Positions 1 through 64,000 of a DNA stretch of 64,000 bases are shown here, piece after piece (position 1 is the first letter of the stretch; the number at the start of each line of letters is the position of its first letter). A program made the position numbers and the translations under genes. Under the pieces are notes generated by a model that was not told where the DNA came from, ran no database searches, and worked only from the letters and a program-made list of their open reading frames with translations. This DNA is from Toxonevra muliebris (taxonomy: Eukaryota > Arthropoda > Insecta > Diptera > Pallopteridae): NCBI GenBank assembly GCA_963691655.1, contig OY829326.1:101431340-101495339 (forward strand), written 5' to 3'.

Positions 1-839
1 TTGTCACCAGGCTTTGTTTGAACTAGTGATATGGATTCTTATACTCGCACGCGAAAAGCTGTGAGCTTTAAAGTTTAAATCGTCATCACTGGTTCGAACG
101 ACAAACCGAAATTGAGCAGTTGAAAGTACTTAAACTTTTAAGCCCATTTGCAATCAAATATTAAAAGCTTTCATATGAACAAAGTTTTTTGTTCGTTGTT
201 CTATTAAAAGCCAAAAAAATGTTAAGCTAAAAGTTGTGAAAAAAAACTTAAAGCTCTACTGAAATATACATATGAATAGAATAAAGTATGAAACTTCTAA
301 AAAAAAACAAATGAAATGAATATGAAGCATAAGGAAATATAAAAAAAGAAAAGTAGATATTTGCAAATTGTATTTTGATGTTAGTTAAGAATGAAATTGT
401 TAAATGTTAAAGCTGCGCATAGGCTAAACAAAAATATGAAAAACCTGAAACTGGAACTTTTGAAAATTTATTGAACTTTAATACAAAGAAACAAAGAAAA
501 GCTTGCATACATATCAAATGTGGTTACAAAAAAGTTAAAAAGAGATGATGTTAAAAAAAAATAAATATAAATGAAAAAGCAAAGAATTAAAGTAAATTAA
601 AAAGTTGATTTAAATAAAATTGAAAAAAATAGAAAACATGTTAAATTAAATGAAATTGAATTCAATAAATGTGTACTACATAAAGTATGACATAAAACAA
701 AATAATTTTGTATTCATCAACGAAGAAACTTGGTCAATTCAACCAATAATGAATTATTTACAAATCGAAATAAGTTTAAATATTGTATAAGTAATAATAA
801 ACAAAAACGAGGAAAAGACTCTGAAAATGTGAGGTGGTG
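1..839. other. AT-rich intergenic DNA, no gene seen
   Basis: This stretch is dominated by A-rich runs and short interrupted frames. I see no coding region, RNA gene or clear terminal repeat. Scattered AGCTTT words near positions 50-170 resemble the degenerate repeat that follows at 840-1990, so the repeat may begin here in a more decayed form. Confidence 0.5.
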
Positions 840-1990
840 AATGGAACATGTGGCCACGAGTAGATAAAAGAGCTTTTGAGCTTTACATATGCGATCGATT
901 ACAAAAATCTTTAAAGCTCACGCATAGTTTTCCTTGGCACAAATCTATATGGCTTCTAAAAATGTTAAAACATGAGATTATTGAACCAACAAGAGCCACA
1001 AGATTAGTTAGATGGGCGGAAATTCATACTCGCTGGTACCTAAAAGAGCTTTTTTGTGAGAAAATGCTTAAAGCTCAGGCATGGTTTTGTTGAATTTACA
1101 ATAGCCACACGCTGATAATTAAATTGGCTTTTCATATTCTTATATTCATTAAATTCAAATAAGCTTTAAGCTCAATTATAGTTTTGATTATCACATCTTA
1201 AAATTTTAAAACTCGAGATTATGTCGTTGACACAATGCACGCGTTGATAACTTAGACGAGTTAATTATAAATTCGAGTATCTAAATTAGCTTTTTTAAGA
1301 GAAAATGCTTGAAGCAGGGTTATAATTTTGTTCAAAATAGACCCAAATTCATGCCCTAATTTTGATAAATGCGCTTTTGAGCTTTCCATGTGCTTCAAAA
1401 TAGAAAAAGCTTAAAACTCAACCACAGTTTTGCTCGCTACAAATTCACATGGATTCTAAAAATGTTAAAAAATAAGGCTATAGTGGCAGCAAAGACCACT
1501 CACTGATCACTAGGACAGGCAAATCTCTACTTAAATGAGCTTTTTTGTAGGAGCAAAACTTTAAGCTCGGGTTCGACACTGACGAACGCCACACTTTGAT
1601 TACTCGGAAGGAACAAATTTATATTCACTTGTAGCTAAATGAGCTTTTGAAATTTCCTTATGTAATAATATGTAATAAGTTAGAAAGAGCTTTCAGCTCA
1701 AGCTTTTTTGTGAGAGAAAATGTTACAGCTCGGGTTTACTTCAGACGAATGCTACATGTTGACTACTTGGACAAACTTATTTTCACTTGTAGCTAAATAA
1801 GCTTTTGAAATTTCCTTACGCAATAAATTAAGAAGAGGTTAAAGCTCAAGCACAGTCACATATCTATATAGACGTCAAAAACATTGAATCGTAGGATCAT
1901 TGATCATTTGAACGGACAAATTCATACCCGCATGTAATTAAATGAGCTTCTGAGCTTTCCATATACATTCATCCCTATTCTTAATATTTT
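840..1990. repeat. degenerate tandem satellite with AGCTTT/AAGCTC words
   Basis: Two kinds of subunit recur. Type A carries AGCTTTTGAGCTTTCC followed about 40-60 bp later by AAAGCTCAAGCACAGTTTT (near 869, 1367, 1636, 1795, 1940). Type B carries AGCTTTTTTGTGAGAAAATG followed by AAAGCTCGGGTT (near 1041, 1285, 1532, 1705). A third shared segment, GGATTCTAAAAATGTTAAAA, occurs near 950 and 1450. Copies are strongly diverged and not in strict register, so this is an old satellite or the internal repeats of a lost element. The open frame at 848-1093 lies in the repeat and is not treated as a gene. Confidence 0.55.
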
Positions 1991-4448
1991 CTATAGGAAT
2001 ACGGGGGAAAGAAACAAACATATTTATTTTCGAGATATTAATGGAGTTTGAATGCTTGCTATGCAATGAAAACCTACCTGGATAAGAAAATTCATAATCT
2101 TGAGAACCTAAAGCCTAAAGAGAAGCTCGAACATATACACAATCCCCACACGAACACCACAAATCCCTCTTGATTTTAAAAACCTCAGAGTCTTTCACTC
2201 TACGATCAAAATATACCAACGTTTTTTGCATTGTATGGTTTCAATAGCGACGAAAAAAAAACAAACAAAAACGAAACGAAACGAAATTATTTAAACTTAA
2301 AAATAAAGAAACGAACACACAAAATATCCGAAAAAAAAAAAACTTATATGTGTTGTGTAAATGGATTTGTAAACTAAAATTTTTGAGAACTCTTTATGTA
2401 ATGTGCAACAAAATAAATGACGACCATTCAATTCAATACGCTGATGAAAATGTAATGAAACTTGTAATGTGTTCATTAAGACTTCCACAAAGTAGCAACA
2501 TTCTGTATTCATAAAGTTAAACGAAAAAAAAAAATGCGTTAATGAAAAATTTATTGAAACGAGTAAATTGTGTCTATGAAATATTTATAAAATATATTTG
2601 AAAAAGAAACAAAATAGATAAAGTATGAAAAGAATTTTGCATATGGCAGTGTTATTAATATTCGTTTGTTATTACTTAAAAAAAATGTGGAAAAGAAAAA
2701 ATTTTAAAAGAAATTTTATTATATATATTTGTGCGTGCTATCTATCAACAGGGCATGTGCCGAAATCAAGTCAATGATTGTTTTTTCAAAGTGTATATCG
2801 ACACATGCCGCTTATATAAAATTAATTGAAGAAAAATACTGTTTTTGAATATGTACTTGTATTGTTAGCATGAAATTTTAAGTGTATCTTCTGAGTATAA
2901 GGCAGAGAATAAAATGAAGATTAAGAAATTTATTATTGTATTTCACAAAAAAAAAAAAAATATATATATATATAAATTTAAAGAAGCCATGGAAAACAAT
3001 AATCAAAAAGTATGTGAAGTTTTAAAGGCAGCTATAAAATATTTACTATAAAATCTGCAAAAGAAGAAGAAGAAAGAAAAAGAAACCTGCAATTATCAAT
3101 GTCTCCCAAAATATTTATTTATTTTATTTTAAAGTTCATGTTCAATGTTTCATTGTAAGTTTTGTACTACAAATTAAGTTTTTAATTTCAATTTCATTTG
3201 AGCACAGTTTGCAATTTGCAGCAATTTCATTTATGATTTATTTTTATATTATTTATTTGTAAATATAATACTATAGTTTTTTGTTTAATTTATTTCTATT
3301 TGCTACTTAAATATGAAAATTTTCAATAACAAAAATAATCGTAGTACAGCCTCATTCTATGCATTGTGTAATCTTTGTATAGAACAAAGTTAATGATTGC
3401 TAAGTTTGGAAGTGAAAAGCTTTAACTTTACTTATTAGATTCTTATAGTAGTGAATCGATTTAGCTGTTGTAAAGCTTTGTTCGGTTATTGAATTTCGAT
3501 CGAAATTGAAATCTCGAAACATGACAAATTGAAGAGTGTTGATTTCAAGTTCGATTACAACTCAATGGTACAACAAAATTGATAAAAAGAAATTTAAGTT
3601 ATTGTAATGGAGGCGGAAATGAACTCACTGAATTTAGTTTAATGTTTCGATTTGCATTTCAAAACAATTTCGATTGAAAGTAAATAGATTTCACCAATTA
3701 CACAATGCAATGAATTTCCTGTGCTTGTTCAATATAAAATGAAAGCTCATTTTGTTATTTACATAAAATTCAGTCAAATAGTGAAACTCGCTTTGGAACA
3801 CGAATTAAAATCGGAAATGACATCAAAATTCTTTCAATTCCGATTTCAATTCTTTCTGGTTTCAAAGCGAATTTCAACTGTTTAATTTAAACTCATAAGT
3901 AAATATAAAAAAAATATTTTTTCACTTCTTTTTATTTTGTTTTTTTTTTTTGTTTTTTGTTTTAATATTACTTTATATTCATATGTAAGTGTAGTTAATG
4001 AAATTCTTTTGATATCAATCAATGCGCATTTTAGTTTTTCATTTTCTTTCTAAACAAACAAAACGAAATAATGTGAATTATTTCTTGATTTTTTTGTTTT
4101 GTGTCTTGTAATATTTTTAAGTTTTCACTTAATGCAAATTATTATTATTATTAGAAATTAATTGTAATTCTGCTCTAAAAACAAAACAATATTTAAACAA
4201 AAACAAACAAAAAAAACCTATCTTTAGCAAACAATTTTTATTATTTTTATTATTACTATTATTATTATGATAATTATTACCATTTAGGAGAAGAAACTAA
4301 TTTAAACAATAATGATATAATTAATAAAATTAAATAAATAAATAAATAAAATTGAAAAACTTAAATCGAAATTATGGATACTGGTTTTATTTCCATATTT
4401 TTCCAGTAAAAAGGGAGCAGGTAGCCAGAAAGCGAGTAAGAAAGTGTG
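1991..4448. other. AT-rich intergenic DNA, no gene seen
   Basis: Simple A/T runs, ATT triplet repeats (about 4138-4270) and short frames only. A segment at about 2000-2030 (CTATAGGAATACGGGGGAAA) recurs in diverged form at 37976-38000, so a small dispersed repeat may be present. The open frames at 2297-2512 and 4302-4550 are low-complexity and unsupported. Confidence 0.45.
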
Positions 4449-4878
4449 CAGGGCCGTAGCCAGGATTTTTTTCGGAAGGGGCGGGGGGAGGGTTTTCATT
4501 CGACGAAAATATTCATATAAAATTTTTATGAAACTGATGTTTAAATACAATAAATTAAATACGATGATGCATTTAATGGACCTTATCAGACAAGTTAAAA
4601 AAGTGGATAAATGTCTTAAAGCTTTAGGAAAACTTTTTGTTTCCGAATTTTCTTAATCTTAACCTAAAAAATGACCGAAAATGACAAAAAAATAATAATA
4701 CAAAAGAAAAGAATAATCAATTTAAATTTTTTCAAATAAATGTTATTCAATGTGGATTCCAATACATTTTTTATAGTCAAAGACATAATTTCGATAACTT
4801 ATTGACTTGACATAACTGATAATGAACCCAACCTCAAAAAAATTATCAAAAATGCCAAAAATAGTGGGAATTTGGACC
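4449..4878 (+). mobile_element. hAT-type non-autonomous element, first part (copy A)
   Basis: Begins CAGGGCCGTAGCCAGG, an end typical of hAT-like elements, and is homologous in inverted orientation to the right part of the element at 16309-17396. Matching landmarks include the G/C-rich run after the end, the AAAATATTCAT segment and the AACCCAACCTCAAAAAAAT segment. It is interrupted at 4879 by a MITE (4882-6635) and resumes at 6639. Its far end was not found; homology to the other copy fades near 6895, so this copy is truncated or a different deletion derivative. No transposase is present. Confidence 0.6.
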
Positions 4879-4881
4879 ATT

Positions 4882-6635
4882 CAGGCATGTTCCAGAATCT
4901 GAGTGAAAGTGAGTGAATTCGAAAGTGAATTTGAAATCGAGTGAAATTTTTTTTGGTGTTCTAGAAACCGAGTGAATTCATATTCACTATTTTGTTTGAA
5001 CTCGTTGTAATGTTTGCAACTCGCTGTAATTTTCAATAAGCTGATTGTTGGCGCAAGGTAAAAAACAAAACAAGTTGTGAAAATTTAAAAATATTAATGC
5101 TTTAATTGTATATGCGCTAAATATTGAAGCGAAAAACCAATATGCCAGCGTAAAAATTAAAAGGCGAACATTAACAGCGGCAGCATTGGCAGCCGTGGAA
5201 GTGCCGGCAGTGGAAGAGGCGGTGGTACTAGGGGCAGCAGAAGAAGCAGCAGCGACCACAGCACCTATCGAGGTGGACGGCATTTCCTCATTGGAGCTTG
5301 TGCTGTCTACATTTTCAAAAGTGGGAGGGGGACCAAACTGTGTAGTTCCGGTTACACCTTCAATTACCGTGTAAATTCCACATAATTGGGCAATTGACTC
5401 TTATGTGGAAGTAAAAACGAACTTATAGGCCGTCGCGGGTCGCTCTAGCGTTGAGGTTCTGCGCTATTTTCTTCCTAATATTTGTCATTTAATCCATCCA
5501 AATCTATTTACGTGTTTAATTAGAAAAATGCATATTGAAATATATGTATGAAATCACCCTTTTCCAATCAGATACAGGTCCGTTTTCAATTGTCGCCGCA
5601 GTGTTTCTACTTTTGGTTGGTTGATTAAGGAGACTGACCCACAGTAGACCCACTGTGTGTCAGAAATAGTGCTATAACGCCGTTTTGAAACCACTTTCTC
5701 ACCTAACTAAAATTAAAGCTGGACTCTTACTACTTCAGCTGGGCTCTTACCCACCTCGTGGAGTTTAGGTAATCTAGCAGATTCTTTGAACTGACTGCCG
5801 AGCAATCGGACAAGTTGTCGAGGAAATACTTTCTCAAGAAGATGTCTTGATTATTATTATTTGAAAGAGGAAGACTCGAAAGTCAAGCACTGCGACCTAT
5901 AAGATCTATTGTACCAAAGCCCCAAGAAAGAAAGAAAGAAAGAAAGAGAGAAAGAAAGATAGATAAGAAACATACCCAAGCCGAGAATCGAACTCAGGTC
6001 TCCAGAGATAAGAGCCTGGCACTCTGCCACTAGACCACAGTGGCGATGGTTGGACCTTCAGTTTAACGCCGATTTCGAACGGCTGTGTGGCAATTTTTTT
6101 TATCAGCTCGGTGGTTTTGCCATTACCAAGCAAGGTGTGTACTTGTACACATTCTTATAATTCTCATCCACTTCATATCGAGAAGTTTATGAGAATTAAC
6201 CACCAAACCAAGACGGGAATTGAACCCGCAACCTTCTGAATGAAAGTCTAGTGCACTATCCACTAGACAATCGAGGTCGTCAAGATGTCTTGATGCTTCT
6301 TCATAAACTTGAGAAATAAGGAATCCTGGAAGGAGTTCTTATTCTTTCGCCTTGAAATTTTTAGTTTCATTCATATTTTTTATACTTGATTAATTTTTTA
6401 TTAAATTTTCTTACATTTTTGCGCCGACTGGTCTATTTCACTTGTTGCTGCTAAAGTGAATTCAAATCACTTTGTTTTGGTGAATTCGGTTTCTAGAACA
6501 TGCGAATTCGTTCGAAATTTACTTTTAACAACGAGTAAGAAAATAAAAGTGAAAGAGAATTCTAGAACACCAAACAGTGAAATTGACGTGATTTCAATTC
6601 ACTTTCACTCAAAAGTGAATTCTGGAACATGCCTG
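4882..6635. mobile_element. MITE of the CAGGCATGTTCC family, copy 1, with a SINE inside
   Basis: Left end CAGGCATGTTCCAGAA and right end TTCTGGAACATGCCTG form inverted termini. They are followed inside by long subterminal repeats built from GTGAATTC/GAATTCAC and AAAGTGAA words. Both flanks are ATT (4879-4881 and 6636-6638). Removing one ATT and the element restores the uninterrupted hAT sequence seen in copy B (CCATTATCAATG at about 16975), which confirms insertion and a 3-bp target duplication. The interior is the reverse complement of the copy at 12483-13688. A minus-strand Ala/Ser/Thr-rich frame at 4987-5283 is shared with that copy. A SINE (5851-6281) interrupts the interior. Superfamily is unclear because ATT is not the TWA of PIF/Harbinger. 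Confidence 0.75.
5851..6281 (-). mobile_element. dimeric tRNA-derived SINE (two tRNA-like heads)
   Basis: Read on the minus strand it starts GACGACCTCGATTGTCTAG and contains a tRNA-like head with A box TTGTCTAGTGG and B box GGTTCAATTCC. The body ends in CCACACAGCCGTTCG-type sequence. A second, different tRNA-like unit follows (plus-strand 5974-6045), with A box TGGTCTAGTGG, an anticodon-stem pair CCAG/CTGG and B box AGTTCGATTCT. A (CTTT)n tract, a GGGGCTTTGGTACAATAG tail segment and a terminal AAT repeat complete it. The 12-bp sequence AAGATGTCTTGA occurs on both sides (5839-5850, 6282-6293) as the target duplication. No protein is encoded; such elements depend on a LINE for mobility. Confidence 0.8.
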
Positions 6636-6638
6636 ATT

Positions 6639-6895
6639 ATCAATGATGAGGAGCCCGGATGAGATTGGCATATATTCCCTAAATTCGTGCAGTCACAGCA
6701 TTGAAATCTCCGAGTAGGGTGCTCTGAGCAATAATGAGTTAAAGGATTAATTATATTTTAAGATTAAGAACTTTGAAGTATATTCAATAACACTGTCCTG
6801 CATTGGTTTGGTGAATTGTTCCTATTGTTTGCGAATGAATTTTTCATGTTGAACACGAATCTGTGGTCAAAAACTTCCCATTGCGTCACATTTTA
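6639..6895 (+). mobile_element. hAT-type non-autonomous element, second part (copy A)
   Basis: Continues the element begun at 4449 after the MITE insertion. Segments matching the reverse complement of 16690-16985 include GAGCCCGGATGAGATTGG, CCCTAAATTCGTG, CAGCATTGAAATCTC, GTGCTCTGAGCAATAATGAG and AACACGAATCTGTGGTCAAA. Homology stops near 6895. There is no coding capacity. Confidence 0.6.
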
Positions 6896-7802
6896 GAAAA
6901 ATGGGATTGAAACCCCTGAAAATACCGTTTTTGGCCATGTAGCACAACTTCGTACGATTTCAATTCAAATTAATTTTTTAAATTTTTTTTATAAAAAATA
7001 AAAATCTGAAAGTAAATTTTTTCTACCTATGTATTTGCAAACTTATACAGAAAAATATAAATAGTAGATACTCCAAATAAAAAGCTGACCAGTAACACTA
7101 AATAACTGTTCACTGTCGAAGGAGCTGACAAATATTATTTATTTCAAGAATCATTTAAAAATTTGTTTACGTCAAAATATACAGTTACATCGACTATATA
7201 TCTGTAGAACGACGTCGTTCAACGATACCTGCGTCAAAAAAAAGTAGTTGGCAGATGGCTGCCATGATTCTGCTTATCTAAAATCAAAGATTGAATCAGC
7301 GTATCCATCGATAGACCTGTAGCCGGAACCAGAATTAACCCTCTAGTTCCCCAATTTTTGATTGATTTAAAAAAAATTGGCCGTGATAAATTTTAATGTA
7401 AAAAGCATAAATCTTATCTCAAAACCTAAAAAATTTCAATGGGCGTGGTTTTATGAAGCCGGAAAAGTTGAATGCCTAAAAGTGTTTGTTGTTAAATAAA
7501 CTTTTTATCAATTTTTTTTAATAAGTAAATATTTTGTATAAAAAATTTATATTCCTAGGTACTCACAACTAGTTTTTTTATCTGGCTAGTATGACGAGAA
7601 GTATTTTATTTATTTTTTTTATTTTTATCTTAAATTCAAACAAAATAATTAATTTTATTGTTTTTGATAAATTATGACTTTGACTGTCGGTAACATCATA
7701 ATAACATAAAACTAGTTTCAAAGTTCAAATATGCATGACTGCAGTATCAGGGCTGTAAATTTCAAAGAATCCCTTTACACATATATTGTAGAGCGATTTT
7801 AG
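6896..7802. other. intergenic DNA, nothing recognised
   Basis: AT-rich sequence without a supported reading frame, terminal repeats or RNA gene. The last eight bases (7795-7802, GATTTTAG) are the left target duplication of the next element. Confidence 0.4.
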
Positions 7803-8904
7803 TAGTGTCCGACCTAAACCGACTTTTTCGGCTGAAACCGAAACCTAATTTCGGCCATTTTTCTAATATTCGGCCAAAACCGAAACCGAAACTTTTTAAT
7901 ATATATGTATATATCTGTGATTACTAGGCATAAGAGCATAAGTGTGGTTTTTGTATTTTACAGGAGAGCACTTCAAAGGTTCAAGTGCTAAGAGTAATCA
8001 GGTTGAGTTGTGCTATTTTTCCGCCCTAATATCTCGTAAACCACTGAACCGATAGTCATAAAATTCTGACACAATATGAAAACGGATATGAAGATTCAAA
8101 TTATGATAATAACTCGAATTCGACAAAACTCGAGTTATGTTGTTATTGCTTGTGACCACAGATATGTTAAAAACAAAATTCAAATCATTTTAATTTTTTT
8201 TTTTTTAATTAAAACTCAAAAAAAAAAAAAAATCCATGTACATTCGGGCGTACTAATTTTTTTTTTTTTTTTTTGAAAAGTGCGTGACAGAAAAATTCTA
8301 TATTCGATTCTGATCAACTTTGCCGATAAAAGTATAGCAAAAAAATGGATCTTATCCCCCCGTAAAATTTGAATAAATTTCAGTACTATGTACTGTAGTT
8401 GTTTGAATTAAAATCGATAGTTACTTTTAATATTACTTTAACTTCTACGAATTTTACGAGGGGTAAGCTCCATTTTTTTGTCATAGAATATGGAACTCTT
8501 CTGTCGGTACTCCGAAAAAAATTCATCCATACAAATTGGTACGCCCTAATATACATAATTATAAGTATATAATATACATAAGTATATATAAAATAACAAA
8601 AATATTATTTTAACAATAAAGAAAATACATAATAAAGGCACTAAAAAAAATACATTTTGTGGTATAGGTACAAATGAAATTCACATTTTTATTTTAATAT
8701 TCAAAATTGAATAACTTTATGTTATATGCTAAAAATAAAAACAGTTCTTTGCGTACTAAAATGCAATTTACAGTAAAATTTATAAAGTTTCGGTTTCGGC
8801 CAAATATTCGGCCATATTTTTTGCCGAAACCGAAACCGAAACTTACCCGAAACCGTATTTTTGGCCGAAACCGTAACCGAAACCGAATATTCGGTCGGAC
8901 ACTA
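7803..8904. mobile_element. hAT-type non-autonomous element with CCGAAACC-rich ends
   Basis: Ends TAGTGTCCGACC and GGTCGGACACTA are inverted repeats. They are followed by arms made of repeated TTCGG/CCGAA words (7830-7895 and 8785-8895). A perfect 8-bp duplication GATTTTAG flanks it (7795-7802 and 8905-8912), the length typical of hAT insertions. The interior holds no transposase, only poly-A/poly-T tracts and a smaller palindromic element at 8246-8546. The apparent frames at 8694-8937 on both strands are just the CCGAAA repeats read as R/F/P-rich peptides. Confidence 0.85.
8246..8546. mobile_element. nested palindromic MITE in the hAT element
   Basis: Starts GGGCGTACTAATTTTT and ends with the complement AAATTGGTACGCCC. 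Further inverted matches lie inside, including ATGGATCTTATCC against GGGGTAAGCTCCAT and CCCCGTAAAATTTG against AATTTTACGAGGGG. This makes the whole 301 bp an imperfect long hairpin. No target duplication could be fixed with confidence. Confidence 0.5.
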
Positions 8905-8945
8905 GATTTTAGCCAAAACAATTTTAAATTTTTTTGACCTCCTTG

Positions 8946-9178
8946 GACGACCTCGATAGCCTAGTGGATAGTGCACTAGACTTTCACCTGGGAGGTTCGG
9001 GTCCGACTCCCGTCTTCGTCTGGTGGTTAATTTTCATTACTTTCTTATATTCACTATCAATATGAAGTGTATGAGAATTATAAGATAGTGTACAAGTACA
9101 CACATTGGTTGGTAATGGCAAAACCACCAAGCCGATAAAAAATTGCCTCTCGACAGCCACTCCAACCTAACCTAACCT
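8946..9178 (+). mobile_element. tRNA-derived SINE, shortened copy
   Basis: Starts GACGACCTCGATAGCCTAG. The A box TAGCCTAGTGG is present; the B box is decayed (GGTCCGACTCC). The 3' end is AGCCACTCCAACCTAACCTA. It is flanked by a 10-bp duplication GACCTCCTTG (8936-8945 and 9179-9188). Compared with the copy at 52077 it lacks the CCGTTCGGAATCGGCG block, so it is an internal-deletion variant. No protein. Confidence 0.8.
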
Positions 9179-9188
9179 GACCTCCTTG

Positions 9189-9647
9189 AAAGTAAAAAAA
9201 AGAAGGTTAAACGCCAGTAATGGAAAATGTCGGCTTTTCTAACAATTCACGCTTCTTTTCAATACGCTTCAAGTATTCCTTAAAAAGTAAAAAAGTTTGG
9301 CTGGCTTCTGCAGCCTCTAATTGTATTAGCTCCAGCAGGTTGTTCATTAAAAAAAACAATGGATGTGTGCAAGGCACGCAAGATATTTGATGTGTAAACA
9401 GTTAAGCCAACTGAATGTCATATACATAAGCTCACATATGTATATATATGTACATATAGGGATTTTATGTATAATGCAAATGCTAAGTAAATAATTCAAA
9501 TTAAAACAATTCTTTTATAAACTTAAAAATTTATTAGATATCATTATCTTTTATATATAATTGCCCAATTCACTATAAATTGCAAATGCATTTTGTTTAT
9601 ACATTTATTGAAACCTTACTTATCATTTTGTAGGTATTGTTTTTATA
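9189..9647. other. intergenic DNA, nothing recognised
   Basis: AT-rich unique-looking sequence with ATATGTACATAT-type words near 9430-9465. No supported gene. Confidence 0.4.
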
Positions 9648-10405
9648 TCCCAATATACATTATTGTTTGATATCAACTTGAGTTAGATTTGAGGTCAAAT
9701 ACCTTTCTCAAATCTCCAACGTTAATTCTCAAATGCACCTCAATGGTCCTATTATAGTCTTCGTAACTTAAAAGGCATATTTTTTATATGGTGATTTTCT
9801 TAGTTATCAAATTGAAAAATCTATGATTCCCAACTTGATATCAAAGGAATTTCTCCAACCTGTCAAACCTCACTTTTCACTGTTTTGCTCTTACGCATCC
9901 CCCAAATTGAATTATAATTATGTACAAAATATACATTATGTAAGGCATATATTTCCCTTTAATTCATTTTCACCTCACTTTTATTTCGAATTTTTTTCAC
10001 TTTCACTCAGTTTTTTATATTTATTTTTCAAAATTGAATTGAATTTACAGAAAATGTTTTCCACAAATTAAATTTCTGTGAGAATCTGTGAGAAATCAAC
10101 AGTATGTATGGCAATACTTATAAAATATTGTAAATAATATCTCAAATTTAACTCAAATCGTATTCAAGTTGATATCAAGTTGATATCAAGTTGGTTTCAA
10201 GTGGAGAAAAGTGTTTGATATCTAATTGAGAATTATAATATTTCTCAAACAATGAAAAAAATGTTGATTCTCAACTTGATGTCAAGTAGAAAGTCAACAA
10301 GGAGCAAAAATGTTTGAACTTAAATTGAGAAATACATTGGAAATCAATTTGAGAACTAAGCTTTTCTCCAACATTGAAGAAATAAATTTTCAATGCATAT
10401 TGGGA
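9648..10405. mobile_element. putative MITE with TCCCAATAT ends
   Basis: The left end TCCCAATATACATT and the right end (reverse complement TCCCAATATGCATT) differ by one base over 14. Inside, TTGATATCAAGTTG and its complement CAACTTGATATCAA recur (9677, 9833, 10160-10200, 10275), a repeated self-complementary word. There is no clear target duplication and no transposase. The frame 9823-10071 is F/S-rich low complexity. Confidence 0.5.
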
Positions 10406-11027
10406 TTTAAAAAAATATTTAATTTTAATCCAATCTAACTAACCGAATGCAAAACCTATCAAACGCCTGTGTTTGCTACGGCGACTTCTCTGCTTGTATG
10501 GCATAGTCGATCTCTATATGTTTAACACCAACAAATAATTCTGCCATGAATAAATGTACACACACATTTTGTTTTCGTATGTACATATATGTGTGAGTAA
10601 ATTGATCGAAACATAAACAAACAAACTCTGCTCGTATTTTAATTTCTCCCTCTCTTCTTCTCTTCTCTTTGTTGTTTAGAGTAGCACAGTCATGCCGCGC
10701 AGTAGTGTGAGCGAGAAGGGAACTGGACGTTACAGTTATCTTACATCTTACGATACAGTTATTGTTACATTTTACACATTTGAAATTTTGCCCATACCGT
10801 GAGTTGAAATGTTTACACATCAAAATCACTGATAACTGTTTGTACGGTTGTAAATCTGTGGGTTACTTCAAAAGTAAAAATGAAACATGCAAACGTAGAA
10901 AATATAACACGGAAATTGTAATGTAAATACTTTATATAACCACCTCACATTTATTTATTTGTATCAATTTTTACTGCCAATCTATAGTAAAAATTATTAT
11001 AAAATAAAATGCTTATAATCTTCAGCT
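10406..11027. other. intergenic DNA, one unsupported 117-codon frame
   Basis: A minus-strand frame at 10476-10829 is the longest here. Its product begins MILMCKHFNSRYGQNFKCVK and matches no family I recognise, and I see no splice or promoter context. It is left as unannotated sequence. Confidence 0.3.
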
Positions 11028-11122
11028 TCGGCAAATACTTCGGCCACTTTTTGCCGAACCCGAAGGTGCAATTTTAGGCCGAATAGCCGAAGAACCGAAG
11101 CCGAATAATTGGTCGGACACTA
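11028..11122. mobile_element. fragment of the CCGAA-type hAT family end
   Basis: TTCGGC/GCCGAA words and the terminus GGTCGGACACTA match the right end of the element at 7803-8904. No matching left end is found upstream, so this is a truncated relative. Confidence 0.55.
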
Positions 11123-11178
11123 CCGAAAACTGCTCCTCCTATACTTCTGCCAGAATTACTTATAGCAGATGCGGTTTC

Positions 11179-11382
11179 CTAGTGTGTATTAAAATTATTG
11201 AAAGCATATTCGAAATGACTGATTTCCTCATACTCCACTTGCGTTTCCGAAAGCGCAAATACATCGCAGTGCCCTATGTACTCATAAAGTTCTCGATTTA
11301 GATGCTTGTTTTTTAAACCATGAACCATATGAGTATCAATACTACATTTTTGTCCAGAAACATTCCCAACACAAATATGCAA
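11179..11382 (-). pseudogene. LINE endonuclease N-terminal fragment (putative)
   Basis: The minus-strand translation contains VHGLKNKHLNRELYEYIG, then CDVFALSETQVEYEEIS. This resembles the start of an apurinic-type endonuclease domain in non-LTR retrotransposons, where the pattern NxxGLxNK...YIxxFDVxxLxET is usual. Only about 60 residues remain and no reverse transcriptase follows nearby. Family assignment is from remembered motif shape, so it is tentative. Confidence 0.45.
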
Positions 11383-11684
11383 CCGTGCTTCTATGTTTTA
11401 TGTCAAAATACGTGTACCAAAAGAAGGCTGTCATCTGACTGTCTCACCTTCTTATTTCTCCATGGATAGCACTAAGTCATCTCTGAGAATTATCTGTTTC
11501 AAAATTGAAAACCTTGGGGGGAAAATACGAATTTTATAAGATTCAATATTGTAAAGCGCGGTTCACGCCAAATTGGCACGCTTTGTTGTGGTCACCACGT
11601 CGCTGGGATTTGTTTACAATACCGTTACCGTTAGTTGATAAATTTTTCAAATTAATTGATCGCAAGTTGGTGATTGTGTGCACA

Positions 11685-12479
11685 ATGGAAGCTGCAAATA
11701 GAAAATTGATTGTGAACAAATTTATTGAAAATCCGTCGTGGTCTGGTTCAAAGATTGCGAAAGTGTTAAATATCTCCAAAAGAATGTAAAGTTATAAAAC
11801 GATATAAAGAAACTCTTAGTGTTGAAAGAGCTAAAAAAGTTGTGAACAAAACGGGAACCACCAACCTAAAATTAAAGGCAAAGATCTTGAGGTCCATCAA
11901 AAGCAATCCCGGACTATCGGATAGCGATCGTGCCAAAAAATTCAATACCAGCAAAAGTACTGCTAGACGAATACGCATAAAAGCTGGGCTAAAATGCTAT
12001 CGTGCTATAAAATATCCAAATAGAACAGACAAACAGAATTTGCTGGCCAAAAAACGTGTTCGTCTTCTTTATAATAATATTTTGACCGATTTCAATGGGT
12101 GCATTATTGTGGATGACGAATCATACGTAAAATTTGATCTTAAACAGCTTCCAAGTCAAAAATTTTATATGGCAACGAATCGTGGTAATGTACCCTCAAA
12201 ATTCAAGTACATAAAAATGGATAAATTTGCAAAGAAAGCAATGGTGTGGCAGGCTATTTGCAGCTGTGGTCTCAAATCCAGGGCATTTGTGACATCCTCT
12301 TCTATGACGTCTGATATTTACATCAAAGATTGCCTACTACTACTCTAACCATGGATTGGTATCAGACAAATAAAGTAGATGTAGTGCCCAAATATATGAA
12401 TCCACCCAATTGCCCCCAGCTTCGACCGATCAAAAAATACTGGGCTATTACAAAATATAAGTTGAAGAAAAATGCAGGT
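11685..12479 (+). pseudogene. Tc1/mariner DD37E-type transposase relic
   Basis: From the ATG at 11685 the relic reads an N-terminal helix-turn-helix (MEAANRKLIVNKFIENPSWS...). After a 1-base frameshift near 11788 it gives a second helix-turn-helix (PGLSDSDRAKKFNTSKSTAR) and then the catalytic block around CIIVDDESYVKF (first Asp). A deletion near 12335-12350 removes the block that should hold the second Asp, and the frame shifts. The C-terminal block reads MNPPNCPQLRPIKKYWA. In relatives the position after RPI is the catalytic Glu; here it is Lys. By comparison with remembered relatives the spacing is D-37-E, the type described in mosquitoes. The copy is dead. Its tail is cut off by the MITE at 12483. 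Confidence 0.75.
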
Positions 12480-12482
12480 ATT

Positions 12483-13688
12483 CAGGCATGTTCCAGAATT
12501 CACTTCCGAGTGAAAGTGAATTGAAATCACATCAATTTCACTGTTTAGTGTTCTAGAATTCACTTTCACTTTTATTTTCTTACTCGTTGTTAAAAGTGAA
12601 TTTCGAACGAATTCGCATATTCTAGAAACCGAATTCACCAAAAAAAAAGTGATTTGAATTCACTTTAGCAGCAACAAGTGAAATAAAGCAATTGGCCCAA
12701 AAATGTTAGTAAATTTAATAAAAAATTAATCAAGTATACAAAATTTTAATGAAAATAAAAATTTCATGGCGAAAGCATAAGAACTCCATCCAGGGTACCT
12801 TACTCCTCAAGTTTATGAAGAAGCATCAAGACAACTTTTTGAGAAAGTACTTCCTCGACAACCTGTCCGATTGCTCAGCTGTCACTTCAAAGAAATTGCA
12901 AGATTACCTAAACTCCACGAGGTGGGTAAGAGCCCAGCTGGGGTAGTACGAGTCCAACTTTAATTCTAGTTCGGTGAGAAAGTGGTTTCAAATCGGCGCT
13001 ATAGCGCTCTTTCTGACTCATAGTGGGTCTGCTGTGGGTTAGCCTCCTTAACCAACCCACCCAACCAAAAGTAGAAACACCGGCGACAATTAAAAACGGA
13101 AATGTATCTGATTGGAAAAAGATAATTTTATACATATATATTTTTGTATGAATTTTTGTAATTAAACACATCAATAGGTTTGGATAAATTAGAAAACAAA
13201 TATAAGGAAGAAAATAGCGAAGGTGTAACAGGCACTGCACACTTTGGTCCCCCTTCCACTTTTGAAAATGTAGACAGCACAAGCTGAGAAAATGCCGTCC
13301 AGCTCGATAACTACTGTGGTCGCTGCTACTTCTTTTGCTGCCTCTAGCACCGCCGCCTCTTACACTGCCGCCACTTTCACGGCCGCCAACGCTGCCGCTG
13401 TTAATGCTCGCCTTTTAATTTTAAGGCTAGCATATTGGTTTTTGGCTTCAATATTTAACGCATATACTATTAAAGCATTAATATTTTTAAATTTTCACAA
13501 CTTGTTTTGGTTTTTTCCTTGCACCAACAATCAGCTGATTGAAAATTACAGCGAGTTGCAAACATTACAGCGAGTTAAAAAAAATAGTGAATATGAATTC
13601 ACTCGGTTTCTAGAACACCAAAAACAATTTCACTCGATTTCAAATTCACTTTCGAATTCACTTTCACTCGGATTCTGGAACATGCCGG
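12483..13688. mobile_element. MITE of the CAGGCATGTTCC family, copy 2
   Basis: Ends CAGGCATGTTCCAGAATTC and CTGGAACATGCCGG, with 3-bp ATT duplications (12480-12482, 13689-13691), lie inside a transposase relic whose frame resumes after it. The interior is the reverse complement of copy 1 (4882-6635) without the SINE. The plus-strand frame at 13292-13567 (MPSSSITTVVAATSFAASST...) is the counterpart of the minus-strand frame 4987-5283 in copy 1. Both are Ala/Ser/Thr-rich at first, then hydrophobic (LLILRLAYWFLASIF), and end ENYSELQTLQRV. Whether this is a real peptide is unknown. Confidence 0.75.
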
Positions 13689-13691
13689 ATT

Positions 13692-13815
13692 GTCAAAAAT
13701 GTGAATTCAATGTTACTAAAATGGAACCAAATAGCCGCAAAAGTATCCAGAGCGGATGCTCAAAGGTTGATGGGGTCCATTAAAAGGAATACCCCGAACT
13801 TGTTGCACAACAATG
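13692..13815 (+). pseudogene. C-terminal tail of the DD37E transposase relic
   Basis: After the MITE the frame reads VKNVNSMLLKWNQIAAKVSR then ADAQRLMGSIKRNTP. This is the usual C-terminal pattern of these transposases (a WNxxxxxV...LMxxIKR helix). It shows that the MITE landed in an already existing transposase gene and that the two parts belong together. Confidence 0.6.
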
Positions 13816-15397
13816 AATGCATTATTTGTTATTCTGAGTGTTCTGGTTAAAAAGATACAGCTACTTTCCTGCGTGCCAATTTTGCGTAAACTGCGCTTTA
13901 AGTAAATGGCATTATAGTCCATCAGGGACTACTACTTACCCTGGAGTGATCTTTGCTTCTCAGAGCTTTAGGAAATCTTAAAATTTTATAGCTCGAATAA
14001 TAAATGATAATGAAATATTAATTTTTAACGAGTTGAGTTTATTTATTTTTTGTTTTGTTTTTTTTTTTTCTTTTGTTTTTCGTTTTTAGCGTTATGTGTT
14101 TATATTTTTTTGTGTTTCGATTTACAAGCAAAATATCTTTCATATAATCGTTTTTTTGTTTTAGAGTTTGTTTTATTTGATTTTTAAATAGGTACATATA
14201 AATAAATGTTTCCTTTTTCTATTATCAAAAACAAAAAAAAAAAAAAACAAAAAATCATGAAATAAATTGTGTATAAAGAAAATACTAAAAATATTAATAA
14301 ATATTCAATAAATATATTATAAATACACTATAAATAATTATTTTGACAAAATGTAAAATAAAAGTTAAAATAAAAGGAATTATTACAAACAACGTAAACT
14401 TATCAGGTAACATTTTTAACATTCTTTACGTTAAGGTATTTTTTTTTTTTTTTTAGTTTTAAATATAATTTTGTAGCATAAAAATATATCGTTTAAAAAT
14501 ATTTCGAATTTATTATCGATTTATGCGACATCAAAAAATCACAAAAATGCTAAAATTTCAATATTAATAAAAAAAATTATAATAACTTTTTCGTCATTAT
14601 ATTTGGAATTTTTTTTTTTTTAAATAATTATTGCCATTGTATATACTATTTTTTACGAAATTTTAATTTCTTTAACGAATTTCTATTTTTTTTATTTATA
14701 TATTACTATTTTTTTTATTTTTTTTTTTATATAATTTATTTATTTTTTACACGTAGATATATAAGCAAAAAAGTTTTAGCTTAAAACTTAGAGGCAGATT
14801 GTTGACAAAAAGAAGAAAACTGGAGTGGCAGCTACACGACTACGAACTATGAGGCGGTTGTGTGAATAATCGAGCATTTTGGTTAATCTATAGTAACTTG
14901 ATTAATCGATTAATCGTCAAAATAATCATAATTTTTTGTTTAATTAAATATGTGATAAATGATTAACCAGAAGCTAATCGAGTTTTTCGCTGAATCTTTG
15001 TTACTTATTGATGATTGATTATTCGAATAATCAAATTTTACATTTAAATAATTTTCTGAAAATTGATTAATTGAATAAGCCGAATAATCAAGTTTTTTAA
15101 CCAATCAAATTTGGAATTTTCAATCTTGGAATTTTCAATTAAATTTGAGATTAATCAATTAATCAAGTTTTGACTGAAATATTAATCAAACTACTCCACA
15201 AAAAGTTCAAGCATCATTTAATCGCACTCCACACTACTACATATGAGAGCATATTAAAATTCCATCTATATTTATACACATAAGAATTGGTGTTGCAGCA
15301 TCAAAATTAGTGAAGTCAGCTGTGTATTTAGATTAGAAAAATAAGGAATATTTATACGTTGAAATCACAATGCATTTTAATATCGTATGTTCTATAT
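13816..15397. other. AT-rich intergenic DNA with TTAATCGATTAATC words
   Basis: Long poly-T and AT runs, no gene. From about 14870 to 15190 the words TTGATTAATCGATTAATCG and close variants recur on both strands. The same motif builds the minisatellite at 20575-21410. Confidence 0.4.
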
Positions 15398-15940
15398 ATG
15401 GGTCGTTGCATGTCAGATTTACAACTAAAATTTTAATTTCAACCAAAATTTTTTCCTGCATTCTTGAGAAGAAATTATTCGTCACGTATTTTTTTATTTC
15501 AATGTGATGTTTTTTCTTTTCAAGTTACGATACTTTAAAGTCTTGGAGTTGTAAAAATGGAACGTTTTTCAATCCCTAATTACCCAAAAACTAACCATTG
15601 TAGGAAAAAAATTTCAACTAACAACAAATTGTTTTTGTTATTCAACATATAAATTCTAGAAATTTTATAAACAAATTGAATTTTTCCAAACTTGGACATT
15701 TTTTTTTTTAATTTGTTTGGTCTGCAAATATTTATTAATGTGTTAGGAAAATTGTGTAAAATTTTCAGAGTGGGTTGAGATAAAGTTTTCGAGATATTCA
15801 AATAATAACAAAACAACTACTACTAAAGTCGCTTGGCTTCGAGCGGCGCGCACATGAATTTACATACGTTAAAGTGTACTTACTACCACTTTCTCTTACT
15901 TTTGTTGCTTGTTTAGTTTATATATGAAATAGAAACAAAA
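15398..15940 (+). repeat. dispersed repeat, left arm of an inverted pair
   Basis: About 540 bp that match in reverse complement the segment 19430-20022. The match includes CATGTCAGATTTACAACTAA, the CGTCACGTATTTTTTTATTT segment and GTCGCTTGGCTTCGAGCGG. Short frames on the antisense of each arm (15580-15816 minus; 19574-19774 plus) begin MFCYYLNISKT. They are shared only because the DNA is shared, and they are A/T-rich. The 3.5 kb between the arms contains a hAT element, a decayed ribozyme and a Harbinger relic. Confidence 0.6.
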
Positions 15941-16308
15941 TTCGTAAATTTGTTTTTGTTTTACATGTTACCTAAACGAACAGGACTGAAATACAGAAAG
16001 TTCTCATTAAGGCTGGTTTTACAGTTTCATGCCCATTTTTTGCGCGGTCAACAGCAAAAAAATGTTGGCATTAGTTAAACTTAAATTTAGTTGCTGTAAC
16101 CCTTTAAATAATAAATTACATGTTTCTGCTTCGATTCGTGAAAAACTAAATTTTAGGAACCGGATGATCTGTTGTGCTCTCCTTGCAGGAAATAAAAAAT
16201 ATTAGTGCCAGTGATATTTGTGAGTACAAATTCAAAATTCGCTGCTTATTATACACAGTTTTATCGCGTCTAGGAGGTCATGAAATCTCAGAGACCGATG
16301 ATAACAAA

Positions 16309-17396
16309 CAAGGCCGTATTTAGGGGGAGGTTTTGGGGGTTCTGAGCCCCCCCGAAATGTGGAAACTTTATTCTAATTTTTGAGATTAATTGCCAATGGA
16401 TGGAAAAAAAGTCAAAATAAAATCTATTTAACGATATTTTTTACTTCTATCGGTTTTTTTTTTTCTGAAAAGTCAAATATAAAAAATAAATTTGAAATCT
16501 TAGTTACACTATGCGATCAAATCCGATTTGTTTTCTTCGGCATGAGGTTTGACTACGAATTCAAAAAGAGAAGGTGATACTGAGCACTCCTGCATTCATA
16601 GTTTTTCTAAGTCAGTAACTGTTTTTGATTTAAAGTTCCGTCCTTAATCAGTTTGAAAAGTTTAAAAATTAATAAAAATAGAAAAAATTAACGGATCCTT
16701 GTAAAATTAGACTTGCTTGAACCACATTTTTTTCCTAAAACGTGACGTGATGGGAAGTTTTTGACCTCAGATTCGTGTGCAACGTGAAAAATTCTTTCGC
16801 AAAAACTAGGAACCATCTTATTAGCAAAACCCATGCAGTTTTAGGTGGCAATCTTAAAGTATAATTAAATTTTTAACTCATTATTGCTCAGAGCACCACG
16901 ACTAGAAAGATCTCTTTCAATGCTGTGACTTCACGAATTTAGGGAATATAAGCCAACCTCATCCGGGTTCCTTATCATTGATAATGGCCCAAATTCCCAA
17001 TAATGATCATTTGAAAAAAATGAGCCTCTACTATTTTTGGTAATTTTTTTGAGGTTGGGTTCATCATCAGTGGTGGGAAGTCAATGAGTTAATGAAATTA
17101 TGTCCCTCACGATAAAAAAAAATGCATTAGAATGCACACTGAATAATATTTATTTGAAAAAATTTAATTTGATTATTCTGTGAATTTTTTGTCACTTTTT
17201 GCCATTTTTTTGAGGTTAAGATTAAAAAAAAATCGGAGAATTTTTCCTAAAATTTTAATTTTGCAGGGTTCACCAAATGTATCATCGATTTAATTTATTG
17301 CATTTAAAAATCAGTTTGATAAAAATTATTTATGAATATTTTCTTCGAATGAAAAACGCCGCCCCCCCTCGAAAAAAATTTCTGGCTACGGCTCTG
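16309..17396. mobile_element. hAT-type non-autonomous element, copy B
   Basis: The left end CAAGGCCGTATTTAGGGGG and the right end (reverse complement CAGAGCCGTAGCCAG) are inverted termini. Flanks ATAACAAA (16301-16308) and ATAACGAA (17397-17404) match 7 of 8, fitting an 8-bp hAT duplication. G/C runs follow both ends. The right 700 bp are the inverted counterpart of 4449-4878 plus 6639-6895. No transposase frame survives. Confidence 0.75.
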
Positions 17397-17769
17397 ATAA
17401 CGAATATCTAAGTATTATAAATAAGATATAAATAGTAGAGAACTTTACTCTAAACTTACTTCAGATTTCGGACCACACAAAGAAAAATCATCATTCGAGA
17501 ATTCCCGTTGGTTCGGTTTAGATGCAAAACAACAACAAATTTACGAATTGTTTCTGTTTTACATATCGTCATCTAAAATCCAAAAAGCCGTAACTATGCA
17601 AATTTTCAAAATCGACTTTTTGAATAATTATGATGCACTTGCCCAAACTACATTTTTCTGCAAAATTGTAAACAAAATTGAATCTTTTTAAGTAAATATT
17701 TCAACAAAAATAAGTGTTCAATGAAAATACTTGAAAACAAATTCCTTGTAATTCTCGATAACATCACAA

Positions 17770-17818
17770 AGATCACTGATGAGGAACCGTGGAGGGTTCC
17801 AAAACGGCCGTATGATTT
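17770..17818 (+). ncRNA. decayed hammerhead ribozyme motif (G12 lost)
   Basis: The order AGATCA, CTGATGA, GGAACC, loop GTGGAG, GGTTCC, AAA, ACGGCCGT, A, TGATTT reproduces the hammerhead layout of the 33-36 kb array. Stem I pairs AGATCA with TGATTT (one G-U). Stem II is 6 bp, GGAACC with GGTTCC; the array has GGAAT with ATTCC, so the change is compensatory. The invariant GAA is AAA here (position 17801), replacing G12, the expected general base. Activity should therefore be lost. Surrounding sequence shows little similarity to the 483-bp monomer. Confidence 0.65.
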
Positions 17819-17971
17819 GACTACTCTCATTTCGACAAAACGGACGTTTCAACAAGCCTGATAAACAAATCTTTAACTGTTAAGTTAGCAATGAAGAAAA
17901 AAGTCAAACTATGAAATATAAACAATTAGGTTTCAGTTTCATATTTTTTAATAATAATATGTAACAATGGC

Positions 17972-19020
17972 CCTTATTATGAACTGCGTTCGATCTTCGA
18001 CAGTAGTCGAATGCCCTGATCGAACGAATTCTAGTTTGGTATTATGACGTGCTTTCGACAGAGAATAGCGCTATTGTAAATTTCGCTCATTTTGGCTTGT
18101 TCACGATAGTATATTTCTATCAACTGATCGTTATTTTGAAAAATAAATACGATTTGTTTAAAAATTAAGTAGATATAATAACGACAAAATAGAAATAATG
18201 GTTCAACGATTCATCGGAAGAGCATTACAGCTTGATGGAACGGGCCAGAAGTAGAAAACGATTAAGGGCAGCCTTTCGAAAAAGCTTTGGCATTTACGAA
18301 ATTCGTGTACAGATTTCTACAGAACTTTCGACTGACCAAGGAGGCGTGTGTGGACTTGATGACTACTATAGATGAACTGCTCAAGCAATGCACATGAGCA
18401 AGATCAATTCCAATCATTAAAATTAGCAACAGTTCTGCGATTTTGTGCTCAGAGATCACTCCAACTAGGCATTGGGAATGAGAATACTCTTGGACTTGCT
18501 CAGCTCACGGTGTCTGTGGTGTTATCAGAGGCTTTAGATGCCCTGGAAAATTGTATTTGCCAAAGATGAATAAAATTCAATTATACAAGCAAAAGTATAT
18601 TTTGCTAATAAAAGGGGAATGCCGGGAATTATTGGTTGGTCCTAAACCATTTAGTTCTTTCTTCGTCGCACAGAACTTTTGAGGAAATAACCTTTGCCAT
18701 CAGAGGATTTCTTTCCAACAATGATACAAGTTTCTATAACTGCAATGTGTAGCTCACTACCTGCAAAAAATTTACAAAAACTGTTTTTAATCCGGTTTTT
18801 AGTCTTCAAAAAGCAAAAAGAAATAGCAAAATACTTAAATTTTTAACAATTATTATTCAGTATGCACCGTATCGAAAGCAAAATTGCGTTCGACACAGAA
18901 AATTCGATGCTCAACGAAAATTTCGTCAGGGTTGCAGTGCTCATAATACGAATTTTACAATCGATATTCGATCTTCGATAACCAGCGAAGATCGAACGTC
19001 GAAAGCAGCTCATAATAAGG
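17972..19020. mobile_element. PIF/Harbinger-like element, internally decayed
   Basis: The left end reads CCTTATTATGAACTGC and the right end (reverse complement) CCTTATTATGAGCTGC, both followed by CGTTCGATCTTCG-type sequence. Between them lies a HARBI1-like transposase remnant. The exact outer boundary and the expected 3-bp duplication could not be fixed. It is about 1 kb long and lacks the catalytic half of the transposase. Confidence 0.65.
18299..18567 (+). pseudogene. HARBI1-like (PIF/Harbinger) transposase fragment
   Basis: Two frames carry the N-terminal part of the family. One reads FRLTKEACVDLMTTIDELLK. The other reads KLATVLRFCAQRSLQLGIGN and then GLAQLTVSVVLSEALDAL, matching the usual pattern LATLRFxATGSFQxxxGDxxGxSQxTVSRxVxxVxxAL of Harbinger helix-turn-helix regions. 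Stops and a frameshift separate them, and no DDE domain remains. Lying between Harbinger-like terminal repeats supports the call. Confidence 0.65.
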
Positions 19021-19099
19021 TTAACAAGCATTAATCTGTTGATTAGTTTTCCTTCTATTATAAAACCATGATTTATCGTGAAAAAAATCGTGTTGATTA

Positions 19100-19155
19100 G
19101 TGTAAACTGTAGGCTCAACCATGTTGTTTCACAATGGGCCGTTCTGTCCTCAATG
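19100..19155 (+). mobile_element. SINE fragment (3' body)
   Basis: Contains AACTGTAGGCTCAACCATG and CACAATGGGCCGTTC, matching the body of the SINE copy at 52077-52385 (AAACTGTAGGTCCAACTATG; CACAATGGGCCGTTCAGG). Both ends are lost. Confidence 0.55.
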
Positions 19156-19429
19156 TTTTACTTGACAACCACTTTAAAAAAGAGTAATTCGTCTCTTTAA
19201 ACGAGTATTCGATACAATTACATATTCGATACTTTTTTCCGATATTTCCGGTAGCATCGATACTTTTATTCGATACAAGTAATGAGTAAAAGTATCGATA
19301 CTACGTGGGTATCGAATCAACACTAGGCCTAAGTGATCCTAAACCTACACATTTGCATTCTTCTTAAAACTATAATATTTTTCATGTTATGTTTCTTGCT
19401 CCTCCTGTAAAAAAATAAAATGTTTAGTT

Positions 19430-20022
19430 ACGCCTTTTTGGATTTTAAATGACGATATAAACTAAACAAACGACAAAAGTAGGCGAACGAAATATAGTAA
19501 GTGACAATAAGTACACTTTAACGAATGTAAATTCATGTGCGCTCCGCTCGAAGCCAAGCGACTTTAGTAGAAGTTGTTTTGTTATTATTTGAATATCTCG
19601 AAAACTATATCTCATCCCACATACGATTTTCCTAACACATTAATAAATATTTGCAGACCAAAAAAATTAAAAAAAAAAATGTCCAATTTTGAAAAAATTC
19701 AATTTGTTTATAAAAGTTCCAGAATTCATATGTTGAATAACAAAAACAATTTTTTGTTCATATTTTTTCGATAAGTGTGTGCGATATACGAACTTCTATT
19801 AGTTGGAAATTTTTTCCTACAACGGTTAGTTTTTGAGTAATTAGGGATTGAAAAACGTTCCATTTTTAAAACTCCAAGACTTTAAAGTATCGTAACTTGA
19901 AAATAAAAAACATCACATTGAAATAAAAAAATACGTGACGAATAATTTCTTCTCAAGAATGCAGGAAAAAATTTTGGTTGAAATTAAAATTTTAGTTGTA
20001 AATCTGACATGGAGCCACCCAT
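19430..20022 (-). repeat. dispersed repeat, right arm of an inverted pair
   Basis: Reverse-complement counterpart of 15398-15940, with shared landmarks GCTCGAAGCCAAGCGAC, ATTTGCAGACCAAAAAAATT and GTAAATCTGACATG. A further partial relative lies at about 17530-17600 (GTAAATTTG/CAAATTTACGAATTG and CCAAAAAGCCGTAACTA). It could be one long-armed element later filled with insertions, or two separate copies in opposite orientation. Confidence 0.6.
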
Positions 20023-20574
20023 ATGTAAGTATTTGAATTGCAGCTTAGTCGTTAGTTTTTTTTTTTTTTTTTGTTTTAAGTAATAGTAATTGAATTTTTT
20101 TATTTTTGTTTTATACTAAGATTTAAAATTTCGCTTTTGATTTTAAAATGTCAGTTTATTCAGCTTTCGATTTTGCGAAATGTTCATGTTGAACTTAATT
20201 CTATTGGACTAAGGCGTCGTATATTAATATAGACAAATATTTTACGTTACTATTTCGAATTTGATTTTATATTCAGTTGAATTTTCTTTTGTGTTCTTAA
20301 ATAAACAAGCGGGAATTAATATTAAATTTTTTTGGAATTGGCATAAACATTTTCTTCTTTTTTTTCTTTTTAACAACAATTTAAAGTCGACATTGTATAT
20401 ATGTGGCTTAAAAACTATGGAATACACAGTATCGTTGCAGAAATGCTTGAATAATGTTGGGTGTGTGATTTGAACTTTATTCCAATACAAAAAGGAATGG
20501 AATTCTGTTTGAAACTGAAATTAAGTTTTCCGAATGGACAGAAATTTAATTAACCTAAAAATCTGAATTTTAGT

Positions 20575-21410
20575 TTATCAAATAAAAAAAATTTAATTTA
20601 TCAAACAAAAATGAAATTTATTAAATAGAATTCTTTCTTAACTGAAATAAAATTTATTGAATTGGTAGCGATTTGATTAATCGAATAATAAAAAATTCGA
20701 TTAAACAAATAATCAGATATTCAATTTACCGTAAAATTAGAAATTTGGTTAATCGAATAGCCAGAAATTTAATTTATCAAATAGTCAAAAATTTAGTTAC
20801 ACATAAAATAAAAAATTTAAGCTATCGAGTAATTGGAAATTCGATTTATCAAAAATCAAACACTCAATTAATCGAATATTCAGAAATTCGATTAATCGTA
20901 AAATCAAAAATTGGATGAATTGAATAATCAAAAAATTTACTTATCAAACAATAAAAATCAGAAATTAGATTAATGGAGTAATTAAAAATTCAATCAATTG
21001 AATAATTAAAAATTCAATCAATTGAATAATTAAAAATTCAATCAATTGAATAATTAAAAATTCAATCATTTAAATACTAAGAAATTCTATTAAACAAATA
21101 ATCAAGAGTTCAATTCATCGAATAATCACAAATTCAATTAATCGAACAACCAGAAATCAAATAATCGAATGATCAAAATTTTAATTTATTGAATAATCAA
21201 TAATAAGAAATCCAATTAATCGAAAAACCACAAATTTAATTAATCAAATAATCAGAAAATTCAATCAATCTAAAAATCAAAAATTCACATTATAGAATAA
21301 TTAGAAATTCAATTAATCAAATAATTAAAAATTCAATCCAGACATTCGATTAATCAAGTAATCAAAATTTATTTTTATCAAAAAATCAGATATTTGATTT
21401 ATTAATGAAC
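20575..21410. repeat. degenerate minisatellite of ATTAATCGAATAATCA units
   Basis: Units of roughly 20-25 bp with consensus close to AATTCGATTAATCGAATAA repeat throughout. At about 20990-21065 a 24-bp unit containing ATTCAATCAATTGAATAATT is repeated almost perfectly three to four times. It lies a few hundred bases beyond the Hecw stop codon. No coding potential; the frame 20673-20918 is the repeat read through. Confidence 0.7.
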
Positions 21411-21917
21411 TGCAAACTCTATATAGTTAATAATAATTATTAATTTTTTCCCTAATATATTTCTCTATCTAGTATCAGATACGAAAAACCAAAGAAATTG
21501 GTACAAAAAAGTAGAAATTTCAAATATTTATACACATTTCAAGTATTTCACGCAGGATACAGTATAAGGATTGTAAGAAACTGGCCCGTTCAGAAGAGTA
21601 AAAACTTATAATCTAATGACTACGACAACAGCGACGACAGCGACAAAGATAACAAAAAGCAATGTTATCGAATCGTATCTAAATATCGTGATTCAATAGT
21701 TTATTAACATAGCGTCTTCATATTATTGTATATTTCTCTTAATAATTAAATGCAAGAATAAATAGAAAATAAATAAATAAATAAAATAAATAAATATGAG
21801 AGAGAGAAAAAATATCACATTTTTCGCAACATTCAATTTGATTTCGAAAAATTCAAGAATTCAATGTATCTTCTTAGGCTAAATAAAGTAAACGCACGCT
21901 CCTGGCGCACACACTAC
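21411..21917 (-). other. probable Hecw 3' untranslated region
   Basis: This is the sequence immediately downstream of the Hecw stop on the minus strand. It holds (TATT)n and CT-rich tracts when read in gene sense and no repeat recognised elsewhere in the window up to about 21480. The end of the transcript is not visible from sequence alone; a candidate poly(A) signal is listed separately. Confidence 0.35.
21700..21705 (-). promoter_or_regulatory. candidate poly(A) signal AATAAA for Hecw
   Basis: AATAAA on the minus strand, about 215 bases past the stop codon. Other AATAAA-like words are common in such AT-rich DNA, so this is only one candidate. Confidence 0.25.
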
Positions 21918-22854
21918 TTATTCTATACCAAACGTATTCGTTTCTTCAACCGCAAGTAAAAGTTTCTCATACAGCAGCTCCGGTGTTGGATATGGCGGTA
22001 AATCCAAACGATTGAAGCATGTATGCGCACGTGGCAATGCATTCGGTTTACCCCATTTTTCAATGCAAAAACGACGCGGTCCTGTTGAACCGCGCAGTGC
22101 CGAGAAACCTTCATACGGTATACTCGATGTACCGGTAACGAATTGCAACAAACGCAACCGCTGCTCATTGGTGAATTTCTCGATGACTTGCCAAAACCAA
22201 ATAATCACCTGATGGTTGTCATGATAACCCGAACGATATTCAGTATTGAGACGCCAATCATTTGTATCGATTTCCGCTGTACCCGCTATAACCAGCTCAA
22301 GCTCACGCGCATCAAATACCGAGACGAGCCGCGAATCGACAACTTCATAAAAGCCACGCACCAATGATTCCGTCTGCTCTTGCACGCCACGCTCTAAACG
22401 CCATTTAATCATACGCTCTAAATATTCTTTTTTATTCTTCTCATTCACAATGACATTTTTGCCGCCCGGCTTAAGTTCACGTTCGACCACACGCCCCAGC
22501 AGCTCTTCCGTCACACAAAAGGTAAGCCCCAAATCAATACCACTGCCGATGTCATTATCGCGTATCCATTGCAGCGATTGATGAAATTCATTATCAAGCG
22601 ATTCTAAATCACTGAGCGCCACGGGCAAACGCAGTAGAGCTTTGTAAAAAGGGCGCGTAAAAAATGCATCTAAAAGATATTGATGCACGAGTGCCAAGCC
22701 CAGAACGCGTCCACTGAAGCGAAACCAATCGTGGCAGTTGTCAACAAAAGCAGACAGTGGCGAGACTTGTACGGTGTATGTGTCATTGGCCGAATATTCA
22801 AAGAGACCATAGTATGGATTGAAAAGTTCACGCGAGAGCAAAAAGAAGAATTCG
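21918..22854 (-). CDS. Hecw: Hecw last coding exon: most of the HECT domain and stop
   Basis: This exon encodes the bulk of the HECT domain of a HECW-type E3 ubiquitin ligase, which forms a thioester with ubiquitin and passes it to substrates. The acceptor is AATAG at 22855-22859 and the exon starts CGAATTC. The first base completes Arg (CG|C) in [20 protein letters not shown]. Visible landmarks include [53 protein letters not shown] [28 protein letters not shown], the C-lobe [17 protein letters not shown] and the catalytic motif [15 protein letters not shown], whose Cys codon is 22017-22019, 33 residues from the C-terminus. It ends NTFGIE-stop at 21918-21920. All expected HECT landmarks are intact, so the gene appears functional. 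The family is established; the symbol is by orthology with Drosophila Hecw (CG42797). Confidence 0.95.
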
Positions 22855-23142
22855 CTATTGCATGAAAATGAAAGCAAAAGGGAAAACAATTTAAATTGAA
22901 ATTTCTTTAATTTATGAAAATGATTTGCCACTCACCGTGATGGTCCACCATAATCCAGGCCCTCTTCGGTATCCCACAGCACTGCCAGACGGCCACGTTG
23001 TAGATCTTTCTTATTGGCAGACATAATGCGACGAAAAGCATCCTCAAGCAGATGGGTGCGACGTATATGTAATCTGTGATTAAAAAAAGGAGTGATGATC
23101 ATTATAGTAAAAACCAGCATCATGTATGATAAAAACACTTAC
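22855..23142 (-). other. two short Hecw introns (22855-22935, 23074-23142)
   Basis: Introns of 81 and 69 bp with GTGAGT and GTAAGT donors and CAG/TAG acceptors, typical of flies. The coordinates given span both introns and the 22936-23073 exon listed separately. Nothing else is seen in them. Confidence 0.85.
22936..23073 (-). CDS. Hecw: Hecw exon: start of the HECT domain
   Basis: 46 codons' worth of sequence between the acceptor CACAG (ending 23074) and the donor GTGAGT (22935-22930). It encodes [20 protein letters not shown] then [20 protein letters not shown] and YGGPSR. This is the first part of the HECT N-lobe, where IxRxHLLEDAF and EEGLDYxGxSREF are family signatures. It begins after the AA of a split Lys codon and ends in CG of a split Arg codon, in phase with both neighbours. 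The following intron is 81 bp. Confidence 0.95.
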
Positions 23143-23331
23143 TTCAACTTATGAGGACCCTGGCCATAACCTTTCGATTCCAGTTTACGATAAAAACCAC
23201 GTAATTTTGCTTCGAAATCACGTCGAAAGGGTGGAGGTGCACGCTGTGGCATACGTGAATTGAGTACGGGAGAACCCTGTGGACTGCGTTCCTCAATGGG
23301 AACATAACTCATGATCTCCTGTTCGAAGAGG
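23143..23331 (-). CDS. Hecw: Hecw exon: region just before the HECT domain
   Basis: The acceptor TTGCAG ends at 23332 and the donor GTAAGT starts at 23142. The exon encodes (S)[18 protein letters not shown], a short Pro-rich stretch and [29 protein letters not shown]. Relatives have the same FExKLRxFYRKLExKGYGQGP helix leading into HECT. The first base completes the Ser codon begun in the exon at 63041, almost 40 kb away; the protein is continuous across that gap. The next intron is 69 bp. Confidence 0.93.
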
Positions 23332-24199
23332 CTGCAATGAGAAGAGCAAACAAGAAATATAAGTAAAATGATAAATGCGTGTCGCTAAAATAAATTAATT
23401 CATGGCATAAATCAGAAAAAAAAAATAGTTTGTTGATTTGGAAAAATGCGTGTGAGTAAGCAGCAATTAAATTTAGATTTTTTTTCTTTTTTTGTATTTG
23501 AAATGAACAAAAACAAAATTAATTTCATTTGCATACATTAATTTAATTAACGCTTTTAAGCTGGCATTTAATAAATTGTTAACAATTTCTTTATTTCTAC
23601 AGATGCCAACTCGAAGATAAAGTTTTATATAAATGAACTCAATTAAATACCGAAAACATCTCATTTAATTTTTGTTTTGTTTTTCTTCTTTTTTCACGAA
23701 AACAGTAGCTAAGTAGTTAAGTATTGTAGAATATCTTGACATCTGTGGATATACATACATATATATTTATAATATGTGCACATCGAATATGCGAACAAAA
23801 TTAATACTGCTGCCTGCAGCTGGTTTAGAGTTGAAATGCAAATAAACTCATGTGCATTGAAAAAATTACAAAAATAAAATGCTTAAAAATATTAAAGCTT
23901 TTGAATCAAGCATGTAATAAAAATTTAATCTTGGCAATTATACCTTCAAAGTCGTCAAAGATTTCGTATATTCAGGATATAGCATTAAACCCAACCACAA
24001 TTTCGGTCTAAAAATCAAACCAACAGGTGTTAAGGTTCAATTATGTAAATGTATCGCAACGTAAGATAACGTATAAATCTATTAAAGGTTTCAATAATCA
24101 CTTGCACGTAATGTCAATTGTCAGTTGACAACGTTAAAATACGCCACGATACGTTTGTATTATTGAACAATTACTATTTCTTCAGTAGGCACTGAAGGA

Positions 24200-24458
24200 A
24201 AAGGTGAACTTATACAAGGTTACCAGCAACTCATTCTTCTTCTTTCTTTGTGGTCAATCCCTTGGGTGTCAAAATCATTGTTTACTTTTGATTGTTTGCT
24301 TTTCTCCTCATTTTGACATTCACTGCATGCCGACATTATGGCCGCAACAACAAAAATGAGTTGTAATTATCTTGTACGGCTGATTTTGACAGTTAACGCA
24401 ACAACAAAGATGAGTTGTTTTTGCCAAGGTGAAATTGTTGTAATCTAGCTATCACCTT
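24200..24458. mobile_element. possible small MITE with AAGGTGA ends
   Basis: AAGGTGA at the left and ATCACCTT at the right. Inside, ACAACAAAAATGAGTTGT and ACAACAAAGATGAGTTGT recur and CAACTCAT appears near the left end in inverse. Terminal repeats are short and no duplication is clear. Confidence 0.3.
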
Positions 24459-25089
24459 ATTCATAATTTCACCATTCTCGAGAACTTTGCCAACCTGCCT
24501 TCATTTAGGTTCATTCATAGCGCTGCTTGTTTAAGGTCAAAATCACCCATCAATAACTTTGATAACCTAAGCATAAGAATCTAAAATCGATGGCCTGTAG
24601 GATGGTTTCTTCAATTTTTAACCCATTGTAGAAAGGCTTGGAGAAAAATGAATGTCATGGCCACTGAGGCTCTATAAAATCTGTCAGAATACTTTAACCT
24701 TTACAACTACGCAAAGAAAGTACTATGGAACTAGGACTTTTTGTCAATGGTAGTTTAGACCAAAGTGATAAATTTCCTTGATTACCTTTTTCTCAAAAAC
24801 TTAGTTTTGTAAAAAAAAAAATTAAACAGAAATCGTGGCCAGTAAAAAATTGATATAAATTTTAAGTGATTTTCCTGTAAAATATTTTTACCAAAGTTCA
24901 CATTTACAGACAGATATATTTTTTGCCGGCAAGCCAACTTCGTGGGCGACTAAAGAAAGATGAAAGGAGTCGGGTACAGACTTGACTATACCAGCTTCTT
25001 TCTCTTACCGATGCCCAGGAAAAGCTAGCCAACATTTTTTTTTATTCAAAATCGAATTCTTAATGTCCCGAGGTGTTTCCTTTGTAAAA

Positions 25090-25560
25090 TGGGTGAAATC
25101 GGCTTGCCACGCCCACCCACCATACAAGTGAATTTTTCAAAACGTAATATCAGCTGAAATATTGAAGTTAATTAAATCAAACTAAACACAGTTATTTATA
25201 TTGGCATATAAAACATTTGGTATAAAAATTAACCAATTTTCTCAGTAACCACGCCCACCTTCTATATATGTGAAATTTTCAAAGCGTGATATCAGGAAAA
25301 ATACTGAAGTAAATTCAATACAATTTGACACACTTTTTTATATTAGCATAGGTAATATTTGGTACTAAAATCAACCAAATTCCGTAGTAACCACGCCCAC
25401 CCCCCATATAAGTGAAATTTTCAAAGCGAGATATCGGGCAAAATACTGAAGTAAATGAAACTAAACACACTTTTTTGTATTAGCATATAAAACATTTAGT
25501 ATGAAAATCAACCAAATTCCTCGGTAACCACGCCCACCTACCATACAAGTGAAATATGTA
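25090..25560. repeat. tandem repeat of about 140 bp, 3-4 copies
   Basis: The word CCACGCCCACC occurs at 25107, 25249, 25391 and 25528, a spacing of 142, 142 and 137. Each is followed by TATAAGTGAAATTTTCAAAG-like sequence, AATACTGAAGTAAAT, ACACACTTTTTT and ATTAACCAA/ATCAACCAAATTCC. Copies differ by substitutions and small gaps. No coding frame. Confidence 0.8.
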
Positions 25561-25625
25561 AGTTATTCGGAAAGATATAAATAGAAGCTCTTCCTGTGTA
25601 ATAGATATGAGAACAGCCATAACAT

Positions 25626-25735
25626 GATCAGCCATGTTCTGAATTCCACTTTCGAGTGAAATTGCAATTGCAACAATATGAATTCCACTGTTTCAATTTT
25701 GATTTCACTCGAAAGTGAAATTCAGAACATGACTG
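25626..25735. mobile_element. short palindromic relative of the CAGGCATGTTCC MITEs
   Basis: Left CAGCCATGTTCTGAATTCCA and right end (reverse complement) CAGTCATGTTCTGAATTTCA, with CTTTCGAGTGAAA inside each arm. It resembles the ends of the MITEs at 4882 and 12483 but is only about 110 bp. Likely a minimal deletion derivative. Confidence 0.5.
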
Positions 25736-26463
25736 AATATGGTCAAATTTGGGAATCAAAACTGGAATTCACTTGGTTATTTTTCGGAGGGGCAAAAAAG
25801 GCACTTCAAAATTTTGCAAACCAATTGATGATAGTCTACTTCAAGAGTAGATAATGAAAATATAACGAGGACACACGAAAGAAACAATTTTAACACCATA
25901 TGGAAGAAAATTCTCAATTTTTAGACAGACATATTTTGGAAAAAATTCAAAGATTTTAATTCAAAAAAAATATTATACAATTTTCTATATATTGAATCCA
26001 TAGTTATATTGAATAAAAGTTACGAGAAAAATCATCACTAAAATTGTACATTAAAATGCAACTCTCCTTATTGATGGCACACTTATTTTTTGTTTTTGCA
26101 ATAGCAGCAGATTTAAAAAAATTTACTTTAATTCATAAATAAATAAATTTTTTTATATTTCTATTCTTATGTTTGTTGTTTTTCCACGAAAAATCAAGAA
26201 ATTCTTGATTCACGAAAGTATATTTTTCAATTTACGAATAGAATTTTGGTTCACGATTTTTTCTTGATTCTAGCTTATTTGTTGGCCCACCAGGAATATA
26301 CTTCAAATCACTGGCGGAGAGGTTGAGAGATTTTTTCACAAACTTCCGAGTTTTTCGACAACAACCAGGTTACAATATATTTAGGAATAAAAAAAGGTCT
26401 CCTTACATATTCCATAAGAAGTAAACGATTGGTCTAGTACTAACCCGAGGTTATCTGCCAGCA

Positions 26464-26790
26464 TTCAAAAATTGATAGGTTAGGTTAAATGGTTGTCCGT
26501 TAGGACACACTCAGGCCAAATATATTACCACGTGGGTGTTTTATCCATCCCCTTTTGACCCTGAAAAATAGTCGAACCAATTAGACTTTATTATAGATTT
26601 AAGTAGGTCCCCTAAGTCAGTTGCCCTCAAGTCGGACAAGTCGTCTAGAAAATATTGGCCTAGGGCATTTTTCAGAAGAATAAGTAATGAGAAATGGATT
26701 TCTTCTCTTCTTCATCTTTACAACTTCTGCAATAGTCATTTGAGGGCTCACCTAATCTAGAGGCGTGTACGCCTATAAGCCAGTGGCCAG
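26464..26790. repeat. putative dispersed repeat starting TAGGTTAGGTT
   Basis: Begins TAGGTTAGGTTAAATGG followed by GTCCGTTAGGACACAC (a small palindrome) and more GC-balanced sequence than its surroundings up to GCCTATAAGCCAGTGG. No ends or target duplication were identified, and no second copy is clear in this window. Confidence 0.3.
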
Positions 26791-28298
26791 TTATTACAAG
26801 AACAACATGAATTTTCTTAAAACAATATATATTTAGCTTATTTTAAGAAAAAAAAAATCATTTAATTATCTCTATTCGTTTCCGAGATATGAATAAATAA
26901 AAATGTACTACGTAAATTTCCAACCCGCGATTATTTGCAAAATAAGTCAAATTTTTTTTAAAATTTTTTTAGGGGGTAAGAAAATATTCGTACCTTTATC
27001 GAAAAACATCGTTGCCCTAGAAATCCGAGAAAAAAATGGACCGTTTCACTTTCAAAAGACCCAATACTGGTATTTGTTTCATATTGATGTAAATTAAGTG
27101 AACCAATGATTATAATCAAATTGAATAGTTATTCAACTTGACCAATGCTCAGATGATTGCAAATTTATGGTGGTCCAATTCCGGGAGGGGATCGGAAATT
27201 GACTATTATTTTTAAATGACGTGTTTGAATATAAAAAATTTGATTAGCCACGCATTTCTTAGACCGTTGTTGAAAGATGAAGCACTTCTAGTGGCATCAC
27301 ATTTAATGGATATGGTGGAAAAAAGCAAGAGCCACCGATAGCATTTTGTTCCACCCACAATCAGAGCAAATTTGTAAGTATTACACAAAAAAATGATTAA
27401 ATTCAAAAAAAATTATTTGTTTTATCATTCAAATATTAATAACACTAGGTATGTAGATGTAAAATTTTATAAAACCGACAATCAATTTATAATAAAAATC
27501 TTTACCTCATTCTTCATTTCCTTTTTCTTTCTTTACTCGCTCTCTCAACAATACTTGTCAACTTTCATATAAAAAAAAGAGGCAAATCAAATATTTAGTG
27601 CAACCAACTTACTTTGTGCACAAACTGAGGCAGAGCTGGGCAACTCATATGCAGTAACGGCGCAATGCAAGAGTACAACTATAATACGTAAAACAAATTA
27701 AGATTGGAAAAAAAAACAAATACAAACGATTCTCATCCTTGGCTAATATAATATAAAGGCAAATAGGCAGGTAGGTAGGTTGGTAGTTATAAGTATAATG
27801 ATTAATTTTCAGAATAGAAGCTCTCACTTGACCTTCAATTATAAAAACCTATAATTTTATTTCGCATTTTTTGTTTTATATTAAATATTGCGCCAATTTT
27901 CGATTTTCGTGTCTGTTGTTTTTTATTTATTTTTTTTTTTTTTGCACACTCTACTGCAATTAAGACCTTTTACTATACAGCCACTTAAGTAAAAAAAATC
28001 GTCAAATTTTAAGAAAAAATAAAAATGTATACAAAAACAAAAATCGGAAGTGACTAATTTCAATTAGTTTAGAATGGTTAGAAAATATTAACAACAACTT
28101 TACTTTAATTTTTTATTTTTTTGTTCTTCTAATAGATAGGTACATATTGGGTATAATGAAGTCACCCAATTAATTGGTAAATTATTTTTAAATTTGTGTG
28201 CAAAACGAAGTGTGAAACAATTTCGGATAAATCAAGTGGAATTAATAATTTCGTTAAATTAAACTGTAACAAAAATTGCCAGCAAATTTTACTTTTTA

Positions 28299-28535
28299 AT
28301 GATGTTAGACAACCGGCATGATGAGTTATCCACCGACTACCATTCGAAAATTGTAATTATTTTATTAGTTCTTTGGTTTTATTTTATTTTGGTACTCTGC
28401 AAACGAGGAGGTAGGTTATATAGACATTGTTGGTATGCAGTTTTTAATAGACAGGTTCATAACTGCCAGCAGCAAACAAAATATTGCAAGAGGAAAAACG
28501 CTGAAGCCCGAAATTTAAGACCGATTAAACCTTAA
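28299..28535 (+). CDS. possible small membrane-protein ORF (unproven)
   Basis: 78 codons on the strand opposite Hecw, inside its large intron. The product starts MMLDNRHDELSTDYHSK, then has a hydrophobic stretch of about 19 residues (residues 18-36, VIILLVLWFYFILVLCK), followed by a basic, Cys-containing tail (KRGGRLYRHCWYAVFNR). The layout would suit a single-pass membrane microprotein, but nothing else supports it. No homology is recognised, no promoter or splice context is seen, and such frames arise by chance. Listed only as a candidate. Confidence 0.15.
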   Translation: MMLDNRHDELSTDYHSKIVIILLVLWFYFILVLCKRGGRLYRHCWYAVFNRQVHNCQQQTKYCKRKNAEARNLRPIKP

Positions 28536-31040
28536 GATGCATCTTTATCCTCCACAAATTTCTCACAGAAAATAAGTGTTAGCTGAAATATGACGATATA
28601 TTCAGTACTGAATTTATCAATAGTAGACAGGACACTGAATTTTTCAGAAGGTTTTTCCTATTGTGAAAATAGGCGAAGAAAGTAACAAATGTATTACGAA
28701 AAATTAGAAGAAACAAGTAGCCCCACCTCAACCAACCCAGTACTACAAATGAACCATGACTAGTTTCAGAGAGAGATAGAGAAAGAAAGAGGGACCTTTA
28801 TCATTACATTAAACATTTGTGATGAAGGGTATGAATAAGTCGATGTAGATCGAATGAAACTCTATCGTAATTATTACTAGCATTTCACTTTTATATTTTG
28901 TTGTTGTTTTAATTTTTAGTCATGTGCATAAATTTATTAATCATTATAATTTTTCCATTCATGTTGATGTCTCGTGTTATGGTTTTTTTTTTCTTTGATC
29001 ATGTTTTTAATTTTCAGCTGATGATATTTCGTCCATATCATTGTCAAAAAGTTCAGTTAAAGTTCAGCGAACGTAGTCATCATTGAAGCCTAGCTAACTC
29101 CAAAACGAGCTGTGCTAATAGTCACACTATAGGGCCGTGTTAAATTCAAATTACACACCAATTTATATCTATGGTTAAAAATGCAAAAGTGTAAAACGAT
29201 GAGGTTTAGACACAAAAAGCAATGAAGAAAAAGCGGTAAATTAAATTGCTGTATTTTCTCCTCTTTTTTGTTTTTTGTTTTGCTTAACAGTTATGCTGGC
29301 TAAAATTTCAAGGTTAATTCGTATCGATATAAAGTGTTCGCGTTTTTTTTTTTTTTTTTGTCTTTTTTTTAGCTTACAATATTTTCGCAATTAATGAAAT
29401 TGCCCTGAAAAAATTATCTGCTAGCTACATATGTATGTTTACATTTAAATTAAAATAAAAAAGTGAATTAATTATAGGAATTGATAAGTGTGAAGACAGC
29501 GTTTCCTAAAAAAAAACTAATTTAAATAATATTTAGAACAGCTGAAGTAAAAGTAAATATATTTACACAAATATGTATACAAAAAACTAATAATAATTTC
29601 TAACCTATACGCTTTGATAACAATCTAAATTTTTAGAACGTTTTACAATTTTAATGTTTTACTTTAGCGTAAGGTAAATCACAAATGGGAAACACTAAAA
29701 CGAACATGAATTTTTTTGTTTTTTTTTTTTTTGGCAAAAAGCGTATCGAAAGAACTTGAAATTCAACCTTGTTCTAAAGATTGCATTAATCACAAGTCAG
29801 TCCCAAAAAGTGTTAACATTGTGGAAGAAGTTTCTTACAAATACTTTTTATTTTTTTACAATTAAATGTAGAGAAGTTAATACATATATTTGATACATAT
29901 GTAGTAGCTAACGGGACGTAGTTAAACCTAATACACTTTGTATATAATCGTAAAAGGAATTTATGGTTTTTTGATGTGTAAACATTTATAGTGGCGCACA
30001 GTGCAAAAGTCGAAGGAGTTGAACGTTTTTTATGAAATTTTGTACATAACCCAACAAACATTACCAAGCTTTTTGCAAAGGTATAAGCTTTAAAAAAAGG
30101 TTTGAAAAATACTTATTTTATATTTCTTGTCTTCTGTGCTCCTCCACGATAACTTTTCAGTAATAGAGTCGTTTATAAATTTCCGCCAAGCATTTGCCAC
30201 GAATTTTTTTGATTTTCAATTAACCTTTGAAAAACCTTTTATAAAAATAATCATATTTGATTTGCTTGTATATACCAACGTTTACAAACGTTTATTTAAT
30301 TAAGCTTATTTTAAATTTGATTTATTAAAAGATGAAGAAGTCAAAATTAAAATTGCAATTATGTACTATGTATACAGGTGTTTAGTACTATTTACTACCT
30401 TACAATTGCTTTTAAATTGTACAAAACAGCAAAAAGTATTTTTATGTCATATATGTGAATAATGTTAGAGCTTAAAAAATGTAAAACTGGAGAGTTTTTT
30501 GCTTGTGACTTACACACTTCTATGTAAGCCTCGCATTTTTCAAATACGAAAAGTTGCTTTTGGACCTATTTTCAAAATAATTTTTTTGGAAAAAGGGCAA
30601 AAATGCGCAGAATTTTTTTTTTATCCTGGTAGTCGAAAGTATGCACTATACATAAATAAACTTTTTTTTGTGAACTTTTGTGACCTTTTTTTTTTTTGCT
30701 CATTGATTTGGAGAATTTTTGGTTTTCCATGAAAAAATTTTAATTTTTAAGCTTCTGTTAAAAATAGAGCTGAAAAAGTTTAGGAATAAAAATATAGCTG
30801 GGATATATCCCTAATTTATTTAGAAATAAATACATGAAATTTTGTTATAAAAGTTCGCATAGTTCTTTTGTGGTAGACTGTTTTGTAAAATGCTTTAAAT
30901 CTCAACTGTTTAGGTTGATTTCTGCGCAAAATATCTCCACTTTGACGGCTTACACCGGTCCGCAAGATGTGTTTTTACCAAAACTGTTATTGTTTCTTAC
31001 TTGCTTCAATTATTACCTTTAAAATGGTACCAAATTTTAA

Positions 31041-31154
31041 AGGTAATACACTTCATATTGATAGTGAATAAAAGAAAGTTATGCAAATTATCCACCAGGT
31101 GAGGACGAGAATCGAACCCGAACCTCCCGAATGAAAGTCTACTGCAGTACCCAC
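31041..31154 (-). mobile_element. SINE fragment, 3' side of a maT insertion
   Basis: The minus strand carries the B box GGTTCGATTCT, GTCCTCACCTGGTGG and ATTCACTATCAATATGAAGT, all typical of this SINE family. The element is broken at 31155 by the maT element; its 5' remnant (GATAGTCTA) resumes at 32444-32452. It is truncated at its own 3' side. Confidence 0.7.
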
Positions 31155-31156
31155 TA

Positions 31157-32441
31157 CAGCGTGGGCCCTTATAACTGTCACACCTAATTTTTCGAAGCAA
31201 AAAAAAATAGAAAGCATTTTAGCGGGAAACTTATTTTTCTATTTCTTTAAATTGTTAGCATGCATTATGTGGGCTGAAGTTCAAATCTTTCCCCTTTCAT
31301 TTTTTCAAAAGCTTCAAACGTTTTGGGAAACCAGCACAGGCGGCACGGACGACTTCTTCTGGGATTTCGTCCCAAATCTTTTGCAAACGGCGTTTGAATT
31401 GCTCCAATTTCATGTTTTTAATGTTTTTTAATTTATCCCCCATACACAAAAATCTAATGGATTCAAATCTGGAGAAGATAGAGACCATTCATCCACCGGA
31501 ATAAAACACGGAATATTGTCCTTGCACCAACGCTGATCTATACCTGCTTTGTGAGCCGGGGCAGAGTCTTGCTGGAAACAATATGGTTCATTGCCAAAAA
31601 GCTTGGATGCATGAGGAGAAAAATGGTTAACAAGGACTTCGTCTAAATAGTATTGGGCATTGATTTTGACGCCCTTGTCAATAAAAATGAGGAGAAGCTT
31701 GCCTTTTGTGGATACGGCTCCCCAAACCATGACGGATGTGGTGTTTTGATACCTTTCAATGGCTTTGTTATCGGCGGGAATATCGCACATCCTCGGTGCA
31801 TATACGCGGTCATTCTGTGGGTTGTGGCTTTTTTACAGTACGAATAACTTCTCATCAGAAAACACAATATCACAAAGTGCGGGCCGCTGAAGGAGTAGAG
31901 CGCTTCTTTCTCTCCGCATTTTCTTTTGACGCTCTGTAAGACCATGTACTCTTTTCTTTTTGAATGCTTTCATCTTTAAATTTTTTTTTATAATGTTTCG
32001 GATAGTTTTGCGGCTCACATTCAGGTCCTTGGCTAGTTGCTTTCCTGAAACTGCACAATTTCTTCTTATTCGCTCACGCACAGTCTTTACTAGACCAGAA
32101 GTTCTAACGCTGATTTTTCGGCCAGGTTTCTTGGATACTTCAGCAGTTCAAGTTGCTTTATATTGAGCCTCAGTGCGTTGTACAAATCTGCGGTTAAAAC
32201 CTAGCTTCTTCAGCAACTTAACAATTTCGTGTTTTTTTTTTTGCCTTGCAAATGCAATTTCTGTATAAGCTCTCTTTTCGCTTTCATCGCTCACAAACTT
32301 TTAAAACGAAATGATCAATCAAATGACAAGGTCACACAATCAATGTAAGAATTAAAATGTGTAACGGTAAAAAGTCTAAACATGTTTGGTTTGACATGGG
32401 GGCGCTTCAAAAAAGTGCGACAGTTATTAGGGCCCACGCTG
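31157..32441 (-). mobile_element. maT-type (DD37D) Tc1/mariner element, near full length
   Basis: Terminal repeats are CAGCGTGGGCCCTTATAACT and, from the right, CAGCGTGGGCCCTAATAACT, continuing as GTC(A/G)CAC, with TA duplications at 31155-31156 and 32442-32443. Length is 1285 bp, near the usual 1.3 kb. A single transposase lies inside on the minus strand with lesions. The target was a SINE: tRNA-like sequence lies immediately on both sides. Confidence 0.88.
31298..32296 (-). pseudogene. DD37D (maT) transposase, frameshifted
   Basis: Reading the minus strand gives, in order, SDESEKRAYTEIAFARQ near the N-terminus and the paired helix-turn-helix (CAVSGKQLAKDLNVSRKTIR). The catalytic blocks follow: DIVFSDEKLF (first Asp), SVMVWGAVSTKGK, CFQQDSAPAHKA (second Asp) and SSPDLNPLDFCVWG (third Asp, 37 residues after the second). 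The C-terminal segment is KLEQFKRRLQKIWDEIPEEV. Lesions: an in-frame stop before TAEVSKKPGR, a frameshift after FVL near 31835 and another near the C-terminal block at about 31440. The catalytic residues are present, so decay is moderate. Cut-and-paste transposition is the expected role of the intact family. Confidence 0.88.
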
Positions 32442-32675
32442 TAGACTATCGACCATATTGGCCATAAAATCACACTACACTAAAGTCAAGGTCATTGCAA
32501 CCAGTGAATAACAAAAAACAAAAGAGAAACTTGGGGAGGCCAAAAAATGTTGTTTATTCGTATCGAAATAAACATTCAATATGATTAATACAAAATAAAT
32601 ATAGGGGCTCGGAACCCTGTCTCCCCTGACTACGGCCCTTGACTTCATTTACTTATAAAATAATAATATAGTGGC

Positions 32676-32992
32676 TGTTCCCACGGGCGCAGAAAAAATT
32701 AGTAGTTAGTAAAAGCAGGCGAACCTTCTATCTCTTTCTTATTACTTATTTTTTCTACCTCTCTCTTTCAGACAGGTGTTCATGCTTGCGTCCGTGACTG
32801 GTTGGAATCTTTATAATTTGACAGCCACTTTATTTATCTATACATTTATTAGTGTAACTAAAATTTTATTGCAGAACACAACAAACACCAACGAGTAGTT
32901 TGGTTCTCTTTTGTTACTTGTTTTTCATTAAGAGATTTCTTCCGCAAAAAAATAGCCCCAGTTACTGGGGTCTTACCGGTTAGTTTTATTTA
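32676..32992 (-). repeat. dispersed repeat, inverted relative of 53688-54110
   Basis: Ends CCCCAGTTACTGGGGTCTTA CC, a hairpin-forming word also present at 53700. It shares AAGAGATTTCTTCCGC, CACCAACGAGTAGTTTGGTT and GTGTAACTAAAATTTTATT in reverse complement with the other copy. A mobile origin is likely, but superfamily and exact ends are not clear. Confidence 0.5.
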
Positions 32993-33471
32993 TTTATACA
33001 AAAGTAATATAATCATAACTGAATATACAACATAAAAACACAGCACTAGCAACAAGGCCATCGGCTGATCAGCCACTTTAATTACATAATAGGTGTATAG
33101 ATATGAAGTGCGGTTTTAACTAACAGATGGCACAACTATTATGTATTTTTTGTGTCGAGGATAATTAATATGGCGTTTTGGAGAGTAGACATTTGTTAAT
33201 AAGATACATTACGTTATAGGTTGCGATTGCGCAAACCAAATAATTTGTTCACTTCAAAAATGTCGAATTTGCTCAAAGCTGATAGCGTTCTCTTTTCTTG
33301 ACAAAATGTTAAATTCATGATAGTTTTTTAGGAGACTATGAAAATTAAATCTAGAGGTTAATTTTCAAAGTCATGACTTAAGTTCATGTTAATTTCGTTA
33401 TTTGAAGTTATATATAAACAGGTTAATGAACAAATGTAGTCATCACAACAACAATGTATATAGAGACGGGC

Positions 33472-33520
33472 AAATCAGACGGCCGTTTCGGAATCCGCCA
33501 CAATTCCTCATCAGTGATCT
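33472..33520 (-). ncRNA. hammerhead ribozyme, array copy 1
   Basis: Minus strand: AGATCA (stem I), CTGATGA (core), GGAAT/ATTCC (stem II, 5 bp) around loop TGTGGCGG, GAA (core), ACGGCCGT (self-complementary stem III), C (H17), TGATTT (stem I). Stem I has six pairs, one G-U. All invariant core bases are present. The predicted cut lies between 33478 and 33477. Stem III is a palindrome with almost no loop, as in known dimeric satellite hammerheads, so two neighbouring copies could pair. Confidence 0.85.
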
Positions 33521-33954
33521 TAGTGATAGTTCTTAATCTTTCAATATCCCATATAAGCTACTAATATTTGAAATCATAACCCAGAATTATGGATTTGATT
33601 CCAAATATCTTCACTGAATAGTGATATTGAAAGAAACTACCACTACCGTTCTATACACTTATGTTGTTGTTTTTTTCCCATCGTAGCTAGTCTGCATAAC
33701 AGTTCGTTATTTGAAAGTCTAGTACATGGGAGAGTGTGTGTGTGTGAGAAAATGATTCTAGGTGTCATTTTTTCTGAACGGTCCCCATTCGATCAGTTCA
33801 TGATAGTTTTTTAGGAGACTATGAAAATTAAATCTAGAGGTTAATTTTCAAAGTCATGACTTAAGTTCATGTTAATTTCGTTATTTGAAGTTATATATAA
33901 ACAGGTTAATGAACAAATGTAGTCATCACAACAACAATGTATATAGAGACGGGC

Positions 33955-34003
33955 AAATCAGACGGCCGTTTCGGAATCCGCCACAATTCCTCATCAGTGA
34001 TCT
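33955..34003 (-). ncRNA. hammerhead ribozyme, array copy 2
   Basis: Same 49-base motif as copy 1, 483 bp on, with no base change seen. Core CTGATGA...GAA and the GTC cut triplet are intact. Confidence 0.85.
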
Positions 34004-34437
34004 TAGTGATAGTTCTTAATCTTTCAATATCCCATATAAGCTACTAATATTTGAAATCATAACCCAGAATTATGGATTTGATTCCAAATATCTTCACTGA
34101 ATAGTGATATTGAAAGAAACTACCACTACCGTTCTATACACTTATGTTGTTGTTTTTTTCCCATCGTAGCTAGTCTGCATAACAGTTCGTTATTTGAAAG
34201 TCTAGTACATGGGAGAGTGTGTGTGTGTGAGAAAATGATTCTAGGTGTCATTTTTTCTGAACGGTCCCCATTCGATCAGTTCATGATAGTTTTTTAGGAG
34301 ACTATGAAAATTAAATCTAGAGGTTAATTTTCAAAGTCATGACTTAAGTTCATGTTAATTTCGTTATTTGAAGTTATATATAAACAGGTTAATGAACAAA
34401 TGTAGTCATCACAACAACAATGTATATAGAGACGGGC

Positions 34438-34486
34438 AAATCAGACGGCCGTTTCGGAATCCGCCACAATTCCTCATCAGTGATCT
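34438..34486 (-). ncRNA. hammerhead ribozyme, array copy 3
   Basis: Identical motif one period further on; core, 5-bp stem II and palindromic stem III are intact. Confidence 0.85.
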
Positions 34487-34920
34487 TAGTGATAGTTCTT
34501 AATCTTTCAATATCCCATATAAGCTACTAATATTTGAAATCATAACCCAGAATTATGGATTTGATTCCAAATATCTTCACTGAATAGTGATATTGAAAGA
34601 AACTACCACTACCGTTCTATACACTTATGTTGTTGTTTTTTTCCCATCGTAGCTAGTCTGCATAACAGTTCGTTATTTGAAAGTCTAGTACATGGGAGAG
34701 TGTGTGTGTGTGAGAAAATGATTCTAGGTGTCATTTTTTCTGAACGGTCCCCATTCGATCAGTTCATGATAGTTTTTTAGGAGACTATGAAAATTAAATC
34801 TAGAGGTTAATTTTCAAAGTCATGACTTAAGTTCATGTTAATTTCGTTATTTGAAGTTATATATAAACAGGTTAATGAACAAATGTAGTCATCACAACAA
34901 CAATGTATATAGAGACGGGC

Positions 34921-34969
34921 AAATCAGACGGCCGTTTCGGAATCCGCCACAATTCCTCATCAGTGATCT
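34921..34969 (-). ncRNA. hammerhead ribozyme, array copy 4
   Basis: Identical motif one period further on; no change in core or stems. Confidence 0.85.
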
Positions 34970-35403
34970 TAGTGATAGTTCTTAATCTTTCAATATCCCA
35001 TATAAGCTACTAATATTTGAAATCATAACCCAGAATTATGGATTTGATTCCAAATATCTTCACTGAATAGTGATATTGAAAGAAACTACCACTACCGTTC
35101 TATACACTTATGTTGTTGTTTTTTTCCCATCGTAGCTAGTCTGCATAACAGTTCGTTATTTGAAAGTCTAGTACATGGGAGAGTGTGTGTGTGTGAGAAA
35201 ATGATTCTAGGTGTCATTTTTTCTGAACGGTCCCCATTCGATCAGTTCATGATAGTTTTTTAGGAGACTATGAAAATTAAATCTAGAGGTTAATTTTCAA
35301 AGTCATGACTTAAGTTCATGTTAATTTCGTTATTTGAAGTTATATATAAACAGGTTAATGAACAAATGTAGTCATCACAACAACAATGTATATAGAGACG
35401 GGC

Positions 35404-35452
35404 AAATCAGACGGCCGTTTCGGAATCCGCCACAATTCCTCATCAGTGATCT
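35404..35452 (-). ncRNA. hammerhead ribozyme, array copy 5
   Basis: Identical motif one period further on; no change in core or stems. Confidence 0.85.
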
Positions 35453-35886
35453 TAGTGATAGTTCTTAATCTTTCAATATCCCATATAAGCTACTAATATT
35501 TGAAATCATAACCCAGAATTATGGATTTGATTCCAAATATCTTCACTGAATAGTGATATTGAAAGAAACTACCACTACCGTTCTATACACTTATGTTGTT
35601 GTTTTTTTCCCATCGTAGCTAGTCTGCATAACAGTTCGTTATTTGAAAGTCTAGTACATGGGAGAGTGTGTGTGTGTGAGAAAATGATTCTAGGTGTCAT
35701 TTTTTCTGAACGGTCCCCATTCGATCAGTTCATGATAGTTTTTTAGGAGACTATGAAAATTAAATCTAGAGGTTAATTTTCAAAGTCATGACTTAAGTTC
35801 ATGTTAATTTCGTTATTTGAAGTTATATATAAACAGGTTAATGAACAAATGTAGTCATCACAACAACAATGTATATAGAGACGGGC

Positions 35887-35935
35887 AAATCAGACGGCCG
35901 TTTCGGAATCCGCCACAATTCCTCATCAGTGATCT
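35887..35935 (-). ncRNA. hammerhead ribozyme, array copy 6 (truncated monomer)
   Basis: The ribozyme motif is complete although its monomer ends early at about 36077, where the inverted segment begins. Confidence 0.85.
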
Positions 35936-36114
35936 TAGTGATAGTTCTTAATCTTTCAATATCCCATATAAGCTACTAATATTTGAAATCATAACCCAGA
36001 ATTATGGATTTGATTCCAAATATCTTCACTGAATAGTGATATTGAAAGAAACTACCACTACCGTTCTATACACTTATACACACTCTACTCTTATACACAC
36101 TCTACATACTCTAT

Positions 36115-36440
36115 ACACACTCTCCCATGTACTAGACTTTCAAATAACGAACTGTTATGCAGACTAGCTACGATGGGAAAAAAACAACAACATAAGTGTA
36201 TAGAACGGTAGTGGTAGTTTCTTTCAATATCACTATTCAGTGAAGATATTTGGAATCAAATCCGTAATTCTGGGTTATGATTTCAAATATTAGTAGCTTA
36301 TATAGGATATTGAAAGATTAAGAACTATCACTAAGATCACTGATGAGGAATTGTGGCGGATTCCGAAACGGCCGTCTGATTTGCCCGTCTCTATATACAT
36401 TGTTGTTGTGATGACTACATTTGTTCATTAACCTGTTTAT
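36115..36440 (+). repeat. inverted partial monomer ending the ribozyme array
   Basis: Reverse complement of about 326 bp of the monomer, from CACACTCTCCCATGTACTAG to GTTCATTAACCTGTTTAT, followed by the 13-bp target duplication. At least two substitutions separate it from the direct copies (CCGTAATTC against CCATAATTC; TATAGGATATTG against TATGGGATATTG). It creates a head-to-head palindrome with copy 6. Confidence 0.85.
36334..36382 (+). ncRNA. hammerhead ribozyme, inverted copy 7
   Basis: Plus-strand motif with positions: stem I 36334-36339 and 36377-36382; CTGATGA 36340-36346; stem II 36347-36351 with 36360-36364; GAA 36365-36367; stem III 36368-36375; C at 36376, after which cutting is predicted. 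No core change. Confidence 0.85.
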
Positions 36441-36453
36441 AAAATGTTAAATT

Positions 36454-38511
36454 GTTTTATGTTGCCTGCAACCTTGCCAAATGTTGCCATTTTCGTGCAA
36501 GAAAAGAATATAAAAATGCTACCCTGTTATGCTTAAACTCCAAATATGTATTTATAAAAAATACCAACAACGTATCCTTAAAATCTGTTTGCCAAACACA
36601 ATTACAAACAGCAAGATGTCGTCAGGTTTCGGAACGGTTCTAGAACGCTCAAGGGACCCACAGGATGCACGAAAGACCATTTTTCAAAGAAAAGATTGAA
36701 AAAAGCAGTAAAATAATCTAGCAGATTATAGAATAAACTAAGTTTTTCACAAATGTAAGTAACTTGTCTGATTTACGTGGGGCGATAGTTGGAAAAACTA
36801 GATATTATTGAGAATGTTGATGTTGTTAAATTTGAGTATTTGCCTCATCTGTCAGATGGATTAAATTTAAAACAACAACAACAACAGATTGGTTGAAAGT
36901 TTTTAATTTAAAATTCATACAAGTTCATCCTTCCTACAAAAACACAATCGAAAGGACAACATCAACAAACAAAACAAACTTGCTCTTTGACTTTCTTGTT
37001 CTCGTAATATCCTTCCTTTTCAACTAATACTCTCTCATTTAAGTACAATTGTACTTTGTAATAAATAAATTATGTGCTTTTGGCTACTCGGCTGCGTTTA
37101 CGAGTTACGCACCGATGATTTCTCTCACGTTTTTTTTTTTTTTTTGGTTAAACGTTATTGCAATGGAGAACAAAGAACAGATGAGTAATATTAATAAAAT
37201 GTAAAAGTGTAAATAGTGCTTAAAAATTTACAGTGACTCACAGAACCGATCACATAAAGAAGCATTTTTGGGCCACGAAAAATAGCCAAAAATTTAACAG
37301 GAACAGATGAACAGAAAATGAAATGCAAATTTTTGAAATCCGATAACATCTTTAGGTTCCAAAAGAATTCTGAAAGCCACGAAATTTCGACCATAAATTC
37401 AGATTTTTTAAAATTTTTTGGGCAACAATTTTTACAAACAATGCAAAAAAAAAAAGTTTCTAAATCGGATAAGTAATTTTCAAATTTTAGTTTTCTAAGT
37501 AGTGATTCATATTTTCTAAGCATAAGAATCACAACCTCATTTCTAGTTTTTTCACATCAGAACTCTGAAAAATTTAGAAAATATCCTTTAGTATCCTATT
37601 TTCACAAATGTATTCAGCATTAACAGATTCTTTCTACAACTTTAAAGGTAACATACTTAAATAAAAATCTTCACCGAAAAATTTGGGGCCTACCACCTTC
37701 CCAACGGAGTCTACATAATTAACAAAAAAAAAAACATGTATAATTTAATATATTAAAATAAATTACAATATAAAAATATCAAAAAAAGTAACCCGAAAAA
37801 AAGTAAAAACAGAGTAGTTATCCTTATAAATAGAGTGACCAACTTTACCGATTTTACCGAGTGATTTCAATAACAAAATTCTGATTTTAGGTTAAACAAA
37901 TTACACAATCAGCCCTTTTCTAAATAATGCCATAATGAGACGCCCGGAAAAATATGTTCCTTTTCTTTCTTTTTCTATAGGAATACGAAGGAAAGAAACA
38001 AATTCTCCCGGGAGTTTCATTATTATTTATAATAGGGCTGAGTAAAAGAAAAACTTTATGTTTTTTCTAGGTCTAGGGACGCGTGGTTGGTGGATTTGAT
38101 AGGGGTTTTTTCCGCTACAAAATTATGTGTACATGAAATTGCTCAAAATAATATTTTTTTAGTTTTTTGTTTATTATTATCAACCAATGTTTCATTCACT
38201 ATATTCGTAGCACCGTGCGACAACACTTTTAACACATGAGAAAATCCATAACATACAAAACTAGAGGCCAAATATTATGAAACTGCATACTCAGATTTTC
38301 CTAAAACATTAGAATTATTTTTACAAATGACTTTGAAAAAATAAAGAGAGTAATCTTTTCAATTTACAACATTTCTTTTATATTACGCAAATATTATTTT
38401 TCAATTATATATTCATAAAAAATTTAAATTTTAAAAATAGCTTGAAGTCTTAAGTATCTATAGATTTAATAAATTTTATCGTACATACATTTTTTAAATA
38501 CAGAAAATAAA
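36454..38511. other. intronic DNA, no gene recognised
   Basis: AT-rich sequence. The minus-strand frame 37191-37532 (113 codons, Phe/Cys/Lys-rich) has no recognised similarity. A short segment near 37950-38010 carries CTATAGGAATACGAAGGAAA, also seen diverged near 2000. Confidence 0.35.
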
Positions 38512-38769
38512 AGACTCTCACAAACCAGCACTTGGACGGTCAAAACAATAGTAGTGCTTGTTATAAAAATAAGGAAAAGAACATTATTTTGGAAAAAGCT
38601 TTAATATTTCTATTAAGTAATCTTGGCTATACCACTGATACATCATCGGAGCATTGGTTAAGTAAGCCTCAGCAACTCCTTAAAAGACTCGTTTGTTATT
38701 TTTTCATCCTTGGAGCTTACAGACTTTAAAAAAATGTACACATGATTGTGAAAACAACTTTTTCTATGT

Positions 38770-39110
38770 CATTCTTAATGCTTTCCATCAAGTTCAGATC
38801 GGCAGACTGAACCGTCAACTTCCGGACACTGATTTTATTATGAAAGAGTAAATTTTTTCTATTTTATCTTTTACTTTGAGCATCATTATTGCAGTCAGAT
38901 ATCTTTTAAGAAGCATATACCACTTATAAGACTGTTACCTTGATGGCCAAATACTTCTTAGTATCCATGTCTCCCTAGATCCAAAGAATAGGACCAATAT
39001 TGCTGTAAGAGCTGATGTCATAAATGCTAATTTTTGAACTGATGAACCTAACAGTCTTAGAACAAATTGAGGATTATGTTCAGCAAATTTTTGGTCTTTG
39101 AATATATTAT
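38770..39110 (-). pseudogene. Tc1-like transposase relic (minus)
   Basis: Minus-strand frames carry GPILWIKGDMDTKKYLAIKV, similar to the GPIHxIxGIMDxxxYxxIL block after VWGCFS in Tc1-like transposases. Further on comes VQSADLNLMESIKNDIEK, a decayed form of the WPSQSPDLNPIENLWxDVEK block. Several frameshifts and stops are present and the central catalytic Asp block is not recognisable. Confidence 0.5.
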
Positions 39111-39704
39111 CTGAAACCATATGAAGTCAGTAATACCTTCTTGTATTCATCTGCTCACAAAAACTACACAATTAGCCTTCCAAATATCCACTACAATATA
39201 TTACAATTCCATCAGGATAACGTTATTCGAAGTAGAATTAAATCTGCAAAAACTCATTCCTTCAACAAAATCGGTGTTGTAAAGCGGCCCACTCAAAAGG
39301 CAAAATTTTTTAAAACATTGGATAACATAGAAAATTATATTTTCAGAAACATATCAACCATTTTGCAGGGACTGTAAACTCCAGTAATGACAAAATGGCA
39401 GACGACACTTGTAAGGAGATGCGCAAGTCTAGTTGACTATAAGTCCCGGCTATGTATTGATATTTTAGCTAAAAATTAACACACTAATAAGCTTTGAGAT
39501 TCCTTAATAGAAACATTAACGTTTTTGCAAAAATAGTGTTCTTATCCTTATTTCCATATAAAGCACTACTAATTTTTGACCGTCCAAATCATGGCATGTG
39601 AGAGTTTTTTGTTTTTTGTATTTTTTTAAGTACTTTTAATATAAAAAGGATATTATGCATTAGATACTGAAGGCTTCAAGCTGCTCTTTGAATTTGTCTA
39701 AATT

Positions 39705-40420
39705 ATAAAAAGGGAGCATGACGTTATTGAGTATGCCATTATATCCTCAATGCGGTGGATAGCACATACACCGTAGTAGAAGAAAAGATTATATTTCGCT
39801 AAACAGCACCTGGATTGGCTAGAACACAAATGGCGCAATATTCTTTGGTCGGATGAACTACCGGTCAATTTATTTAACACTGATCGTGGAACACATTTTA
39901 TACGACAATCTTTAAATACAGCTCACCATAATTAATATACCATAAAAGCAGTCAAGCACCAAGGAGGATATATCATGGCATGGGTATGTTTCTCCTACTA
40001 TGGTGTAGGTGCTATTCACCGTATTGGAGGTATAATAAGAGCAGATGACTATGTTGGTATACTAAATAACGAGATGCTTCTCTTTGTGGAGCAAAACATG
40101 CCACTTCGATGGGTGTTTCAGCAAGATAATGATCCGAAATGCTCATCGAAGTGTGCTAAACAATGGTTTGAAGAGAAACACCTCAATCTTTCATGCTGGC
40201 GTTCCAGCATGGCGTTCAATCACCAGACCTCAAAGTGATAGACAATGTACGGTTGGAAGTGAAAGTAGCCTTAAGAGGTAAGAACCCATTAAACATTAAT
40301 CAGCTTTAGTTATTTGTAAAGGGTCTATGGGAAGTTATACCGGTAAGCACGTGCCAGAAACTGCTTGATTCTATGCTGCGGCATTTTTTGGCTGTAATCA
40401 GCAATAAAGGATATTAAACA
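39705..40420 (+). pseudogene. Tc1-like (DD34E) transposase relic (plus)
   Basis: Frames read KQHLDWLEHKWRNILWSDEL (first Asp block), TDRGTHFIRQSLNTAHH, VKHQGGYIMAWVCFSYYGVG, GAIHRIGGII, EQNMPLRWVFQQDNDPKCSS (second Asp), a frameshifted PAW(R)SITRPQS/SPDLKVIDNV (third block, with Asp where Glu is usual), then CQKLLDSMLRHFLAVISNKG at the C-terminus. The order is that of Tc1 elements. Stops and frameshifts make it non-functional. Confidence 0.8.
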
Positions 40421-40583
40421 TAATATTATAGTAATAATACAATAGTTTATCATATCCTTAAATGAAATCTTTAACTTTTTCTTTATATTAAATCATTTTC
40501 AGTTTATATTCCACTGAAGTTTATGTGCTGTCCTTATTATTTTACACACATAATGTAAGCAGTATTTGAAATGATTAATCAAT

Positions 40584-40585
<2 letters not shown>

Positions 40586-40641
<56 letters not shown>
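40586..40641. repeat. (TA)n microsatellite
   Basis: About 27 TA units in a row next to the inner edge of a Tc1-like terminal repeat. TA is also the Tc1 target, so the tract could have grown from a target site. Confidence 0.9.
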
Positions 40642-40642
<1 letters not shown>

Positions 40643-40775
40643 CCAAGATTACTTAATAGAAATATTAAAGCTTTTTCCAAAATAATGTTCTTTTCCTTAT
40701 TTTTGTAACAAGCACTACTATTGTTTTGACCGTCCAAGTGCTGGTTTGTGAGAGTTTTTTATTATATATATATAT

Positions 40776-42000
40776 GGGACATTCTCTGTCAATGGGAGAC
40801 CCCCCCCCCTCCCCCCATGTCCGAAATTGGTTAAGGTATTTTAGGGCATGTTTGGACTCAAATGAAAGCATATTATCTATAGTTTCGAATGCAACAAGGC
40901 CTTTTTTGATTTTGCATGATGGCGGACCAATATGGCGGCTGCAAGCCTATCACCTCACCATAAAATAATAGTTTTATCAAGCGTACGTTTACCCAAGTCA
41001 TCATAAAAAAAACAGATAAAGTTTTTTTTGGTATATATTTTTTTTCGATGAATATGACTCCAATATTTTTCACGGGGAATGTTACGTGTTGTCCTTAACC
41101 TCAAAAAGGTCCAAAAAGGCTGTTTCTCGGGTCTTACGCTTACCCAAGTCATCAAAAAACGACGGGAAAAGCCTATATTTGTGTAATTTCAGTTGATGAA
41201 CATGAATCTAATATTATTTTCTACAGGAAATGTTATATGTCGTCCCTAACCTCAAAAAATTAAGAAATTAAAAATTCCAAAAAAGTGTTTTTCGTGTCTC
41301 ACGTGTCCCAAGTCATTAGAAAACTTCCCAAAGGACTTATTTTTCAATTTTCATTCCTTCACTTGACTGTAAGATACTTTTAGCGTTACCCAGAAACAAC
41401 GACGAGAACTTAGTAAGTCTCTGTTTTCTTTGCGGTGCTTTATTAGAGTGAAAACAAAATTAATAATGAAGAATAAGTTTTTTGGGAAGTTTTCTGGTGA
41501 TTTGGGACACGTGAGACACGAAAAAAAGTTTTTTGGGATTTTTCATTTTTTGAGGTTAGGGACGACACATAACATTTCCTGTAGAAAATAATATTAGATT
41601 CATGTTCATCAACTGAAATTACACAAATATAGGCTTTTCCCGTCGTTTTTTGATGACTTGGATAAGCGTAAGACCCGAAAAACAGCCTTTTTGGACCTTT
41701 TTTGAGGTTAGAGACAACACGTAACATTCCCCGTGAAAAACAATATTGGATTCATATATTCATCGAAACAAAAAAATATACCAAAAAAAACTTTATCTGT
41801 TTTTTTATGATGACTTGGGTAAACGTACGCTTGATAAAACTATTATTTAAAGGTGAGGTGGTAGACTTGCAGCCGCCATATTGGTCCGCCATCATGCAAA
41901 ATCAAGAAAGGCTTGTTGCATTCGAAACTAGATACCTAAAATACCTTAACCAATTTTGGACAGGGGGGGAGGGGGGTCTCCCATTGACAGAGAATGTCCC
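40776..42000. mobile_element. 1.2-kb foldback element with arms of over 500 bp
   Basis: Left end GGGACATTCTCTGTCAATGG and right end is its exact complement. Inverse matches continue through almost the whole length: the C-run/G-run, TGGCGGACCAATATGGCGG against CCGCCATATTGGTCCGCCA, CGTTTACCCAAGTCATCAT, GACGGGAAAAGCCTATATTT and CACGTGTCCCAAGTCAT. The arms are about 41330 inward and 41450 inward with a short centre. Flanks are TA-rich. No transposase. All the frames in both arms are mirror shadows. Confidence 0.85.
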
Positions 42001-44650
42001 ATATATATAATATTTTTTTATTTAGGTAGCTTTGAAAGTTAAACTGCTCACTGTCCCTATTATTTTTCACATCACTGTATATAAAAATATGCTTGAAAAA
42101 AAAATGCATCACTATTCAGAACTTTATTCTATGTCGCACTATGTAATTGTTCTTAATATACTATACTAGCACAAAGATATATAAATATTTATTATAAGAA
42201 ACTTACACAGCCCACACAATATAAGCAGCTTTGGAGAAAAATCCCATTTTGATAGTTGTGATATAGTATAGCACCGGAAACTATTTGAAAGATAATATAA
42301 CAAATAGAAGAATGCTCAAGCAAACGACTAAAATTCACACGCAAATTGCTGAAATAGCACTTCACAATAACAGCAAACGAAGGAGTAGAAGCAGGAGCAA
42401 AGGCAGCAATAAATGGATGAATGTATCTCAAGAGCATTCTAAGAGGGCGGCGGAGGCAGTAGCAACAGCAACAGCAGCAGCAGTAATAGTGATAACGAGT
42501 GAGCAGTTACAGTTAGCAATATCCAATGACAAAATAATACAAACAAATCAAACAAAAACGTCTTAGCATAAATCACAATATGCAATGAGGCTCGGCGGAC
42601 GAAGGCAGTGGCAATGGCAGCGCGTATATCGTTAGCTGCGGGTGCAGATAAAAACGTTGAAATGAATGCGCCGCGAAATATTTGATTTGATTTATAATAA
42701 AAAGCACAAATACGAAACAGAAAATGTTAAACCGCAAGCACTAAATACGTAGTATTTATTTGTTACTTTTTTTTTTTTTAGATATGCCAATTGGTGATTT
42801 TCTTTTAAAGACGAAGAATGATAACAAGCATGTAGTGACTGCGTTGTAGAAGCACACGGGGTGGAAGTTGAAATAACACTGAAGGTTTTTATTTTGTGAT
42901 ACTGCGTAGAAAAAAATTATAAGCGCAGAAATTGTTATCATCCTTTGTTGTTATTCCTTTTAACTAAGGAAATGTTTATTGCAGCTATCGACGCAACACG
43001 TCAAAGTCTTGATTTTCTTCATTCAATTGCACAAATAAAACTGATCGCAAAATCATATAATTTTTCAATTAAATAAAGAATTTTTTTTTCGTAAATAATT
43101 TCTTAGACTTACTCACTCACTTAAAAAAAAAAAAGAAAAAAACGCATACACGCAAATGTTCTACAAATTTCACATTAATCGCTCAAAAAAGTCAATTGTG
43201 AAATTGTGAAAATTCAATGGCATCAAAAGGCAGAACAGAACGCACCAATCATGTCATCATCAGCATTGATGATGATCACCATCGATTTGATCACTGGACG
43301 CGTTCAATTCTTATTTTATTTACAACATCCAGCACGACGCCGGGCGATTTCTGTTTTAATTAAATTGTTCAATTTTTAGCTCAGTTATTGTTGGTTGATG
43401 CGATACGCTGCGATGTCAAGCAAACTTTAAATTCAATTTATTTTTTGTCGTATTCTTTTAAAAGAATTTTATGAGAGAGTTTCGTATCTCATTCATGAAA
43501 ATCGATGTACTTACAACGTCTGCTAGTACGGCTCAACATTTTGGTGTGTCACCAAAAAAAAAAAAAAAATATATATAACTCGTAAATTTGTTTTTATTTT
43601 GTTATATTGCGCTGCTGATGTTGTGGTGGGTGTTGATGTTGCAATCAATTTGAACCCAATCAATATTTATAAGCATTATCATGAAATTTGTTGATACTGA
43701 TAATAAACTTTCAAAGGTCTACAATTTATTTTGAATATTCATCAAAATTTGTTTGTTACAGTAATGGATTTGGTTTTTTTGCACGTGTTGGTTTGTATAG
43801 TTTTTAGTTTCCCCTATTATTTAAAATAAATTGTTTTCATACTAATAGGTAGCTATAGAATTATTGAATCACCGTACTAACGCGGCATTCTTTTATGACA
43901 AATTTACCAGCACGTTCTTAAACTTACACTTGTTGAAATAATGCGTTGTACTTGTGTGTATTTTGTAATATTTTGAAATAGTAATTGAAATTCATTTTTA
44001 GTATTTCGAGGAAGCAGAATTTATTTCCATTTTTTGCCTTTTCACAAAAATACAAACTACTTGTTCAAAAAATAATATATTTGTTTTCTGAGTAATATTA
44101 ACTATAAAGCAGAAGCTAAGAATTCAAAAGTCGAAGTTAGTGTAAGCCATTAATACTCAACAATATTTACAAAAAAAAGCAATGTGAAACTTTGACATTT
44201 TTTAGAGTGAAACGAAATTAAAACTTAATTTAGCGCATGGATTTTTGTGATAAAGAGTTTACACCATGCAACCCTCTCGTTCGAGCGTTCGTTCATAAAG
44301 TTTTCATGCAATCAATATAGAAATCTATGGAGTGCCCGATTTAAATCAAAATTTATATGCCTGGATTTTTCGAACTGAAACCCCAATATTTGGCAATCAT
44401 TTTATTGAAAAAAAATACTTCTGTAAAACAAAGTGAGTTCAGATATAATTCAGATATAGAAGGGAGTTAGCGCGAAGTTAAAAAAAAAAGCAATGTCGAA
44501 GTTAGTGCTTCCACATAGAAAATATGCTTTCTGAAACTTTTTCAAAAAGGTGTACATAAAAGAGCTTTAAAAGAATGCATTCAATTTAATTGCAATACTT
44601 TGAAGTTACAGTACCAGAATAAAAAATCTAGTTAGAAACCTTTTTTGGAG
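42001..44650. other. intronic DNA with a less AT-rich block at 42340-42660
   Basis: 42340-42660 has GC-richer sequence with CAG/GCA runs (GCAGTAGCAACAGCAACAGC) and no TE hallmark. It could be retained functional intronic sequence such as an enhancer or alternative 5' exon, but nothing proves it. The frame 42285-42566 is built from these triplets and is not called. The rest is AT-rich without features. Confidence 0.3.
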
Positions 44651-46140
44651 TTGCTGATTGGTTATTCATTTAGAAAAGTCTTTTTAGAAGTCAAGGGAAT
44701 TCAATCTTTTTTTGATGTCATGAGAATGCAAATCTCATAACTTCAAAATCTAACTGCTTTGAAGTCACTTGGAGTCATTTGAAGCCACTTGAATATACTT
44801 GGAGTCATTTGAAGTGGCATGCAGTCACTTGGAGTCAACTGGGGTCAATTGGGATTTTGAAGTCAATTGGACTCACTTGAAGTCAATTGGAGTTAGCCCA
44901 GTAATTTATGATTTGGACGAAGTAAAGGTTTATTTATGCAATTGATAACTTAATTTGACTGCAAGTGACACCAATTGATTTCAAGTGACGCCAATTGACT
45001 TCAAGTGAGTCCTCTGAATTTTTAAAAAATCGGAAAAACAAAATTTGAAGCCTTAATGCTTTCTAATAGTTTCATAAGTATGAAAAATACCTTTATTGCA
45101 GTCTTAAAATTGTAAAACAATTTTCTCGACTCTTGAAGTGATTGCTTGCACATAGAAAATATGAGTTTTAAAACTTCAAATGCGTTTTCCTCGAATTACC
45201 GTTTTTCAAATCGGTATATATAGCAGAGCAGTAAAAGAATGTATTCAATTTAATTGCAATACCTTGAAGTTACAGTGCCAGAATAAAGCCAGTTAGAAGC
45301 CTTTTTTAGAGTTGCTGATTTATTATTCATTTAGAAGCCTTTTTAGGAGTCAAGAGAATGCAATCTTTTTTTGAAGTCATGAAGTCTTATAACTTCAAAA
45401 TCATGACAGCTTTAAAGTCACTTGGAGTTACTTGAAGCCACTTAAACATACTTGGAGTCAGTTGAAGTGCTATGCAATCAGTTGCAGTCAACTGGGGTTA
45501 ATTGGGAATTTGAAGTCAATTGGAGTCACTTAAAGTCAGTTGGAGTGTTGGGAGTTTGAAATCAATTGGAGTCACTTGAAGTCAGTTGGAGTGTTAATTG
45601 GGGATTTGAAGTCAATTGGAGTTAGCTCAATTAATAAAATAGGATTAATTGGTTAAAAAGTGGAAATATTAAATAACATATATTAAAATTGAATTCACAT
45701 TCCATTTGACTTCAAGTGACTCCAATTAAGTTCAAGTGACTCCAATTGACTTCAAGTGACTCCAATTGACTTCAAAACGAATTCACTTGGAGTGACTTCA
45801 AGTGATTCCAATTGACTTTAAGTCCCCAAATAACTTTAAATAACTCCAAATCCTAATTGACTCTATAAGACTTCAAGTGACTCCAATTGACTTCAAATCC
45901 CAATTGACTCTAAGAGACTTCAAGTGACTCTAAGTGACTTCGAATTCCTATTGACTCCAATTAGCTTTAAGTGACTTCCATTGACTTCAGTTGACTCCAA
46001 GTGACCAGTCATGATTTTTAAGTCATAAGATTTACATTCCCCTGACTCCAAAAAAAAATTGCATTCCCTTGACTTCTACAAAGACTTTTCTAAATGAATA
46101 ACCGATCGGCGACTCCAAAGAAGACTTCTAACCACATTCT
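44650..46140. repeat. (AGTCACTTGG / AGTCAATTGG)n element, palindromic
   Basis: Three related modules each begin TTATTCATTTAGAA, then AAGTC...GAATGCAATCTTTTTTTGA, and run into strings of GAAGTCACTTGGAGTCAATT units (from about 44650, from about 45310, and inverted at 45690-46120 as CTTCAAGTGACTCCAATTGA). The middle at about 45640-45690 is the symmetry point. Another copy lies at 59200-59530. The unit is close to 10-12 bp and varied. Both ends of the family look conserved, so this seems to be a mobile family with an internal minisatellite. Confidence 0.7.
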
Positions 46141-47978
46141 AGAGTCAATTATGTTTCTTAATAACTGCAATCAAAAATTATTATTCATATGTTGCTTATA
46201 TCCTCATTGCATTCTTTTACAGTTCTGGAGCAGAGTAACTCTTACAATTTTCATCCGATTATTTTAAGATTTTTAATAGAGATATTAATAAATATGTTTT
46301 TCATCAGATGATGTTGCAGTTTTTAAAAATAAAAATTATATTTTTATACATAAATGAATAACTAATTTAAAAAATGGGGGAAACGCATTTTTTAAAAACA
46401 AATTTACCATTCAGCAGCAAAACAAAATTTTCAATTTCTTTCCAACTTTCTCCAACTGATAGTCATTGATGTTTAATAAAACATTGAATTTTTCTGTTGC
46501 ATTTGTTGCATAAAAGTTGTGGCAACTACAATGTACACCGTTTGTACTCGGCATAGAAGAAAGGCATGGAGCACAAGACAACAATATTATCCATGAAATT
46601 TATAAACCAAAAATTGTTTTTAAATCCGCAAATGATGCATTCAAACTTACACCCGGATGTTTGATCTTTCAATTATAAAATTTTTAAATTGGGCCAGACT
46701 TTCGCTTCTTAGTGGTAGCATAACTCCTTAAATTATTTGTGGATCTCAACCAATTTGCCAGGAGAACTTTCTCAATTTTTCTATTTGTTTGCTAAGTGGC
46801 GAAGAGAAGATTTGGAGTTTAAGATATTCAAACCAAAGATTGAACTTAAACTTTAGAATTTATAGAATAAAAACATTTAAGTTACTGTAGGAAGTAAACA
46901 GGCCAAATATTTATAAACTTAAGGAGAAACCAAACCCGAATTGCCACAGGTGCAACTCCTGTTGCAGAGTTAAAAAACATTTATGGATGCTGGGCAAATT
47001 ATTCCCAAAAAAGGAAAGAATTATATTGATAAGGAAAGTAAAATTAGGTAAGAAGGGCAAGTAAAGACGGAGAAGGTAAATGGGAGTATAGGTGAACGTT
47101 CACTTTGAATTTAAGAATTGTCAGGAAACACATTTATGAGATACTTATTCCATAAACGAACGGTTCGACAGAAATATGTTTTGGAATATGTTGTTCTAAT
47201 GTCCCGAATTAGGGAAAAACAATAGCTAAATTTTTTGACTAAGTTTACAGGTTTTGATGTGCAGTGCCCTAAAGTAAAATTTTATGAGCAGTATTTCTCT
47301 GGAAAATATAAACACTCTTTACTTCTGGTTTGTTAGCGAACTTTCGTTAGTTCTATTGGAATGCTTACTGTGGCTTGAAGTTCTGTCTGAATGCAAGTAG
47401 GTTCTGCGTTTAAATCTTTGCAAGCCATACTTACTTATCATATAAAGATTAAATTAATATTTTGAACTCCAAAACGTCTCTTTTAATTTCATGGATATTA
47501 CAAAATTTATAACGCACTTCGTAGTACAAATTTAAATTTGCAATGGATTGGAAAGTTTATAACAAAGTACGAGTACGAGTACGAGGTTTAAATCATTTCA
47601 TTTAAAAGAGCAATTCTTCAAAGGAAAATACGGCAAAAAAAAATCACTTAATCATATTTCAGACTTAGTTCTTTGTCATGATATTGTCATATTTTGATGA
47701 GATAATTTTAATAGAAATATACACTGGCGTATAAGTAATTGCGAATGCTATTATGATGAATGCAAAGTTGTCATTTCGAAATCAAATAATTTCTTGACCA
47801 ATTTCGTAAGTGGCAAAATTTTTTATTTCGTATGGGAATTGACCATACTTTTTCATCAAATATTTAATTTATTATTATTTTAAAGTTTCTGTATGGTGAA
47901 GAATTTGTTGCAACAGAGATTTGTTAGGTCATAAATTTTTTTTTATAAGGACTGCTTAGGAATTGGAGTAGCAATCGA
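46141..47978. other. intronic DNA, nothing recognised
   Basis: AT-rich sequence without supported genes, terminal repeats or tandem structure apart from a short CGAGTACGAGTACGAG run near 47570. Confidence 0.4.
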
Positions 47979-48155
47979 GGGAGGTTACTCTGTAGTTCGA
48001 TTCGAACAAAAATTTACTCGAATTCGAACGATTGGTACTCTAGAAAACATTTTCGAATAATATTTGTTCGATGTTCAGATTTCATTTTGTGCCTTTCGGA
48101 TCGAATTTGGCATTCGAATAGAACTGCCTTTCGAATCGAACTAGAGTAACCCCCC
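47979..48155. mobile_element. small MITE with TTCGAA-rich arms
   Basis: The left end GGGAGGTTACTCTGTAGTTC and the right end (reverse complement GGGGGGTTACTCTAGTTCGA) are inverted, followed by TTCGATTCGAA/TTCGAATCGAA words. About 177 bp; no duplication fixed. Confidence 0.55.
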
Positions 48156-51100
48156 AGTAAGTAAAGTTGAAATTGTATTTGCAAAAAAAAGTCAAGGCTG
48201 GTGTTAGATTACTTCAAATAATTAATTTGATAAATAATAAATAAATATTGACTTCTTGAACTTAGTTTATGGGTTTTTAATTTTTACAGATTTTTCGGTC
48301 CAAACTATGTACTTAAAAATGATTTAGTTTTACAAATTTTGTTAGAGAACTGTATTCGCATTTTAATTTGAGATAACTCAAAAGTCTAACGTACTGTGCA
48401 ATGAACTTTTTTGTTTTATTTATTGCAATTACTTCAAAAAGAGGAAACAAATCGCGTTTTAATTATTGTGCCGCAATAATAATAAATAAAAAAAAATTGT
48501 ATTTCAATGATTTAGTTCTTTATTGTTTTTAAAAATTGCATGAGAAAATCTTCAAAAAAAAAAGGAAACTTTATTTTTTTTAAAGCATTCAAAAAAACTT
48601 GTTTTTTTTATCAATTCTTCACGCTTCAACTTCAGTTTTAAGCACATTTAAGCCACACATTAAGGATTCAGCTTTTATTTTCAAACACACATACGTTAAA
48701 ATTTTCAAAGACGCGCGCTTTTCAAACACACACGCACTACATAAATAACAACAAGAATAACAACAATAAAGATTGAAGTAAAAAGAGTAGTATTTCCGAA
48801 ACACTTTCATTCTCGTACGAGAGTCTCACTGATCAATGATAGCAACGACGACCACAACGTTCTTAATGTTGTTTGGGTGACGGTGTCTTAAATAGAACTG
48901 CGTACGAAAATTCACCCAACAGCAGCAATAGCAAAATAGTAGCAGCAGTGGCAGTGGCAGTGACGACGACAACAACAACCACTTTGAAAAGCGCGGTGTT
49001 TTACAAGTGAATGAACGTTTTTGTTGTATCGCAATATAATAGCGCGATAAACATTAAAAAAAAAATAGTATTATTTAATTATTTTAGTGTTAGCATTAGC
49101 AAATTTTTAGTATGTAGATATTCATGCCCATAAGTCAATATCAACAACAACAACAGCAGCGCAGTACAACACTATTTGCAGTAGCAGCGCAGCAAAGGCA
49201 ACAACGATATCTCACATGTGCATGCATGTTTTTTTTAGAAGAACCGAAAGAACGAAGGAACAAAAACACGAGTTATATATGTATATGTGCTCTCTAAAAG
49301 CATGAATGCTCAAAGCTCTCAGTAGCACTCTCAATAATGGAATTGAGTCATTTTTGTTGTTATTGTGTTAACCGTCATACTGCAATGTAAACACCTCATA
49401 GTTATGTAGTTACTATATCATTGATAGGATTCGTGATGATGATTACGATGTTGTTGTTGTTTTTGTTGGTGGTGGTGGTGGTGGAATCATATGTTTTATT
49501 CTAAATCTACTAAAAAGTGATCTTCTTCAATCAAAATACCATCAAAAAGTGAATTTTAAATCGAAATTAAACTGAACTGAAATCTACCATAAAGCTGCAT
49601 ACATATATATGTACATATTAACATCTTGTTATTGTTGTTGAGTGTTTATTGAAGCGCAAAAAAAAAGTAAATAAGTCGACGATTTTAACAAAACATACTG
49701 AAATTCTTTAACAAAAAAGAACCAACAGCATACAACTATTTCGATTGGTCTTAACGAATGTCTACAGCCCTACTTGCAAATACTTACTGCAATCAAATAA
49801 GAGAAATTGCACCATCCTGGTTCAGACACTAGCGGATCCTGTCATTTCCAAAGGGAGGTTTTAATTTTTTCGTCTCTTTAAAATTTTGTTGTTGATTCAC
49901 GACCAAAGATTAAAATGTTTGAGGTGAGATGATAATCTCTCTCCCAAATCCTACCCTCCTCCCCGCCTCCTATAATTTGGTAGTGGCCTCGGATATTGTT
50001 ACAAATAACTTGTTTTTGACTTTTAACTTTTTTAAATAAAACCTATTGAAAACCTTTTGGGCATTAAATTTAGTATAGCGTTAAAGTACCTTAAGGACAC
50101 CCTGCACTTTCTCGGTTTGAAAAAATCGATTTTTTTTAAAGTGTCCTATTCGAAAGTATTTGGAAATTAAAAATATTTTGTGAAAATTTCAGAGAAACAT
50201 CCGAGTACTTTCGAAGATGTAGACGATTATAGCGCGAAGCTAACAGTCTAATTCGATACTGTGAAAAATAGTTGCAGTATTATTAAACACTTGCACACAG
50301 AGGCAATGATTCACCTCGATACGGAGGCTAGAAACAGGTGAAGGCGAGGTAACGTTCAGCAGCACACAATCCGCAAAAAAGTCATGATCTAAGGTGAGTC
50401 CGAAAGTATGTAGGTGAAGCATTGTCAACTCATCAGCAGCAGTATTTAACAGACACTTTCTATATTTCGAACGAAACTATTATTCGCCTACTTATTCTTC
50501 TTTTATAGCCCAATAGCGTATGGAGGGCCTAGACCGGGCTTCTCGCATCTATTTAAGTTGTATAAGTTATGTATATTTGAAAGAGGCCTATAGTTTTATG
50601 CCAAATCAGAACGGCAAAGTGAAAAGCTTTTATTATGTAATTTTTACTCTTGGAAGTTTTTTATTGCCAGCCAAGAGGTGGTGCGGTAGAAAAATTTGTT
50701 TTACATTTTTTATTTTCTTTGTGCTGAGCATTGAACCCGGGCATCCTGCGTAGCAGTTCGGCACAACAATAACAAAAATTATCGTGTTTTGTTTTGCATT
50801 AAAAGTAACCGAACGATTTGAATTGAAATCGGAAAATGGGACCACCCGAAAGTCAGGGATTGCGGCCTATAAGATCTTTTGTGCCAAAGCCCGCCAAAAT
50901 TATGAAAGAAATTGAACCCAACGATAACTTTGTTCGAAATACAGGAAGCGACCATAAGACGGGTTGCTTCCCTCAACTAAAATTTATAGACTACTACCGA
51001 ATTTATTCAGCTTAGAAACTTGTACTTTTTTCCTCACTTCCAATACAAATAGATCAGTAAACAATAGTTCCAGAAGTTATGTGGGCTCAACTCCCATTAT

Positions 51101-52076
51101 CTGATATAGGTAATGAACACCACATCTGCGCATTTTCAAACCCATATTATTAAGTTCCTAATTCTAAGTCTTCGATCTGAAAAAATTAAATAAAATTAAT
51201 GGGTTTTGTCCCGATATATTTTCAAAGTCGACAAAGGCATAATATAGAGCCTCAATTTTGTGTGTTATAAATGACAACCGAATTTGCTGTGAAATCTTAA
51301 CTTTCAATTAATCAATTTAAACTATTTTTATGTATTTTTTCGATGTGTAGCGAATATGTACGTGATTACTACACAACATTTTATTTTGTGCCGGTTTTTA
51401 TGATCTTTTTTTTATGAAAAATTCAAACTCAAAAACTTGCAAACAATTTATTTACGCTGTGTTTAACATAAGAGATTCACGCACCCTTTAACAGGCAGAC
51501 AAAAACAGTAGCATCGTAGTATTAGCATTTCATATAAATCATCGCGAAAAGGTCCACTCAGAGAGAGAGGGAGAGAGAGAATAAGAGAAGCATTCAATTC
51601 GCTGTTTGTTTATTTTGTAGTATTTAACTTTCAGTTTCAAGTTTTGTTGAAATAAACGTGACAAAATTTGAGTCACTCATAATTCAATAATTTATTTTTT
51701 AAAATATTTTTAGTTATTGTTAATTAGTATGAATTCAAATATTTATAGTTCTAACTAATACTATTTTAGTTATGCAAACAATTTGAATTGCAAGATTAGG
51801 GAGGGATATGATTTTTTTTAAATTAAACTATACACATTTTTAATTGATTTATTTTATGATTTTAGTTGGAAGAGTAGAATAACAACATTGAAAAATAAAA
51901 TAAATAACAACGAAAGAAAATATAAGCGGAAAGAATTAAAATGCATTCCGAATAAATGGGCGTGAATTAATGCTTTAATTAAAAAACATTTTGAAGATTT
52001 CGCAAAATATATAAATTGAATAACTAGAGTATTTTTAATTAATTTATGCTCTCAAAAAGAAAAATTTATTAGGTAT
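48156..52076. other. intronic DNA, partly less AT-rich (48820-49500)
   Basis: 48820-49500 is rich in CAA/CAG/GCA triplets (ACAACAACAACAGCAGCGCA) and has a perfect 12-bp palindrome TCTCGTACGAGA near 48813. It lacks TE hallmarks and may be older intronic or regulatory sequence of the gene. GGT repeats occur at 49470-49485 and GA repeats at 51560-51580. No gene is supported. Confidence 0.3.
50840..50910 (-). mobile_element. SINE tail fragment (second-head type)
   Basis: CGAAAGTCAGGGATTGCGGC, CTATAAGATCTTTTGTGCC and AAAGCCC match the tail of the dimeric SINE at 5870-5925 (CGAAAGTCAAGCACTGCGAC; CTATAAGATCTATTGTACC). It shows that the second unit also exists apart from the dimer. Confidence 0.55.
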
Positions 52077-52385
52077 AGCAACTCGATAGCCTAGTGGATA
52101 GTGCACTAGACTTTCATTTGGGAGGTTCGGGTTCGATTCCCGTCTTCGTCTGGTGGTTAATTTTCATTACTTTCTTATATTCACTATCAATATGAAGTGT
52201 ATGAGAATTGTAAGATAGTGTACAAGTGCACACCTTGGTTGGTAATGGCAAAACCACCAAGCCGATAAAAAATTGCCACACCGCCGTTCGGAATCGGCGT
52301 TAAACTGTAGGTCCAACTATGTGGTATCACAATGGGCCGTTCAGGCCTAAGTGTGTCTCTCGAAAGCCACTCCAACCTAACCTAA
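52077..52385 (+). mobile_element. tRNA-derived SINE, most complete copy
   Basis: The A box TAGCCTAGTGG and B box GGTTCGATTCC are exact polymerase III promoter matches. The body holds CTGGTGGTTAATTTTCATTA, AAAATTGCCACACCGCCGTT and ACAATGGGCCGTTCAGG, and the 3' end AGCCACTCCAACCTAACCTA. The head resembles a tRNA-Glu or tRNA-Asp gene but the acceptor arms do not pair as in a real tRNA. No protein. Confidence 0.8.
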
Positions 52386-52889
52386 ATTAAAGACAACTTT
52401 ATTGTCTTTTTGAAAAGACATAGATGTTTCACTTTTAAGAATGGCGACCCGTATCGGAAAAATCAAAAAATTTACTATATCTCGAAAATCTGATTGCAGA
52501 TTCGGATTCAGCGGTCCAAAAAACATTAGATACCATCCACTTTAGAGATGGGTAAAAAACAGTGTTGTATAGTGTAGGGGAAAGGCATGCAGGTTGAGAC
52601 CGTCAAATATTTTTGTTTTTTTCCACTAACGGTACGAATGTTTCTGCTGTCACGTTGATAATAATAATAATATCAGTAGTAAATTTTTCATTACAGAGAG
52701 ACCTACTTGTTGCCATTCCGTATGTTTCAAACAGAATATCCAAAAAAAATTTTTGAAATAAGTGAATTTGAGAATTTTCTAAACGTAAAAAAAGTGTCGT
52801 TATTAAAGCCGTACAAAAAGGTTAATTTAACATTCGTACCACAGTTTTTGCTCTTTTTTAATGTTCCGTAGGAAATTTAAACATATCTT

Positions 52890-53188
52890 AGGTTAGGTTG
52901 GAGTGGCTGTCGAGAGACACACTAAGGCTTTACCGGCCCATTGTGTTACCAAATAGTTGGACCTACAGTTTAACACCGATTCCGAACGGCGGTGTGGCAA
53001 TTTTTTATCGGCTTGGTGGTTTTGCCATTACCAACCAAGGTGTGCACTTGTACACTATCTTATAATTCTCATACACTTCATCTTGATAGTGAATATAAGA
53101 AAGTAATGAAAATTAACCACCAGACGAAGACGGGAATCGAACCCGAACCTCCCGGATGAAAGTCTAGTACACTACCCACTAGACTAGC
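52890..53188 (-). mobile_element. tRNA-derived SINE, inserted in a DNA transposon relic
   Basis: Minus-strand copy with B box GGTTCGATTCC, decayed A box (TAGTCTAGTGG), body CCACACCGCCGTTCGGAATC and 3' end CCACTCCAACCTAACCTA. Nearly full length. Target duplication not resolved. Confidence 0.75.
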
Positions 53189-53204
53189 TGATTTCTGATA
53201 ATGT

Positions 53205-53357
53205 ATGAAGAATTTACCAGTCAAACTAACTAGTACAAATTCCGTGGAATACAACAAGTGTCAACAACCATTCCATTTAAAGTGTGCCAATATAACGCGA
53301 AGTTATTTCACGTGCCGAAATTGCAACTGTGATGCCAATCTTTCTGACAAAAATTAA
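53205..53357 (+). pseudogene. C-terminal zinc-binding remnant of a transposase (putative)
   Basis: A 50-residue frame MKNLPVKLTSTNSVEYNKC then QQPFHLKCANITRSYFTC and RNCNC. The pattern C-x4-H-x2-C-x9-C-x2-C with FHLKCA is that of the second half of a PHD-type finger, as found at the C-terminus of some DNA transposases. The first Cys pair and the catalytic part are missing; a SINE lies just upstream. It is a fragment at most. Confidence 0.35.
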
Positions 53358-53687
53358 TTAAATTTCTTATATTTTTTTCTCTTCTTCATGGCTAAGGCCT
53401 TTATGATAAATAAATTAACAATAATACTTTGAAATTCATAGTCATAATTTTTTTTGTTCCAACATTTTTTCATGACTGTTTCAACCTGCATGTCAATAAT
53501 TTTTTTGCCAAAAAACATATGTTCGGAAAACTGGCTATAACTTTTTAATTTTTCAAGCAATGGAAAGGTGTAGCCCAAGACCTTACTGTGATATTTTTTT
53601 TTAGTAAAAAAATTTGGACATAAAAACAAAACCCGTCTCAACCTGCAAGCCTTTCCCCTAATTAATACTAAAAATAAATAAATAAGT

Positions 53688-54110
53688 AAAACTAGTCGGT
53701 AAGGTCCCAGTAACTGGGGCTAGTTTTTGGCGAAAGAAATCTCTTTATGAAAAACAAATATCAAAAGAGAACCAAACTACTCATTGGTGTTTGTTTTGTT
53801 ATTTGTGTATGCAGATAATTCGCTAGATAATTCTGAGAGATGCCGTTACTTATGTCTTCTCTCATTCTCATTTGTTATTTACTCCCACTAAAGCAATGAT
53901 TTTTACAACGATTTGTTCAGTGAGTGAATTTTAAAGAACGTCCGACCCTAATATTTTGGAATTGGCTAAACCGATTTTGAATCTGATAATTTTTGGCTAC
54001 CTACTCGTCAAACTCTTTAAATTGATATGATATCGTAGCACTTCTGGATGTTCTGGAATAAAATTGTAGTTACACTAATAAATGTATAGATGCCGCAAGG
54101 TACACAGTTG
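53688..54110 (+). repeat. dispersed repeat, inverted relative of 32676-32992
   Basis: Starts AGTCGGTAAGGTCCCAGTAA then CTGGGGC, and shares GAAAGAAATCTCTTTATG, AACCAAACTACTC and AATAAAATTGTAGTTACACT with the other copy in reverse complement. This copy is longer by about 100 bp in the middle. Confidence 0.5.
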
Positions 54111-54343
54111 ACCTAGCTGGAAAAGGAAAAATTCTAGCTTTTATAGAAAATAGCTTAAAAATAAGTAAAATTTGCTAAAAAGATCCATTGAAGTGAAAAA
54201 GTTATTTATAATTTTATTTCAAATTTGGATAAATACGATAAAAAAAAGACGAAGAGCTCCGAAGCGGAAGCTCTTCTATTATTTTGGACGTGAACGTCCA
54301 AAAATAATAGGGAAAGAAACAAAATCGCATTCCTGTTTTGGAC

Positions 54344-54442
54344 CGACCGGACTGCTCGCCGGATCTAAACTCAATTGAAAATATTTGGGGCTTACTGAAA
54401 CGAGCAAACCTCAATTATGAAAGAATGAGAAGCGATAGATAG
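54344..54442 (+). pseudogene. Tc1-like transposase C-terminal fragment
   Basis: The frame reads RPDCSPDLNSIENIWGLLKR then ANLNYERMRSDR-stop, the SPDLNPIENxWGxLKR signature including the catalytic Glu of DD34E elements. Upstream frames are scrambled and hold a hairpin (TATTTTGGACGTGAACGTCC). Only the C-terminal block is recognisable. Confidence 0.7.
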
Positions 54443-55189
54443 AAAGCTAAAAAAGCTTCTCAATTCAATGAACCCAAGAATATTTGAATCCAATCAAGCA
54501 AAAGAAGGAGTAACAAGCTATTAAAAAATAGTTTTTGTGTAATTTTAAAATAAATAAACAAATTTTTAATTACATTTACAAATTTGTGCTATAGTTATGA
54601 AACCAAACAATAAGAGCGAAAAATGATAGCATGCGATCTTATAACGGTTCTTTATAATGAGCTCTTTTTTAAGACAAAAAACACATTGCTTATTCAAAAA
54701 AAAAGTGAGAATGTTTTAGTTTTTTTTCTAAAATATTGTTGAAATTATTTTTATAATAATTTCTGCAAAAATTAAAAATTGTGGTACAGTTGTGCAACGC
54801 ACTTTATATATCCACATATGGGCATTTCCATGGACACGGGAATATTTTAGTTGAGGAGTCTTAGAGTATTACATTTAGGAGTAAAATCGGGCACGATCGA
54901 GCTTTTGGTATCAATTTATCAGCCATTTTAAAGCGATACGAAAACAACAAAAAATGGAAGTGCTTTTAATCCGCATGTGAAAATGTAGGAAACTCTGTGA
55001 AATTCGAAAGAAAAAAAAACATTTGCGTTCTGTTTTTTTTTTTTTTTATTTTGTTTGAGAAAAATTGAGATTGATTACGATACGATAAAATATCGATACT
55101 TTTGTTCAAATATTAATAAATCGAGTGAATCATAGCATCGACGTAACACGAATGATTTTTGAAAAGAAAAAGCAATTTGACTTTGATAT

Positions 55190-55878
55190 GAGCCGTTGCG
55201 TGCAAAAGTGGTGTAAGTCAATTTTTTTTTTATAATTTGTGTTTTCACCACCAGGCAATAACTACAACCTCATTCCGTTTTATGCGAAAGTTTTGTAAGT
55301 CTAGGTTCAACTGTTTGGCGGAGAATGTTAAATGCTGGAACGGAATGACGATAGTGATATGTGCAAAAGTAGTGTAAGTCACTGATCAAGAAGGTTATGG
55401 TTTTAGAACGAAACGCGTGGTAAAATATGATAGCGGGAACCAAAACAACGGTATACCAAACAACATTTAACAAACAGGGAAAGGCTGTGAACTGACTGCG
55501 TTTGGTAAAATGATAGCGTTTTGAATTAAATATTGTTTTGAGCTTAAAAATAATTACAAAAATGTTTTTGTTATATTTTGAATTAAAAATGCTATAATAA
55601 ATGCTATTTTTATTACAAAACTCACGATCTCTTAAAATGCGTTCGTCATAAATTTAATGTAAGTCATAATATACAACTTAATTTAATAAACATGTTGCCT
55701 GCAAAAGTGGTGTAAGTCATTTTGATATTTTAGCACATACTCAAATAAAAACAAGGATTATTAGATGAACATGTAACCTATCAAGCTGCTTGAGCAGTGG
55801 GAAAAGTAATTTAACAAGTACTAATGTATTGCTCAAAATCGATTTTATGACTTACACCACTTTTACACGCAACGGCTC
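55190..55878. mobile_element. MITE with repeated CAAAAGTGGTGTAAGTCA motif
   Basis: Ends GAGCCGTTGCGTGCAAAAGT and (reverse complement) GAGCCGTTGCGTGTAAAAGT, followed by GGTGTAAGTCA on both sides. The same inner motif occurs twice more in the interior, at about 55363 (GCAAAAGTAGTGTAAGTCA) and 55695 (GCAAAAGTGGTGTAAGTCA). 689 bp. No transposase. Confidence 0.75.
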
Positions 55879-55882
55879 ATAT

Positions 55883-55939
55883 ATTGATTATCGGCATATA
55901 AATTGATTATCGGCATATAAATTGATTATCGGCATATAA
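55883..55939. repeat. 19-bp tandem repeat, three copies
   Basis: ATTGATTATCGGCATATAA three times without change, directly beside the MITE end. Confidence 0.9.
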
Positions 55940-56267
55940 TTGTGTCCACATCCATATATTCTAAAAGTTCAATTAAACCGAATGTCAACAAATTTCAGAA
56001 CCTCACTTTTTTTCGTTCTCCGCTTCACATGGAATGCCTCAAATGAATTTGAAATGAAAATGAATATGAAAAAAAGAGAGCACGTCCTCTTTAAAAGAGA
56101 TATGATGGTAACGCTACCTAACAGTAACTATGTAAGTACTTATAAATAGAAAATATAAACAAAGAAAAGTATATCATATGAAAATACATTGGAATTATTG
56201 TTGTTATTATTATGAGTAAAATCGACCGATGACAAACGGTTATAAACAAATATAATATTTCTTCTTA

Positions 56268-56797
56268 TAGTGCGGACACACGAGTGGGGATTTCGTTAAA
56301 ATTCTGAATTTCAAATTTAGGTGGACACACGACAAAAAAGGAATTTCAAATTCGTTTTTGACAGATTATGAGTTTGGAGAAGAAGAAGAATATTTGTGTT
56401 TGTTTCTGTAAATAAAAATAAATAAAAATGTTGCCTTACAATTGGATTTGAACACCAAAAATTTATATAAAAATTATGGATGATTGGAGGAATGGCAATG
56501 AGTTGGTTTCCGACTCCATTATTTTATTTTTGACACTTAATAAATATTACAGGAGTAGCTGTTATGAAAACCAAATTCAAAATTATTAAAAAATCTAATA
56601 GATCTATAACTTATCTTTTTTACAACCTTGTGTCTGAGGGTTTCTAGTTACTTTCACGATTTCAAGTACATTTCGTTGAAATTCTTCTGAAATTCAGAAC
56701 TTTATTTAACAGCTTTTGTATGGTGAATTGCGCAATTCAGACGCATTTCAACGAAATGCTAAATTTGCCGGAAATCCTCTCTCGTGTGTCCGCACTA
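56268..56797. mobile_element. MITE with TTA duplication (PIF/Harbinger-like)
   Basis: TAGTGCGGACACACGAG at the left and its exact complement at the right, flanked by TTA on both sides (56265-56267, 56798-56800). A 3-bp TTA duplication is typical of PIF/Harbinger. Sub-terminal AAATTC/GAATTT words also mirror. 530 bp, non-coding. Confidence 0.8.
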
Positions 56798-57651
56798 TTA
56801 GATGTGAAAAAATTACTAATATGAAAATTATTAATTTCTATATACATACAGACATACGTGCATATGAACATGATAAGATGAACAATGATAATTTCATCAC
56901 TCAATCTTTGGTCAGTTTTAAAAATAAAATGAACTCATTAGAAGAAAATATATGGTATATACGCAATGGGCGAATAAGTTATTAATACTATGTTGGTATG
57001 ATTAAGCCACAAAGTTAAATAGGGGGATAACATATAATAAAATGAATAGTGCACTTTATTTCACAAGTGTTTAATAAATAGGTATTAATAGTCATATAAA
57101 TATATAATTTAAGTTAATGCAGCATAAAAAGATTTGAAAAACTGCTTTAGTAAATACAAATTTGTACACTCGGTTGAAAGCCCAATTTTTTCAAAAATAA
57201 TTCGAAAAAGTTTACACCCATCAAAGGGAACACAAGAATATGGAAAAATGTCTATACGGATCGTTAAAAGTTGAGTAATGTTAATTAAAATTGGCGACAA
57301 CTAACTAAAATTTACGATTTTAACGAATTTCTAACTTTTTGTCTTCTTTCGGTAAATTGCGATCTGATTTTAATAAAATTCTTACCGGGTAGCATCTTTT
57401 AATCTGAAGAACTCGTATAATGGGATCTAATAAAAATCGAAGTGTTCACTTCTGTTTTGGGTTACAGTATATGCATTTTTTCGTGTTTGTAAATACAGCT
57501 CTAAAATTTTTTTATTTTTTGATTTTCGAAAACTTTTATTTTTCGAGCAAGTCTAAAAGTTTTGGTTTTTAAGAAGTGTTTTTGTAGTGTTACAGTACAT
57601 GCATAGCTCAGATATTTTCTTAAGTTTTTTCTTTTTTTTTATGATCTACCA

Positions 57652-58549
57652 CCTTGATCAAAAAGTTCCCGGAATTTATTCAGAAAACTAAAAATACAAG
57701 TTTATTCAACTAAATCTATATTGTCCCCTTCAAAGTAATCCCCATCGACTGCAACACACTTATGCCAGTGCTTGATCCAATCCTCGAAACATTTTTTATA
57801 TTCGGTTTTCGGTATGTCCATCAGTGTTTCCTGCGATTTTTCCATTACTTCCTCTCGGCTGCTGAAACGCGTTCCCCGTAATGGTTTTTTAATTCGATTG
57901 AACAGAAAGAAGTCACAGGGAGCCAAATCAGGTGAATTCGGTGGATGTTGCATTTTTCGTCAGAAAATTACGAATAATGATGGCACTGTGCGACGGTGCG
58001 TTATCATGATGCAAAATCCACGAGTTTTCTGTCCACAATTCTGGTCTCTTTCGGCGAATTGCTTCACGCAAACGCCTCATAACGCCCAAATAATACTCTC
58101 TGATGGTTAATTTGCGATTATTGACCGAAATTTATTTTACTTTATCAACGTTTTCGTAGGTTTTCGATGCCGATGGTCTGCCACTGCGTTCATCATCTTC
58201 GATTGACTCACGACTACTTCTGAACCGCAGGTGCCACTAGTAAACGACCGTTTTCTTTAGAAAATCGTTGCGGAAGCACTTTTCCAACATTTCCAACGTT
58301 CGCGCACCATTAAATCCGTTTTTTACGCAAAATTTAATACAATACGATTTAATAAAATTGTAAAAAATCGCCAACATACACAAAGATAGATGTACTCTTG
58401 GCTATGTAACTTTTGCAAATGTCAAGCTATGATGCTAAGATTTAGAGGGAATATCAACAACAGTTGTACCAACTTAACAAAAAAACAGAACTCAAATCGG
58501 AACGATGGGAGCTCTACACGTGGTTATTCCGGAAACTTTTTCATCAAGG
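57652..58549 (-). mobile_element. mariner element, internally deleted
   Basis: Ends CCTTGATCAAAAAGTTCCCG and (reverse complement) CCTTGATGAAAAAGTTTCCG are close inverted repeats. It is about 900 bp, shorter than the usual 1.3 kb, so much of the N-terminal half is lost. The transposase is on the minus strand. Confidence 0.75.
57702..58125 (-). pseudogene. mariner (DD34D) transposase relic
   Basis: The minus strand reads YYLGVMRRLREAIRRKRPEL, SWILHHDNAPSHSAIIIRNF (second Asp) and then, after a frameshift with a small deletion, MQHPPNSPDLAPCDFFLFNR (third Asp). The complete C-terminus KCVAVDGDYFEGDNIDLVE-stop follows. Spacing between the two Asp is about five residues short of 34, showing the deletion. 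The first catalytic block was not found. Non-functional. Confidence 0.85.
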
Positions 58550-58639
58550 GGGTATTCTATTTGTATTTATCGCATTTTAACTTAAACAAAAGAACTAAAT
58601 TTTTAACTCAAAATTTTTAACTTCAGATCCGAATCAATC

Positions 58640-59075
58640 CAGACTAAAAATCAGACTAGAAGCTAGATTTGGTGGAGTATCACTACACTTATCAAAATTT
58701 AAAACAAAAAATTAAGAACGAAATAAAGGCCCAGAAGTAGACCAAACTCTGTACCAAATTAAAAATTAAACGAAAATCAGACCAAAATTCTACAAAAATT
58801 CAAAACCAAATTCGGTCCAAAGTTCACACCGAGACCCCGAGCAAAAGTTACACCAAAATTTAGATTAAATGCAGACCAGAATTCAGGCTGGAGTTCAAAC
58901 TAAGTTCAGATCAAAATTCAGACGAAAGCTCAGGAGCGCAAAACTTAGACCGTAAGAGAAACCAAAAATCACATCAAAAGGAGAGCAAATTCAGGCTGAA
59001 ACTCAGACCATAAAAAAAAAACTGAAATTCAAGCTAAAAACTAAACAATAAATCAAACTAGAAATCAGATCTGTA
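58640..59075. repeat. degenerate minisatellite of AAATTCAGACCAAAA units
   Basis: Short units of about 12-16 bp (CAGACCAAAATTC, CAGACTAGAA, GACCAGAATTCAGGC, CAGATCAAAATTCAGACGAA) follow one another with substitutions. No ends or coding frame. Confidence 0.6.
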
Positions 59076-59199
59076 AAGGTATGTAATCAATTAAGGGCAT
59101 AAGTCACAAATGAATAAAAAGTTATGATTGCAGTTATTGAATAACATAAGTATTTGACTCCAGAATAAATAATAAAAAATAAATAAAAGTCTATTTTCG

Positions 59200-59530
59200 A
59201 CGATTGGTTATTCATTTAGAAAAGTCAAGGGAATGCAATCTTTTTTTTTTAATCATGGGAATGAAAATTTTATGACTCTAAAATCATGACTGCTTTGAAG
59301 TCACTTAGAGCTACTTGATGCCACTTGTAGTCACATGCAGTCACTTGGAGTCAATTGGAATTTGAAGTCAATTGGGGTTTTAAAGTCAATTGGAGTCACT
59401 TGGAGTCAATTGCGAATTGAAGCCAATTGGAATCATTTGAAGTCATTTGGAGTCAATGGAGATTTTGAAGTCACTTGAAGTCAACTGGGATTTGAAGTTA
59501 AATCGAAACCAATTGTCTAAGCAATGCCAC
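59200..59530 (+). repeat. (AGTCACTTGG)n element, third copy
   Basis: Starts GATTGGTTATTCATTTAGAA, then GTCAAGGGAATGCAATCTTT and ATCATGACTGCTTTGAAGTC, followed by GTCACTTGGAGTCAATTGGA units. It is the same order as in the modules at 44650-46140. Confidence 0.65.
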
Positions 59531-59540
59531 AATAACCCAG

Positions 59541-60197
59541 ATCGTAAATAGCTCGAAAACCATGCTTTTTATATGACCGTCTTTCTATCACCCATTACCA
59601 TACGAAAAATAATTAAATGCATTTATAGTTTGAATTTCAAAATATTTTGAAAATTTTACAGCCTGTAATATTTAAATATAAATGTAAAAAATAATTATGT
59701 ATGAATGTTCTTGTAAATTATAAGTGCAATAAATAAATCATCATATTTGATGACAGCTAAAGGTTTGAGAGAGAGAGAGAGTGAGAAAGAGAGCAGCAAG
59801 AGTTCAGCCAACTCTGCTATTATTACGAGTCTATAGCTGCTACTTACTAGCCAATAAATTGTTTAATAACTAATTTTATGATTCATTTACATTTTGATTA
59901 AGTAAGCGAGAACGGGGAATAAACTAATTAATAATCGCGTATTGCTGCTGCTGCGGCTGATATCATAATCCAATTCGAGGAGTATATGCAATACAAATAC
60001 AACAAAAGCAAATCGCCAACATCAACGTCAATTAATTGCAACGAATCTCATGTGCAAATAGGGCTGCCAGATATGAAAAGAAGGAAATCAGTACATTTCC
60101 CAAAACTTGCTAGAAGAAATCATTCACATTTTTTTTATTTAGGTACTAAATAAATAAATAAGGTATTTAATAGTTTTTTACAGTATTGTTGACATTA
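59541..60197. other. intronic DNA, nothing recognised
   Basis: AT-rich with a GA microsatellite near 59767-59795. No gene. Confidence 0.4.
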
Positions 60198-60425
60198 GGT
60201 TGAGATAACTGGCAGTCCTGGGACACACCTAGAGCAGAAGGCCCATTGTGATACAACAGGGTTGGACGTACAGTTTAACGCCGGTTTCGAACGCCGGTGT
60301 GGCAATTTGTTATCACTTGGCGGCTTTTGCCTACCAAGAAGTGTTCTTGTACACTTTCTTATAATTCTCATTCACTTCATATCGGTTTAAATATAAAGAT
60401 GATTATGAGAATTAACCACCAGACC
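60198..60425 (-). mobile_element. tRNA-derived SINE, head lost
   Basis: Minus strand: GGTGGTTAATTCTCATAATC, CCACACCGGCGTTCGAAACC, GTACGTCCAACCCTGTTGTA and the 3' part CAGTTATCTCAACCTAA. The tRNA-like head is missing, so this is a 5'-truncated copy. Confidence 0.65.
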
Positions 60426-61439
60426 TACAACAAATTTTTTCACTGTCGTATATTGAGGTTGATAAAATTGTATAAAAATCATTAAAATCAGTACAAAACT
60501 TAAATAATCATTGCACTTGGATACGTCCGGCAACCCTTATGAGCAAATGAGACATGTAATGATATCAATCAACCAAGAAGTTAACAATTAAGTAGAATTA
60601 ATTGCTGTAATTAATAAAGATTTTCAATATACAAAAAAAAAAAATACTCAAAAATTCTTTAAAGAACAAAAAATTAATACATGTATTTACAAATATTCTA
60701 AATTGATCGCTTAGTTTATTAATCAGAATTTCCTTAATATTTTAATATTTGTGTGAAAACGGTTTTTATTAACCTTGTGTTACATCTATACATGCATATA
60801 CCTGCATAGTTAACCTTGCGTTATTAAGTGTTAGAAATAAATGTTAAAGCCAAGTTCTAAAAATCATTCAAGCAGTGCAATAAATATTTGTGTTTGGTTT
60901 TTTTTTTTTAAATGCGTTCATTCAATGTGGTTAGAATAATGTCCAATTTTTGTAAGTAATAGTGATGTGGTTTTAATTTATAAAAGTATTTTATGCATTT
61001 AACCTAACTATGTAGACCAATAGGACCTTGGAAGAATTCACTAGAGTGTACTTGATTTTTAACAGGAAGTAGCTGAATCTAAGTTAATCGTAACCTTATG
61101 TTGTAATATAAGTTTATTGAACCACAGAAAATATATTTACAGTAATGCTCTACACTCAAGATTAGTTTAATTATTTGCTGGTAACCGCAAAGAGGAGGCT
61201 TGTCAGTGAGAAATGTTTGTATTAATCTTTAATAAACAAAGAAATATTATTTTGATGATTCGCAATCGGCATTTTATTCACGCTCTGTGTATTATGTATT
61301 TAATAATAGCTGAGATATACGAAGAGAAATTCTATCTTTATGAATTTTATTTTTAGCGGTCTACAAATGTAGGGTTCTTTTTTGTTCTCTGTAATTAATT
61401 TTGTGAATTATGAGCCCTCCACTATGCCTACATCAGCGA
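60426..61439. other. intronic DNA, nothing recognised
   Basis: AT-rich unique-looking sequence; no supported gene or repeat end. Confidence 0.4.
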
Positions 61440-61870
61440 GTTATTCACCACCAACGCAGACGAAAGCTGACAATTAGATCAAAGCAGCACGCCACCTTTA
61501 CCTCGAGATCAATATTAAGAATACTAAAGCTATGAGAATTAGCAACGTAGACCAGCGTGTCGAATACGTGGACAGATGAGGATATCGACAACAGACTCAG
61601 CAAAGCCAGAAATGCGTTTGGACGATTACAGCTAGTATGAAGAAGTTCAGTAGTTTCCATAAGAACAAAAAATCCGAAAACACAACGCATGGGTAAAGTC
61701 AGCTCTCACATATAGAAGTGAAACTGGAGTAATTTCACGCAACATCACCCAGAAACTAAAAGTATTCTTAACCAAGTATCTGCGGATCATATGCAGAATA
61801 TTCTAGGCAAATTAAATTAAATATGATGATCTCAGGAACCTTGTCACCGACATGCACAAAATAAAGTCAG
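61440..61870 (+). pseudogene. LINE reverse-transcriptase C-terminal relic
   Basis: Plus-strand frames read NIKNTKAMRISNVDQRVEYV, then (after a stop and frameshift) decayed RLSKARNAFGRLQ-like sequence, VKSALTYRSETGVISRNITQ and KLKVFLTKYLRIICRIF. This follows the family order KTKxM...EYVDxF.YLG...R.SKARNAFGRL...VKSALLYGSETWR.T..ITQKLQ.FxNKCLRRIL.I of non-LTR reverse transcriptases. Stops and frameshifts are frequent. The exact clade is not determined. Confidence 0.65.
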
Positions 61871-63040
61871 ATGGAAATGCGTTGTGTGATTTAATTACTT
61901 GGTCTGGCCGCGAATTCTTTGACCTCATTCCTCATAATTACATTGCAGCATCTCCTTAAAAGAGAATTTGCACCTCTCGTCAAATTCAATGAGTTGACGC
62001 CACAAAATGGATACCCTCCTGCTTGCCAACACTGGGTATTGGCACACTATGTGCATCGATGTATCAGCTTCTTCTACGCATAGTCTGCAGGTACTATCCT
62101 CCACAAAATTATTTCTTGTTCAGACGATATCTGAAGTCATTATGCCCTGTTTTCAATGCAGTAAGTCCGCTGAAAATTTCAATTCAAGACTGAAAGCCAT
62201 TCACGATTCCGTGCCAAGAGACATTTTTACTGTTGCCTTCGTATGTTGCGACTATACCTTAATAACTCAGAATTTTGAATTTTAGAGGAAGCCTTAAAAA
62301 TTTTATATCTTATATGTTTTGTATGAACGTTATTTTAATACATTTGATCTTTAGCTGTAAATTATGCAAATAGGCTAATGAAATTTTGCCAGTTAAAGCA
62401 TCACCTCTAAATGATTCTTTCTTCATTAGCAGCTCGTAAGCTTCAAATTTCTAGTTATGACGGAATAGTCGCAGTGTAAGCCACCATGGTAATATTATCT
62501 TCAATTGGAGCTAAATCACAAAGATTTTAACCAATCGTAAATTTTTGAGTACTTTTTTCCATACGCCATTTAGAGGAATTCTTAGTCACACTACCCATAC
62601 ATATCATTATGGAAGTAGTTTTGTCTTATATTATCCTATATCCATTGCGTTTTAATCCATGTCGTACAATTGATAATTAAATCAAAAGTAAAATGAATGG
62701 CGTGGAATAATAAATATCACATTATGACAATAATTTTTTTAAATTTCTACTAAATATTATCGGATTAGTAGAAAAATGTATTAAGAATTGTTCAAATAAG
62801 TTTTTTCAATCAAAATAATATATAATTTTTGGCTAGTTTTTCTGATATTTTATCGCAAACTTTCAAATTCGCTTCACTCGAAACTAACCAAATGGCGTTT
62901 GTATTAATATAATTCCCAACCGACGAAATAAAAATTCTTTTCCAAACGAACTATATTTACTCAGTTCGATCTAGATTAACAATAAACTGCACTCATATTT
63001 TATTAAATTAAATGATCCTAGAGAAATATAAAAAACTCAC
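61871..63040. other. intronic DNA up to the Hecw donor
   Basis: 61900-62290 is less AT-rich and could belong to an old repeat, but no ends or frames are recognised. The remainder is AT-rich up to the GTGAGT donor at 63040-63035. Confidence 0.35.
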
Positions 63041-63207
63041 CTTAATAAAATCGTCAATTGTAAGTCATGACCCAAACGCTCCAACGCGGGAACACCTTCA
63101 ACACGTAGAATATTGATTTTCTCGCGTAATGAACGTGAAACTGTGTTTTGTCCATGGCGTTCACGCAATATCTCCAATATATTAGGCTGACGCAAGAATG
63201 CAATAAC
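63041..63207 (-). CDS. Hecw: Hecw exon: conserved region between WW and HECT
   Basis: The acceptor TTTTTAG ends at 63208 and the donor GTGAGT starts at 63040. The exon encodes VIAFLRQPNILEILRERHGQ, NTVSRSLREKINILRVEGVP and ALERLGHDLQLTILLS (the last Ser completed across the giant intron). Vertebrate HECW1/2 have the same FLRQPNI...LREKI..IR.EG...L..L..D..L..LLSLFE order, which distinguishes this ligase from NEDD4, ITCH and SMURF types. Phase: starts at a codon boundary, ends with two bases. Confidence 0.93.
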
Positions 63208-63275
63208 CTAAAAAAATGTTTTTAAAAAAAGTAAGAATTTGCAATAGAAAAATGGAACGTGGCCAATTTACACAC
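63208..63275 (-). other. short Hecw intron, 68 bp
   Basis: Donor GTGTGT following ...AATGAGAAG, acceptor TTTTTTAG. The reading frame remains open a short way into it, which is why an unspliced frame overruns the junction. Joining NEK to VIAFLRQ gives the family sequence. Confidence 0.8.
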
Positions 63276-64000
63276 CTTCTCATTGTATGCCACGGGCACT
63301 TCATTATAACCATCACCATAATTCGCTCCCCCAATACCGGCACCAAGACCATTATGTGCAACAGTGCGATTACTACCGCCAGCATTTGGTGCGCTCAATA
63401 GTGAAACATTTGGTGGCGGTCTAGGTGGTGGTAATGGTGGTACACCAGAGGAAGACATGCAATTGCCATCGAAAACATCATAATGTTGGAACTGGTGCTG
63501 CTGCTGATGAAGCTGTAAATTGTGCTGCTGCTGGAGTATTGCAGGTGGTTGTTGCTGCTGTTGTTGCTGCTGCTGATGTCGATGTCTTACTACGCGTGGG
63601 CATTCAATCGGCAAACGTGGATCCATAAATGATGTTTTTCGATTGTTGTGATCAATGAAAAATTGTTTACTCGATTGATCTAACTTTGTTTCCCAACATG
63701 ATGGCAAATCTCGATTAAGTTGTGCAAATGAATTGACCAGCGCCACCAGATCTTTATTATATTGATAACGTTGAAAACATTGCGGATCGCGACGTATACG
63801 TATGACCATGTGCTTGAGAGCTGCATTACGATTGTATATAGAAAGTGCATCTTCGTTGGTGTGTAGCATTGAATAAAAATCAGGACGGCAAAGCATAAGT
63901 ACAGCGGGATGCACTGAAAGATTGAGTGACTGTAAGTTTGGGCCAATCGCTGTATTATTGTAATTATTATTGGTGCTTGAGTGGACATTGGCAGTGTTGT
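63276..64000 (-). CDS. Hecw: Hecw exon (5' end outside window): WW domain and polyQ linker
   Basis: 241 residues, open to the window edge with two extra bases. An Asn-rich linker (STNNNYNNTAIGPN) leads to VHPAVLMLCRPDFYSML and a conserved helical block HTNEDALSIYNRNAALKHMV, IRIRRDPQCFQRYQYNKDLV. The WW domain follows at about residues 100-130 of the visible part (SCWETKLDQSSKQFFIDHNN, RKTSFMDPRLP). Its second Trp position is Phe, as usual for the last HECW WW domain. Next come a polyQ tract (QQQQQQQQQ) and further Q/H-rich sequence, then a PPLPPPRPPP proline run that could itself bind WW or SH3 domains. It ends NEVPVAYNEK. The upstream C2 domain and first WW, expected for HECW, lie beyond 64000. 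In Drosophila, Hecw is linked to oogenesis and neuronal upkeep. Confidence 0.9.
63480..63590. repeat. CAG/CTG repeat encoding Hecw polyQ
   Basis: CTGCTG/TTGCTG triplets on the plus strand encode Gln and His runs in the Hecw exon on the minus strand. Mixed CAA/CAG codons in the longest run (nine Gln) argue against a very unstable repeat. Confidence 0.8.

Follow-up and report, generated by a model that had tools for sequence, protein, structure and literature searches.

A probable non-LTR retrozyme with type I hammerhead motifs, inserted with a target-site duplication in the genome of the fly Toxonevra muliebris

The metazoan non-LTR retrozymes characterised in PMC7229834 consist of type I hammerhead motifs in short head-to-tail repeats that lack LTR-type borders, with units of about 150–450 bp, a GC content below 45–50%, non-coding and strongly self-paired unit RNAs and, when target duplications are present, duplications of more than 4 bp. 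For their spread, the same source proposes that tandem cDNA is made from a primed circle, LINEs or Penelope-like elements being the candidate enzymes, and it describes axolotl motifs whose short helix III is closed by a palindromic tetraloop. Further traits of the class are linear as well as circular RNAs of unit length, numerous dispersed copies, and Penelope-like elements that co-exist with them. The hammerhead repeats of Nematostella (PMC4918200) are also tandem and of type I, and are accompanied by a LINE-like long target duplication of 15 bp. Plant LTR retrozymes (PMC4918200, PMC7761336) are likewise non-coding hammerhead retroelements for which movement via RNA circles is presumed, but their ribozymes are of type III and located in LTRs, and they have a primer-binding site and 4-bp duplications. 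Hammerheads are also found in Penelope-like elements arranged in tandem or partial-tandem order, the canonical ones encoding a reverse transcriptase and a GIY-YIG endonuclease (PMC11167929). The fly hammerheads described in PMC7936874, from Drosophila pseudoobscura, the housefly and fruit flies, are of type III and have an architecture related to HDV-like agents. PMC7229834 mentions insects only in general, and its supplement may list insects; among the matches listed, no paper announced repeats with a type I hammerhead from a fly identified by name.

The locus described here lies in a 64-kb stretch of a Toxonevra muliebris contig, which was analysed as a whole and is referred to below as the window. 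With the metazoan non-LTR retrozymes it shares the head-to-tail type I motifs without LTR-type borders, a low GC content (0.337), a target duplication of 13 bp, and a non-coding unit whose RNA is strongly self-paired, as well as a helix III that is short and capped by a palindromic tetraloop, as in the axolotl. It differs from them in a slightly longer unit of 483 bp and in an inverted end part. The tandem type I order and the long duplication are also common to the Nematostella repeats, which differ in sequence and host; an inversion is not mentioned in the account given of them in PMC4918200. The type I order, the 13-bp duplication and the presence of 5.72 copies set the locus apart from plant LTR retrozymes, and its unit, unlike Penelope-like elements, contains no long reading frame. 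With the type III hammerheads of other flies the common trait is the fly host. The proposal of the earlier note, made on the same DNA, that this is a retrozyme-like element in a fly is supported by the 13-bp duplication, the low GC content, the absence of a long frame and the strong fold, all in line with the elements of PMC7229834. The element would join the already known metazoan non-LTR retrozymes; it is not claimed to be undescribed, and it appears unusually informative about integration.

The 13-bp repeat on both sides delimits positions 33316–36440 (3125 bp) as one insertion with a target-site duplication (Table 1). The duplication is perfect, identity stopping at 13 bp with no extension beyond; in the same test applied to random position pairs in the window, a match of at least 12 bp was obtained in 4 of 20000 cases. 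These borders agree with those of the array described in the earlier note, but the sequence between them proved to be a single insertion of 5.72 direct copies and an inverted partial copy. The exact 483-bp period reported there was borne out: shifting 33314–36077 (2764 bp) against itself by 483 gave zero mismatches, and Tandem Repeats Finder returned 100% matches and 0% indels on the array. The first two bases of the direct array also belong to the left target-site duplication, and the last base of the inverted copy to the right one. The GC content of the insertion is 0.337, versus 0.319 in the window. The inverted part carries substitutions at 2 of 327 positions, whereas the direct copies have 0 differences (chance probability about 0.011), and the two parts may therefore derive from different templates. 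This discrepancy may reflect a second template molecule; otherwise the direct copies may have been homogenised, or smoothed in assembly.

Table 1. Positions of the insertion, its predicted ribozymes and the diverged relative in the window
Feature	Position	Strand	Remarks
Target-site duplication, left copy	33303..33315	.	13 bp, AAAATGTTAAATT; identical to 36441-36453
Direct array	33314..36077	-	5.72 copies of 483-bp unit; RNA sense is the minus strand; exact period
Junction between direct and inverted parts	36078..36114	.	37 nt, short repeated pieces
Inverted partial copy	36115..36441	+	327 nt, 2 substitutions versus unit
Target-site duplication, right copy	36441..36453	.	13 bp
Predicted hammerhead 1	33471..33527	-	57-nt block; predicted cut after C at 33478
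Predicted hammerhead 2	33954..34010	-	57-nt block
Predicted hammerhead 3	34437..34493	-	57-nt block
Predicted hammerhead 4	34920..34976	-	57-nt block
Predicted hammerhead 5	35403..35459	-	57-nt block
Predicted hammerhead 6	35886..35942	-	57-nt block
Predicted hammerhead 7, inverted copy	36327..36383	+	predicted cut after 36376
Long imperfect hairpin adjoining stem I	33521..33650 (copy 1; one per full unit)	-	predicted fold
Solitary diverged hammerhead relative	17763..17819	+	50/57 identical
Upstream flank of solitary copy	17707..17755	+	weak colinear similarity to unit; 2/500 shuffles as good

Each copy has what looks like a complete type I hammerhead ribozyme, as predicted from the order of its parts: stem I, CTGATGA, stem II, GAA, ACGGCCGT, C and stem I. 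This order occurs seven times, six times on the minus strand and once on the plus strand; the count of seven complete motifs in the earlier note was therefore right, except that the seventh belongs to the inverted partial copy and not to the direct array. The characteristics of the type are present: a conserved core (CUGANGA...GAA...A/U pair), an H at the cut site, and three helices, with the motif open at helix I. Stem I comprises 6 bp, one G.U among them, and stem II 5 bp, or 6 bp if the terminal U.G is counted, while stem III has 2 bp and a GGCC loop and reaches 4 bp only without the loop, i.e., when paired with a second molecule. Since the copies are identical, the seven motifs represent one independent observation. 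A possible pairing of loop 1 with loop 2 (TCAC with GTGG) is kept in both distinct sequences, the unit and a diverged relative in the window, although the chance of this is about 0.19. The pattern CTGATGAN{10,24}GAAACGGCCGTC was matched 7 times in the window, whereas 100 dinucleotide shuffles gave a mean of 0.00. With a less strict structural descriptor, the window again had 7 matches, and 100 shuffles combined had 1.

Rfam searches at gathering thresholds returned 0 matches for the whole 64-kb window, and a permissive search up to E = 10 over 33200–36600 returned 31 rows with no hammerhead family among them. The best of these rows, SNORD24 (28.1 bits, threshold 41), which has a CTGATGA box, was attributed to chance, as were all 31. 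Run on 81 nt, the Hammerhead_1 model (RF00163) was matched from position 1 to 45 of 45 with a score of 23.8 bits, versus a curated threshold of 34; the E-value of 0.00032 becomes about 0.25 when rescaled by arithmetic to 64 kb. The lack of a covariance-model match above threshold had been set beforehand in the earlier note as grounds for rejecting its claim, and such a match is indeed absent. This sub-threshold score is counted against the retrozyme reading, but it was judged not decisive in view of the complete core, the unambiguous shuffle controls and the support that the motif receives from the relative.

The relative, a solitary copy at 17763–17819 that was overlooked in the earlier note, differs from the unit by 7 changes, two of which form a compensatory replacement of a stem II pair, U-A to C-G, and one further change turns U.G into C-G. 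All 18 proposed pairs, including 4 that make up a speculative pseudoknot, are standard in both distinct sequences (36/36 cells); the pair-count shuffle control, powerless with two distinct sequences, gave 245/500. In the solitary copy both G12 and C17, the base at the cut, are replaced by A. Since a hammerhead requires G12, the ribozyme of this copy is probably inactive. Similarity between the unit and the solitary copy peaks over the ribozyme; some is left upstream (Table 1), and none was detected in the downstream flank (337/500 shuffles as good). Rfam listed no hammerhead on this copy. A model built from the 2 distinct sequences (R1) reported eight sites in the window, the eight that match by construction, and no ninth. 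The open frame 17425–17688 (+), which immediately precedes the solitary ribozyme, was considered as a gene and rejected, as it had no relative among the proteins searched; its only Pfam match was Red1, with 20.8 bits versus a cut-off of 25. Three IMG/VR contigs matching a hammerhead pattern were dismissed as chance, since by eye 0 of the 3 pair in stem II and none matches R1, and two further hammerhead patterns had no match in IMG/VR. The single GTDB match, in an Anaerolineaceae bin, was likewise assigned to chance, the R1 match being partial (17.9 bits, positions 14–50) and lying outside stem I.

Folded as a circle, the 483-nt unit in the sense orientation has a predicted energy of −130.3 kcal/mol (z = −7.9), versus −86.9 ± 5.5 kcal/mol for a set of 200 dinucleotide shuffles. 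Of its bases 65% are paired, versus 58% in the shuffles; the paired fraction is lower than that of the examples in PMC4918200, in which more than 70% of the bases are paired. The antisense circle also folds stably (−118.1 kcal/mol), the z-score covering the sense circle only, and this is counted against the retrozyme reading. The predicted fold of lowest energy does not contain the hammerhead and is better by 5.5 kcal/mol for the 57-mer and the circle alike, and the partition function of the linear unit gives probabilities of 0.56–0.58 for helix II, 0.24–0.29 for helix I and 0.0 for helix III, in energies that leave the non-canonical contacts of the hammerhead core unscored. Amphibian motifs with a short helix III are more effective as dimers (PMC7229834), and the palindrome ACGGCCGT could be suited to the same mode of action. 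The longest open stretch in the unit is 71 codons, on the antisense strand, and no endless reading frame runs round the 483-nt circle, though 483 is a multiple of 3. A- and B-box patterns were found in neither orientation of the unit, while TATA-like words are present.

The window also contains an exon of a HECW2-type ubiquitin ligase at 21918–22931 (−), with the HECT ligase domain recognised by Pfam; among the best 120 of 698 matches, identity reaches 98% with HECW2 of Eupeodes corollae and 96% with the proteins of Drosophila simulans and Glossina austeni. These matches indicate a fly as host, and perhaps one close to the hoverflies. No reverse transcriptase was recognised by Pfam in the ten frames scanned of the 50 frames of at least 85 aa in the window. 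Remnants resembling mariner/Tc1 transposases were noticed by eye at 31833–32147 (−), 31428–31832 (−), 11770–12348 (+), 39936–40238 (+) and 57702–57959 (−), the first of which is the only one with Pfam support for a helix-turn-helix. Other repeats comprise a tandem repeat at 25107–25555 (142-bp units, 3.2 copies, 79% matches), a 24-bp minisatellite at 20676–21337 with about 27 copies, and related AGTCAATTGG / TTGAAGTCAC minisatellites at the distant sites 44759–46005 and 59295–59493, in both orientations.

Judging by its edges, the insertion appears to be a chromosomal copy of an RNA, and the template was possibly a small circle. With somewhat better than even confidence, we consider 33316–36440 to be a fly retrozyme of the metazoan non-LTR type, non-autonomous and inserted from circular RNA by a helper reverse transcriptase. 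Transcription of the minus strand would yield 483-nt units, the type I hammerhead of each unit would cut the transcript to unit-length RNAs, and these would be joined as circles. A reverse transcriptase from another retroelement, a LINE or a Penelope-like element, would copy the circle at a staggered chromosome break, with one target end priming inside the unit and synthesis completing no fewer than 5.7 rounds of the template. The other target end would prime another cDNA, leading to the inverted 5' part in a manner resembling twin priming; the two cDNAs would meet at the scrambled junction, and the staggered break would give rise to the 13-bp duplication. In LINE-1, twin priming leaves the 5' part inverted and its junction scrambled.

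In the sense orientation, the 3' end of the insert is located 162 nt beyond the predicted cut, and the array crosses six cut sites with no scar at any of them. The template cannot therefore have been a linear unit released by the ribozyme, but can have been either a circle or an uncut multimer. Our preference is for the circle, since the exact copies are accounted for by a single small template, and since a long transcript would be broken by its six ribozymes if these work. In the in vitro experiments of PMC11167929, cleavage and extension by a Penelope-like enzyme took place on both target strands, and reverse transcription started inside the RNA. A more specific scenario could be proposed, in which the locus preserves one integration event: target-primed reverse transcription ran in rolling-circle fashion on a self-cut RNA circle of 483 nt, and the opposite target strand served for a second priming; our confidence in it falls somewhat short of even. 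If true, the locus would capture the step from circle to chromosomal array that retrozyme models assume, with the target ends, the internal start and the cDNA junction all readable.

The continuity across the cut sites and the internal start would be explained equally well by retrozyme-like retrotransposition from another array, with its long multimeric transcript left uncut as the template and the ribozyme slow or blocked at that time. The absence of the hammerhead from the predicted lowest-energy fold agrees with such a multimer, and so does the behaviour of the Penelope-like enzyme, which in vitro used mainly unprocessed RNA (PMC11167929) and in this respect favours it. However, a 3-kb RNA with at least six intact hammerheads would have to stay uncut, and a source array of exactly identical copies would presumably be required; on the whole we regard this origin as unlikely, though it deserves serious consideration. 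The exact identity of the head-to-tail copies could also be expected of an ordinary hammerhead satellite DNA, spread and homogenised by recombination at the DNA level, in which the inversion and the flanking repeat would be incidental. Hammerhead satellites are known from newts, schistosomes and cave crickets (PMC4918200), but a perfect 13-bp duplication located precisely at both ends, and a lone short array whose inverted end points to one insertion event, make a satellite improbable here.

The terminal inversion of 327 nt is 99% complementary to each full copy, which one could ascribe to a foldback or rolling-circle transposon that moved as DNA carrying the repeats, or to an assembly artefact with identical copies and a flipped end; polishing of reads could account for the zero differences among the direct copies. 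On the other side, the outer ends have no terminal inverted repeat and fall at unrelated points of the unit, and the flanking duplication requires a real insertion, so that we hold either to be very improbable. Finally, the score below the Rfam threshold, and the fact that seven copies count once, would fit a hammerhead that is a chance look-alike in a repeat unrelated to self-cutting RNA. The shuffle controls speak against this, as does the solitary copy, which resembles the unit most closely over the ribozyme and retains the pairing there through a two-sided change, and a look-alike seems hardly credible.

For the favoured reading, insertion of a retrozyme from an RNA circle, the question addressed is by which route and with which enzyme animal retrozymes return from the RNA circle to the chromosome. 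As the target duplication is still present in the insertion, together with a start that does not coincide with the cut site and an inverted part that was apparently primed second, the proposal of PMC7229834 could be tested across the insertions of one fly genome. Under the same reading, an element with a type I hammerhead would be present in a fly; the named fly hammerheads in PMC7936874 are of type III.
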